Below are positions 1 to 64,000 of a stretch of 64,000 nt of DNA, piece by piece. Every line of letters starts with the position of its first letter. Positions within the stretch are counted from its first letter, which is position 1. The DNA lies in the NCBI GenBank assembly GCA_036426205.1, contig CM071574.1, positions 12,282,892 through 12,346,891 of the forward strand, read 5' to 3'. The stretch is from Ascaphus truei. Taxonomy: Eukaryota > Chordata > Amphibia > Anura > Ascaphidae. The notes under the pieces were generated by a model. The model searched no databases, was not told the DNA's origin, and saw nothing but the letters and a program-made list of their open reading frames with translations. The position numbers were made by a program, and so were the translations under genes.

Positions 1-232
1 AGGGCACCTCTGTTCTTGTTTCTCCCAAGCCACAGGGCACCTCTGTCCTCAGATCTCCCCAGCCACAGGGCACCTCTGTCCTTGGATCTCCCCAGCCACA
101 GGGCACCTCTGTCCTCGGATCCCCCAGCCACAGGGCACCTCTGTCCTCGTATCCCCCAGCTGTAGGACACCTCTGTCCTCGGATCCCCCAGCCGCAGGGC
201 ACCCTGTCCTTGGATCTCCCCAGTCGCAGGTC
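1..232. repeat. 33-bp minisatellite
   Basis: About seven head-to-tail copies of a unit of about 33 bp, of the form cacagggcacctctgtcctc followed by a GATC-containing tail. Some units are shortened to 30-32 bp in the C run. The array runs off the left edge of the window, so its true length is unknown. The open frame across it is only a by-product of the repeat. Confidence 0.9.
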
Positions 233-480
233 ACCTTGTGCGGCCGCCGCTCCGACTGCATGTGAGTGCACACAGCAGCCATGACACATTTTTACATTTC
301 CTGCGTGCTGGGGAGATCTGAGGACATTTAAAGATGGCGGATGGTGGAAGGCAGCGAGGCGACCTGCGGTGAGTTGTTCTGGTGGTGGAGCGCTGGTGGC
401 AATTTGGTTGTGGCCAAACGTCCTAGACTGCCCCTACTTTAACTTGCCTATCTCTAATCTATAGTATGAATCTCCTAAGC

Positions 481-628
481 CAGGGGTGTGCAACTCCAGT
501 CCTCAAGAGCTATCAACAGGACAGATTTTCAGGATATCCCTGCTTCAGCACAGATGGCTCAATCAGAGGCTCAGTCAAAGTAAACCTAAAAACCTGACCC
601 GTTGGTGGACTGGAGTTGGCTTCCCCTG
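481..628. mobile_element. hAT-type MITE, family 1
   Basis: A 148-bp element with imperfect terminal inverted repeats (caggggtgtgcaactccag at the left, a matching end ...ttcccctg at the right). It is flanked by an 8-bp target duplication, tcctaagc at 473-480 and tcttaagc at 629-636, with one mismatch. An 8-bp duplication plus CAGGGG ends is the hAT signature. Further copies of the same family lie at 28.1, 29.4, 35.1, 52.4 and 61.7 kb. It has no coding capacity. Confidence 0.85.
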
Positions 629-636
629 TCTTAAGC

Positions 637-3564
637 AGTTGAGTTAAAGACAAGGCTAACACTACCTCAAACGTCACATAATATTATAAACAGTCAACGA
701 TAACTCTTTTCAAAGACATTAGGATCTGCTTGAAAGTACAATGTGGCACAGTTCACATAACAAATGATCTGCAAGCACAAGTGAAATATTTATTTACTTT
801 GCCAAAAGTGAGAACATGGTTTTGTTAAAAAGATATGACAGAGCTAACATCGGGTTTGATTCAAGTGAACTGACAGCGGCATGGAGTGAGCTCTGATTAT
901 CCTTAAGACACTGTCAGCAAGGATTGATTTCCACTTTCTCCATTTATGTAACGGTTCCTGTAATACAGCTGACCCCAAATCACGTTACCTTGTCATTTCT
1001 CTGCATGTATCAAGAAGAGATGAGCTGAAAATAGCCAGGCACTGACCTTGAACTTGCCAGAATAGTGAGAAGTGGCAGTGTTTTTGTAGTTCGTCTAGGC
1101 AGATTAAGTGATGCTCCCATATGCAAGGAATACTTCACAGCAGCACAAGGGGGCAGGGCAGTACTATGGAATACAGCAAAATATGAAACATTGTTGCACA
1201 CTAAAATACAAATGATCTAACATGAGTTTCAAATAGCTCGTATCGCATTATTTTGCATAATGAACAGTCATTTTAGGACAATTATCTTTTTATTCTGATA
1301 ATGGAATAGGTGTAAATGTGTGATTGTGAAACGTGTAGGTTTATTCAACAGCATCATAACAAAGGCACAGTAATCATTTACTTTTATATTATGAATACGT
1401 GTCAGCAAAAGAGTGACACACTTTGAAATGTGGAGGTATTCATCTTATTTCGAGTTAATATATTGGGTCGCACTGGCAAGTAAATGAGTTTACTCACAAT
1501 TTAGTAACTCTTCTTGTTTAAAAAAAATATATATATACACATTTGAACCTGGCTGGCACCCAATATTTTAACTTAGTAAATTAAATTGAGGATATATACG
1601 TTAGTGTATACGTATACGTTCATATTCTGTTTAGTAGAGAGTTTTTCCAGTTTTGTGTCCACCATAATCGTATTGTTGCTGTTTTACATTCTGCATCCAG
1701 CACTAAATATGCACAATACAATATTCAGGCTGATTAGACCCATAGGACAAAGCAGCGGATTTGAATAAGATGCTACTGTATATGTGAACTTAATTAACCA
1801 AGGTTTCTCTCTGTAAGTTCCTTGTTCGAGGGCGGTAATGAGCATTCCCTAAAAAGGGAAGAAGCTAATAGTTACACACTTATATGTGTGTTGTATTACT
1901 GTCGCAGTTTAACTCAGTGGGTCTGACATATTTAATACTCACAAATCACAATATGTTCTGAATTAGGATAACATTCCTATTGAATTAATTATTCTTCTAA
2001 ACAGTTGTTAGAATCCAAGCCAAAAGCTGAGAAACTAGGCAAACTTGTGTGTTTGTGAACTAAAACACTATCTTACTTTGAGATGTGTCCATAGCTTTTG
2101 ACAAAACCAAAATCAATCGAGTTCCAGCAAAACCAAATCAGGAAGAAATTTGTAGAATCAAAACACCAGTGAAGGTGTCCACCCTTACCAAACATTGTGT
2201 ATCCCATAGTAGAAATTTGATAATTGAGCACTGTGTTTTCTATGAGCTATGGAAAACAAGTTACACTTATTTTGCAGTGGTGTATGTCAGCCCCAATAGA
2301 AAACTCCCACACAAATCATAAACAGCTGATGTAAGAATGTGTAGACATGGTCTTCTTTTAAGGACTATCTGCAAGCTGATACTTTGTTGTGTATTACTTC
2401 TCTCCAACATAGCTTTACACAACCTATTGTAAGTGGCTGTTATTCTAAGTGCATTTGGATTTCCACACTGACTTTGAGAAATTGTCTTCATGACCTTAAG
2501 AGACTGCGATTGTAATTTTCCACAAACTTCTTCACCCTAATGAAATGTAAATTACTTCTGTTTTGACTTTTTTTTTAACTGTGGGTAGCGGTTGAATTTC
2601 TACATCAACACTTAATTCAGGAGTTGCTTCAAATGAATGTATCTCCCCTGATTTGGTACTGTGACTTCATGGCAACAGCAAAAAATACTGCTGGATTCAA
2701 ACCTTATTTCATTTCATTCCTTGGGTTCTTTTTTTTTTTTATCAGGCCTTGGCTGGGGAAACATGCTCTGGGCTAAACACACATGCCTCTTGCCTCACAT
2801 ATCTCAGTGAATTACTCAATTTGTTTTTGTACTGATTGGTTGGGGAAGGGCTGAGGTGGAAATGTATCTCACTCTCTCTTAGAAAAAAAATATTTTCCTT
2901 AAGGGACTACTGAAATACACACTGCTTACGAGATACAAGCTGTTTCAAAAGGTGTTTGGCTGCTGAAATCCAATAAAACCTATTCAAAAAGGTATTCTCT
3001 GCTCTGGTGTCCTGAGATTGTGTTTATTGTTGCCATCTGTTTAACTGCCTTTCAGGTCTGTGTTGAGATGAAAGTGTATGAAAAAACAATCCTTGTTTTC
3101 TTTAAAAGACACTTATAAATTTCACGCGGTTTTGCTAACCACATTAGTGGAAAAAATAACAAAAGGATTATTTTAAATTGTAAAAATTACCATATTTATC
3201 CTTGTGTTGGCTAGTCTAATCATTACCTAATGTTTCTTAACATCTTCACCAACCAGGGGACATCAAAGCACATGCACTTATCAGTTATGGCTTCAAATTG
3301 TTTCTCTGGATGGAGCAATATATACAGAATTATAGATAGAAGCACTAAATCTGAATATATAAACGCAAGTAAAAGGGAGTCTGTCCCAAAGAGCTTGCAA
3401 TCTAATAGTATGATTGGAAATACACATGAATGAAAATATGTGTGATAGGCATTATACCTTATTTGATCATGGCTTTTTTCATTGTTCTAATTTAATTTTT
3501 ATCTATTTGCTCTGCTGCTGGGAGAATATTGTACGCACCCCCTACCCTTTAATTAAATATCTAC
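637..3564. other. AT-rich single-copy stretch, no gene seen
   Basis: No exon with coding similarity, RNA gene or recognisable repeat was found in this stretch. The short open frames in it have no recognisable similarity and lack splice or initiation context. It is probably intronic or upstream sequence of the ARHGAP15 locus. Confidence 0.5.
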
Positions 3565-4030
3565 TTGACTTACCCATGCCTCGAGCTGGACCCCTACCAG
3601 CATTCCCAATAACCACACCAGACAACTTCTTGGGAGGAAAACCGGTCACAGCTTCACAATTCATAAAAAACAACCATTACTGTAATACTAACATGATAAA
3701 TATAACAATTTATCCCAACTAGAGAACCAGATTGATTGCTCCGCTACCCTTGGGCAAGTGCTCGAGGGATACGTTCAGCTTGTGCTCATTTTGTCATTCG
3801 GCATTATGGGAGGTCACCACCATTACAGCTGGCTGAGCCGAGAATGGTATCGCCATACCCAAAATACCATATAGAAGGTCACTACTATCACGGCCGCCTA
3901 AGCATGGAATGGTACCGCCTTCCCCAAATATGCACTTACAGTACGAGGCCTGAGACCTCCCGCCAGGAGCCAATATTGACTGAATCCCCCTCTCCACCAT
4001 GAGTAAATACTACTCTTGCCACCATCAAGG

Positions 4031-4767
4031 TGTGAGGATTGGACCCCGGTCCCACCCTGTGACGCGTCCCGTGACGTTTTGGGCAATGCCCCTCATGCAC
4101 GTGAGAGCCACAGTACTCCTGCTGGCACTGGACCAGGCTCTCCCCCTGCGCTGCGTCCTGTGATGCAATGGAGGACGCTCCTGTCTCCGCTACACGTTGG
4201 CGTCGCATGATCAGAAACACTTGAGGGGTTAATGCTAACAACATTAATTATTCCACAGCTGTGATACACTCCGCCCCTGCCATCAGTACATAGTCTACCT
4301 GTGATGACTCTTTGCCTGCAGCGTTCTCATTGGCTCTCTGTGCTTTGTATGCTCAGCCAGCCCTTAGGCAAATTGACTGAACATAAACTTGTGTTTATGT
4401 ACTAGTGCTTGCCTCAAGCATCCTGCTGCCGTGCCGTTGCTCTGTGCATTCTGCCTTGATCTCTTGTACCTTTTGACCTCAGCTTGCACCTGGACCTCTA
4501 CCTTCTCTTACCCTTGGACCTCGGCTACGCACAACGACCATTCTGACCTCTCTACTCCTGGACCCCAGCTACGCACAATGACCATCCGACTTCTCCTATC
4601 CTAGACTACGGCGAGTATCAAGACTATACTGTCATCTCCTACCCTGACCCAGCTACACTACTACGACTCTGTAATCCGGACACGTTGTGCGGTTGTTGGT
4701 CAGTGTATTCTAACATCCCCACCTCAGCCCTGCGGTCCCGTCCTGTTTGTGGTTAGTACTCGTTACA
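4031..4767. mobile_element. Solo LTR inside the DIRS element
   Basis: A 737-bp unit starting TGTGAGGATTGG and ending CTCGTTACA, so it has the TG...CA ends of an LTR. It is flanked by a perfect 5-bp duplication, caagg at 4026-4030 and 4768-4772. The second DIRS copy carries the uninterrupted site (caaggtcattt, near 53085), so the empty allele is visible in the same window. A 5-bp duplication fits Ty3/gypsy or similar LTR elements. No internal region or second LTR is present. Confidence 0.9.
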
Positions 4768-4774
4768 CAAGGTA

Positions 4775-5135
4775 ATTTAACTGCCCTTAAACTGGCTTGT
4801 AAGTCGCCACCAGCCTCACCACCTTCTCTAGTGTGCGCTGCTATGCCAATATCAGAATATCACTCCCGATATTTGATAGGAGAATCCCATCCTCTCTAGA
4901 CAAGCCTATCAGCCCCCTTCTAAGTCCCCGTGCCTCACTGCAATATCCCGGCCTCCTCACCACCCCCATGTTATCCGTCCTGAACATAACCTCCCTGTTA
5001 GCAAATTTTGTCCCCCATAGTTCTACTGACACCAACAGCAGAAAGCGCTCCACAAGTTCCCCATAAATCACTGCTGTTCCCACTCCTCTGGCCATCACTC
5101 TGCGCACAGGGGCCCTGAAAAAATGTGCCAAAAAT
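4775..5135 (-). pseudogene. DIRS RNase H fused by deletion to SGNH-hydrolase tail
   Basis: Reading leftwards, residues around VELWGTKFANREVMFRTDNM match the RNase H region of DIRS-type polyproteins, where an Asn-Met after Asp is typical (DNMGVV). About ten residues later the frame jumps to sequence matching the C-terminal end of the SGNH-like domain in copy 2 (GLIGLSREDGILLSNIGSDI against GLNVLFREEGVYLSDIVNDI). The recombinase region and most of the hydrolase have therefore been deleted in this copy. The frame has stops and is not a working gene. Confidence 0.7.
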
Positions 5136-5230
5136 CTACAGATCCTGATGCATCTTTAAAGAGCTCTATCTGCCCACTTTCCACTACAAACCAGCGTGCG
5201 ACCGTTGTATCACCCCAAGAAGGGGTCCCA

Positions 5231-5812
5231 TACCTGGAGATCCCCTATTACATAGTTACATACTTTAGATACATAGTAGATGAGATTGAAAAAAGACATA
5301 CATCCATCAAGTTCAATCTATGCTAAATTTAGACAACAGATACTTTATCCTATATCTGTACTAACAGTATATTGATCCAGAGGAAGGCATACAAAAAACC
5401 CCAGGGAAAATCCTTCCTGACTCCAAGATTAATCCCTGAATCAACATTCTTTGCATGTTTACTTATTTGGTATATCCCTGTATACCATTCCTTTCTAAAA
5501 AAGATGTCCAAACTTTTTTTTAACACATCTGTTGTATCTGCTATCACAGTCTCCATGGGTAATGAATTCAACATTTTAACTGCCCTTACTGTATAGAACC
5601 CTTTCTTTTGTTGCTGGTGAAATTTCCTTTCCGCCAACCTTAAGGAATGACCCATATCGTTTGTACTGCCCTTGGGATGAATAGTTCTTTTTAAAGCTTC
5701 TTGTACTGCCCGAATATATTTGTATATAGTTATCATATCCCTTCTTAGACGCCTCTTTTCTAATGTAAATAAATCTAATTTAGCTTGCCTCTTCTCATAA
5801 GTTAGATTGATA
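5231..5812 (-). mobile_element. CR1-type LINE, 3' end
   Basis: The minus strand encodes the C-terminal tail typical of CR1 reverse transcriptase proteins: LDLFTLEKRRLRRDM, then GHSLRLAERKFHQQQ, then FYTVRAVKMLNSLP. A 3' untranslated region follows with the frog-type sequence around ttgaaaaaagacatacatcc. It is truncated at its 5' end just before the LDLFTLEKRR motif, as LINEs usually are. It sits between the RT and RNase H parts of the DIRS element and so inserted after it. Confidence 0.85.
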
Positions 5813-5834
5813 GTTACACGACATGTTTTGACAC

Positions 5835-6265
5835 CCTGATGAAGTGGTGTGGCGACTTCACCCCTGCCATTGTGAATGTCAATCACCTCCCAAAGATCCT
5901 TAACATGGGGAGGATACTGGTTGCGAAATTGAGGTGAACCAGAAAGGACTGGAACCACCTCAATGTGGCCTTTTTAAGCCCTATAAATTTCCTGACCACC
6001 ACCCTTACCTCCAACAGCTTCCTGGCCGACAAACGATACTCCATCTTAACCATATCACTCTTAATTCCCAGGAAGCTGATGCATACAGCTGGGCCCTCTG
6101 TCATGTCCCTAGCCAACGGGACCCAGAATCGGGCAATGAGATCCTGAAACTCCCAAAGTAGCCTCACACACACATCGGACCCGTCCCTTTCTATGAATTG
6201 GAAGTCATACAGGTAATGGTTGATGCCCCTAACTCTGGTCAAATCCCCCAATGCCCTATCCAAAA
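5835..6265 (-). pseudogene. DIRS reverse transcriptase fragment
   Basis: The minus-strand frame contains INHYLYDFQFIERDGSDVC, followed by MTEGPAVCISFLGIKSDMV and then KATLRWFQSFLVHLNFATSI. This matches the palm region and the FLG motif of DIRS-type reverse transcriptases, where the catalytic box is normally YLDDF. Here the first of the two aspartates reads as Tyr (YLYDF), so the enzyme would be dead even if expressed. The frame continues into the region now interrupted by CR1. Upstream RT motifs are too eroded to place. Confidence 0.75.
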
Positions 6266-6819
6266 ATGAGCTGAACGTCTCAAAATTGAATCATGAGATA
6301 GAACACCCTATCTGGAGGCAGAGATCTACATAGCACTTCGCTCTCCCCCCCCCCCCCCCCCCGCCTCCCCAAACATGCATGGATACATTGATGGTGTACG
6401 GGTAGCAAACGTAATGCCGATTCTATGTCGGCCATTGCCATCTAGATTCCCTTACCGGATCCCTGGCCCTGTCAAATAATGTATATTGGACACTATACAA
6501 ACTCCTTATCAATCCCATCATTCACCGACAACCCTTACGGGTATGATAGGTGATGTATGAGAGGAAATGATTCCAGCACTTTCTTTGACACCACGCCCAG
6601 TGAAGATATTCTCAACCCCATTATCGGGGCAGAAAAAAAACAGGCCTGCCATTCTGCCCGCCCCCACTTCCTTCTCTATCTTTGTCTGTGCTAACCCCCA
6701 TGCAACTCCAGTGATTTCAGGTTCATACAAAGATGGACCTCCACCTCCCTAAAGAGGTTCCAGAATCCACTTTTGATACCCTCTCAATGATTTTCACCAG
6801 TGACCTCGCTCTTGGCCCT

Positions 6820-7290
6820 AGCCTCTTCACTTTCTCTATTTCTAAATTCACCCTTGGCCTTTTTATAGCACCTCAATGTGGGATAATTACCCACGCAGCT
6901 GTTGCATTTGTGCCTAAAACGACAACTGCTACCCCATTTACACTGCCCTTCTTAGAACTGCCAGTATGCCCCCTCTTACTCCCGGCCAATTGGCCAAGGT
7001 GTTGTGAACTCCCAGCCCAGGTCTGAAATGGGTTCATCTTTTGGCGATCCACTGATACATATCCTTTACTTTCCATCTCAACTGATTTCTGACATTCTCT
7101 GTTTGAAGTCCTGGTCATACTTCCACCGCTCTGAACCCCCACAGAACATGTAGGTCTCCCAAATTGTACCATGTACTTTAAGAGTGCCATGCAATGCTCT
7201 ATCTTCTTCTCCCCAATTACACTGGCCAATATCGTGATGGCCTTCAACCAGTCCCCAAAAGACTTGAGGCTTCCGCCTCTTTCTCATCCT
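6820..7290 (-). pseudogene. DIRS ORF1 (gag-like) remnant
   Basis: The minus strand reads KAITILASVIGEKKIEHCMA, then a YDQDFKQRMSE segment in an overlapping frame. Further on, another frame gives a Cys/His cluster (GQCKWGSSCRFRHKCNSC) like the CCCH-type zinc finger that closes ORF1 of vertebrate DIRS-type elements. At least two frameshifts separate these blocks. The proline-rich stretch at 7.46-7.95 kb, which recurs at 53.57-54.2 kb in copy 2, probably lies near the ORF1 start. Confidence 0.6.
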
Positions 7291-7965
7291 TCTTTTTATC
7301 TAACTTTACTGGCTCTTTATAGTCCAACAATAATGTCAGCAATGAGACATAATCCTCTTTCCAAACACGCTCTTTAGCTCAGTGCACCCCAAACGGTCTA
7401 GCCAAACAAAGTTAATCATTCCTAAAGCTAGCATCCTCAACGACCCCATTTCCTTCTTTCGGCTAAAGCCACCATGTCCATGGAACTCCCCACCGGTGCT
7501 GCCACTGCCCCCGGCACAGCTGCCTTCCCCCGGCCCCTAATCCACTGCCTCCAGTCCCTGTACTATTCCTCCCTCCTCCAGCCCCCCCCACCATCAGGGA
7601 CACCCCCACCAGCAGGGGCACAACCACATGGGCATTACTCTTGATGCTTGTCCTTGCCCCGTAGTGTCTTCCACCCTGCCTCCTTCTATCTCCCATACCC
7701 TCGCCACCAATTACCCCCCTCCCATGTACCCAACGCACCTTGCCCCTGCTCACGCCTCTGCAGAAAGAACTCCAATTCCCAAAACATCTCACCATCTATC
7801 CGCCCTCCTGAGCTTACTCCCCCTGACCTCATAGCTTCCCCCCAACCTCCCCTAGCCACCCTACCAATCCCTCCAGCCGACCATACCCCCTCAACCCGCC
7901 CCCCTATGCTAGCCCTGTACTTGACCATCTCCACCTGGGTGGAGAGGTGACCACCCTCACCCCCG

Positions 7966-8679
7966 TATGGGAGGAAAAAACGGCGGTGTCTGCTACTCCA
8001 AAAAGAACTCCAACCAGGCGCGTAAAAACTAAATTACTTTAATGATCAAAAACAAAAAAGAACATCCACATGGTGGTATACCTCTGACGCGTTTCATTCT
8101 ATAGTAGAACTTTATCAAAGAGTTTATCACTCTTTGATAAAGTTCTACTATAGAATGAAACGCGTCAGAGGTATACCACCATGTGGATGTTCTTTTTTGT
8201 TTTTGATCATTAAAGTAATTTAGTTTTTACGCGCCTGGTTGGAGTTCTTTTCGGAGTAGCAGAGACCGCCGTTTTTTCCTCCCATACTTGGTTTACCGTT
8301 TGCGAGCAGGAGCACGCCACCGCTTCCAGCAACAACAGCAGTATTTTCCTTCAAGCAGCACCTGGCGGTTCTACAGTTTGATCGGAGATGTGGGCCAGCT
8401 GACACAACCCCTCGATTACCAGATGCAGGTGAGGCAAGCAGTAGCTGGATATTTGACTTTCCTTGGGGCTCTGTTCTGACAGGGCTCCACTGTACTTCTA
8501 CCAGCCAGGCTTTAAACGCCCCCCATCTAGGTCTATGGGTTTATTATAGAGGTTTCTTATGATATTATTGGACAAATATATTTTGTTGCTGCGGTGTTTT
8601 ACTCTACTGCTTCACTATATATCCACTTATCTGCATCGTTGTAGCATCAATGCTGTGGGTATAAACCCTATTCTCCAAT
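7966..8679 (+). mobile_element. Palindromic element with hammerhead-like motif, copy a
   Basis: A 714-bp element bounded by a perfect 15-bp duplication (ccaccctcacccccg at 7951-7965 and 8680-8694). Its first ~150 bp are an inverted copy of the next ~150 bp: arms 7966 to about 8115 and about 8136 to 8285. A non-repeated tail follows to 8679. Just right of the centre (8130-8170) lie CTCT, TTGATAA, a hairpin (AGTTCT/AGAAT), GAAAC, GTC and AGAG. That is the order of a hammerhead ribozyme, but with an extra A before the hairpin and A at the G8 position. It interrupts DIRS copy 1. Confidence 0.8.
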
Positions 8680-9400
8680 CCACCCTCACCCCCGCACTTC
8701 TTACCCTACCACCTTGTGATTTTACGAGCTGGGGCAGCATCACAACCCGAACCCACACACCCGCTCACTCTGCGCGTGCTGTGGCCTCTAACTGCTCTGC
8801 TCACCACTCTGGGCCCAGGTACCTTCGGCCTCCACCGTTGATACTTCAGACAACTTCACTTCAGCACATCCTTGAAGAAAGCAGGAGGTAAGATCCCTCC
8901 CCCAATGCTATGTACATTTATGGCGCTATATAAATAAAGACATACAATACAACTAAATACCCTTCCTCACCTGCACCTTTATCATGACTTCACAGCTACT
9001 TAGGGGAGGGGCCCCTCAGCCTTGAGTGATGTCGCCTCTTTCTTTCTTTCAATTTTCAAGTGCTCAAGTTTAGTCCTCAAAATCCACTACAGGCCAGGTT
9101 TTCAGGACAATTCAAACCTATGCAAGTTTTCTCATTGGTAATTATTATTAATGCAAGGCTGAAAGAGTGTGCTCAGTGAAGCAGGGAAGCCTGGTACCAA
9201 TTTACGTATCAACTCTCCTGGGGACTTTGGACAAATCACTTAATCTCTCTGTGCTTCAAACACCAAAAGTAGTTTGTAAGCTATACAGAGCAGGAAATTA
9301 TAATGCCTGCAAAAATTCGATATCCATCTGCGTGCACTGTCAGCACTATGTAAGAAAAAAATATACATTTTATTAAGACTATTTGGTAAAGAATATGCTA

Positions 9401-11400
9401 CTTGAGGTTGTCATAGAGAGTAAAGTCTCTATCTTTGCTAATGACACTATATGATGTAAGGTATTACAATCAGACCAGGATGTCATTTCTCTACAGAATG
9501 ACTTAGATAAAGTGGGAACTTGAGCAAGTAAATAGTAGGTGCGGTTTAACACACAGAAATGTAAGGTTACACATTTAGAAGCAGGCTACATACAAACTAA
9601 ATGGTACACAATGAGATAAATTTAGGATTGCTTGTAAACAGCAAGCTTAGCAATAGTGCTCAATGTCAGACAGTTCTTTAACTGTAAAGGCAAATACTAT
9701 AGGCTAATATTATCTTGCATAAAATGGGGTATTGATGGAAGAGAAGACAGCCCAAGTGTGTCACTTTATGAATCCTTAGCCAGATCACACTGTAAATATT
9801 GAGTATAGTTTAGGGCACCACTCCACAAAAATATATAATGGAACTGGAATAAGTGCAGAGAAGACCCATCAAATTAATAAAGGGGATTAAAGGTCTGACT
9901 TGTGAGGAAATGCTAGCTAAATTAGAATGGTTTACTACAGAAAAGAGGCGTCTAAGGGAGGATATGATAGCTTTTTACAATTATACTGTATTCGTGGTAA
10001 ATGGAAAGAACATTCAAGACAACTATTCAAATTAAGAACAGTACAAATGACATGGGGTGACCCTTTGAGATTGGAGGAAAGGAGATTTTACAAACACCAA
10101 AGGAAATGGTTGTTTAGAGTAAGGGCAGTTAAAATGTGGAATTAAATGTTTTACCCATAAAGGCAGTGATGGCAGATACAACAGGATTTCTTTAAGAAAA
10201 GGTTAAACATCTTTTAAGAAAGGTAAAGTAGTATTTTGTTTATTTGTTAAGCGCCTACATATTCTGCAGCATTGAACAATGGGGGTAGAGAGTTGTATAT
10301 TACAAAAACATAAACAGTTGCATACAAGTGAGGACAAACATGCACAGATACAAAGAGGTAATGAGGGCCCTGCTTGTGAGAGCTCACAATCTAGAGGGAA
10401 TGAGGGACAATGGTGAAACAAGAAGGTAAGGTGGCTGTTCATAGTAGAATAAGGTGTGGCTCAGGTTAGAATATGGCGAGTCTGACAGATGAAGCCATTA
10501 AGGTTTTTTTTTTTTTTTGGAGGGGGGGAGGTTTGATACAAAGGTTGGATATTGGTCCAGCCACACAACTGGTCCCAATGGGGTTGGAGGGGGAGGGGAG
10601 TTTGATGTTAGTGGTATGGCAGTAGGCTTCCTTGAAAAGGTGAGCTTTCAGGGAGTTTTTAAACATCTGAAAGCTGGGGGAGAGTCTGATGGTACGTGAT
10701 AGGAAATTCCAAAGAGAGGGGACAGCACGGGAGAAGTCTTGAAGGCGGGAGTCAAAGGAGGTAATAAGGTGGGAACAAAGGCGGATGTCATGGGCAGAAT
10801 GTAGAAGGCATTTAGGTATGTATTTGGAGAGGAGGGCAGTGATGTAAGGGGGGGCAATGTCGTTGAGACTTTTGTAAGTAGGGTTTTAAATTTAATTCTT
10901 GAAGCTATGGGAAGCCAGTGTAGGGATATGCGTAGTGGAGCAGTAGAAGAGGAACCGTGAGTGAGGTAGATGAGTCCATTTTGGATGGAGTGGAGTTGGG
11001 AGTGGAGTTGGGAGAGGTGGACACAGGGAATGCCAACTAAGAGAAGGTAGCAGTAATTAAGACGGGACACGCTGAGTGAGTGGATTAGAATTTTAGTCGC
11101 AACATATCTGAGAATAGGGCGAATCTTGGCGATATTTCGGAGGTGGAGAAGGCAGAACTTTGTGAGTGATTGAAGTATACAGGGATATAACAAATAAGTA
11201 AAAATGGGAAGGATGTTGATCCATGGAGAAATATGATTCCCATTACTGGAGTTAGGAAGGAATTATTTTTTCCTGTTATGAGACATAATAAGATGATGTT
11301 TCACTGGGTTCTTTTGTTTGCGTTCCTCTGGATCAGTATACTGTAAAGAATAAATATTGGATGAGTATATCTGTCTAAATTTTACATATGTTGAACAACA
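9401..11400 (+). mobile_element. CR1-type LINE fragment, split by an L2
   Basis: Plus-strand remnants of a CR1-like reverse transcriptase. The catalytic region is eroded to FANDT in place of YADDT. It is followed by a ...MQRRPIKLIKG... segment, the EKRRLREDMI motif and the C-terminal LEERRF block, up to about 10225. The same element resumes at about 11175 with cagggatataacaaataagt. That sequence directly continues the 3' part in comparison with the CR1 copy at 5.2-5.8 kb. The intervening 950 bp is an inserted L2. Confidence 0.75.
10228..11175 (-). mobile_element. L2-type LINE, 3' part
   Basis: A minus-strand frame of about 180 residues contains HLRNIAKIRPILRYVATKI, then SRLNYCYLL, a QLHSIQNGL block and HWLPIASRIKFKTL. 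This is the conserved C-terminal part of L2-clade reverse transcriptase proteins. The 3' end lies at the left, around the gttaagcgcctacatattctg segment. It is 5'-truncated and inserted into the CR1 above. The flanks suggest a short duplication around aagta, but its exact length is ambiguous. Confidence 0.8.
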
Positions 11401-11607
11401 CATGTAGCAAAGCTTAATGTCTTTGGTGGCATCGAAGGATTAATGCTACGGAAAGGTCCCATTTGGAAGCATCTGCTTGATCATGACAGATACTGTCCCC
11501 AGTGCTGCAGACTTTTGCTTTTTTGTCCTTGGAGCCGGAGACATAAGGTCTTGCTAGATCTGTACATGGACACACTGTATGTCTTTATTTAATCTCATCA
11601 TCTACAT

Positions 11608-11798
11608 CAGTATTTTTCAACTAGTGTTCCCAGGACATCCCTAAAGGGTTCCCTGCAATTTTCTGCTCATTTGAAAATGTTATCAATTACAGAAGAATTT
11701 ACAATACATCTGATCACAGACACGCTATTAGAGAGGGTTTGGGGTTCCTCAGAATTTAACTTAGGGTTTCCTCACCAAACAAAGGTTGGAAACCACTG
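11608..11798. mobile_element. hAT-type MITE, family 2
   Basis: A 191-bp element with terminal similarity (cagtatttttcaactagtg at the left, ggttggaaaccactg at the right). It is flanked by a perfect 8-bp duplication, atctacat, at 11600-11607 and 11799-11806. No coding sequence. Confidence 0.85.
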
Positions 11799-11930
11799 AT
11801 CTACATAATATGAGAAATCTTAAAAACATGGCCTGATGATAGTACTTGAGCACTGAGCTTGAGCACCTGTATAATAGACGATGCCAACAGCTTTTTGCCG
11901 CAATGTACCGTAACAAATAAAGGGTCGGTT

Positions 11931-12117
11931 TACTAAAGTCTCATTGCTGCAAAATCAATGCAAAAGAATTGCACCAGATTTATTAAAGGATAAAATCCCA
12001 CTTCCTTCCGTTGGATTGCTTTTTTTTCCTTATAAAGGTAGGACTGTTTAACACTGGTTTACACTGGTTTTGTAGTTGTTTTACTGGTTTTGCAGTTGGG
12101 AGACCGTAGTAAATGGC
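11931..12117. mobile_element. MITE with tttactaaag termini, copy 1
   Basis: The ends form an inverted repeat: tttactaaagtctcattgct at the left and a matching tgggagaccgtagtaaat at the right, each with a TTTTGCA-type internal block. A shorter relative with the same termini lies at 19.56-19.67 kb. The superfamily is not clear because the target duplication could not be fixed. Confidence 0.6.
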
Positions 12118-12119
12118 CC

Positions 12120-13337
12120 CTCACGTTTGTTTTGACAAAGGTACAGTAGATTGGCCATATGAAAAAGTTGTTCTTTTAAAAGGTATGAAAGTAAGAGCAA
12201 TTCAAATGGAATGTGTTAGTTGTACATTACTTTGATGTATGTATATTGTATAAAACTAAGATATACAAAATCCTTATTGTATGTTGTATATACAGTCAAG
12301 TAGAAATAATTCCATGCTGAATGAAAATAAAATTAAGCATGTGTTTATTTCCGCGGCATTTGTGGACCATTAAGAGGAACAAATGTTTCTAATGAAAATG
12401 TTGAAATAAAATGTAAAACAAATAATACATTTACAATGTTTGTATCAACACAATATATCCCCTTTCAATATTAAGTAGTTAAGTATCTATGACTTAAGCA
12501 CCTTGTCTATTTCAAACTCACTAAACTGTTCTCAAAGCAAAAAAACAATGTTCTGTTTTGTCTGGTCTGAATTTTTTTTTGCTTCATTTACATTTTTGCT
12601 CTTGGTGTTTCTGCCAGTCCAAAGCAGATAATTTGGCACTAAATAAACATGTATGGGGACATCACACTGGCACTGCAATTCGTGTCTTGGCACTGAAACA
12701 TTGCCAGGAGACATGAGATTAAAGCTCTAGTTCACATCACCTGAGCAACATGACAAGGAGCCATATTCATTATGCACACTGTGGAAAATCTTTGACTTCA
12801 ACGTATCCATATATCTTCTCCAAGTTGGACCAGGAGGATAAAAGTTTTATCTTTAATCTTTTCCAACTGGTGTGAGTTTATCTTTAATATTAATTAAGAC
12901 AGAATGTCAGAGCTTTATTTTTTTTTTTTTTTTTTAATTGGGTTACAAACAAATCTATTTTTGGTGGGTGAACGCACGCCGAAGGTAAAATGCTGATAAA
13001 TGGTCTAAAATTACGTTTTTTATTAATAAATGGAAAAGTGTTTTTAGAAATATGGATAGTTCACACATTATACATGTTTTTGATCATGCGACAATTTGGA
13101 GTGAAGATGTACTAATTTATAAGAACATTTATATACAGACATGTACATTAGTTAGTAAAACAATGGTGGGGTTATATATGGAACATTTCATGTGATGGGC
13201 ATAATCATTGGTAAGATCTCTTTGTGGTGAGCAGGGGTGGGAACATTATGGGTTATGGGTTCGATGCATAGAGAGCTTGCTTGGGTGGTGGGCAGGGGTT
13301 GGGGTCACGTCTCTGGATTTAGTCTGGTCGGTGGCAC
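12120..13337. other. AT-rich stretch, no gene seen
   Basis: Contains homopolymer T runs (near 12920) but no recognised gene, exon or repeat. Splice-flanked coding sequence was looked for on the plus strand, as for the ARHGAP15 exons, and not found. Confidence 0.4.
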
Positions 13338-13349
13338 GGTGATGGGTCT

Positions 13350-14417
13350 AAAATAGTAAAATCTGCTGCACACCATAAAAAGTCAAGAAATACAGTTAAC
13401 GGTGCTCCTGCAATCAGGGATAGCCTGTAAGTAATCCAAGTTACATGAAATAGAAAAGCATCACAGGGCACTGTGGATTTTATACTATTTATTAGCCAAA
13501 TATTGGTATGACATTTAGACCTACATAGGTTTTTATCAAGTGAGAAAGTGGCATGAAATAAACATCATATTGTGTCTCTTAAGTAGTCCACATAATCCCC
13601 ATAGTGCCCTTTGTTAATCATCCATTAATCGGCTCCATCCCTGCAGTTACCCATACATCAGATGGATCCAATTTGATTTTTCTGCCTTCCGTTTTTTGGC
13701 CTTCCTGATTGGTCCGTGTCTTGTCACGTGACTGCCATGCTCTCCTGACATCACGCTGCTCGGCATCCTCGCATTGTTTCCATAGGGTGTTAATCCGCCG
13801 TCATGGTCACAGCTCCCTTGATTCCTTCTGTTTACCTCCTTTACCATGCGATATACATCACGGCACCGAACGTTATCGCGTAATTTCTGTTTTTCCGTTT
13901 ACTGGTTGTACTGGTGACCGGTTATTATTCTTCATGCTCCTGATTGGTTGTGCTGTTGTACATGCACAACTAATCAAGTTGTGATATCAGACATATATCG
14001 TGTGGTAACGGAGGTGAACAGAAGGAACCAAGGGAGCTCTGACCATGACGATGGAAAAACACCCTATGGAAACAACGCGAGGACACTGAGCAGCGTGATA
14101 CGTCATAACGTCACGATAGCATGGCACGTCACGTGACAAGACACGGACCAATCAGGAAGGCCAAAAAACATAAGGCAGAGAAATCAAATTGGATCCAGCT
14201 GATGTATGAGTAACTGCAGGGATGGAGCCGATTAATGGATGATTAACAGAGGGCACTATGGGGATTATGTGGATTACTTAAGAGACACATTATATGATGT
14301 TTATTTCATGCCACTTTCTCACTTGATAAAGACCTATGTAGGTCGAAACGTTGTATCAATATTTGGCTAATAACATGTTTAAAATTTGCAGTGCCCTGTG
14401 ATGCCTTTCTATTTCAT
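13350..14417 (-). mobile_element. Large palindromic element with hammerhead-like motif, copy b
   Basis: About 1.07 kb, flanked by the 12-bp duplication ggtgatgggtct (13338-13349 and 14418-14429). Two inverted arms of roughly 450 bp (about 13435-13930 and 13980-14417) meet near 13960. A single-copy tail of about 85 bp sits at the left. The right arm carries TTGATAA, hairpin AGACCT/AGGTC and GAAAC at about 14324-14353; the left arm carries a more decayed inverted version near 13520. The arms also contain perfect-looking CACGTGAC segments. A transcript across it would fold into a hairpin of several hundred base pairs. Confidence 0.8.
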
Positions 14418-14429
14418 GGTGATGGGTCT

Positions 14430-15074
14430 GACAGTGAAGTCGATTGGATTGGTGAGGTTGGTGACTTTGGAGGGTTTTGGAGAGATTGGAGAGATTTTAG
14501 GACGGTTTACAAAGTGATAAGGGTTAGGGATGCAATGTATTCTTAATCAATATATCTATTACTTCTCAGATGTGAACATAACATACTGAATTAGAGTAAT
14601 AGATACACTAACAATTTTGCAGCTTAGACCCCAATGTCCTTTCCATATTCTTTTACCATTAAGATGAATTAAATGGCATTTTTTTTATCTTGAGTGCCAT
14701 GACCTATTCTAATTTTTGTACGTGATTTTGTCTGAAGATTGGACATGTGCGATAAGAGCATCTGTGCACCTCATATCTTTATTTATATATTTGAATATTA
14801 GTTATTTGGGACTTTTCTATAACTACCTCCAGGGGAAACCCTAATGGTAGTGAAGGGCGGCCAAGCTTTTTTATATATGTTGACTGTATGAGTATTCCTC
14901 GTTGTTTTTTGTTAGTTGAGAATTGCCTCTATTTTCACATTAAAGTTGCAATCCCCTCTAACTAATTCAATTTTTTTACAGAATTGTATTTGGGGTACAC
15001 AAAAGCTGAACAATGCAATTGTCAACTCTGGGGAACCCATCATTCTCGAATGCTTTCCTGTGAAATACTTACCT
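14430..15074. other. No gene seen
   Basis: AT-rich sequence between two repeats. A stretch around 14740-14860 resembles the single-copy tails of the palindromic elements in style, but no boundaries could be fixed. Confidence 0.3.
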
Positions 15075-15228
15075 GTGAAGTTACCAGTACTACTTCCTGG
15101 TTTTTAAAGAGAATGTAAATCACTATAAATAGGAGGCCACAACCAATGACATTGTGGCTTCCTATTGGTCCGATATTTGGTGGACATTTTGTTTCCCCTA
15201 AAGGATGAGTTAAATCTGGTAACTTCAC
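15075..15228. repeat. Inverted repeat, 13-bp perfect ends
   Basis: GTGAAGTTACCAG at 15075-15087 is matched by its exact reverse complement at 15216-15228. An inner stem (aggaggccacaa and ttgtggcttcct) lies between them. The layout fits a small non-autonomous DNA element, but no target duplication was identified. Confidence 0.5.
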
Positions 15229-15310
15229 CAGGAGTGGTGGAGTTTACACAACTTAGCGCTAATATCCAAAAGGAATAAGTGTAAATTGACAAATAAATGT
15301 CCCAATGTAA

Positions 15311-16567
15311 TATAAGACAAATTTCCCTAGCCAATTCCAGTCTGGGTTTCGTCCCAAACACTCCACCGTAACTACCCTGCTAAAAGTTTGCAATGAAATC
15401 CAGTGCGGAATGGAACGGGGACAACTCACTGGTGCAGTATTCCTAGATTTTGCAAAGGCTTTTGACACAGTTGATCATGTTATCCTGCTTAACAAACTCC
15501 AGAGCTCTGGAATAGGGAAACATGCTTTAAACTGGTTTCAGTCCTACCTATCAGGAAGATCCCAACATGTGTCCATCTCAGGCTCTAACTCCAACCCCCT
15601 GGATATCACATGTGGTGTACCGCAAGGCTCTGTTCTGGGGCCCCTACTCTTCTCAGTGTTCATTAATGATCTTCCCACAGCTTGTAAGGAAGCCTCAATA
15701 CACATGTATGCAGATGACACAATCCTGTATGCACACAGCCATAGCCTCTCTGACCTTCAACACATACTTCAGTCTGACTTTTTGAGACTCGAAAACTGGA
15801 TTTCCCAAAACAAACTGTTTTTAAACACTGACAAGACTGTAACAATGGTATTTGGGACCAAGACTAAATTTGTAAAGCTTCCAGTGACTGAGCTCCTGAT
15901 TAGAACCAACGCTACCACCACCCTAACACCTGTCACTAGTTTTAAATACCTGGGCTTATGGTTTGACTCCCACTTAACATTCGGGATGCACATTGATACC
16001 CTGACATCCAAGACCTATGCCAAACTAGGGGTACTTTACAGGAACAAATCCTCCCTAAGTCTCCTGGTCAGAAAGCGTATTGCACAGCAGATGCTAATGC
16101 CAATTATTGACTATGGAGACATAGTATATGGCTCGGCTCCTCAAACCCACCTTAGCAAACTTGACACCCTCTACAATTCAATTTGTCGTTTTGTTCTCCA
16201 ATGCAACTACAACACACATCACTGCGAAATGCTCAAAGAACTAGATTGGTCATCACTAGAGTCTAGGCGCAAAGTTCACCTTTCCTGTCTCACCCTCAAA
16301 TACTTTCTGGGCAAGCTACCCAGCTACCTGAACAAGCTCCTCACCCCTACCACATGCAGTACCTATCACCTGAGATCAGACTCCAAAAGACTATTCATGG
16401 TCCCAAGACTCAACAAAGTATCCGGACGTTCCTCCATCTCCTTCCATGCACCCCAAAACTGGAACAACCTACCAGAGACTCTCATATCCACCACCAGCTT
16501 AAGTTCTTTCAAATCTAAGGCTGTCTCACACTTTAATCTGGTCTGTAACTGTTTCATACGCTCATAA
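15311..16567 (+). CDS. LINE reverse transcriptase, 5'-truncated but open
   Basis: The frame is open from 15311 to the stop at 16565-16567, about 418 codons. The first Met (15410) is not a natural start, because RT-type sequence (SQFQSGFRPKHSTVTTLL) already lies upstream in the same frame. Key motifs are LDFAKAFDTVDH, GVPQGSVLGPLLF and the catalytic YADDT. A C-terminal WNNLPETL...SFKSKAV block follows. This is a non-LTR reverse transcriptase of the L2/Rex1/CR1 (Jockey-like) type; the exact clade is uncertain. The endonuclease half is missing, so the copy cannot move itself. With no stop over the whole remaining RT it is probably a young insertion. Minus-strand relatives of its 3' end lie at 56.6-57.0 and 59.87-59.97 kb. 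Confidence 0.85.
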   Translation, partial: YKTNFPSQFQSGFRPKHSTVTTLLKVCNEIQCGMERGQLTGAVFLDFAKAFDTVDHVILLNKLQSSGIGKHALNWFQSYLSGRSQHVSISGSNSNPLDITCGVPQGSVLGPLLFSVFINDLPTACKEASIHMYADDTILYAHSHSLSDLQHILQSDFLRLENWISQNKLFLNTDKTVTMVFGTKTKFVKLPVTELLIRTNATTTLTPVTSFKYLGLWFDSHLTFGMHIDTLTSKTYAKLGVLYRNKSSLSLLVRKRIAQQMLMPIIDYGDIVYGSAPQTHLSKLDTLYNSICRFVLQCNYNTHHCEMLKELDWSSLESRRKVHLSCLTLKYFLGKLPSYLNKLLTPTTCSTYHLRSDSKRLFMVPRLNKVSGRSSISFHAPQNWNNLPETLISTTSLSSFKSKAVSHFNLVCNCFIRS

Positions 16568-16755
16568 TATATATTTTCTTTAACTGTGCATGCAATGTCT
16601 TGTATATAATGTATACCTTGCTCATTTATGTAACTGTATTTGTAACCATGTATTATTTTGTTTTACTCTGTGCCCAGGACATACTTGAAAACGAGAGGTA
16701 ACTCTCAATGTATTACTTCCTGGTAAAATATTTTATAAATAAATAATATAAATTT
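16568..16755 (+). mobile_element. 3' untranslated end of the LINE
   Basis: Sequence from the stop codon through tgtgcccaggacatacttg and ending in an aataaataata-type tail. The same block occurs reversed at 56.65-56.9 kb, which confirms that it is part of the repeat. Confidence 0.8.
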
Positions 16756-17501
16756 GTACTTTTGCGTGCCAGAAGTCCTGCAGCCTGGATGACTCCAAAA
16801 TCTCCAAGACTCCAAAAACCTGGATTGTCCAAAATCCTTCTTAGGTTATGTTGAATAAAAGTCCTCCTTGGCGATGGTCCTTGGTGTGATGTTTTGAATA
16901 GTGATGTGGAAACAACAAAAATAGGATGGTGTAAACCTTCTAAACCACTACTTAAAACAAAAACTCCACTTGTGCATGTATTAATAAAACAGCACCATAG
17001 TAACACTCTTACTGAATTAGTATACCCAGTGGTAATACCCAAAAATAAATGTAGGAACTCAGTGAAGACATACTTAGGAGGACTCTTCTTCAACATAACT
17101 TCAACAGGAACCTGGAAGTCCATGGAGCGGACAATAGCACAGTTCAACTCTGGAGGACACCCCAATTCGATCCTGTAAAGAAATGGGGGGCGGGGTGTTT
17201 AAAGAAAAACAAGAAGGAGGGATTGCTGTTTTAAGAGCAGTGACAGCAGGGAGGAAGGTTGTCCAATACCCGATTAGCCAAAACAAGGCATATGTTCACA
17301 TTTTAAGCATATAAACTAAGGTTCATGATAGTCAGTGCTATCTTTGTAGCACATGGGGAATGTCTGTAACAAAATGGCTATTGTATATGGGAAATGAGAG
17401 GGCAGGAAGTGGGGACTTTATTTCCTTTTTAAATTCTATTCCCAGTGTATCACTGTCCCAGTTTTGACTGTGTTACACATGCTATGCTGTTGAAAGTAAT
17501 G

Positions 17502-17557
<56 letters not shown>

Positions 17558-18189
17558 GTCTAAATTTCTGAAATATTAATCACAGGTTTACAGAAAATAA
17601 TGATTTCCTATAGTAATGGTATCTGAGTACAATTCCTTTAAAAGTTGCATAAATAATAAAAAATAGAAAGTCAGTGATCTTAAAAGTTGTCTCAATAGCA
17701 TCAGCAAATCAGTCTCACTTACCCTACATGTTAATAAAACAAGGAGATGACACGACTGAAAACAGGACTGCAAAATACAGAAAATGTGGTGTGACATATT
17801 TTTTCTCCCCAAAGGAGTTACTGCCACTAACCAAAGTATTTTTCATGAAAGCTCTTTTGCTTAAGATGCATAATATTAAGAGAGCAAAACACTTTAGGAC
17901 AGAGCCTTGTCACCAGATGTTACTTGCCACTAATGTATTTGCTAAGCGGTATTCTTTTTAAATAGGTCATGTAAACTTTTATACTGTGTGGAAGATGTAA
18001 ATTATGTTTTTATTTAAAACTTACAAATATAGCTGTTGTTCAGTGATTTTACATGTGGTAGCACCAAGTGAGATTTCAAAATCTTAAAATAGTGAGAAAC
18101 ATCAAATGAAAACTATTTTAAAGCAGAAAATATATAAAAAAATTTTGTTATAAACACATGTTTCCATATATATATACACGGTTACACTG
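16756..18189. other. No gene seen; contains a TA microsatellite
   Basis: Single-copy AT-rich DNA with a TA dinucleotide run at about 17500-17555. The open frames at 16.7-17.2 and 17.6-17.96 kb match no family I recognise and lie on both strands without splice context. Confidence 0.4.
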
Positions 18190-18210
18190 TGGTGTGTGTG
18201 TGTGTGTGTG

Positions 18211-18273
<63 letters not shown>

Positions 18274-18285
18274 GTGTGTGTTTGA
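18190..18285 (+). repeat. (GT)n microsatellite
   Basis: About 95 bp of GT dinucleotides with two small interruptions, roughly 470 bp upstream of the first ARHGAP15 exon of this window. The poly-Val/Cys open frame across it is an artefact. Confidence 0.95.
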
Positions 18286-18756
18286 TGTGTTTGTGTTATG
18301 TCTTATTATATATTACAGTTGTGTGAAAAAGAAAGTATACCCTCTTTGAATTATATGGTTACATATCAGGGCATAATAACAATCATCTATTCCTTAGCAG
18401 GTCTTAAAATTAGGTAAATACAACCTCAGATGAACGACAACACATGACATATTACACCGTGTCATGATTTATTTAACAAAAATAAAGCCAAAATGGAGAA
18501 GACATGTGTGAAAAACTAAGTACACCCTTACTGCTTCCATAGGAATTAAGATGCCAATAGGCAAACAGCAGCTTGCGTATGTAGTAAGAGTATCAATAAA
18601 TTTGTAAGATAGTAAGAATGTTTCCCAGTATTAGTACTCTAAGACAAAGTATTCTCTGAAGTTGAAGTGTTGTAGAATGTTAAAATGTGAGACACCTCTG
18701 AATGTGTAGTAAAAGTCATATACCTTTCTAACTAGTATATTGCATGTGTTTTTCAG

Positions 18757-18825
18757 ATATCTCGCCACAGGAGGAATCATTCACAACACTACGTGTCGGA
18801 CAACATAACTCCAAGAGATATTTCA
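18757..18825 (+). CDS. ARHGAP15: ARHGAP15 exon, linker before the PH domain
   Basis: A 69-bp exon, 23 codons, phase 0 at both ends. The acceptor is tgtttttcag and the donor is gtacgg. It encodes ISRHRRNHSQH, matching the human ARHGAP15 segment ahead of the PH domain as I recall it, then YVSDNITPRDIS, which is more divergent. ARHGAP15 is a cytosolic, membrane-recruited GTPase-activating protein for Rac-family GTPases, with an N-terminal PH domain and a C-terminal RhoGAP domain. This linker has no known catalytic role. The next exon (23347) also starts in phase 0. No earlier exon was found in the window. A solo LTR begins 113 bp past the donor. Confidence 0.9.
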
Positions 18826-18938
18826 GTACGGTTTTTGAAATTTATTTTTATTTTCTTATTTTGTTTTCTGTCTACTATTTTTCTTTATGATTATATGATG
18901 CATATTAAACAGGATACGTTAGTGTTGGTATTTCAGCT

Positions 18939-19493
18939 TGTAATCGGGAATTAACCCTGTCTCAATGAGGCTTCACTAGAAAGCCTCAATGGTCTGAGGA
19001 ATCCAGCAGGGAGCTGGTTAATTTGCAGCTAAAAACTTATAGCCAGTCTCCACCTGGTTAATCAGAGCAGTGTAAAAGCCTCCTGCTGTGAACTAACCAA
19101 GAGACCCTTGAGCACACAGGATTACCGTGTGCGGAATACAAGACACCAAGAGAACAGACCTCTCTTCTAGGGTGCAGCAAACCCAGGAACCTACCAGAGG
19201 CTGACCCCTCAACGAACACCCATCCAGACCCAGAATCATAGACTGACCTGAAGAGCCACCTCCTTTGAAGTTCCTCTTAAGACTTTGGGGTGATAGGCTG
19301 GTAAGGGGCTTTTCCGCCATGCCTTGCAGATAGGGACTGGGGAAGTGAGTTAGCACTTATACAGGGATCGGCTATTTGTTTATTTGTTTATTTTTGTATG
19401 CTGTGCATTGTTTAAAGGGACAGGCTAAATAAAGCCATGTTTTATTTCCCCCAAACTGTCTCAATGTGTGTGCCTCTGCATATGTCTCTTACA
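18939..19493 (+). mobile_element. Solo LTR close to an ARHGAP15 splice donor
   Basis: A 555-bp unit from TGTAATCGGG to CTCTTACA. It is flanked by a perfect 5-bp duplication, cagct (18934-18938 and 19494-19498). Near its right end is an AATAAA polyadenylation signal (ggctaaataaagccatg, about 19424-19440), so the LTR reads in the same direction as the host gene. No internal retroelement sequence remains. Confidence 0.9.
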
Positions 19494-19555
19494 CAGCTGA
19501 ATAGACATGTTACATTTGTTGTATTGGTAAATTTAATCCATAACATATTGTGGGA

Positions 19556-19666
19556 TATTTACTAAAGTCTCCTGACTGCAAAACTCTTCTTGGCTTTGAT
19601 GAATGTGGCTGTTTTTTTGCACTGGTTTTGCCGTACTTTTCCAGCCAAGAGACTTTAGTAAATCGA
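19556..19666. mobile_element. MITE with tttactaaag termini, copy 2
   Basis: The left end tttactaaagtctcctgact and the right end gagactttagtaaa form an inverted pair. It is the same family as the element at 11.93-12.12 kb but shorter inside. Confidence 0.6.
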
Positions 19667-20090
19667 TTCCATTGTTCTAATTTTAGGTTGGTATGATAGA
19701 TATAGCTCAGCATCGTTACTATAGATACATTGACCTGTCAACTATATGCTGCAATAGCCCGCCCTGCTCTGCTGTACCAGACTGAGTTACAAGATTCCCC
19801 CTACCTTTTACTCTGTGGCCTCAGTGACTAGCATAGAAATATATAACCTACTGTAAATTGAGGAAAGAATGGCCACATTATTTCAAATGAATAAAAAAAC
19901 AAATTAGATAAATACAAAGAATTTTTTAATTCTACACATTACAGTACCCTGGACATGTGTTGATTTTTACAGCTATTAAATTGATTAATTTCCATATTCA
20001 AGTTACAAGTAGCCCGATAAAAGCTCATTTCCCAACTTTTATTGGTTGCCTCCGGTAAAATAATTTGAATGTATCCCTCCATTTTATATA

Positions 20091-20970
20091 TGAAAAAAAG
20101 CTTCTCAAAGCTCCAAACAGAAAGTAGAAAAGAAAAAATAATCAATATAGTGCAGGACAACAGTAGCTAAATGTGGGGGCTAATTCAAGCGCTAGGTCCA
20201 TGCAGATGGTGGAGGTAACCACAAACAGGGTAAGCAGTGACCGGATTCCAATGGATAAGAGCTGGTAGGGATATACGCATAACAGAGGAAATGTATAATT
20301 GTACTTCTGTGGTCCCGTTTTCGGCTCTCCGTCAACTGTATCCCTTTGCTGTGTGGGATACTGTAAGAAGTGTGCCGTCCTCTTCCAACGATACTGTGGA
20401 GCTCCCTAGTGCCGGTGATGTGCGTCACAGCCTCCGGTCCGTCTGGGAACACTGCGCCAAGTCTTTTGGTTCCACGTATCGGAATCAAATATCCTCCGTG
20501 GTTAGGGGACCCATCTAGCGCCGACTGTGCGTCCATCCAATCGTCAAGGCAGCATAAACAGGGGAAGGATTGGTACAAGACAGCAAAGTCCAAGAAAGAA
20601 GCACCATCAGCTCACCAGGTAAGTAGAAAGGTTAAAATCATTTATTAAACTACATAAAAAACAAAAAAACAAATATAACAGGACAGGAAAAACCTCCCAC
20701 GCGTTTCGGGCTCTAAAAGCCCTTTCTCAAGGAGTATTCTATAATACTATAAGGAGTATATGGTATTCTATAATACTATAAGGAGTATAACTCCTTGAGA
20801 AAGGGCTTTATGAGCCCAAAACGCGTGGGAGGTTTTTCCTATCCTGTTATGTTTGTTTTTTTGTTTTTTATGTAGTTTAATAAACGATTTTAACCTTTCT
20901 ACTTACCTGGTGAGCGGTTGGTGCTTCTTTTTTGGTCTTCGCTGTCTCGTACCAATCCTTCCCCTCTTCA
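20091..20970 (-). mobile_element. Palindromic element with hammerhead-like motif, copy c
   Basis: 880 bp bounded by a perfect 16-bp duplication, ccctccattttatata (20075-20090 and 20971-20986). The single-copy tail is at the left and the inverted arms meet near 20745-20770, so the element reads on the minus strand. In the left arm the minus strand gives CTCC, TTGAGAA, hairpin AGGGCT/AGCCC, GAAAC, GCGT and GGAG at about 20700-20738. The right arm holds the mirror copy, with small changes (AAAAC for GAAAC). Confidence 0.8.
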
Positions 20971-21929
20971 CCCTCCATTTTATATACTGAATATATATTT
21001 GTTTCAGTACCTGAACTGTGGACACTCTAGTTCGTAAGATAACTGTAAAGTTTTGCTGTTAAAATTAAATAACAACATGGTCACCAATAGAAAGCCTTGA
21101 CTTCCTGATGTTGCTGACTTCTGTGGTCTGCCAGCGTGACGCTGACCCTGGGGAATATATTCTGTTCAATGGACAAGTCATTTTGTCTGGGGGATATATA
21201 TGCAAATATATCGGGGAGTCCCAAGAGATTGGACAACCGCAGAGCTGCTCTCAGGGTCCACTCGGGTTAGACAATAAAATACATGTAAAAAATTTTTTAT
21301 TCATTATCTAAGGAGCATTAGAAACTGTCATCTGTATACTTAGAATATTTCATTCTCTAGTGATGCTCATATAATCTATTTATAATATATATATAAAAAG
21401 ATAATTTCTAAGAAAAACAGTAAAATGCAAAAGACTCAATTCCATTAGTTGATCTCTGTGTATCTAATTGTACCCAACTAAACGATATCAGGGCGCTTAA
21501 GGTTATTTTGTTGTTTTTTAACCTTCCCTCAGCTGGAAAGATGCAAGAAGGGCGATAATAGGGGGAAAAAATGATGGATATTCTTAGAGGCAGGTTGAAA
21601 ACTGCACAGAGAAAAGCACTGTAGAAACATCTGCAGCTTGATAAAATTTCTGGCATCTGTCTAATAAAGGTCTGTAAGGCTATTCTGATGTATCTAGACT
21701 GTGATGTTGGGGAACAAGACATGAATTATGTACTATAAATATTTATCAAAAAAGTGCTACATTACCTCGGGGGACCTTAGCAAAAAAAGTGCTACTTTTG
21801 CAATTAGAATACCAAGTTTTTTAGTATGTAAATGCGTTATCAATAGGAATTTGTGATGTTGTTCATGCCAACTCTTTAGAATGGAGGAAAATGATTTTCT
21901 AGCACAGTGAAGATGACTCCACAGCACAT

Positions 21930-22060
21930 TGAATATATATATATATTATTATATATATATATATATATAATATATATATAGTATATGATATATATATATT
22001 ATATATATATGATATATATATATATATGTATATATATGTATATTATATTTAAATCTTTAT
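21930..22060. repeat. Imperfect (TA)n microsatellite
   Basis: A TA-rich tract with interruptions. No other feature overlaps it. Confidence 0.9.
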
Positions 22061-22609
22061 TTAAAACTCCCCAAAATAGTGTAAATCCAGATGACATTTT
22101 CAGGGTTTAGACCTTTAACAAAGTGTTGAGTACACATTTTAATAACTCCTCATCCAAGCACCTAGCCGAGGAAAGGGTTTTATCCTGTTTAATACATTTT
22201 ACTCATTCAGAATCACCCTGAATGGCCCTTCTAAATGATCGTGGGCTTGTATCAAACACATGTTCACGCCATGTCAGGATATTTTCATACTATGTTGTAA
22301 AGCAAAAGTTACCTGAATCCAGGTTCTGAGAGCTCTGTGCAGGTGTGCAAGTTGCTAACTTTGCAATGGGTCATGGGAATTTACTTCGAAATGTGTTCGG
22401 CTGAAAAAAGTGTGTGTAAATATTTTGAAGAACACTTGCTTAACACATTTTTTTTAACCATAAAGCTTAACAGCATTTTAAAATCTAAAATGGATTTGCC
22501 AAAAAGGACACCTTTAGCCAGCTTTATCTTACTTACTGATAACACCAAATACCACGTTATAAGGCATAATATCATAGAGTATCCATAGGATTTAACACAT
22601 CCCACCATA

Positions 22610-22951
22610 CTGTGACAGACGTTAAATTAACTCTGGCTACATTGCAAAGCCTGGCTTTGCAATTTTCAAGGCTGGGTAGGAACAATTGCAAAACCAGTAC
22701 AACCAACCTCACACTAATGAGACCCAAAAGGTCGAAACAGCTGTCTGTGAGTGCTTTCACTTGCTTTGCATCTAATCCTATGCTGTGCTGAAAAGCTGTG
22801 TTAACAGCAAGCATTCGCTTACAACGGTTCCATGTAAAAATGGACTTCAGGCAAAAGGTGAAACGTTGTGTTCATTTGCATGTAATTTCCCAGAATCCTT
22901 TGCTGCAGTGGAAGCACTGTATGCTAGGTGACAATGGTGAAAGGCAAGGTT

Positions 22952-22956
<5 letters not shown>
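22610..22956 (+). mobile_element. Hammerhead-bearing repeat, copy 1
   Basis: The interval shares its sequence with 33.93-34.25 kb: a fold region around a hammerhead motif, then blocks such as gctgtgttaacagcaag, ttcatttgcatgtaatttcc and gcagtggaagcactgtatg. It ends in the CT-rich tract at 22957. Reverse-strand relatives are at 23.89, 43.85 and 44.93 kb. No coding sequence. It lies in the ARHGAP15 intron, in sense orientation. Confidence 0.75.
22709..22750 (+). ncRNA. Hammerhead ribozyme motif with a mutated core (G5 to A)
   Basis: In order: stem I strand TCACA (22709-22713), core CTAATGA (22714-22720), stem II GACC/GGTC around the loop CAAAA (22721-22733), GAAA (22734-22737), stem III ACA/TGT around GC, cleavage base C (22745), and stem I strand TGTGA (22746-22750), which pairs perfectly with TCACA. 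The only departure from the canonical core CUGANGA is A for the essential G at the third core position. It is probably inactive. The fold is otherwise complete. Confidence 0.75.
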
Positions 22957-23009
<53 letters not shown>

Positions 23010-23325
23010 ACCTCGGATCGTCACTCATCCTCGCGTACTCTCTCACTCATCTCTCCCGTTTCTCTCTCTCCTGTCGGGTCGCGTCTCTCATCTCCAGCAC
23101 TCTCATTCTCTCTCTCGCGTCTCGTCTCTCATCCATCTCATCACTCGGTCCTCCTCTCAGCTGTGCTGATTGCTCTGCTCTCTCGTCTCACTCTCTCTCT
23201 CTTCATCTGTCACGTCTCCTCATCTCATCACGCTCCGGTCTCTAACCTGACTCTACTCCCGTCTCTCGCATGCCGTTCTCCGCCTCGCATCTCGCCTCCT
23301 CTTTTCGTCTCTCTCTCTCTCTAAT
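22957..23325 (+). repeat. CT-rich tract ending at the exon acceptor
   Basis: Begins as about 45 bp of pure TC repeat and continues as some 320 bp of CT-rich sequence. It ends about 20 bp upstream of the acceptor at 23346. The serine- and leucine-rich open frames over it are artefacts. Its place directly ahead of an ARHGAP15 exon extends the polypyrimidine tract of that acceptor enormously. Confidence 0.9.
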
Positions 23326-23346
23326 TTGTTATTATTCCTTCTGTAG

Positions 23347-23411
23347 GTAAATGAAAATAAAGAAGGGGTTTTAAATCAAACCAAAATTACAGACAGAGGA
23401 AAGAAGTTAAG
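23347..23411 (+). CDS. ARHGAP15: ARHGAP15 exon, start of the PH domain
   Basis: A 65-bp exon with acceptor ccttctgtag and donor gtattg. It reads in phase 0 from the previous exon and leaves two bases (AG) of an Arg codon, completed by the G that opens the exon at 32981. It encodes KEGVLNQTKITDRGKKLR, corresponding to the first strand of the PH domain in human ARHGAP15 (as I recall it, EGYLQKAKI...GKKLR). Val replaces the usual Tyr in EGYL. The PH domain binds phosphoinositides and recruits the protein to membranes; the basic GKKLRK stretch near the end belongs to that binding loop. Confidence 0.9.
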
Positions 23412-23889
23412 GTATTGTCCATTTTCTATTTTCACATTGAGTGTATTACAGTTGCATGTGATATAAAGTTGTTAAAATCATTAATCCATATATGGGATGT
23501 TGTGTCTGGGTCGTGAGACAGCAGCTGTGAAAGACAAGACATTACTGGACAAGTATAAGTGACATTGTTAGTATTCTGAAGCTGTTTCCAAAGGACAAGC
23601 TGTGTTACTTGTTTTTTCATGGTTATTGCAGTGTAGTGCCACCTGGTGCTCAATGTGTAGAATACAAGTTTTATAGTCAAGTCGATCACAGGCAAATTCT
23701 CCCCAACCTTTATTATTCCTAATAGTATTACTGGTATCCTGAATCTTTTTGTGTGGGACTCAATGAAAAAATGGCTACTGTATAATTTACAAACAATGTT
23801 TTCAAGACGCCTTTCGATATTGGAAATACGTAATAATATAAGGCCGGCATCTTTTTAGTATGTTTTAAGCAAATAAAAATACAACTTGT

Positions 23890-24110
23890 GAGCACATATT
23901 TCTTAGCATCCAGTGCTTCCATTGCAATCAGGGATTCTGGGTAATGACATGCAAATGAGCACACAGTGTCATCTTTTTCTTTTTGTCCATTTTAACATTG
24001 ACCCCTATAAGTTTATGCCTGCCGTATTACACACCTTTTCAGCACAGCCTGGGTTAAAGAAATGCACAGCCAGTAAACGAGGAACCAGAGCAAGACAAGA
24101 GCGAGGTGGG
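23890..24110 (-). mobile_element. Hammerhead-family repeat, truncated copy
   Basis: The reverse complement matches the body of the family (gcatttgcatgtcattacccagaatccc-like blocks, in pieces). It stops before the ribozyme region. Only the part downstream of the hammerhead is kept. Confidence 0.6.
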
Positions 24111-24119
24111 TTAGAGGAG

Positions 24120-24221
24120 AGATATATATATATATAGATATGATATATATAATATAGATATATATATATATTATAGATATATATATATATATATATTATA
24201 TTATATATATATATATATATG
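24120..24221. repeat. (TA)n microsatellite
   Basis: About 100 bp of TA-rich repeat. The next palindromic element begins directly at its right edge, and another TA run lies at the far side of that element. Confidence 0.9.
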
Positions 24222-24575
24222 ATCATAAAATAACGTTACCGTTCCAGGATTGGTAAACAAGAGACAGCACTCAATGTTGAAAATCAAAGTGTATTAGTGA
24301 AAGCAAAAATACATCCAGAAACAACGTTTCGGTCCTACAGAATGGGACCTTCTCAAGGGGATACAAAAAGTATGCATGAGGAAGGTCCCATTCTGTAGGA
24401 CCGAAACGTTGGGTTTCTGGATGTATTTTTGCTTTCACTAATACACTTTGATTTTCAACATTGAGTGCTGTCTCTTGTTTACCAATACTTGGAACGGTAA
24501 CGTATAACTACATTCTCTATATGGGACATGTACCTGTGGCTTACCAGCACCTATTAGAGTGCCAACTGCCTTATC
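24222..24575 (+). mobile_element. Palindromic element with hammerhead-like motif, copy d
   Basis: Inverted arms at about 24232-24352 and 24375-24500 around a short spacer, then a tail to about 24575. TA repeats on both sides hide the target duplication. The right arm reads ATGAGGA, hairpin AGGTCC/GGACC, GAAAC. In the left arm, on the other strand, the core reads TTGAGAA with the same hairpin. Confidence 0.75.
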
Positions 24576-24779
24576 TGACTATATATATATATATAATATG
24601 AGGTTTTATGGATCTCTTATATGGAATACAAATTTGTGATTTGTTTTAAAATTCAGCGGAGGCTCTTTTTAATCCTGTTCAAAAACAGATCCAAAACTAA
24701 GGGATAAATCGGTATTAAATATATTAATGAAAAATATAAATGTGGAGTTGTTTAAATTGGCTTAACTAGTTTTTTTGTT

Positions 24780-25530
24780 TTTTTTTTAAACATATTTTTA
24801 TTTGTTTTGTGAAATAAAGTAGGGGGTGGGGTACACAATGAAAAGAAAGAAAGAAATGTGATGGACTTTTCAGAATGTAACTTATAACCAGATAGAGTTC
24901 CAAACCTTTCTATGGTCTTCTTTAAATTTGGGAGAGAGGTAACAGGGTTTGTTAAAGTTAAAAGAACATCTGCATAAAGAGAAAGTTTAGAAGAATTAGG
25001 ACGAAATGTTATTCCCATAATATCTGGATTTTTCATGATCATGCATGCTAGAGGTACTATTGTAAAGCTGAAAAGAGGGGGGATAGAGGGCAACCTTGTT
25101 GCGTGCCACTTGCAGTTTGTATTACCTCCGTAACTATCACCTCCAGACATTTGAAGTATGGCCAAGGTTTTTTTTTTATTGAGGGCAAGTATACCAGTGA
25201 GATAATTCCCTTTTAAGCCAAACTCCTCCATAGATTTCCCAGGGAACGGCCAGCTGATTTTGTCAAACGCCTTCTTGGAGTCTAGGCTGAAAATAAAAAT
25301 GTTAATATTCTCCTTGTGAGCATAGTTAATAACATTAATGATCTTCCTTTTGTTGTCTGAGGCTTGACACTCACTGATGAAACCGACCTGACTACAATGG
25401 ATCAATTTGGCACATTTTCTGCTCCTTTATATGAGATGCTAAAGTTATCAGACTTCCCCTAACAGAGGCCTTGTGGGCTTCCCATAGGGAAGAGTAATTT
25501 TTTTAATTGATACAGTTCTGTGCCAGTTTT
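24780..25530 (-). pseudogene. L1/Tx1-type LINE, reverse transcriptase fragment
   Basis: A minus-strand frame matches L1-like reverse transcriptase: QVGFISECQASDNKRKIINV, LDSKKAFDKISWPF, then SLYADVLLTLTNPVTSLPNL. The catalytic YADD is YADV, so it is inactive. Beyond the Met-side end the strand continues as WEAHKASVRGSLITLASHIK, the segment that normally lies well before RT. An internal deletion therefore joins the two parts. The 3' end is at the left, in a T-rich stretch. Confidence 0.75.
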
Positions 25531-26165
25531 AGTACCAGGCAATATAAGAGCCGGGGTGGATTTATCACAGCCTCTCGACCGGAAAACCTGGAGAAAAACT
25601 TGTGAGATTACCTTTTCTTATGGGAATCTACCATTAGTTTTGCAGATTAGAGACTTTGATAACTAGAACTGATATTCTCCTATAGTATAAGATAAATTGT
25701 AGTAACATGAATACACAGAATGCACTCAAGCATGCAACAAAAGCAGTTGTGTGCAACAGTAAAAGCCTATTGGGATTGTTACATTGTATGGAGGGCTTCC
25801 TAGAATCCAGTAAGATAATATGGTTTCTGCTGTTCTAGGTTTTCAATAATAAACACATTTTTTTTTAGATATTTCTTTACTTTATATTTACATTTGAGTC
25901 TGTATGATTTTAACGCTGATATTCAGTTATCCAATGTCACTATTATTCCATAGGTCTTCTCCAGGACCTGGCATCATACATACATTTTCTATCTGTCTCC
26001 TTATGTACTTAGTTTGGATTCAGTGATACAGAACATAATTCATGTGATCTGAACAGCACACACTGTAAAAAGCATGGTAAATGTTTTCTCAGGGGTTTGT
26101 TCTAAGATGAAGACTATAGCATGTGCATTAAAGGTTTTGCATGCACACCTATCCAGAGTTTACAA
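25531..26165. other. No gene seen
   Basis: AT-rich intronic DNA. Up to about 25680 it may include more of the L1, too eroded to assign. Confidence 0.3.
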
Positions 26166-27435
26166 CATATATTAATGTACTAGCTGAGAGACCTGGCGTT
26201 GCCTGGGATTAAAATTTTGCGCTTCCTCCTCTCTCCACTCCCCCTGTCTCTTTCTCCGCTCCCCCTCTCTCTCTGCTCACCCCCCCCCTGACGCCACTCG
26301 GATCCAACCCCCCCCCCCCCCTGTGCAACTCCGGTCTCCCCGCCCACCCCTCAGCTGAGAGACCCGGATGTAAATCCCTAATAATTGTTTGGTGAGGTGG
26401 TGAATCTTGGGTGGGGGGGTGGTGAATCTTGGGAGGGGGTGTGTGAATCTTGGGTGGGTGTGTGGAGGTGTGAATCTTGGGTGGGTGTGTGAGGGGGGTG
26501 AATCTTGGGTGGGTGTGTGAGGGGGGGTGAATCTTGGGTGGGTGTGAGGGGGGGTGAATCTTGGGTGGGTGTGTGTGGGGGGGTGAATCTTGGGGGTGAA
26601 TCTTTGAATCGTAGGTGGGTGGGGGGTGAATCATGGGGTGGGGGGGCTGAATGCCACCCAAGATTCAGGACGGACATTCTGTATTGACGGAGTGGAAACC
26701 GCACTTTCCCCTCGCCGCGCCCTGCGGGACATCTGTCAGCCCTCCTCCAGATCCCCGCCACCAGCTCCAGCACCTCGGCCAGCTCTCCCACCTTCATGTG
26801 CTGGCTGCAGCCGGGCACCGTGAAGATCTCCCCGCTCTCCCGCAGCAGCACCCGCACCCGGTATCAGCCCTCGCAATGGCCGGAGGAGCGGGCCTTCAGC
26901 AGGTGTGGGGACCAGCTGGGGAACGCTGTGTGAATCGGGGAACAGCATGGCAACTCCACAATGACTTCGCGCCAGAACCGCCCGGGCTAGGCCGCACTGT
27001 GTACATCCTCCAGGGAGACGCGTCGCCATCTAACGGGAGCATTGTGTGCATGTGCAATGAGCTGCGGGTGAGGGGGGGTGGGGGAGGAGCCGGCAGGGAG
27101 GTGAGCTGCGGGTGAGGGGGGGTGATGGAGGGAGCCGGCGGGGAGGTGAGCTGGGGGGGTGATGGGTGGGGGGAGATGGGGGAGCCGGCGGTCCGGGCCG
27201 CTGGGTGCATGTGTGTGGCAGTTGGGTGAGGCTGAGGGGCACGGTGAGCTGCGAGTGAGGAGGAGAAGAGAGTGGCAGTTGGATGACGTCATAGAGCCAC
27301 GCAGGCCAATGAGAGGCGTGCTGGCGGGGCAGGGATACGGACCAATTTGATTGGCCAGAGGCTGAGTGACAGACCCACGGACCAATCAGATTCACCACAT
27401 CTACTATTAACCCCACAAATTTCAATTTTATATAT
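26166..27435. repeat. GC-rich repeat with internal minisatellites
   Basis: Starts with tagctgagagacctggcg, part of which recurs at 26352, and ends in an AT-rich cacaaatttcaattttat segment. It contains a minisatellite of about 29 bp (unit around ggtgaatcttgggtgggtgt, 26390-26645) and a second G-rich array (27060-27185, around ggtgagctgcgggtgagg). The proline- and histidine-rich open frames come from these arrays. The long G-runs could form G-quadruplexes. Transposon class not determined. Confidence 0.6.
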
Positions 27436-28110
27436 TAAGATTTGTCAATTTTGTGCCACAGTGCACGAATGGAGGAATATATTTACAGATTTTATTTGAA
27501 TCTAAAATGTACATTATATGTATATCATGGACTGCACACCTTGGAATGGATTTATCAAAGGTTGGATGGATCAGACAATTGCAAAAAAAGACCCAATTTG
27601 CCTCATTTTAAATGACAACACACAGACAAGTGCTCTACCTAAATATAGTGTTAACCTATATTGTCTTATTATTAACACCCAGTGACAAAAATAGTAATTA
27701 GTACAATGTGAAATAAAAATAAAATACACTTCAAATCTAATATCAAAACAGGATTCCCCTATGGATCCTTGAATCTTGTTAATTAATCCAACCAACTACG
27801 ACGCTAATAAAATATTGGAAATATGAATGTCACAAAGAGTTTCAAATGTATTTAAAAAATAAATTCCTGCTGCCTGGACAGATTCTCTCAAAATCCAAAA
27901 CTTGATGCTTAAAACAATGGGTCTCCCTGGCCCAGATGTTTAAAACAAGCAGATTATAAAGAGAGGGAAAGAAGAGATGACAAGGGGAAAAAAACCATGT
28001 GGAGTGGTATAATCAGATGGTGGTTCCCTTACTAATATAAATAACTACAGTATTGGACACTCAAACTCTTGAACTGTGGAACGCACCCAAAGTTCAACAG
28101 TGTGAGTGTC
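27436..28110. other. No gene seen
   Basis: Single-copy AT-rich intronic DNA; nothing recognised. Confidence 0.4.
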
Positions 28111-28119
28111 CATCTACAT

Positions 28120-28315
28120 CAGTGTTGGCCAACTCCAGTCCTCAAGGGCCACCAGCAGATCAGGTTTTCAGGATATCCCTGCTTCAGCACATGTCGCTCA
28201 ATCAGTGGCTTAGTCAGTAAGACTGAGCCATTGATTGAGTCATCTGTGCTGAAGCAGAGATATCCTGAAACCTGTCCTGTTGGTGGTCCTTAAGGACTGG
28301 TGTTGGCCACCCCTG
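28120..28315. mobile_element. hAT-type MITE, family 1
   Basis: A 196-bp element with nearly symmetrical arms (cagtgttggccaactccagt against actggtgttggccacccctg). It is flanked by a perfect 8-bp duplication, atctacat (28112-28119 and 28316-28323). Confidence 0.9.
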
Positions 28316-28463
28316 ATCTACATTGTTGTGTATTAGTAAGGTAACCATCATCTGAATATGCCATACCACAGGCATTGTTCCCTTGCCGTCTCTTCTTTCC
28401 CTCTCTATATGAGCCACATAAGGCTAAGAACATCTGCGGCAAGGAGGACCATTTATCAAGCAA

Positions 28464-28590
28464 CGATTTGCATAATGTTTGCATAATGACTCAATTGATT
28501 TTGCAATAGGATGTGATGACATAATATTTTTGATATCATGATATGAGTCACAAATTGACTCAATGTCATTATGCAAAATAATGCAAATGG
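28464..28590. repeat. Imperfect inverted repeat
   Basis: gcataatgactcaattga and a partial reverse complement (tgactcaatgtcattatgc) flank an AT-rich spacer. It may be a small MITE; no duplication was identified. Confidence 0.4.
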
Positions 28591-29371
28591 TATCATTTTT
28601 GTACACTATTTGTGCCGCTGCTTACTTTATGTGTAAATGACCCTCATCACAAAGGGCAGCCAGATAAAGAACCTGAGGCAAATGAGTCCATAAGACCCGT
28701 AACAACTAAATTAAGTAAGAATAAGTTACTTTTTAGTCTGCAAATTATTCTGTAACGTATCCTCGGTAATAACTGTGCATGATTTGGATTAAAAATAATA
28801 AATTAGATGAAGTTAAGGTTTTCCCTCTGACAAACGTACTTGATTTATAATTATTTCTTCATGCCAATAATCTCCACTCACATGTATCAGATTAGCTCCA
28901 TTGTTCATACTCAGCAAATTTGTTTTTTATGTAGAAAGCTTACAGTATGTGGATGTTACTCCTGTGGGTATAAATAACGTAAGATGTTCCCAATTCCTTC
29001 TGTACTATATCCAAGAGCCACCTCCATTGAATATAAATGAGCACCAAAAGGGTTTGGCATCCTGCCTAAATCCATTGACAATATTTGTATACATCATTTT
29101 AGCTAGTATGTAAACTGATGGCATTTATCACTCAGACATCTGTGAGTTCAACAAGACAAAGGGCCAAACTTACAGTGGCCATTATCATAAGGGCTGCATT
29201 TATTGACCCATTACATTATGTTTGTGGATAGAAATGTTGTCAGAAATATATTGTGAAGGGTGGTTATTACTCCTACAACCAAATGTTTTGTACTGTAAGA
29301 ATAACAAAGCATATCTAAAATGGTTCACCTGTAGGCCAATAGGATACTTCCTTACAACTGGGTCTATAAAG

Positions 29372-29560
29372 CAAGAGTGGCCAACTTCAGTCCACAAGGG
29401 CCACCAACAGGTCAGGTTTTAAGGATATCCCTTCTTCAGCACATTTGGCTCAATTAGTGGCTCAGTGATTGAGCCATTGATTGAGCACCTGTGCTGAAGC
29501 AGGGATATCCCTAATACCTGGCTGTTGGTGGCCCCTGAGGACTGAAGTTGGCCACTCCTG
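29372..29560. mobile_element. hAT-type MITE, family 1
   Basis: Same family as the element at 28120. Near-identical flanks (gtctataaag at the left, gtctaaaag at the right) suggest an 8-bp duplication with a small indel. Confidence 0.8.
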
Positions 29561-29704
29561 GTCTAAAAGATGTAGCAGTTTCTTCTGTTATTTCTCATCT
29601 AAATGCTTAAAAACACTGTATCACATTTATTGGCGAAAGTATAATTTTAAAATGTTTCCCTTTCTATATTTTTGCCGAAAACAAATGTAGCCCTCTTTCC
29701 AACA

Positions 29705-30760
29705 CTCTAGAGTGACTACGGGTACTGCACACACCTGTTGGCTCAAGGAGATCTGGGCCTCCACTTGCTGGGAGCCTGGGGTAAGGGTTATCTTATTGGC
29801 AGCGCCTCCACTTACCCAGGATCCCCATTGCGTAAGATTCCCCTGGGTAAGAACAATAGCAACTCACATCAGATTGTATCTGTTTATTATAACGTACGGA
29901 TAAACCCTTATCACATAGCCATGGCAAGAACACATATAACATATCATCAACCGCTTATACTCTAACACTAGTGGCTCGGCCACTCTCATAAGGAGAAATG
30001 TCACTGTCCCATCACTGCGTGCCCCCACACTGTGTCCATGTAACTGTATTATGTATATAGGCTCAGTCCTTTGGCCACTCCACTTAGTGTCCCCAAAGAG
30101 TGTTCCCTAAGGCGGGATCAGCGCCTGTTGACTGGTGTTGGTGCACTTTAGTAAATACCTTCCGGTCACTGCGGTGACCAGTAACAACTTCAAAAAGGAT
30201 CCGCCGATCCAGTGCAGTCTCTCCGATTTCACGATGCACAGCAGCCTGATCCCAGATGACTAGCACCAACCTCCGCTCTGCACGCTTTGTCCCTATCTGC
30301 TATACAGTAAGGGCTGATGTAGCTATCACTACATGGCGTCCCTGAAGCACCACAATCTACTTTGACTCCGGGAATATCCTGGGGCCTACGGGGAAGATCT
30401 AACCTATGCAGGTGGGTCACGGACCCCTGCACCCACACTACCTCTTCCCTTGCTCCTCCAGTGCCCTCTAACTAGCCTGGTCTCTCCCACACGCTTCCCT
30501 TTCCTGCCTCCCGCGAATCCGGCCCTCCTATTCACTCAATAGCGTCAGGTGACTTTTCTAAGGCTCTTGGGAGTTGTAGTTACTGGCTGAGCCTCTTCCT
30601 TATTGGCCCACCGTTCGTGCGCTTGCACGGCGCATGCGTGACCTCTCGCCGCTCTAACAGTGCTCATAACTATTACGCAATAACATGGCGGTGCCCTATG
30701 CTACCGGGCCGCCGCGGAACCTTCTAATACTTCCTCTGGAGACACACTGCAGCAAAGAGA
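29705..30760. mobile_element. LTR-like repeat, copy 1
   Basis: A diverged relative of the 1.14-kb repeat at 37.73-38.87 kb. They share ctcaaggagatctg near the left end and a GC-rich right half with aacatggcggtgccc. A reverse-strand AATAAA-type signal lies in the left half, so it may be an LTR on the minus strand. Ends were not fixed. Confidence 0.5.
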
Positions 30761-31325
30761 AGCAAACTAAAACATCCCTACACAAATATGAAAGTATATT
30801 TAAGAAGTGAAAATGGCTTCCTATACATACATCTAAACCTACATCTATGCCTAGATATATTTGCCTATTCTACCTTCTTGTGGATATGATAATAGCTAAT
30901 GTTCTTTGCTGTCAATGAGTACATACCGTTATATACTGTACGTACAATACTTAGGGCTGACAATGTGTACAAAGTCCCTCAAACAAGTTTATACTGTACA
31001 AAAGTCATAACTCATTGGGCAATGTAACAGCTACAGGAGGGTTTTCTTTTAATGAATGGAGATGGATACTGTAAGTCCAAACAATCTCACTGAATCTGTC
31101 ATCCCTACCCAAGGCCACCGACAGGGGGGGGGGGGGAGGGGATAACCAGCACTACTGGGTTTAAACTTTAGGGTGCCTCCTTCCTACACTCAATATCTGC
31201 AGGCAGGGAAGGGGAAAGCCCTTCCTCCCTACAGAGAATGCAGTGGGTGTAGCTTCAGTATGGGGACAGAGCCCTGGGGAGAGCAGAGGAGAACTGGGCT
31301 GGAGCATGTACCAGAGACCAGCTTA
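30761..31325. other. No gene seen
   Basis: Single-copy DNA with a G-run near 31124. Nothing recognised. Confidence 0.4.
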
Positions 31326-31329
31326 AAAA

Positions 31330-31870
31330 GGTGGAAGGAAGGATCAGATGAGGGGGAGAAAGACATGCTGGGGGTGGGGAGAGGAGAGAGAGAGAAAGAC
31401 ATGCTGGGGAGAGAGCAAAACATGATGGAAGGGTGAGAGGAGAAAAAAAGAGAAAGACATGCTGGGGGGAAGATGGGGGGAGAGGAGAGAGCAAGACATG
31501 CAATGGGGAGAGGAGAGATAAAGACCTGCTGGGGTGGAAGATGGGGGGAGAGGAGAGAAAAAGACATACTGGGGAGGAAGAGGAGAGTGAAAGCATGCTG
31601 GAGAGGAGAGAGAAATACATGCTAGGGGGAAGATGGGGGGAGAGGAGGGAGAAACAGATGCTGGGGGAATATGGGGGAGAGGAGAGAGAAAGACATGCTG
31701 GGGGGAGAAGAGAGAGAAATACATGCTGGGGGGAAGATGGGGGATAGGAGAGAGAAAGATATGCTGGGAGGAAAGATGGGGAGAGAGGAGAGAGAAAGAT
31801 GAGCTTGGAGTGAAGATGGGGGAAAGGGAGAAAATTGAGAAAAAGGGTAAGGAAAGAAGAGAAATATGAG
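31330..31870 (+). repeat. Purine-rich minisatellite
   Basis: About 540 bp almost free of pyrimidines on the plus strand. It is built from irregular copies of a unit around gagaggagagagaaagacatg plus a G-rich spacer (about 28-40 bp). The long open frames on either strand are artefacts of the repeat. Confidence 0.85.
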
Positions 31871-32299
31871 AGTTGGGCATAACAGAGAGACGAGAAAAAG
31901 ATGAATGACAGTGAGAGGGTGGGATTTCATTTTGTTTGTATTTGTTGTGCAGTTGGATATTTGGGTGAATTTTGTGGGATTTTCTTTGGTTCCTTTTTAA
32001 ATGGTAGGGCTAGTAGTCTTAGGATTATTTAAAATAATAAATTCCAGGGTCTCATTAACCCTGAAGATTATAGGGAACATTTTTGTCAATGAGGTAAGTA
32101 TTTTTTTTCCTCAATTGCCCCATTGGTGCTATATGGTCTACTTAGGCTATCCTTGAGAAGATAGAGAGAGCCATCTGTGTTGCTCAAAGGCAGTCCACCC
32201 GATGACAAGGAGCCTGATGTAATAGTAATAGGAGACAAGCGGAGCATGAGGAGGGAGTGATAGTTGGAGAGAGAACTGCTAGAAAGTCTGTGACAAATA

Positions 32300-32640
32300 A
32301 AGTATCAGCTGCACAGTATACAGTATGTGGGATCGGTGTGGAGTTGCTGGTACTCACTAATGATGCCGTCCTCCGTTGCTCTCGCTCTCTCTCCCCGTGT
32401 CCCTCCCCAGGAGGGATAGTGACGTCACTCCCCGGCGCAGGCACGATCCGAAAGCAGCAGAAACAGAGTTGAAGATCGATGCCGCAGCCGCTCCAAAGGA
32501 CTGGGACTCACCAGAGGGAATTTAAAAACTGAAAATATTTATTGAACTACTTAAAAAAGGACACTCAGGACATACAAAAATAGGGAAACGTCCTCCCACG
32601 CGTTTCGGGCATAGACTGCCCTTTCTCAAGGAGTGTCCTT
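32300..32640 (-). mobile_element. Hammerhead-like element without a long inverted arm, copy e
   Basis: On the minus strand, CTCC, TTGAGAA, hairpin AGGGC/GCCC, GAAAC, GCGT and GGAG lie at 32592-32627. A tail follows leftwards, related to the fragment at 39.23-39.53 kb. Only a short inverted match (caaggagtgtccttgag) remains at the right end. It is in the intron just upstream of the exon at 32981. Confidence 0.65.
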
Positions 32641-32980
32641 GAGAAAACCTAGGTAACCTCATTGGCATTCAAGGGCTTTATAACATATATATGCTTTGAT
32701 TGAAGCACTTAGGGCTAAGCGATAAGGCACCCTACATCACTTTACTGTAGGTAATTGGACAGTAAGTTGCCTTATGGTTTAGAAACGATTAGTAAATACG
32801 GCCTACAGTGTTACTTGGAATGGCCACAACATATTTCTGATATTAATACTCACGGTTTATTACATCTTGAGCAGATAGTTTTTTCTGACGGTTTAAAGTA
32901 CCTGTTTTTGCTGGAGCATTTAAAGTTACTTAGGAGTTTTCCACTAGTTACTGTAACGATACTTTTGCATTTGTTTCTAG

Positions 32981-33068
32981 GAAAAATTGGACTACATCTT
33001 ACATTGTGCTTTCTGGACGAAAACTGGAGATCTATAAAGAATCCAAGGAACAAGCTGTATCAAATTTG
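32981..33068 (+). CDS. ARHGAP15: ARHGAP15 exon, PH domain core
   Basis: An 88-bp exon with acceptor ttgtttctag and donor gtgggt. Its first G completes the Arg codon begun at 23410-23411, and it ends in phase 0. It encodes KNWTTSYIVLSGRKLEIY, then KESKEQAVSNL. This is the second and third strands of the PH domain, with the Asn-Trp-x-x-Ser-(Trp/Tyr) pattern shared by ARHGAP9, 12, 15 and 27. The KESK(E/Q)QA(V/L)SN run is specific to ARHGAP15 within that group, as far as I recall. No frameshift or stop is present. Confidence 0.93.
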
Positions 33069-33928
33069 GTGGGTATATACTGTATGATTTCTGTTCATAC
33101 AATATATAAAATTGCTGATTTATGTTTAAAAACACACGAAGATGTAATTATGCTGGAGTACATTGGGAGCAATTATTTAGTAAGCCTTAAATAAGACTTT
33201 AATCAGATAAAAGGGATGTCTTCAAGTTACTGTCTCCATGTTAGGGATGCATTTAAGGCATAATTATAAAAGGAAGGCAATGCTAATGTGAAAACATTTA
33301 AAGTCTGCAAAGTAGTGTTTTATCCTGTGTGTAATGTGACACCCACTATATAAAGCCAACATCTTGGAATATTTCGTTTGATTCCATCTAATGTAGCTAA
33401 TGTAATTTCTGAGGCAAGCAGTTACTGCAAATTTTACTTTGTACTTTTCTTTATTGTGCCTGAGGAGAGGCCACTGATCTTAGTCTTCAGAGATGTGACA
33501 GATTAAGTTGCACAGACAATTCTGGCATGTATACTTATATAACCCAAGATACAATGCTGCTAAAGTTGGCAAACCTCTGCATGGCATTAAAAGGGAGAAC
33601 AAGTCAATGTGAGTAGGATAGTATGGATAGCACAGGGACACATTTGACAGAGTCCCATTGTGAAGGATACCCAAGGCTGGATCAAACCTGCCATACCTTA
33701 TTGAAATGATGGGTGCCTTGGAAGGTGCTCTTTGGGCAGGAGTCACTTATAATAAGCTATTTTACATTTGGCAGGTGACAAATAGCTTTTTAGTCTGGGC
33801 TGCCAAGAGTATCTGTCATAACATATTTCTCTTTATAGAAGAAATAAAATAATAAAGATGAAGCATAAAATAAAATGATACTTTATCATTGTCGCTGAGC
33901 TGTGTGTGTGTGTCTATATATATATACA
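33069..33928 (+). other. ARHGAP15: ARHGAP15 intron, 5' part
   Basis: Single-copy intron sequence with no recognised repeat until the short GT run near 33900. Nothing else seen. Confidence 0.5.
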
Positions 33929-33929
33929 G

Positions 33930-34255
33930 CCTTGAAATTTGCAAAGCCAGTACAACGAACCTCGCACTGATGAGACCCATTAAGGTTGAAACATGTCTGT
34001 GAATGGTTTCTCTGGCTTTGCATCTGATTCCCATGCTGTGCTTAAAAGCTGTGTTAACAGCAAGTATTAGCTTATAAGGGTTCCATGAAAAGATGGACTT
34101 CAGGCAAAACGTGAAATGGTGTGCTCATTTGCATGTCATTTCCCAGAATCCCTTGCTGCAGTGGAAGCACTGTATGATAGGTGATGGTGAAAGACAGGGT
34201 TGCAGACCTGTCTAAGAAATGTGAATGCGCTCACAAGTGATCTTTTTATTTGCTC
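33930..34255 (+). mobile_element. Hammerhead-bearing repeat, copy 2 (best preserved)
   Basis: Same family as 22.61-22.96 kb. The fold region is followed by the shared blocks gctgtgttaacagcaag, gctcatttgcatgtcatttc and gcagtggaagcactgtatg. Simple sequence lies at both ends: TA/GT on the left and CA/CAA on the right. It is non-coding and sits in the ARHGAP15 intron between the exons at 32981 and 36274, in sense orientation. Confidence 0.8.
33941..34021 (+). ncRNA. Type I hammerhead ribozyme, canonical core
   Basis: All core elements are present in order. Stem I strand AACC-TCGCA is 33958-33966 and core CTGATGA is 33967-33973. Stem II GACC/GGTT with loop CATTAA is 33974-33987. GAAA is 33988-33991. 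A two-pair stem III (AC/GT around AT) is followed by cleavage base C at 33997. The return strand TGTGA-(AT bulge)-GGTT is 33998-34008. An outer 10-bp perfect pairing (GCAAAGCCAG 33941-33950 with CTGGCTTTGC 34012-34021) extends stem I. The predicted cut is after C33997. The closing pair of stem II is a G-U wobble, the only weak point. It is in the sense strand of an ARHGAP15 intron. Activity is inferred from structure, not shown. Confidence 0.85.
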
Positions 34256-34261
34256 TATATA

Positions 34262-34295
34262 CACACACCAACAACAACAACAACAACAACAACAT
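34262..34295 (+). repeat. (CAA)n microsatellite
   Basis: About nine CAA repeats directly after the hammerhead-bearing repeat. Confidence 0.95.
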
Positions 34296-35141
34296 GGGGA
34301 AATATGTTGGCAAAGCTTGCAATTTATTTAAATGAACATCAGAAATATCAAATTGATTTGACCATTGTCAACGGTAGCGTGTAGGCGCGTTTCTGAACAA
34401 ATGTGATATAAAAATTATGATAGGCCAACATAAACCTGTGCAATGTTATTTCACAACTTACAGCATCTACACATATACCGCAAGGGAAAAATAGTTACTT
34501 GCATTTTGTACTGAAATTAAAAATGGCTAGCACACTTTAGTGAACAAGTTTTTTTTAAAGTAGTGCTAGCCAATAGTATTCAATCAAATTTACATAAATA
34601 TAGTGTGTTCTTACTATATTCTAATAACTTAACGCCAATACAATTTACTGGTGTGTAAAATAATATAAAGTATTTTAATGTAACATTTCAGCTTTTCAAC
34701 GCACAACACTTTTAATCTTAACAAAACTTTTAGTTTTAACTAGACATGATAAGATACTATTATAAACTAGACATGATAAGTTATTATTATAAAGCAGAAG
34801 TGCAGAAAGATATTGCTAAAAAGAAATGTCATAAAATGTTGACATAATTTTATTCCTGGGTAGACATTTGTTTAAGTTGATGAAGCTAATGTAATGTTTC
34901 TTAATAGGATTTTTTTCTGCATACTGTATTTTTATCTAGTTAGCAATGATAAATATCAAACCCTTTATTAAAAAATAATGTATACTGTTATCTATTTTTT
35001 ATAAAAGCAAAGAGCTCAACCCTTATCAAAAATAATAATGTAGCCAGTATTTGTTTTGAAATATCTATGTGATACTATTATACATTATAGTTAGATACTA
35101 ATTTACTTATGACATATTTCCAGTGAATGCTTTGTATGGAT

Positions 35142-35328
35142 CAGGGGAGGCCAACTCCAGTCCTCAAGAGCAACCAACAGGTCAGTTTTTGAGGATATGC
35201 CTGCTTCAGCACAGGTGGCTCAATCAGTGGCTCTGTCTTCGAAGACTGAGCCAATTGTGCTGAAGTAAAGACATCCTGAAAACCAGACCTGTTGGTAGCT
35301 CTTGAGGACTAAAGTTGGCTAACCCTTG
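35142..35328. mobile_element. hAT-type MITE, family 1
   Basis: 187 bp, starting caggggaggccaactccag and ending in a matching inverted terminus. The flanks gtatggat and ttatagat agree at six of eight positions, consistent with an aged 8-bp duplication. Confidence 0.8.
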
Positions 35329-36273
35329 TTATAGATTAAGTACACAATAATTTATTTAATTTTTAGAATCAGTGTACTCTGATAAATAAATACATAAAAT
35401 AATATACTGATATTAATGGCATATTCTGTATAATACAGAACACTTTAATGCATAATTCCAAGGCTAGACAAGATAAGGAATATAGTATACACAGTAAGTG
35501 AACATGCAAAGTAAATAGCCTATATGATGGGGAATGACATCGCTGTGTGTTACAACTTCAGAGATTTACCGTCCCCAAGCTGTTGATTCCACTGGGTCAA
35601 AAAGAAAAGTCAATTCTGCAAAGGGCCATCACAGCTTGGGTCAATACTCCTGAGTCACAGGGTCACCTGCAAATAAAAGTCCCATTTCAAAAACTACATT
35701 GACCCAGTTTCTGTAACTTATGAGTCATGAAGTTTGCTTTCTCAAGATTTTTGAGATTAGCGATTTAAACCATGTTAGTTGGATGCAGAAAATTCCCACA
35801 TCCACTGGAACCACACTGATTGAATAACTTTAACTGCCAAAAGTGTCTGGAATTTCTGTTTCAAATGACAAACGTGCTAAAAATAATAATCAACTTGCAA
35901 AATGGCAGGTAAGTTTGAAAGAAAATACAAATGTGGATTTTTATATTAAAGGCTGGTACAGTACATGTAACTCTTGAGCTGCAATATTTACATTAAACTG
36001 CAAAACTAATGCACATAATAAATAAATGTTTATTTAGTTAATATCCCATGAAGCTGAGTAGATTATCGGTATAGTATCATCACCATTATAATCAATCAGT
36101 GTATTATAAACTAAGAATTAACTGGCGAAATAACCTGTAGTGGGTATTGACATCAATTTATTTTGGTAGAAAACATTATTACAATTCTTTGCTACTGTAA
36201 TAACCTTCATTAATGAGTTAATTATTCCTCTGTAATTATTTCTAATAATCTATGATGTGCTAATTGTTTACAG

Positions 36274-36363
36274 AAATCAGGGAATAAACCAGAGTGGATT
36301 GATCTATGTGGTGCTCACGTTGAATGGACCAAAGAGAAATCCAGTAGAAAAAACGTCTTCCAG
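36274..36363 (+). CDS. ARHGAP15: ARHGAP15 exon, PH domain
   Basis: A 90-bp exon of 30 codons, phase 0 at both ends, with acceptor attgtttacag and donor gtaaaa. It encodes KSGNKPEWIDLCGAHVEW and then TKEKSSRKNVFQ. This is nearly the human ARHGAP15 sequence I recall for this place (VDLCGAH(I)EWAKEKSSRKNVFQ). It contributes middle strands of the PH domain; the closing helix with its invariant Trp should be in the next exon, which was not found in the window. With the three earlier exons the frame is open for 104 codons. Confidence 0.95.
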
Positions 36364-37727
36364 GTAAAACACTTATATTTTATTTTAGAGGTTGGTTTTA
36401 CAATAGTTGTGTTTCCAAGTGCATCACATGGAATGTGAGTTACAGTAGTTGAGTGTATTTGGATCCAATCCTACTGGGGGTCTATTTAAATACCTTGTGA
36501 ACCAGCAGAGCTCCAAGAGTGAAAATAGTTGTTTAGCTTCAGGAAACACCCATTCCAATAATATTAAAAGAAAAAAATATTCTGGGAGAAGTTTTCCTGT
36601 TTATTTTGTTGAATGTCAGTATATGTATCTTAGTTCTCATCAAACCTCTCCTATTGCACATTTTCTGTCTCTGTTGCTAACATATCTGCTGATCTGTCTG
36701 TTGTGTACCTCAGGGCTCTGTTCTGTGACCTCTCCTTTCCTCTATAGACTATCACTTTGTGACCTCACCCCCTCTTTTTGCCTTAGGCAGCATCTCTATG
36801 CTGGCAATACACAGATATACAGTATCTATCCACCCCAACCCTCATTCCTGCAATCCAGTCCCAAGTCTCGAATTGCCTTGTGGCTATATCCTCGTGAATG
36901 GTTCTTCGCTGCCTTAAGCTTAATATGTCTAAAACTGAGTAATATCCCCTTTTTCCATCACAGTAAATGGAAATACCATCTATCCTGTTGCGAAAGCACA
37001 TACAGTAGCCTAGAAGTGACATTTCACTCTTCCTTTTCCTTCTCCATGTACATTCATGGATGGCTACTAAAATGTGTTGCTTCTTCCTCCGTAATATTGC
37101 CAAGATCCGCCCTCTCCTCTGTCAATCTCTACTGCTACAACTCTTAATGCATGCCCTTATCTGCTCCTGTCTGGATTATTGTAACATACAGGCCACTATG
37201 CCTCACAAATTTCTCCATTACAATCTATCCAAAAGGGTGCTACTAGAATAATTTCCCTATCTTCCAAAACAGTCTCTGCTCATCTCTTCCTTATGTCCCT
37301 TTCCTGACTTCCCATCAAATTTTGGATCACCTACAAAGTTCTCCTCCTTATATTTAAGGCTCCCCACTCATCTGCTCCTCCATACTGTACATATCAGCTG
37401 TGCTCTGATTGTTATGCCCCTACTCGTACCATACGCTCTATTCATAACTTTCACAGCTGCTGCTCTTTCTCACCTTAAACCTTTCCTCCTCCCTGCCTCT
37501 TACCTGTGGAGCTCCCTCACTGTCAGTATACGCCAAGCAAAATCTCTCCCCACCTTTAGAACAAATCTTAAAACTCACCTCCTAAATGAAGCATTTCAAT
37601 AGCCCAGACTTATGGCTGTTGTCCCACTCCTAAAGTCGCTCCTACCAACCATTGTGTCCATTGTGCCATCAACTCCACTTCTTCCCTCACCTCCTGTCTT
37701 TGTAAGTCTCTAAACTTACCATTTACA

Positions 37728-38868
37728 TGTAGCGCACTTTCCCCCACCCCTTGGGAGCTATGGCGGATACTGTGTGTGTGTGCGTTACCTGTGGCTCCAA
37801 GGAGATCTGATTCTCCACTGCTGAGAGCCTTGGGTGTACTTGATCCATCTGGTGACTGCGCTTCAACCTGCGTGGGATCCTAACAGTATCGGATAACCCC
37901 ATCACAGGACAATGTACTCAATAACACACACCAGGATATGGTATAACGATATTTGCTAAGCACAACTGATAAGACACATATTACACACCCACATCGTATA
38001 GTACATATAGCAGTAGTCCCACACTGTGTTCCCACAGTATCTAGCTGCAGAGGCACCAATGTCCTAGTGTCCTGCCCACAATAGGCACTCGCACCCCAAC
38101 ATGTGTAAAGTTGGTGCACTTGATGTTACCTGCCAGATGCTCCTGGTAGCGCTGACTGTAGACAAGGAACCATCCGGTCCCACGCCATCATTGTCAGCGA
38201 TGAGTCCTCCTCCCCGTTGGGTGGTGTCCAGCAGGAGTGTCCCACCATAAAGATAGTCTCTTATCTGTGCGTTGTAATCTGGTCCCACACCACCTGATGC
38301 CAGGTTGCAGCGTGTCCTGGCTGTGTCCCTCACACTGGTACTACAGGGGCAGTGTCCCTATCTAATGGGCCTGTCCCTGTAGCAACCACAAACTGAGGTG
38401 TCAGGGCCTAGCTGGGGCCTCAGGGGGTCTCTGCCCTAGTGTAGGGGTCACAGATGCCCTGCACACACAACCTACCCTCTTCTTGTCCCAGCTCCGACTA
38501 GTATGCTCCTAGCATGCAAAATGTATCAATATGTCTCTGCAGGGGAATGCTGGTGCCCTATTGGCTGGTTTTCGCCATGTGAGCTGCAGCCCCAGGGACT
38601 GCTGGGGCTTGTAGTCCCAGTGGAGTACCTTCCCTTCAATGGCCACCTCACACGCCTAACTCTGCACATGCACGATTGCATCCAAGATGGCGGTGCCTTG
38701 CAAGGGGAGCCGCCGGTAGCCTCCGGCGACCGGGTCACCTGCCGCAACCTCCCTGCTTCCACCAGCCGCAACTGCTACTCTCCCCGTGCTTACCCCAGCC
38801 TCCGCTTACAGACGCAGCTGCAGCCAGAGGTAGGGGACAAACGTTGGACCAGGGGGACCCAGGCTATA
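37728..38868. mobile_element. LTR-like repeat, copy 2, inside the L2
   Basis: About 1.14 kb, starting TGTAGCGCAC. A 4-bp duplication, taca, is possible (37724-37727 and 38869-38872), which would restore the L2 as ttacacttgattg. The reverse strand would start near TATAG and end GCGCTACA. The GC-rich right half resembles a promoter region. It is diverged from copy 1 at 29.7 kb. LTR is the best guess, but the ends are not canonical. Confidence 0.5.
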
Positions 38869-38913
38869 TACACTTGATTGTAAGCTCTCCGGGCAGGGAT
38901 TTCCTTTCCTATT

Positions 38914-39024
38914 CATGTAGTTAGGTAGAGCACAGTCCAACGACATCCAAGGCTGAATGGAGCACATAAGAAAAAATCCCAGGCCAACTCCAAAATAAGC
39001 AGATCAATTTAGATCTGTTCTACT
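38914..39024. mobile_element. 111-bp insertion with a 15-bp target duplication
   Basis: Inserted in the L2 3' end and flanked by a perfect 15-bp duplication, atttcctttcctatt (38899-38913 and 39025-39039). The duplication length matches that of the palindromic elements, so this may be a severely truncated member. The insert itself shows no hammerhead motif. Confidence 0.75.
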
Positions 39025-39229
39025 ATTTCCTTTCCTATTGTCTGATTTTGTTTGCACTCCTATTGTTTCTTTTGTAAAGTGCTAAGTGCATTATGGGCGC
39101 AATATAAATAGCGCTATATATACATATGTACCGTATACAATTCATAACATGATCAAATGATTTATAAAATTATATTTGCTTGTATTTATATTTCTAAAAA
39201 GGTTTAACATATCTATATGTGATAAGTCT

Positions 39230-39530
39230 CGGTATGAGTGAGTAAGTGGAGCATGTAGAAACAAGCCTGATGGAGACGTGGGTAAAGTGCTGTGTGCAGT
39301 CCCGTCCCAGTATGTGGTAATCGGTTGCAGTTGCACAGCAAAACGGATGGAGTAAGTACTCACGATCGTCCGTTCCCTCTTCTCCTGGCTGGATGCTCAC
39401 CTCCAACAGTGAGTGACGTCCTTCCGTTGCGCGGCCACAATCCGGATGTACAGAAGAAGAATGTAAGATCGATGCCACCGATCTTCCTTTCTTCTTGTAT
39501 CTATATGTGATGCCTCGGGTCATTCTATTG
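39230..39530 (-). mobile_element. Tail fragment of the hammerhead-like class
   Basis: Shares gtactcac, a ctccgttg-type block and gatcgatgcc in the same order with the element at 32.3-32.64 kb. The motif region itself is not present here. Confidence 0.45.
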
Positions 39531-39671
39531 ATTCCTTTGCAGCAAGAAGAGCGCAGTGTTTACTATACAAACAGGATACTATTTGAAGATCAGTATCACT
39601 TTAAAGACTATACTGTATGCTTTGTCTATTTAAATATGTTGAAATCTACAAAAGGTAACATGAAATAATCC

Positions 39672-40163
39672 TTAAAGCAGCAGTTCAAGCTGCTGTTTAA
39701 AAAACAAATATTTGATTTTTTTTCCATTCAACGTGCATCAATACAATCCATACACTAAATAGTGATTAGCTATGTTGCCGATCGATCCGTTCTCCTGTAA
39801 TCGATCGGCGAAGATTCGGCTCGGGGTTCACTAAATGGCTGTCAGTGCAGCAGAAGAGGACCAAAGTTCTGTCGGGAAGATCATGTAACCAGGCAGTCGC
39901 TATATACAATTGGTTCACTGCTAGAGAGAGGGCAGGGCTCAAAAAGGGGTGTGTCAGAGCCTGTTTCAGAAGAGGAAGGGGATGTGACTTTGTAAATGGT
40001 TGCTACAGGAACAAAAAAATGCTTGTTACATTATAATACATTAAAAATGCCTTTACATTTTTTTTAATGCTACAAGTATTTTCTCATAGTACAGAACTGA
40101 TTTATTTTAAAAAAAAAAACAAAAAAAAAACCATGTAGGATATTGCTTGAACTGCAGCTTTAA
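39672..40163. mobile_element. TTAA-flanked DNA transposon derivative, copy 1
   Basis: Flanked by TTAA at 39672-39675 and 40160-40163. Inverted ends are agcagcagttcaagc at the left and gcttgaactgcagct at the right. TTAA target duplications are typical of piggyBac and Kolobok (including frog T2-type MITEs). It is non-coding, about 490 bp with flanks. Copy 2 at 55.65 kb aligns along its whole length. Confidence 0.85.
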
Positions 40164-40179
40164 ATAACACTGAGGTAAT

Positions 40180-42290
40180 TTCTATGGATAACGGATTTTA
40201 AATTGCTGCTGCTTTTCTAACATTATTTTGCTGAAACCGGTGATAAAGGGTTTTCATAGGAAACGACTTTAAACGACCTGGAGACTTGGATCAATATTTA
40301 AACCCACAGCTACCCTATGGTCAAAAGAAACATGCTTCTAGCTTAATAATATAGTAATAAAGCATTGTTTTTTTTGTTTCATTACCTACAGGATAATGAA
40401 AGGCCACAGACTGAAACGAGGCAATAATTAGCCCTGCTGATGTGTTCTCTTATAAATGACAGTAACATTCGTAGTTGAAATTAGCCTGGGTTTTCAATTT
40501 AAAACCATGAATTATTGATTATATATGGAAAATGACCAGTGAATGATTTGGATGAAGAGAAATCAGAGAAACAAAATTATACCTGTTAGCTATGTTTACA
40601 TTTAAAATCCATTATATCAGAGGAGAGATATTAATTATCGCAACATAATGAGACAGAGTGCAGGTGGATTTGAATTCTAATGTATTTTGTTGTACCATTT
40701 TTGGTTTAATAATATGGAGAATATATTAGCCATTTTCTGTTTAAATTAACACACACAAAAAAAATCTAAGGTACAGAAGTGTTGGGTAATAGACTATGCA
40801 AATTAGAGAAACAGAACAATTACTTCCCTTTTAAAAGCAATTACTAGACTGTTTTCTGTTGTCACGTAAGGTTAGGGTTTCCATCATAGTAATAGTGAAT
40901 GGGAAAAGATTTATGTTTAGATCACATGCTTTAAATATTTTTGCTAAGTGCACTTTGGTGTTTAGCCTGAAATTTAAAGCACAGAGGATTAAAAGGATTA
41001 CAACATAATCTTAAATAATCCTAACTGTCATTTACACGAAAATTGTGGTAATAACTAAACAGAACCATGTTAAAGAGTAGCAGTCCTGTCAGTCAGCAGC
41101 TGGAGAGTGAAACACGACTGTTGTCATCCTGTCATTATTGCTTCTACTCTCTTAAGGCTACTTTTATATGCACTAGGTACACTTTGATGTGTTTATATAA
41201 CCAAAGACAATCACATAAGGGAATGCTTTGCTTTCTGCTCTGATAGAGTCATAGAAGCATCCATAAATTGATTAGTATAAAAAATATCTAGATGCTCAAT
41301 GTCGTATGCTTCTTAAAACCTTACACAGTGTGGCTTCATCAAGTTCTTGCATTTTGCCTGCTCGGTTTTGTCAGCTGTTAGCCCTTCTGAATTCAATATT
41401 TTGACAGGTCACTGGGGAAGGTTCTTGTATTGTATCTGACCTTATTGTACATTTGGCCTCTGGTTAGAAAGTGCTGAAGGTTCTTTAACAAACGATCTTG
41501 GCATAATGAACTAATACCTTGAAGGGAAATATTTGTTGTTTTCATGTCTGTTAAATGTAACACATCAAATTAATTGGCATAATAGAACATCTTATTATTT
41601 GTAGAATAGTTCACCATTTGCATTACTTCGCAAACAGAGTAAAATTGGAGGCATTGCAGGTGTATTTAATGGATATTCAACCCTACAGAACAAGCTCACC
41701 TTACTTTAGGGCCGTAGAGAGATTCTGCCTCCTACCTTAAAATATAACTTCCGCTTTCCGTACCTATGACTTTGAGGAGGAGTAGGTACATTTGAGTGCA
41801 ATATGTGAGATTCAGACATGGACATGTATGTTAATGGTATTTTTAGTGCAACTCATATTGTATAAATCACAGCTACTTCTTTTAGCAGAAAGCATGGTAT
41901 ATATACTATAAAAAAGTGAGGGCCATTATTGTTCATTGACACCAACGAAAATTGTTTCGTTGAAACTTATTTTTAGTGATATCACAATATATATAAAATA
42001 GGTATAGGAAAAATCATATATTGACTACAAATGAATACAACCTCTATGGAATGAGGTGCTGCTCCAGTCCATTCCACATGGTCGAGAAACACAGATTTTG
42101 AAGAGAACAGGAGCACAGCTCTTAATTTTCATAAGAAAGAGAGGAGAGATAACACAAAAATAGTGCAACACTGTATGATTTAATGATGTAATAACCAGTA
42201 GACTAAAGACATATGCAATCACAGATTGGGAGTCATTTTCAGGCATTTTGGATAAAATAAAGTAGTGGTACTGATATGTTTCACGGATCA
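40180..42290. other. AT-rich single-copy stretch, no gene seen
   Basis: The longest interval in the right half without an evident repeat. Sequence complexity is high and homeobox-like TAAT motifs are frequent (for example attaattatcgcaac near 40631). No splice-flanked open exon was seen. It may contain conserved non-coding elements, which cannot be tested here. Confidence 0.4.
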
Positions 42291-42389
42291 GGGATGTCTT
42301 CAGAATGTATTTTCATGGCAGAGATAGAATACTGACAGTGTAATTCTATATAAAAAAAACTTTATAAATATAGAAAGAGTAAAATCAGC

Positions 42390-42640
42390 TCACTCACAAA
42401 TGCACACAGATTGTAGGCGTTTTGAGCTGCAGCAGAAAAAGCGTTCTAAATTTTCCTCCTCGACTGCATCTGGTGAAAGATCTACGGCATTGATCTGTGG
42501 TTTGACTTGGGGTCTGGTTGGTGCCCTTGCAGGCGCTCTTTCTAGACAACCTCCTTAGTGGCTCATTAACAGCGAATGTGGGTATCCCTACGCATTTCAT
42601 CGATGTCCGCCTTCCTCAGGAGAGTAGATAAGGTGCTTAC
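42390..42640 (-). mobile_element. Hammerhead-like element, copy f (no inverted arm)
   Basis: The minus strand reads CTGAGGA (42614-42620), a decayed hairpin, then GAAATGCG near 42593-42600, with a tail running left. The core box is exact (CUGANGA), but the hairpin arms no longer pair well. Confidence 0.55.
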
Positions 42641-43119
42641 AGTCCTAAATGCCTTGAAATCACGCACCGTAGTACAAGTAGTAATTATGTCATCACATGC
42701 CAGAGCTGAACAGTATATTAAACAAGTAACTACAGTGAATTAAAATGTATACAAACTAAAACTTCGGAGCTACGAGAATAGGCCCCCTAAGTGTGACAAT
42801 ATGCTTCTAGAGTGCTCTTTATAAGTGAATTGTCATGCTTTGCTGTTCTGTAATTCCTTCCTGTATGTCCAACCTGTCCGGAAAAGTCTTTTTTAGAAGT
42901 GGTTTCACTCCAGCTCTTCAAATTTGTGCAGAATGTACAAAGTTGCTGAATTCTAGTAGCTCCAAAAAAGTGCAAAAGTCTAAACCGCTTCAAACAACTC
43001 ACGTTTTGTTTTTGGAGGAGGATGCCTGTGCTGAAACAGGAATACAACTGAGATACCCTGGGAGATATGCAAATAAAAATGTAAAGTATATATAAATGAA
43101 TAATGCCTAGTAAAATACT

Positions 43120-43800
43120 GTCAGACTCCACAGACTGCTGAGGAAGCCGTTCACCATTCAACGGCGAAACGCGTAAAGCGTGGCTCTGAGGCAGTTTGTG
43201 TGAGAGAGAGAGCATCAGAGGCATTCCCAAGGTGTCCATCACGTATGCAGCGGTGACACGATGACGCGTCGACCGGAAGTGACAGAGAGGATGCAGATGG
43301 ATGCAGAAGACAGTGTCGGCACGCGAGACGGAGCAACGGAGCTGTGAGATTGCTACTCACCTGTGCCCCTTGCATACTGCTTTCATGCCTGTTTTTCATC
43401 TCTATTGTGTAAGCCTCCATTTGTGAGTTTGTTTTATTGGTATAAAGGTGTTTGACCTGCACCATGGTCTGCCCTCTCTTTTTCCGAGACTGCTGAGACT
43501 TTCTACCCATTCCAACAAGTGCCACGTCCAACACTTGGTGGATTCATCACCTATCTCGGCTACACCACTCCTGTATATCCAGGGATACCACCAGCACTGA
43601 CTGGTACACTGCTCTTCTCATTCCATTTTATTGTGAGTAGGAATTTGGGAGCCTTTCATACCTATCACTATTAGTTATAGCGTATTGCACTATATATATT
43701 TTTTTCTTTCCTACATGACTTCTTCGCTCCCCTGAGATTTGGAGAATCTATACCTACCCACACTTTGGAAACAGTCTACCTTATAGGGTTGAGAGAAGTT
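43120..43800 (+). mobile_element. Hammerhead-like element, copy g (no inverted arm)
   Basis: CTGAGGA (43138-43144), an extra A, hairpin GCCGTT/AACGGC (43146-43165), GAAA (43166-43169) and CGCGTA follow in order. An outer 10-bp pairing (CACAGACTGC 43129-43138 with GCAGTTTGTG 43191-43200) encloses the motif. A long single-copy tail ending around 43.8 kb follows. The extra A ahead of the hairpin and the poor inner stem I make cleavage doubtful. Confidence 0.6.
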
Positions 43801-43849
43801 GTATTTTGTATATATATATATATATATATATATATGCAAATATAACTGT

Positions 43850-44095
43850 ATGCTCATCTGCATGTCTTAGGCAGGTCTGCAACCCCGCCTTTCCCCATTA
43901 TCACCCAGCATACAGCACTTCCACTGCAGCAAGGGATTCTGGGAAATGACATGCAAATGAGCACACAGTGTCACTTTTTGCCTCAATAACCATTTTTAAC
44001 ATGGTTCCCTATAGGCTTAAGCTTGCTGCATGGTCACAACTTTGAGCACAGCCAGGGTTAAGATGCATACCCAGAAAACCACCCACAACCATGTT
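43850..44095 (-). mobile_element. Hammerhead-family repeat, truncated before the ribozyme
   Basis: Reverse complement of the family body. It shares gattctgggaaatgacatgc and gcttaagcttgctgcatgg with the copy at 44.93 kb. It ends at aaccacccacaacc, just where the cleavage-site side of the hammerhead would begin. A TA run flanks it on the left. Confidence 0.7.
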
Positions 44096-44741
44096 TTGCT
44101 ACCATGCATCTCTATTAAAGCATTTTTAATTTTCACTACTCAGCCTCCAGCCCTACTTTTTTCAGCAGTGCTCTACCTTCTCTCCACGCATATTTAAGCA
44201 TGTGTTTCAATTATCATTCTTGGTACTGAATTACTGAGTGCTGTCGATTTTGTGTTACCCCTCTCATCTCACCTGTAGCCTCTACTGTACAGTTTCCACC
44301 TGGGGAAGAGCCTGTGAAAATGAATTTGCATGGGACACGCCAAACAATGCAGATCAATCCTGGAACAGGAGCACTTTGTATTCTCTGTTAATGGGCTGTC
44401 CTCTGGCCCAGGCTAAGCTTTCGTTTTAGTTAATGTGCTTTTAGTGCACTTATCCGCTCCTCCGTTTTCATGCAGAAGTGCCAGCCAGGAATGGGATTAA
44501 GATGTTTAGCGGAGGATTTCTGTGATGTTTATGAGACATAAAAAGGGAGAGATCCATGAAATAACCAGAAATGCCACAGTTAAGCAACCGAAAAGAATGA
44601 TAAATCCCGACCTGGCGCATGACCTCTTCCATGTTAAAGGTGAAATCACATTTCTAAGTAATTTATTTCAAGATTGCCTTTTTGACATTCAATAGCCAGG
44701 GTCCCAGCAATCTGTGAGAGCTTCTAATTCCCTACACCAGG

Positions 44742-44930
44742 GGTTCCCAAACTTTTTCGGTACAAGGCTGCCCAAGGCGATCAGGATTTTTCTGCGGCGC
44801 CCAAAGTAAAAACAAAGTTATATATATACATACCTAAAAGTTGCAGTGCGCAGTTGGTGTCTCTCTCAGACACTCTCACTCTCTCAGACACACTCTCTCT
44901 CACACTCTCAGACACACACTCTCCCAGGTC
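44742..44930. repeat. hAT-like left terminus and CT/CA-rich simple sequence
   Basis: caggggttcccaaacttttt at 44742 is a typical hAT-family terminus. No matching right end was found. From about 44865 the sequence becomes an irregular CTCTCACA repeat. Confidence 0.5.
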
Positions 44931-45085
44931 ACTTTTTGCCTCAAAAACCATTTTTAACATGGTTCCCTATAGGCTTAAGCTTGCTGCATGGTCACAGCTT
45001 TGAGCACAGCCAGGGTTAAGGTGCATACACAGAAAACCACCCACAGACAGCTGTTTCGACCTTGATGGGTCTCATCATAATTGAA
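44931..45085 (-). mobile_element. Hammerhead-family repeat with a 5'-cut ribozyme
   Basis: On the minus strand, TGATGA, stem II GACC/GGTC, GAAA, stem III ACA/TGT, cleavage base C and the return strand TGTGG are present (45045-45075). The first core base reads A, and everything upstream of it, including the 5' strand of stem I, is unrelated. The copy therefore lost the 5' arm of the ribozyme and cannot fold fully. Confidence 0.7.
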
Positions 45086-45384
45086 TCATACTGTGTTGCA
45101 CTATTTTTGTAATCGCTCCTCTTTCATATGAATATTGAGAGCTGTGATCCTGCTCTCTTCAAACTCATTTACACCCATGTAAGTGAATGGCCATTAAGAA
45201 ATTAGTCTGTGCTGCTCGTTGCTGTTTAGAAATCTTTTGCTTTTTTGCTTACCCTGAACCGAGTGGACACATTGCTCTTTGCAAACCATGCAAAATTGAC
45301 CTTTGGTTTCGAGCAGAAAATTTACCAAGGATTCTTTAGCGAGGGATTTTACCTATTGATGAATATACCTTCCAAATGCCAAGG

Positions 45385-45930
45385 GGTGACTCCTGGAGCG
45401 GGTAAGACTTCGGTGGCAGGAACAGCGGAGAGCAGGCAAGGATTGTTGGGGTCACAGTCTGAGGTCGGAGCCAGGTAGCAAGCAGGATCGTCGGGGTCAC
45501 AGACAGGGTTCAGCAGCAGGCAGCAAGCAGGATCGTCGGGGTCAAGGCAGGGGTCAGCAACAGGAAAGCAGGAGCAGGGCAGGCTAGCAGAAACTGAGAC
45601 TAGAGAGCAGGGACTGATACCAGGTAGCAGGGACTGAGACCAGAGAACAAATGGGGACAAGCCAGAACATAGGCAAGGGCTTTTAATAAGTACCAGACTC
45701 AATACAGAACAGAACTGGATAGAAGCAGAAGCATGGGCTTTGGAGTCTGGACACAAAACAAAGGCAAGGGAGGAACAGGATACAGGAAACCATAAGGACG
45801 AGAACAGGAGCAACAAGAGGACACAGACAGAGGAACCCCAGAGCAGACAGAAACCAGCAGCCCACCTGGTGGACTGAGAAAGGCACTATGGCTAGAAGCA
45901 GGATATCTAGGAGGCCCTGACACCAAATCA
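45385..45930. repeat. Purine-rich dispersed repeat of unknown class
   Basis: A GC-moderate block built around repeated ggtagcaagcaggatcgtcg and gggactgagaccag motifs, ending ggccctgacacc. Internal near-repeats recur at roughly 60-70 bp. The open frames on its minus strand (SVSASLPCSCFP-like) show only low-complexity composition. It may be part of an LTR or a retroposon; the family is not recognised. Confidence 0.45.
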
Positions 45931-47104
45931 CTCTTCTATACAACGTGCAGCTTTTACTCCTATTAATATTAACAGAGCTGAGGCATGCTAAAGCTTAGCA
46001 CACTTATGTGGGTTTGGGCTATAGAGAGAGAACACACTGGTCCAGATCCACAAAGAGTGCTAAGTTTTTTAGCACACCTAAAGGATCTGGTAATTAGACA
46101 GTTAACACACCTTTGAACTCTCTCACCCCTATTTCAGGGCCTCTATTCTTCAGCATTGTGAAAATGAGCAGTTTTCTGTCGTATCTACCGTAAGACTAAT
46201 TTCACATTTTTTTTTATTGCTCTGTAAACCCATGTACACAGTTGGGACACATTTGTACATCTCTAGGCCACCGGAGCTGTACCTTACCTTCTCAGTACTA
46301 ACATAAAAGTGTATGTTCTCTAAAGGATGTAACCATGGATTCTTGAGACTTTATGTTGTTTGTTCTATGTTGTCCCAGGGTTATATTCTCTGTTACTAGC
46401 TTACATTTTCAGATATCAGATTTAATTTTATTTCGCTTTCTTACACAAATGAATACACTTTCAGTTAAACCGTGTTCAATGTACAAGATCAATGAAAATA
46501 TCTCAGGAGTAACAACTGGAATTATTTTTGTATATCCCAAGTTTGACCTCTAAAATAACATTTGTCTCAGATGTTCATGCTGCCGTATAAGAACAATTGC
46601 ATAATCATAGATGTGGGATCATTCATTTAAACTCAGTGTTTTTGATTCACACTCTTACAAGTACATTGGTACAGGAAATACTAGAGATAATATAGTCAAT
46701 TATTCTATTAAAATACCATAAAGGAAATTTACTTTAAAAGTAGCATAGCGCTAGATGTAAGTACTATGGATACTTTAATTAATTATACAGAAAAACTATT
46801 ACAATACTACAGTACAGAGAAAACACTACAGTATTACTGTATAATTAGTTTGTACATACAAATTTACTAGCTAATTATAATTTAATTCATTGATTTTTAT
46901 TTCTTAGATTTTGTTTAAAGGTAAGCCCTCATTTTACATTGTAGTTATAAGAATGTGAATAAGACTTACATTTGTACACACAAAACAGAAACAAAGAACA
47001 AATTACTAGATGTACAATGAAAGTAACAAATCAATTTATTTTATTTATATTATCCTTAACTTTTTTTTTTACATTGGACTAACAATGTAGTCAAGGACGC
47101 AACA
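45931..47104. other. No gene seen
   Basis: AT-rich single-copy DNA with no recognised repeat or exon. Confidence 0.4.
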
Positions 47105-47350
47105 GTGGTCATGTGTATCTGAGCATGTGTATCTGAGCATGTGTATCTGAGCATGTTTATCTGAGCCTGAACACGTGTATCTGAACACATGTATCTGAGC
47201 ATGTGTATCTGAACATGTGTATCTGAGCATGTTTATCTGAGCCTGAACACGTGTATCTGAACACGTGTATCTGAGCATGTGTATCTGAACATGTGTATCT
47301 GAACATGTGTATCTGAGCATCTGTATCTGAACATGTGTATCTGAACATGT
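47105..47350. repeat. 14-bp minisatellite
   Basis: About 17 units of atgtgtatctgagc with G/A exchange in the fourth-last region. It contains a higher-order block: an ending gtttatctgagcctgaacac recurs once about 70 bp later. The open frames reading MLRYTCSDTHVQ-like repeats are by-products. Confidence 0.9.
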
Positions 47351-48600
47351 GTGGGAACACGTGGCTTTTGTAAAATTATACGAATCATTTAACTTTTGAC
47401 AGAGACACTGAAGCTTTCAAAAACCGCAGATGTTGTTTGTCCATCTGAAATAAAAATATTTATTTTGAGCCACAGGCATGTTCTTTGTTTCAGACATAGA
47501 GCACAACTGCAGTTAATGCTTAATGTGCATATGAAGCAATTTTGTTAAGGACAGCAGCAGTGAAAACGATCAGAGCCAAATAAATATCAAGACTCTCAGC
47601 AGTGGGATAAAAGAGAAGAGTCTGTCTACAAAACATATTTAACTTTGCATACTGTTGTTAACAGTTTTAATTAAAATATGTTCATTTTCTTATTAAACCA
47701 AAAGGCACACTCTCCGCTCTTTTAAATTGTACATGCTGTAGTTGACTTGACACCAGTGTACGGCAAATCTTAAAACACACTGCTGCCATCTTGTGGATGG
47801 CATGATAATTATTGTAAGTAACAGGTTTCATTGCACAGAGCGATAATATACCAATGCATTTTATTGGTGTCATCATTGTTCAGTGGATATGTAAAGCAAC
47901 CACATTTCTGCATGGCTCAACCTGCACAGGTGTAAGTGAGCCATCAAAGTAGGGTGCTACTCTAAAAATGCAATCCCTGATACTTTTATTTAGAAATTAA
48001 AGATGATATTTGGTGGTTTTGATTCAAATCTTTTATTCTACCAACAATTATTATTGACCACTGTGTGCTGTGATACAGAGCTGTGCTGCCGATGTATACC
48101 AGCGGATTTGGTAGCTTCATTCATATCATATGTTATGGAATTGGCTTTGTATACATTTGCCCACTGGTTATTTATTTTCTTAGCATTACAAATGGAAGAA
48201 ATAACTGGCAAATTCCATAAAAATATTTCCATATATTCTTTATAGAATGTAGCACAGTTTGCATCCCTCTACATTCATCTATTGTTCTAAATAACCCACA
48301 TATTGTAGTCTCCCTTTGAGGGCCTGGAAACAGTATGAAACGTAGGGGTAGATCCTCAGAAGGTCGCAATTTTTTTTTAACAACATAACGTTGTCTTATT
48401 TTAATGTATCGATACCGTAACGCATATCCCCAAAGCTGCTTAACACTACCTTGTGCAGCCATTTTCCTTAAGAATAACAGGACTGTAGGCTTCTTTATAT
48501 GCAAATCATATGGTAATGAGCACTTAACCTACCAACGGAGATCCTCAGACCTCCGTTGCTGTTAACGTTATAATGCAATGATATTTAGCACCTGCAGGAA
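47351..48600. other. No gene seen
   Basis: Single-copy DNA. A possible short inverted repeat (gatcctcagaaggtcgcaa near 48351 against gagatcctcagacctccg near 48537) could mark an old MITE, but the ends are unclear. Confidence 0.35.
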
Positions 48601-48604
48601 GCTG

Positions 48605-49310
48605 CCCTCACTTACTTCTAAGCCATGAGCCGTCGTTATTAGTCGTTAGTGCTAGAAACGTGATAGGCCCAATATCTAGGTGGACCAATACTTCTAGGAT
48701 GTTTGGTGATACAAAAATATTATTGATTCTAGAATACGAATTGTGTGGGGGCGAATAGAAGGAATAATCTATCTGCCCTGGCCAGGCATCCAATAGACCA
48801 AATTCTTTGATTAGCAATCTAAATGTCTTTGCTACACTGTATGTCATTGCAGAGTGTTCATGCCCTGGATTTGTGGACTTGTCCACATCCGTGTCCGGGA
48901 TCATATTAAAATCACCTCCTACAATATACAGTATAACTGTTTTCGGTTATTCCCCATTGACTCCAATGTTTCCCTTAGAAAATCAATTTGTCCCTCGTTG
49001 GGCGCATATATATACACTAGTGTAATTTGTAGACCTGAGAGAAGACCATGGACCACAAGCAACCTTCCTCCCTGGTTTCGCTTGACCGCCAGTATCTGGA
49101 ACGGGATATCTTGTTTCATCAAAATCGCAACCCCTCTTTTCTTACTGGTGAAAGACAGATAAAATGCTATAAGAAATGTCCTGCTAAAAATGTTTGGGGG
49201 TTCCTGTGTATCGAAGTTCGTCTCTTGCAGAAAGACTATATCTGCTTTCAGTTTTCTGAATTCTTTTAGGGCCAATCTATGTTTATCACTAATTTCAATA
49301 GGACTTGGCT
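48605..49310 (-). pseudogene. L1-type LINE endonuclease (ORF2 N-terminal part)
   Basis: Two minus-strand frames give the apurinic endonuclease of L1 ORF2. The first holds KADIVFLQETNFDTQ, KKRGVAILMKQDIPFQIL, GGRLLVVHGLLSG and YIYAPNEGQIDFL. The second holds MIPDTDVDKSTNP, FGLLDAW and YSFYSPPHNSYSRINNIFV. A frameshift at about 48.91 kb separates them. The element stops at about 48.6 kb before the SDH-type end of the domain and has no reverse transcriptase, so it cannot transpose. Confidence 0.8.
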
Positions 49311-50320
49311 AGTCATTCCTTGTGTCATATCTCTCTCTCATGTGAAAGTTGTTCTCGGAACAGCTTGATGGTTGTGGGGTACAAATGGGGAAACGAAAAT
49401 AAAGGAGGGTACTTTACCACTTCGGGAACTTGGAGAAAACAAAAACAATAAAAACAAAATTATAAGAGGTAAGATGAGTGTAACCAGCCACTCATCCCAC
49501 TTTTGAGGCCAGACCCTACTTAGTCTGACCTGGCGGGCAAATAGCCCTACTGATGCATCAGGCATGAAGGTCTCCCTCCCACTCCCGCACCCCACCCCAG
49601 GCCACTCTCGACTTCCCAAATCGGATCTAGAGTAACTTGGTCAGAATATAGAAACGTAGCAAATATAACAATTCCTACTTATTGTGCACCACTTTTCCTA
49701 CTATAATAGCAGTATAGATGTATAGAATCTTATTAATTGCAGGCAGAGTTTTCTCTTGTCCTTCCATGGAACGTATCATTTTTTGTGTCTGTAACCTGGG
49801 TGTGAATGTAATGTCCAGCCCCCCAGAAATCTCTGTTGCTTCATAATCCTAGGGTCGAGGCCCACTAACCCATCACCCGGGTCACTAGTCTGCTCAATCA
49901 CCAGCTTCATCGATATATCATCTAAGACAGACCAGGTCACAGATAGAACCATCCCTATAATAAAATATAAAAAGCAAAGGGGGGAAACGGGGGTGGGGGG
50001 GGAGAGAACGACAGCTGGAGTTCCAACATAGATTTCTTTGCATGTGTTGCCTGACCACCGGCAGGGGAAACCGCTTCGGACTCGAACTCAGAGAAACCCA
50101 ACGGGGCCTCTCAGAGACAAGCTGGTTTTAACTCTTTCATCTCTGGGCCATCGCTCCTTGATCGATCATCCTCCGTATTCTCACCACAAGCTCCTCGTTG
50201 CCAGTCTGATCTATCTTTCAGGGCCAGATTTAAAGCCGATAAAAAGAGCAGATTCCTCAGGATGACGGAGTGAGATCTGTTTGCCCTCATGATTAATTAC
50301 AAGACGGAAAGGTAAGGCCC
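49311..50320 (-). other. L1 region between endonuclease and ORF1, decayed
   Basis: Expected to hold the ORF2 start and the inter-ORF region of the same minus-strand L1. No clear coding block is readable. A G-rich run lies near 49990-50000. Confidence 0.35.
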
Positions 50321-50321
50321 A

Positions 50322-51060
50322 TCAATATTGAATCCCTTTTTCCTGAAGTATCGCTGTTACCGGGTGTAGTCCTCTTTGTCGATCTATTGTCAGTCTGGAC
50401 AGGTCCTGGAAGATCTGGATAGAGTAGTTTTCGGTATCAATTGAGCCTCTATTTCTGCATTCCATTTTAATCTTTTCCTTGGTCGTATATTGATGGAGCC
50501 TTAGGACCACATCGCTACTTCTTTTAGGATCCTCAAATGTCGGTCTCAATGCTCTGTGAGCTCTGTCCATCATACTGTAAGTTTGTTGTCTGTAGTTTGG
50601 GATCTATTGAGAGAATAGTGCCTTTTAAGATATGGCTGCAGGGCTTCCGCAGACACTGACTCAGGGATATGGCGGATTCACAGGTTCTGCCTTTGTTTCC
50701 TATTCTCAAGATCATCCATACCATCTCACATAGCTCTCATCTCTTCGCTGAGATGCAGGACCTCTTCATCCGTATTTACCTGGTTTTGTAAGACAACGTC
50801 CATTTTATTCTCCAGCTCTGTGGTCCCCAACTTCCCATCCTTCTTGTGGGACATCTCTGCTGCTTCCTCCGCCTACAGCTGTGGTCCGTGGCTCGGGAGA
50901 AGGTACTGATCAGGGGTAATTTTAAATCATATTGCCAGAGTGCACGGAGCTATCCTAGCAAATGTGCATCCGCGATGACGTCACGCGCGTGCCGAGCGGC
51001 GTATTCTTTTACGCGACTGCGTGCTATGATAATCTCCATTCATCCAGTAACGTTACGAAG
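50322..51060 (-). pseudogene. L1-type ORF1 and 5' region
   Basis: The minus-strand frame RAHRALRPTFEDPKRSSDVV, then IQIFQDLSRLTIDRQRGLHP and ILQEKGIQY, matches the C-terminal part of L1 ORF1 protein, an RNA-binding chaperone. The upstream frame (about 50533-50724) carries an eroded earlier part (ILRIGNKGR). From about 50.85 to 51.06 kb the sequence is GC-richer, with a tgacgtcacgcgcg segment that could be the 5' promoter region. The orientation agrees with the endonuclease at 48.6-49.3 kb. Confidence 0.75.
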
Positions 51061-52400
51061 GTCGCTTTCCTAACACACATTATTTTTGCATCTCATCAGC
51101 TGAGAGGATCCTCGTTAATAATAAGAAAAATAGCTGGTGCTCCATATTTAGTGAACAGCAAGTTATTAGGTAGAAATTAGTGTATCTACCCCTTAGATTT
51201 TGCATCAGAAAGAGCTGCTGAAGAAATATGTCACTTTGATGGCAAAAAAAAAAAAATTTTATGTCTGCTCCTAATGTTTAGTCAAAAACCTTCTCTTAAG
51301 AACAGCAAATATAACGACGTTGATTCAAAACATGTCGTATTAACTCTAGTCCTGGGTCCCGGGAAATCAGTCTGTGGCCCTGCGTATCCTAAATACTCCC
51401 TTGTGATGTAAGTATCCGTACGGCTCCACAGGGTGGGGCCCAGCATATACTATCCTGCTAGTAACCCCTTAAGATGAAGGTTACATAAGAAAATTAAAAA
51501 AAATTGACTCTATAAGGAATGATGACTTGCAAATTGTAAACCCCAAACTACAGGTTTACATTACAATAGAAAAAAAAGTGATACAAGAGTCCAGAACACA
51601 TCCTGCAAGCACACACAATGCATTCCCCCCTGTGTCGGCGGTATTGCACTTACACTCACCTTATTGTTTTTCCCCTCGCCTCGTATTTGCAGAAGCACAT
51701 ATTTAAAATAAACAGAATTCTGTTACCTTACATTTCCCTCATTGTTTGTTTTAAAATGTCAAATCCAGGTGATCTGGATTGTTTTCATTGTACCAGTTAA
51801 GAGATAAAAAATGAATTCAGGCAACCTCTAGTACAAAGTATTCAAGATTAAATCCAAACAGTTTTTTATGCTAATTTTATGTCCTACTTTATACTGTTGA
51901 TTCTCTGCTCTGTGGTGCATACGATATTGCCCTATAAATCTAACATGCCTTTGACAGTGATTTTTCATCTCACTGGAAATAATCCATTTAGTGAAGGACA
52001 ATAGGCCTAATTTAGAAGTTAATTGTGTCAACTAAAACAATTCTTTTGCTTACATTACCTGTGTATGATTTCTTTTCTCTTGCTAATTCAAGCTTCATTT
52101 AACATCACATGCTTACAGGTTAACTAAATAGATCAAAAATTGCATGAATGTGATTATTTCCTGTGATCAGTACCTGGTGCCAATTTTATTCCAGCAATGG
52201 TACTTCCTGGAGACATGTGCTTTTAAACAAATCTCTGCTTAAAAATATATATAGTGGGGATTTTAGTTGTATTTATGGACAATTGTCAATAGGTAGGAAA
52301 TGCTTAAGAAGATGTCAAACTCCAAACAGGCTCATACGTTAGCTGAGAACTGTGGGTGGACACTTTCACTGGTGTTTTGGTTTTAAAATATTCTGGTAGC
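51061..52400. other. No gene seen
   Basis: AT-rich single-copy DNA with an A-run at 51246. No recognised exon or repeat. Confidence 0.4.
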
Positions 52401-52413
52401 CTATGTACTAATC

Positions 52414-52536
52414 CAGGGGTGCTCAGCTCCAATAAACCCCCCTCACCCCCCCCCCCCCTCCAACAGGTCAGGTTTTCAGGATATCTCTGCTTCAGCACAG
52501 GCGGCTCAATCAGAGGCTCAGTCAAAGATTGAGTCA
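52414..52536. mobile_element. hAT-type MITE, family 1, left half
   Basis: Starts caggggtgctcagctcc and contains the family blocks (caggttttcaggatatct, gcttcagcacaggcggctca). It breaks off after ggctcagtcaaagattgag; the right arm is missing. A C-run replaces part of the left arm. Confidence 0.7.
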
Positions 52537-52695
52537 TTTTTGAGCATTTTGTGTTATTTGGAGGGAGGTTTGGGGGAATATATAGCCCCTCTGCCCCTCT
52601 CCCCTCATTTACTGAAACTGTAATATCTGACAGTTCTCATTCTGAGAGTTATTTTAATACAAAACATTCAGTATTTTTTTTTACACATACTACAG

Positions 52696-54330
52696 GATTT
52701 ACCCATGCCTCGAGGTGGACCCCTCCCGCAATCCCAATAACCACACCGGACAGCTTCTTGGGAGGAAAACCGGTCAAAACTTTATTCAAAACAACCAACC
52801 AACATGATGAATATAACAATTTATTCCAAATAGACATCCACCAAGAGCTCGAGAGATACCCTTCCTTAATTTGGCACCTCAGGCCAAATAGGGAGCTCCC
52901 TTACTCACCCCTATGGTCACCACCATTACAGATGCGTAAGCCGAGAATGGTACCACCTTCCCCAAAATTACCATAAAAAGGTCACCACCACCGGAATGGT
53001 ACCGCTTTCCCGAAATGTTCACTTATGACAAGGAGACAATACTGATTGAGTCCCCTCTGAGTAAACACTACTTCCGCCACCAGCAAGGTCATTTAACAGA
53101 TCTTAAACTGGACTTGCGAGCCGTCATAAGCCTCACCACCTTCTCCAACACGCCCTGCCATGTCAAATTCAGGATATCATTCACAATATCAGATAGGTAA
53201 ACCCCTTCTTCTCTAAACAAAACGTTCAGCCCCCCTTCCAAGTCTACGTGCCTCACCAAAATATCCCCTAAGTCCAACACGAATACTGCCATCACCTTAT
53301 TCAGTTTCTTCCTCCACCTATCTACCGCTGTTTCACTCCTGGCCCCCCGCCACCCCAACCTAGGTGACACCTCTGACCAAACCAACAACATGGGCCTAAA
53401 TCTCACCCCTAGCTGTGATATGTCCAGATGCATGCTCCCCATTAAATCCAATGACTGGATCAATGCCAAATGCCCCCCCCCCCCATGCAACAAAATTATA
53501 TTAGATGGGGCCCTTCCCCTCTCCCTATGCAACATCTCGGGAAGCATTTGGCCCATCTGATGCCGCTACTGCCTACCCACAGCATCCTGACCAAGGCTTT
53601 CCTTACCCCAAAAGGCCTTCTTCCTGGCCTATGCACTGCCCACTTCCCTGCCACCTGCATAAAACCTGTATTATCTCCTCACCCCCAATGCCCACCAGCG
53701 CCCGGGCGAAGATGTGACCACTCCCCCACCAAACACACTTCTTACCATGTCTTCAACCCCACTATCCCTTTCCTTTCCCTCATCTGATCCCCCACTCACT
53801 TGCTCCATCCCTACCTGCCCCTCTTGTACGTGACCTCTATGACAGCTCCTACCTACTAATTGTCCCCCACAGTCCCCTGAGTTGACTTACCCACTGCCCG
53901 TTGCTCCAAAACCGGTCCAGTCCTCTTCTGGGCCATCCTTGCACCACTCACTGTGCCCTGCACTTTCCTCACCTTTCCTGATGGGCTCAGCCTCAGCAGA
54001 TACCCCCGCCTCACTGACTTTAGCCAGCAGCCATTCAGGACCGCGTTGCATCCTCCTGCAGTTCACACATTCATGCATCTTCGTCGCCGTCCTCGACCAA
54101 CATCGTCACTACTGGGCCATCCGACCATGTTCTTCCTCCTCCACACTGCAAAGCCATCACCACAGGATACCAGGAACCAGGATGCTCCAGTCAACTTCTT
54201 ACGATTCCTCCCCTACCCTTTAAGTACCCTTCCTTTTCCCATACCCCTGTCCTGACCTCACAGCTCCTTAGGGGAGGGCCCCTTCGGCCTCAAGTCATGC
54301 CGCCCCACCCCCTACAAGTCCAGGGCTTTC
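52696..54330 (-). mobile_element. DIRS-type retrotransposon, copy 2 (internally deleted)
   Basis: Shares both outer parts with copy 1: tacccatgcctcgag and the ggtcaccaccattacag block at the left, the agggccccttcggcctcaag block at the right. Between them the proline-rich 5' region (53.57-54.22 kb) runs directly into the SGNH-like domain (53.1-53.56 kb). ORF1, RT, RNase H and recombinase are missing. At 53085 it retains the site that in copy 1 is occupied by the solo LTR. Confidence 0.75.
53089..53556 (-). pseudogene. SGNH-hydrolase-like domain of the DIRS element
   Basis: The minus-strand frame holds NIILLHGGGGHLALIQSLDL, where the family box is HxGGND; the Asn-Asp reads Gly-His here. Next come FRPMLLVWSEVSPRLGWRGA and KKLNKVMAVFV, and finally REEGVYLSDIVND, the place of the catalytic Asp-x-x-His pair, here D/EGVYLSD. 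Vertebrate tyrosine-recombinase retroelements commonly carry such a domain, of unknown role. The altered active-site positions and missing neighbours argue against function, although the frame is open for 155 codons. Confidence 0.65.
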
Positions 54331-54514
54331 TTTACATTAGAAACATTCAAGAAAACAAAGGGCTATACAAGATTTAGAGGTACAATAGACACAATATCAT
54401 TCTTTCTAAAATATGACAAAATTATAGTTGTCAGGAAAGGTGCAAGTGATTTAATTCAATAGAGGCTTGCCTTGTTTGTCTGAATGACATTGTGTAAATA
54501 TACATACTGTACAC

Positions 54515-54826
54515 CAGGGGTGAACAAACAGGGGGCACGCCCCCAGGGGGGGAGATACTTTTTTGGGGGGCGCAGTGGTTACAGAGGTCCCCCGCTGAGA
54601 GTTCAAGGCCTCTGTAAACTTACTTACCTGACTTCAGTCACGCTTCTCTATGGGAATGTGCTGTCAAATGACGCCCATTGCCATGGTGACATGACGTCAA
54701 ATGACGCCGCGGGTCACGTGATGTGACGTCACATGACCCCACAGCATCATTTGACACCATATTGGAGGTGCGACCGAGGAGGAGAGCAGGCAGGGTGGCA
54801 CAGCACAGGAAGTTTGCGCACCCCTG
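54515..54826. mobile_element. hAT-type MITE, family 3
   Basis: 312 bp with ends caggggtgaacaaac and gtttgcgcacccctg. It is flanked by ctgtacac (54507-54514) and ctgtacag (54827-54834), an 8-bp duplication with one mismatch. The interior is GC-rich, with repeated tgacgtca/atgacgcc motifs. Confidence 0.9.
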
Positions 54827-54834
54827 CTGTACAG

Positions 54835-55653
54835 TTTAACCCTACGTACAATATACGTATGTTAAAAAAAAACTATATTGCACCATAGAAAATATGTCAT
54901 CATTGTATTTAGATTTTGTAAGTATCTTAATGTGTAAATGTAATAACCTATTTAAGACTTGATCTTAAATAGTTATCTTTGAAATTAAAGATAATGAGAC
55001 TAGCATTAAGACATCGAATAAAAAATCTAAATCTCATTCTGTATTTTTTCTTTGTAAATTAATTTAACAAGTTCTCTGTTGTTGTTTGTGACAATGCGTA
55101 AACAAAGTATTTATTCAATCTAATCCCAGTGAAGCTTGTTAAAATATGAGAAGTGCCAAATTATTCTTAAAATGGTTTGAAAACTAAGTGAACCATTTTA
55201 TCCATTGGTCGGCAATCATCTTAAACAGTTTAACTTTTGTCTTTCAATTATTTATATGACAACTGGGATCCTTCATTAACTATGTTTGCATATGAATATT
55301 GCAACATGTTACATATACTGTCAGTTTTGTATAATAATTGTAATAATAGTAATGACAGCTATCTCAGATTAGTAATTTTGCAGGTCATTTATCAAAGTGA
55401 AGAGAGGTTTGCAGATGCTAAAATGATGGAAGGCAAAAGGAGAGCAAAGAGCGATACATTTGCCAGTGTTTGTCAGATGCAATTCACGAAGGGTGTTTCC
55501 TGTTATTGTTTTGCCTGTAATTTCCTGCACTTTGTCACCCTGCACTGGAGGAGTCTTAATTACATACAGACAATACTAAAATATGTGCAATTTATATCAA
55601 CTTTGAGATGCTCTCCCAGTGAAGTAAATACAATGCAGGCATAGGAACCTGCC
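54835..55653. other. No gene seen
   Basis: AT-rich single-copy DNA. A 135-codon open frame (55237-55644) has no recognisable domain and no splice or promoter context that supports it. Confidence 0.4.
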
Positions 55654-56133
55654 TTAAAGCTGCAGTTCAAGCTGTCGTTTAATTTTTTTTAAATAAATGT
55701 AATTCAATATGTGCAACAATTCAATCTGCACACTGACAAGTGATCAGCTAAATTGCTGATCGATCCGTTCCTCTGTAATCGATGGCTGAAATTCGGCTAA
55801 GGGTTCACTAAATACATCTTGGGTAATCTTCTGCTGAACTGACAGCCAAAGTTCTGTGAGGAAGATCATGTGACCAGGCAGGCATTATATTCAATTGGTT
55901 CACTGCTAGAGAGGGCCGGACTCAAAAAGGTGATGCTGTTTCAGAAAGGGAAGGGGATGTGACTTTGTAAATGGTTGATATAGGAACAAAAATGCGTTAC
56001 ATTAGAATACATTAAAAATGTCTTTAAAATAGTTTTTTTACATTTTTTTTAATGCTACAAGTATTTTCTAATAGTACCGAACTGATTTATTAAAAAATAT
56101 AGAGGTAGGATATTGCTTGAACTGCAGTTTTAA
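55654..56133. mobile_element. TTAA-flanked DNA transposon derivative, copy 2
   Basis: TTAA at 55654-55657 and 56130-56133. Ends are agctgcagttcaagc and gcttgaactgcagt. It aligns end to end with the copy at 39.67 kb, including the ccaaagttctgt and ggaaggggatgtgactttg blocks. Confidence 0.85.
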
Positions 56134-56644
56134 GTGACAGTTAATGCTTTGTTACCTTGATATTTTGCCTTGCTTATTAATGACAGGTAGAAGCTGGCAA
56201 TCAAGAAAAGACAAACTAAGGTCTTTATTCTGTAAGGTGAGATAAGCGCAGATGACGTGCTTTCGCATGAAAAGTCTCTTTAGTGACTTTAATGGAGCTT
56301 TAACTGCGATAGCACATTATCTGCCCTTATTACACCGCAGAGAATAAGGGCCTAGAACTCACACAGATCATGTTCAGACAGAACACATATAAGATGATAC
56401 CAGAGAAGAACTGAAATGATGGTGATCTTTGAAGTTTGTTAGAAATAACTATTTTTACAATCACTTACAAAGCCAGGGTAAATGTTGGAGTTTCTATTTT
56501 GCTCTCAATTAAACTTGTATACACCTGTTTATCTCGGGCATCACAGGCGTATACATCCACTACAATACCAGGATAAGTAGAAAGTCTTTGGTATCCATCA
56601 TAACATAAGACAATATATAATTAATACTGTATATGGGTCACTGT
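56134..56644. other. No gene seen
   Basis: Single-copy DNA between two repeats; nothing recognised. Confidence 0.4.
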
Positions 56645-57000
56645 ACATTTATTTTATTTATTTATAAAATGTTTTACCAGGAAGTAGTACATTGAGAGTT
56701 ACCGCTCGTTTCAAGTATGTCCTGGGCACAGAGTTATGATGACAGATACATGGTTACAAATACATGGTTACATAGGAGAGCAGGGTTATACATTATATAT
56801 AAAGACATTGCATTACATTAGGTGAACAGGGTTATACATTAAATATGAAGCCATTGCATGAACAGTTAAAGATAAAGTAAGTTACAGGCGTATGTTACAG
56901 TTACAGACCACATTAAAATATGAGACAGCTTTATTTTTGAAAGAATTTAGACTGGTGGTGGTTTTGAGTGTCCCAGGTAGATTAGGTACATGCTTTCAAA
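56645..57000 (-). mobile_element. LINE 3' end, relative of the 15.3-kb element
   Basis: The reverse complement matches the 3' untranslated end (tgtcctgggcac block inverted) and the last coding residues (SFK...AVSYFNV-like) of the LINE at 15.3-16.75 kb. It is truncated about 110 bp into the coding part. Confidence 0.8.
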
Positions 57001-58095
57001 GAATATCTCAATATCTTTCAATATACAGCTGCGGCCGCCTTTATCCTAATGTGGCTGGATCCGCGGTGTTCTGCTAACCGCGGCCAGATGCGGTATATTT
57101 TCTTTTTTTCCGTAGCGCTTTCCGGTATGTTAGCGCTCGGATTTATAGCTCTGTCCGCTATACTGCAATACCGTCTAAAAACACAGGTGGGCGTTCGCGA
57201 GCTGTTGTCTTAAAAGTCTAATAAGTCTAATGCATGTCTAATGCATTATGTCTGTGTGTGCGCGCGCAGTATTTGTAAAATGGAGGATTTACAGTATACA
57301 GTATTATAAAAATATAGCGTTGCGTCTTCTTTGAATATAAAATGATCACATTTCTATACAGTACTGTATGTACTGTATTACAGTATTTTGTAATCAGTAC
57401 TTTTACTTGTTTTCATACTCTTTTTATATTATGCGTGTACCGTACAGTACTGTATGTCTCATTTGAACATTGTTGAAACGCATAGGCGTGTTACAGTATC
57501 ACATTTCGGCGCATACAGCGCTCTCCCTCTCGCCCCCGCACACACACGGCTAAAGTACTATTTCAAGTACTTCTTGTACTATAGGTAAAAATCATGGTTT
57601 TCTAAATATTTAGAGTAAAATATACTATAGCTATGAAACTGTAGCCAATATTACTGAAAACATTCTTGTTAATGTTATCACTTCACTTCTGGAAGACAGC
57701 TGGCACCTGAGCCTCCAACTGCAAGGGTATATATGAGGGCATATAAGCTTTTTGATTTATCAAAAAATAGATAATCTGCACAGATTCAATGTTTTATCCT
57801 GTAAGTGTTTTTGCACATTAGCATTTGTTTGCCGTAAGACTTATTGTTTTTTTTTATATATATGACATCTGATGCCCACAATCTCCATTGCAAATCAAGA
57901 TTCAGGGAGAATACTCCAGATGTGCACCATAAGATTGTATCCTGCAGCATAGGGTCCTTCTGTTCCTGTCTGTGACAATATTTAATGTTAAAGACAAGAG
58001 ACTACAGTAGTTTTTCTTACTGTATTCATCTTTTGTTGCTTTTATTTTTGTTTGTGTTTTCAGGGACTTAATCCAAGTCTAACAGCATTTGAAAC
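57001..58095. other. No gene seen; tracts of repeated acagtactgta
   Basis: A GC-rich start (57030-57200) is followed by AT-rich DNA in which short palindromic tacagtactgta motifs recur (57355-57385, 57443-57455). No gene or recognised repeat family. Confidence 0.35.
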
Positions 58096-58109
58096 TGAAT
58101 AAATATATA

Positions 58110-58352
58110 TATATCTCAGAAAATAGCCGTGTTAGTCCAGTTGCGATAGTGCAGAATAAATGTGTTCTTCCGTATTAGGTGATACCTTTTTTATTGGACT
58201 AACAATTTATGTCATAGGACAAGCTTTCAAGAGTTATCCTCTCTTCTTCAGGTCAAGCAATAGCAACTTCAGAAGAGAGGATAACTCTCGAAAGCTTGTC
58301 CTATGACATAAATTGTTAGTCCAATAAAAAAAGTATCACCTAATACTGAAGA
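58110..58352 (-). mobile_element. Palindromic element with hammerhead-like motif, copy h
   Basis: Inverted arms at about 58165-58252 and 58268-58350, with the tail at the left. It is flanked by TA repeats on both sides. The minus strand of the left arm reads CTGAAGA, a hairpin (AAGAG/CTCTT) and GAAAGCTTGTC. The core box is an exact CUGANGA, but the hairpin register and stem III do not fit a canonical ribozyme. Confidence 0.7.
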
Positions 58353-58364
58353 ATATATATATAT

Positions 58365-58560
58365 ATTACTGTGTTAGCCGAGCTTAATAATCAAAAACAA
58401 GTAGACAATACCGTTCTGTAGCTAACAAAATGCTTTTATTTGTGCGAGCTTTCGAGATACACTGATCTCTTCTTCTGGCGGTGTTACAATGGATAAAGCA
58501 AGAAAGGGTTTTACTTTAAAACAGTGCATCTTCGAATTTATCTGACTGAAGCCTATCGCT
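58365..58560 (-). mobile_element. Hammerhead-like element, copy i (no inverted arm)
   Basis: The minus strand reads CAGAAGA, hairpin AGAGAT/ATCTC, GAAAGC at about 58446-58478. It begins in the TA run shared with copy h and has the gtgttagc start block in common with it. Confidence 0.55.
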
Positions 58561-58624
58561 CCCCCCCTGTGCAGTATGCGATGTATGACATAAGGTGTTA
58601 AATGGTCCCTGAATGTTAGTGATG

Positions 58625-58672
58625 TAAGAGTGTGTGTGTCTGTGTGTGTGTGTGTATGTATGTGTGTGTGTA
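58625..58672. repeat. (GT)n microsatellite
   Basis: Short GT-rich run with interruptions. Confidence 0.9.
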
Positions 58673-59099
58673 TTGTGATGCCTCCGTCACAGCGTAGGAT
58701 CTTATGTCCCAGATCAAAGGCAGGAAACTTAGAGTTTGGTGCACAGGGGGTTTAATTACAATAAATGGTGAAAGGTATGATGCACGCGAAAATCGTTGGT
58801 GGGGAAGAATGTTATTTATAAATGACCTGACTGTTATGTCATTTTTTCTAAATTTCACTACAAGTATTCACCAATTTGCACCAATTTATTTATTATTTCG
58901 TTAAAAATCTGGGGAGGAGTCTTGGGAGGGAGTGCCCTTCCGAGGATTTTTTAAGGAAATAGAATATGAAATAGTGCAAATTGGTACACAAATTTTAGAA
59001 ATTTAGAACAAATTACATATTTATCAGATCATTTATAACTAACTTACCTGCAGTCTTACTGTACATGGCGAGCAATACTAATCTTAATGCTCCTCCCAC

Positions 59100-59640
59100 A
59101 AAGTCCAAGATGGTTGCACCCCTCCTCATCCTCTCTCTCTCCCCTTATCCTCTCACCCCCCTTTCTCCTTCTCTCAGGCCCCCTTCAGCCTCTCTCACCT
59201 CCTTCCCTTCATCCTCTCTCAACCCCTCCCTCCATCCTCTCTCAACCCCTTCCTCTCATTCTCCCTCACCCCTTCCCCTCATTCTCCCTCACCCCCTTCC
59301 CCTTATCCTCCCTTACCCCCTTCATCCTCCCTCACCCCCCTCCCCTCATCCTCCCACACCCCCCTCCCCTCATCCTCCCTCACCCCCCTCATCCTCCCTC
59401 ACCCCCCATATGCTCTCTCACCCCCTCACTTTATCCTTTCACCCTCCCCTCCATTCATCCTCTCTCATCACCCATCCCTTCATCCTCTGTACAGACAGGA
59501 CCGAGGCAAAGGCAGGACAAAAGCAGGACAGAGGCAGAGGCAGGACACAGACAGGACAGAGGCAGGATGACCCAGGACACAAGCAGGCAGGACACAGACA
59601 GGAAAGACAAATAGGAAGGCAGAACACAGACTCACCTCTC
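59100..59640. repeat. Pyrimidine-rich minisatellite and a purine-rich array
   Basis: 59110-59490 is C/T-rich with irregular units around catcctccctcacccccc. 59495-59630 switches to an array around gaggcaggacacagacagga. The proline/serine-rich open frames are artefacts. Confidence 0.85.
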
Positions 59641-59869
59641 TCTGCACCATGCTTTTCCTCTACTCTTTGGCCCCACCCCCAGAATCCTGCCACCTCCTCC
59701 TGATTGGTTCCTGCTGTGGAACCAATCGGGATGGATCAAGCTGCCCAGCTCCCTAGCAGTAGCCCTGCTCTCTCCCTTCTCGCACCGGTTCAGCGAACTT
59801 GGGAAATTCTAGGTACAGGTTCGCACGAGCCAGCGCAAACCGACTGAATCCCCCCACTGGGCGTATGTA

Positions 59870-59968
59870 ACAGTTACAGACCAGATTAAAATGTGAGACA
59901 TCTTTGGTTTTGAAAGAATTTAGACTGGTGGCGGCTGTGAGAGTCTCTGGTAGATTTTTCAGTTGCTT
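59870..59968 (-). mobile_element. LINE C-terminal fragment
   Basis: The minus strand reads NLPETLTAATSLNSFKTK, then HFNLVCNCYIRP. These are the last residues of the same LINE as at 15.3 kb. Its untranslated end is missing. Confidence 0.75.
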
Positions 59969-60191
59969 GGTTAGACCCACAAATTTTCTCTTGCTCCAAA
60001 TTACAGTACCTGCCTATAAAGTCAAATAGGGGTGTCAGCTTGTACTTTATATAAAGCTTCACCTATTTGGACAGCACAAGTATGTCTGGTCAGAGTACTC
60101 TCTGATCCTGAAGCGATAGTTTTAATAGTGATAGTCAAAAAAAATCCCATCCCATCATTTGTTCTAATTTTAAACGATGTCAAAGTAACAT

Positions 60192-61509
60192 TGTGACGGT
60201 GAACGGGTACCCAGGCCATTAATAAAGGTACACTGGGCAGGGGAATGAATTACATTCAGGTCCCCCGGTATATGCCCGAGAACCCCAGAACCAGGAGGGG
60301 TTCAGAGTAAAGTCATTAAGGTTATGTGTATAACTGTGGCAATGTTTTCATGTAAGTGCGTGAAAGGAAAAATGGTTTTAAAACCCAGTAGCTAGCAGCA
60401 TAGCAGGAGGCTGTTTGCTAACTTTCACTAGGAAGCTCCTAGCGCCGTGAGATTTGCTGTGAGCACTGTTCGGGTAAAATCAGGAAATATCATATCGTGC
60501 AATTTTTATAGTTATATAAAAATTGATGAATTAACGTCCCCTATTTTAATTGTACCAACATGTTAGGCATATTGGGATTTTCCTTTGAAGCGCCAGAAAC
60601 ACGGGAACAATTAATTTGTAATTACTGTCATTTAGAAATGCATGGCAGGAAATTCCTGCAAGGTAACGGCACATATTCAGCCATGGACTTCTAAAGCATC
60701 CCGCTGGTTCGATGCCAGGATCTCTGGAAAATGTCAGAGGTTGAAAGGCTCCCACTCACTAGAGTGTTAAGTAGGGAGGGGTAATTCTAGTATCCCCATT
60801 TTAGTAATGTCCGGGCAAATGGGCCAGATGTCCGGCCAGCTCAGACAAAATGTCGCAAGGTAAGGGGGCCGGGTCTGGTATGCTATGTGGCAAAGGTGCG
60901 AGGTTCGCACATGCCCTTAGCAAACTAAGAAGCCTTCTGACAGGTTTTGCAAAGTATTGGCAACTCCGGGATAGGTGAGGAATATTATTCCCATGGAGTA
61001 CATTGGCTGAACGGGTTAAGTATAGAACTGTTAAGTGTATAAGAAACCCTGCAGCCAATAGGGAACCAGTTCCATCTAAGATTCATCATGTAAAAAGATT
61101 CATTAAAGCTTCATTTTAAGACTTTACACCATCGTAACCAAAGTCAAGAGTTCCTAAGAACTAAGGGTTCCAGAACCAATACCACAGCGGCAGAACGAAG
61201 GAAGCAGCTCCGGCGGAGTAACAGCGCTTGCGAGAGGCTCCACTGTCCAAAGACTGTTTCCAGCTCTATTTGCGCACAACTCCCGCTCCTGGGAAATTGT
61301 GCCTAGAGACCCTATTTCTAAAGATTTCGCTTTGGGAACAAGATTTTTCGTTTGCCCCTGTCCCAGTAAGTGTATTTTGAGTGTAATTGTAAACCAGTGT
61401 GTGTGTGTTCATTCTGTAAATAAATCACAATTTATTTTATCTCTTCGCTTTGCTCAATCAAAGGATCCGTGTATTAAATGTGTTAAAAGTGCTGGTCCCA
61501 TGGCAAACA
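60192..61509 (+). mobile_element. Long solo LTR
   Basis: 1318 bp from TGTGACGGTGAACGG to GGCAAACA. It is flanked by a perfect 6-bp duplication, taacat (60186-60191 and 61510-61515). Near the right end are a polyadenylation-like AATAAA (61419-61425, within tgtaaataaatcac) and a T-rich region. The size and the 6-bp duplication suggest an endogenous-retrovirus-type LTR. No internal genes are present. Confidence 0.85.
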
Positions 61510-61677
61510 TAACATGGTTTACCTAACAATTTGCTCTAGATTTAAAATAACAAATTAAAACGTTTCTTTAATTTGATGTTGGGTAGCTTGCAAGTGGAAA
61601 TAAACAATTGTGGTTATCAAGGTGCACTTTTGTTAGGTCGATGCATAGACCCTTTAAGGTTCTTATTTCTGTCTACT

Positions 61678-62640
61678 CAGGGATGGGCAACTCCACTCCT
61701 CAAGAGCCACCAACAGGTCAGGTATTCAGGATATCCCTTCTTCAGCAAAAAGAAAACCTCTGGGGAGGAAAGTGGAGCACTGCGCTGGGATAAAGTACAG
61801 GAACCGGCACACCAATAGTTAAAAACTAATTTATTGAGCGTCTAGGTGAGACACCAACAATAGAGAAACCACCCACTCTGACGCGTTTCGGGCTAAGCCC
61901 TTTGTCAAAGAGTATAACCCCAACTACAGAAAAATCAACTTAAATAACCGTGTATTTAAGTTGATTTTTCTGTAGTTGGGGTTATACTCTTTGACAAAGG
62001 GCTTAGCCCGAAACGCGTCAGAGTGGGTGGTTGCTCTATTGTTGGTGTCTCACCTAGTCGCTCAATAAATTAGTTTAACTATTGGTGTGCCGGTTCCTGT
62101 ACTTTATCCCTGCGCAGTGCTCCACTTTCCTCCCCAGAGGTTTTCTTTTTGCTGTTGATCTTCTATCACGTCAGATGCACGCATTGACGGAGTTCCTGTG
62201 GTTCACTTCCACTTCTGATAACAGTGAGTGTACTGTGGTATTGTCCTGCTGTATATTGACTGTGTTGCCTATATGCTCTGTGGCCTTATCTGAGTGTGGT
62301 TGGTTAAAAGGGGACACTCTACCTTTGGTATTTGTGTCTCCCCGGTACCCTATAAATCCCACTTTATGATTTAAGCCGGTTAGGTTGGCAGCCACTTACT
62401 CATGAGCCATAGGTTCTGATAACACTCTAAGTCAGTACTCCTATTCAATATATTGGAGCAGCTATATAAGGATTTATATGCCAAGGATCAAGATTATTAT
62501 TATCCAGTCTATATGGGATTTATTGGATGTTATACTCTATGACAGTGATTTGCTTCTGCTGCACCGTGGATGGACTCTATGTCCTTTTTTTTGTCATATC
62601 CCTGCTTCAGCACAGGTGGCTCAATCAGTTGCTCAGTCAA
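61678..62640. mobile_element. hAT-type MITE, family 1, split by a palindromic element
   Basis: The left part (cagggatgggcaactcc to cttcttcagca, 61678-61747) and the resumed part (from about 62596, catatccctgcttcagcacaggtgg... in pieces) are the two sides of one family-1 MITE. The right terminus is missing. Confidence 0.75.
61748..62595 (+). mobile_element. Palindromic element with hammerhead-like motif, copy j
   Basis: 848 bp between a 17-bp duplication with one mismatch (61731-61747 and 62596-62612; atatccct followed by T or G, then cttcagca). Arms 61748 to about 61950 and about 61957 to 62155 are inverted copies; a single-copy tail follows to 62595. Right of the centre lie ACTCT, TTGACAA, hairpin AGGGC/GCCC, GAAAC, GCGTC and AGAGT (61985-62022). 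The flanking ACTCT/AGAGT pair is the equivalent of hammerhead stem I. Confidence 0.8.
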
Positions 62641-64000
62641 GGCCCCATTGGCTTTCAACAACATACATCTTCATTTTAAAGGGGAACACATACGAATTAT
62701 ATATTTTGGGGAAAAACAAGGTTTTGTTTCCTAATGGACCCTGTTTTCATGATTAAGATACTGTGTGTCCTGGTTTTCTGCACACTTTAGATATCATGTT
62801 TACACTTCGTACAGTTTCATAGTTTAGATCCAGGAGACATTTGTTTATATTTTTTGTGTATTTTCTGCTTTAGAAATTGTCCCCTCGGCTTCGTCAAATC
62901 TTTCTTTATGTCTCTGAGGGACTGTTCTGGCCAAAGTCAGTTCTGTCTGCCTAATATTTCTCCTGAAGGGCAAACATTCTAGAACATTTGAGACTAACAC
63001 AGAGTTATTGAAGTTGCCAAATATGAAAATTTAGTAACTGTTGTTTTGTCTCAGAATAATTGATATTTCACCTACAGCACCCAGCAGCTGCTGCAATCAT
63101 AACTATCATTATATACCCAACCAGGCACCTAAACATTGATGGTGAATAAATACAAAAATCACATACTGTATATACATAAGACAGAGAAACTTGTTTTTGC
63201 TTTTGTCTACCTTTTGCAAATAAGCTTTAAGCTTGTCACCATTGGCAGTAAGGTTCAGCGATCTGTCAACATTCACCCCTGATAAAGACAGTGAGAAAGA
63301 TCTATGACTCTAGAGAGTTCAGTAAAGAACCAAACAGTATGTTTGCAAAATAGCATTTTTAGATGTTTTCTTGTGACAGCGCTAGTTCAACAGAAAATAG
63401 TTGGAGCATGCTAAAAAAAAAAAGACAGTAGTAGTAAGTTAGGCTTGCATGACATGATGGATCTGGGTTATGACAAACAGAATTGGAAAACACTTCCCCG
63501 GGGACCAACTATACTAGGTTTGCTGAAATGTATTTCTTGATTTCTTACTGTGCAACAGTGCTTTTTAGTGTTAGATTGACTAGGCTCGAGTATTTTAAAA
63601 CTTGTACAAATCAAAATCCATGTAGCTTAAAAATGAAAAATGTAAAAGATTTTTTCGAAATTTCATGTATTGAAAGGCGTTTCGTATTCCCTTATGTGAG
63701 TATTAAATGTACACTTTGTCTGTTTGATGAATGTCAATTCTTTGTGGAATTGTCTTCGCATTGTAAAGTTAGCGGATTGTAAAGCTTTTCTCCAGTGCAA
63801 TGAACGACTTGTAGGTTTAAAAAAAAAATGACTAGTATAGATTTTTAAAAAAATGTGGTCTTATGCACTTTTTTGTACACAAGCTGAGTCAGGAACTGAA
63901 GTTAGGAAGAGAATAGACTAACAGGAGTAGTTTTCTTTTGAAATATATGACCACTGCATACAGCATATTATTTTCCATTATGTCAATCGAAATTCATTGG
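62641..64000. other. No gene seen
   Basis: AT-rich single-copy DNA to the window end. The 99-codon open frame at 63483-63782 has no recognisable domain. Confidence 0.4.

Follow-up and report, generated by a model that had tools for sequence, protein, structure and literature searches.

During the analysis of a 64-kb stretch of DNA (hereafter designated the window), we found that the type I hammerhead motif located in an intron of an ARHGAP15-like gene belongs to a repeat of ~330 bp with four more copies in the same 64 kb, which had been missed by the initial annotation. The copy carrying this motif (c34) very probably represents a non-autonomous retroelement of ~330 bp, of the metazoan retrozyme or newt satellite 2 kind, present as a solo copy that landed by chance in the intron in sense orientation and is decaying neutrally. 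This reading is supported by the five copies, their unit size of ~325-330 bp, the weak palindromic helix III, the Rfam match of a sister copy (c22), the promoter motifs, the absence of excess hammerhead conservation between c22 and c34, the damage in all five copies and their mixed orientation. The copies are as follows.

22686-22963, + strand: c22, sister copy lying earlier in the gene, with a hammerhead at 22708-22751 (Rfam 35.9 bits, above gathering).
23867-24123, - strand: c24, hammerhead part unrecognisable (nhmmer E 6.3e-65; BLAST 24073/24077-23904).
33926-34255, + strand: c34, retrozyme-like repeat copy of ~325-330 bp, ends approximate (BLAST and nhmmer to the four other copies).
43834-44106, - strand: c44, hammerhead part unrecognisable (nhmmer E 3.8e-82; BLAST 44096-43861).
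44926-45109, - strand: c45, lacking the 3' part of the repeat, its hammerhead with a C3-to-A change (nhmmer E 1.1e-47; BLAST 45077-44929; Rfam 22.1 bits).

BLAST searches of the window, using 800 bp around the c34 site and 800 bp around the c22 site as queries, detected the four copies besides c34, two of the five being gene-sense and three antisense, and c22 was 86.8% identical to c34 over 280 bp. An nhmmer profile made from the five copies returned the same five places, together with a marginal piece at 43844-43973 (E 0.006) that overlaps c44 on the opposite strand. The repeat unit extends from ~33926 to 34255, both edges being approximate, with the hammerhead close to its 5' end. No head-to-tail array was found by BLAST among the five copies in the 64-kb window, all of them being solo or truncated; c44 and c45 have the same orientation and lie ~840 bp apart. 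The sequence TCTATATA flanks c34 on both sides (33913-33920 and 34254-34261) and may represent a target-site duplication, a weak case in that the pair sits in simple sequence, and no target-site duplication was found at c22. Simple sequence, (TA)n, (CT)n, (CA/CAA)n or (GT/GA)n, adjoins or lies within ~40 bp of at least one edge of each of the five copies. Directly upstream of c22, at 22651-22674, there is an inverted copy of the 5' end of the repeat (33927-33950; 24 nt, 96%), an arrangement suggestive of a fold-back of the 5' end at insertion. An exact scan of viral contigs for a conserved 23-base piece of the repeat gave 0 matches.

The repeat is of a kind already described in amphibians. Its size of ~325-330 bp falls within that of metazoan non-LTR retrozymes (~170-400-bp unit with a type I hammerhead); tandem dimers or multimers, a feature of metazoan retrozymes, were not found within the 64-kb window. 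Newt satellite 2 and the axolotl non-LTR retrozymes (Rtz_331, HHR_Amex1) resemble the present repeat in their ~330-bp unit, type I hammerhead and multiple copies, and the part of PMC7229834 concerned with them gives element sizes of 330 and 350 bp in axolotl. The same part describes the newt and axolotl hammerheads as having a helix III composed of a single base pair and a palindromic tetraloop and as reaching 6% cleavage in 1 h when monomeric and cleaving much better in dimeric form; by description, the palindromic loops CAUG in c34 and AGCU in c22 are likened to this weak helix III. The present copies differ from the newt and axolotl retrozymes in being only solo or truncated in the 64-kb window and in carrying core-region changes in every copy. 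A hammerhead in an interspersed repeat, likened here by description, has also been reported for Xenopus in the relevant section of Perreault et al. 2011 (PMC3088659). Minimal hammerheads of Penelope-like elements share the type I form and the weak helix III, whereas c34 has an extended stem I and sits in a ~330-bp unit. A literature search yielded no paper pairing a hammerhead ribozyme with a caecilian.

The unit contains two promoter-like motifs, both downstream of the hammerhead.

34127-34134, + strand: octamer ATTTGCAT, a putative site for POU2F1 within a distal element of snRNA type (shared by all 4 copies reaching the region).
34139-34157, + strand: SPH/ZNF143-like site around CCCAGAATCC (34142-34151), recognised by its spacing to the octamer (4 of 4 copies).

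All four copies that reach this region (c22, c34, c44 and c24) carry ATTTGCAT, 7 bases and then CCCAGAATCC, which thus starts 15 bases past the octamer start in each of them. The octamer alone is not rare, occurring 13 times in the window when both strands are counted; of the 9 further occurrences listed, none has CCCAGAATCC or CCCAGAAT behind it. A separate SPH pattern was listed for three of the four motif copies, c22 being different by one base after CC. A proximal element (PSE) is only weakly resembled, by 34180-34193. An octamer combined with a Z-motif (ZNF143) constitutes the usual distal element (DSE) of snRNA genes, as described in a portion of PMC3499247. Newt satellite 2, in which an extended hammerhead has been reported, is stated in a passage of PMC2220036, citing Coats et al. 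1994, to be driven by an snRNA-type promoter, features to which the extended stem I and the candidate octamer plus SPH-like motifs may correspond here.

Presumably, in a live family, the internal snRNA-type promoter of one monomer would drive transcription across its neighbour in a tandem array, the hammerheads would cut as dimers via a palindromic ACAUGU/ACAGCUGU helix III, and the ~330-nt RNA so freed would be circularised and reverse transcribed. The ribozyme precedes these motifs in the unit, so a tandem array would transcribe it but a solo copy would not, and the hammerhead of c34 would be transcribed only through read-through of the host intron.

The hammerhead of c34 comprises two nested features.

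33961-34004, + strand: type I hammerhead motif with a predicted cut after C33997 (Rfam Hammerhead_1 and core positions).
33941-34021, + strand: extended hammerhead, with stem I prolonged by two further helices, one of 5 bp and an outer one of 10 bp (base-pair probabilities).

The core bases named in the initial annotation (CUGAUGA, GAAA, 16.1 and C17) are all present between 33967 and 33997, namely CTGATGA at 33967-33973, GAAA at 33988-33991, U16.1 at 33996 and C17 at 33997, and the motif at 33961-34004 contains the CUGANGA, GAAA and U-H17 core of RF00163. Stem I is formed by 33962-33966/33998-34002 and prolonged by 33957-33961/34005-34009, followed by a perfect outer helix of 10 bp (33941-33950/34012-34021). 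Stem II consists of 33974-33977/33984-33987 and is closed by a G-U pair, rightly pointed out earlier as a weak point. For stem III, only ACAUGU is available, forming either one A-U pair with a 4-nt loop, which is then the palindromic CAUG, or two pairs with a 2-nt loop. A descriptor scan for an intact core on both strands of the window matched only the 33961-34004 site. In a whole-window Rfam scan at the gathering level of Hammerhead_1 (RF00163; 34 bits), the single match was that of c22. We base the hammerhead homology of c34 more on c22, with its identity to c34 and its Rfam pass, than on the bare motif; as judged from these sequences, the c34 motif is a true descendant of a type I hammerhead. 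The score of c22 rescues the homology of the c34 motif, not its activity.

Every copy (5 of 5) shows a core change, a closing-pair change or loss of the hammerhead. The best-scoring copy in Rfam, c22, has the core CTAATGA, i.e., G5 replaced by A, and c45, in which A replaces C3, gave a partial match below the gathering score. Changes of G5 or C3 abolish hammerhead cleavage in mutagenesis, on which basis the G5-to-A change in c22 should kill cleavage. In c34, the G-U closing pair arises from a U at 11.1, the corresponding base in c22 and c45 being the C of a CpG, and loss of this CpG would be a simple cause of the U; the c34 helix III is two bases shorter than those of c22 and c45. No hammerhead match was obtained in the Rfam searches for c24 (at E up to 10) or c44.

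Folding predictions bear on whether c34 retains activity. The minimum-energy fold of 33941-34021 contains the outer helix, stem I and stem II, and the core AUG is paired with the CAU of the would-be stem III. Pair probabilities were 0.98-1.0 for the outer helix, 0.75-0.87 for the middle one, 0.50-0.67 for stem I and 0.89-0.97 for stem II, and were near-identical in a 401-nt context. Thus, of the three paired stems and the outer 10-bp extension claimed initially, the extension and stems I and II are borne out, whereas stem III does not appear in the predicted monomer fold. Imposing stem III in its single-pair version, the only one covered by this energy, costs 6.4 kcal/mol (-19.0 vs -25.4; MFE -27.0), and the resulting hammerhead fold lies 8 kcal/mol above the minimum-energy fold. 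The covariance-model search named as a check in the initial annotation gave 18.7 bits for c34 (33961-34003), below the gathering score, an outcome that the initial annotation had itself set out as refuting its claim. The unpredicted stem III led us to reject the designation of a complete monomeric hammerhead. The palindromic ACAUGU could pair between two copies; however, cofolding of two 53-nt pieces (-24.2 vs -22.0 kcal/mol for two monomers) joined the strands elsewhere, leaving ACAU unpaired and predicting no ACAUGU duplex, so that the dimer step depends on the literature. Slow cleavage at most is expected of c34.

That c34 is catalytically active and biologically neutral, its slow cleavage of the intron being tolerated by the gene, is a possibility of some weight, though clearly the less probable one. 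It fits with the retroelement relic, differing solely in residual activity, and is favoured by the intact core and by axolotl repeats with a similar helix III, which still cleave as monomers to the extent given above in part of PMC7229834; the G-U closing pair and the predicted pairing of the core AUG with the stem III CAU speak against it. The intact core letters also count against the reading as a neutrally decaying retroelement relic, which need not show them, as do the lack of a head-to-tail array in the window and of an ACAUGU duplex in the two-strand cofold.

The edge of c44 was compared with the predicted cleavage site. A stretch of 118 bp is 97% identical between c44 and c45, and this identity begins at 44087 of c44, the base equivalent to that just 3' of the hammerhead cut. 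Such an edge may have arisen by retroposition of a cleaved RNA or by local duplication. Of the last 20 bases upstream of it, c44 agrees with c45 at 11, with c22 at 10 and with c34 at 8, as compared with 18 in the c22-c45 control. Its upstream local alignment scores were matched by fractions of 0.883 (c45), 0.36 (c34) and 0.028 (c22) of the shuffles, so leftover hammerhead sequence may still be there and the edge at the cleavage site is weak evidence; the corresponding fractions for c24 were 0.983 (c45), 0.083 (c34) and 0.071 (c22). It appears unlikely that the family is still spreading through reverse transcription of self-cleaved linear RNA; in that case, c44 would be a footprint left in the genome by ribozyme cleavage, and an intron-derived RNA capable of dimerising in trans could be released from the ARHGAP15 copy.

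The host gene was delineated by tblastn against the window with an ARHGAP15 protein sequence, which gave four matches, in order and on the + strand.

18757-18813, + strand: ARHGAP15-like match (E 7e-4).
23359-23412, + strand: ARHGAP15-like match (E 0.07).
32979-33068, + strand: ARHGAP15-like exon upstream of c34 (70% over 30 aa, E 4e-9; splice sites).
36274-36366, + strand: ARHGAP15-like exon match downstream of c34, with donor GT at 36364 (77% over 31 aa, E 6e-12; splice sites).

These ordered matches place c22 and c34 in the sense orientation in two introns, the c34 intron being 33069-36273 with fitting splice sites at 33068/33069 and 36273/36274. The assignment of the motif to the sense strand of an ARHGAP15-like intron is thereby upheld. 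c24 lies antisense between the second and third matches, and c44 and c45, also antisense, lie past the last match, perhaps in a later ARHGAP15 intron. Introns tolerate inserts, and the presence of several copies of a mobile repeat in the window indicates that the position of c34 inside the gene is probably an accident of insertion rather than a gene switch.

It is very hard to sustain that c34 is an exapted ribozyme cutting the ARHGAP15 pre-mRNA and tuning its splicing, as proposed for RECK and DTNB. The motif does lie on the sense strand ~0.9 kb past an exon, with an intact core and with pair probabilities of 0.75-1.0 for the two helices, outer and middle, that extend stem I, also in the longer context. 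However, the repeat recurs four times elsewhere in the window, including three antisense copies, no stem III is predicted, stem II has a G-U pair at its base and the Rfam score is under gathering. Furthermore, in the single comparison available, c22 with c34, the hammerhead is identical at 38 of 43 positions (3 gap columns) and the remainder of the unit at 184 of 208 (4 gap columns), showing no excess conservation of the hammerhead and no trace of selection on the c34 ribozyme. A selected intronic switch was rejected on the lack of excess conservation, the five copies and their mixed orientation, leaving the earlier suggestion of a role in pre-mRNA processing unsupported. The intronic hammerheads of amniotes (RECK, C10orf118 and DTNB) are likewise of type I, but are described in parts of PMC3088659 and PMC6155905 as conserved sites, unlike c34, which shows no sign of being conserved here and is one copy of a repeat present five times. 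The amniote analogy drawn initially with RECK and DTNB runs the opposite way, since the same parts of these papers propose that the amniote sites are rare domesticated descendants of such retroelements; PMC3088659 suggests that the Xenopus repeat hammerheads are related to the source from which the mammalian RECK and C10orf118 sites arose. As a copy of the retrozyme-like repeat, c34 represents the sort of raw material whose domestication has been proposed for amniote introns and illustrates how an intronic hammerhead that seems gene-specific when read alone proves to be a repeat copy; no current view is altered by it.

A chance match unrelated to hammerheads, for which the low score of c34 and the at least one descriptor-fitting site in 5 of 200 dinucleotide-preserving shuffles of the window (making the bare motif only mildly unlikely by chance) could be cited, has almost no likelihood and was rejected as contradicted by the homologous c22, which exceeds the Rfam gathering score, with a further partial match in c45.

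The window also contains a large inverted repeat at 13444-14418 (425-column match, 88%), a 418-aa open frame at 15311-16567 (+ strand) resembling a LINE reverse transcriptase by eye, and broken frames at 48608-49308 (- strand) resembling, also by eye, a LINE endonuclease.
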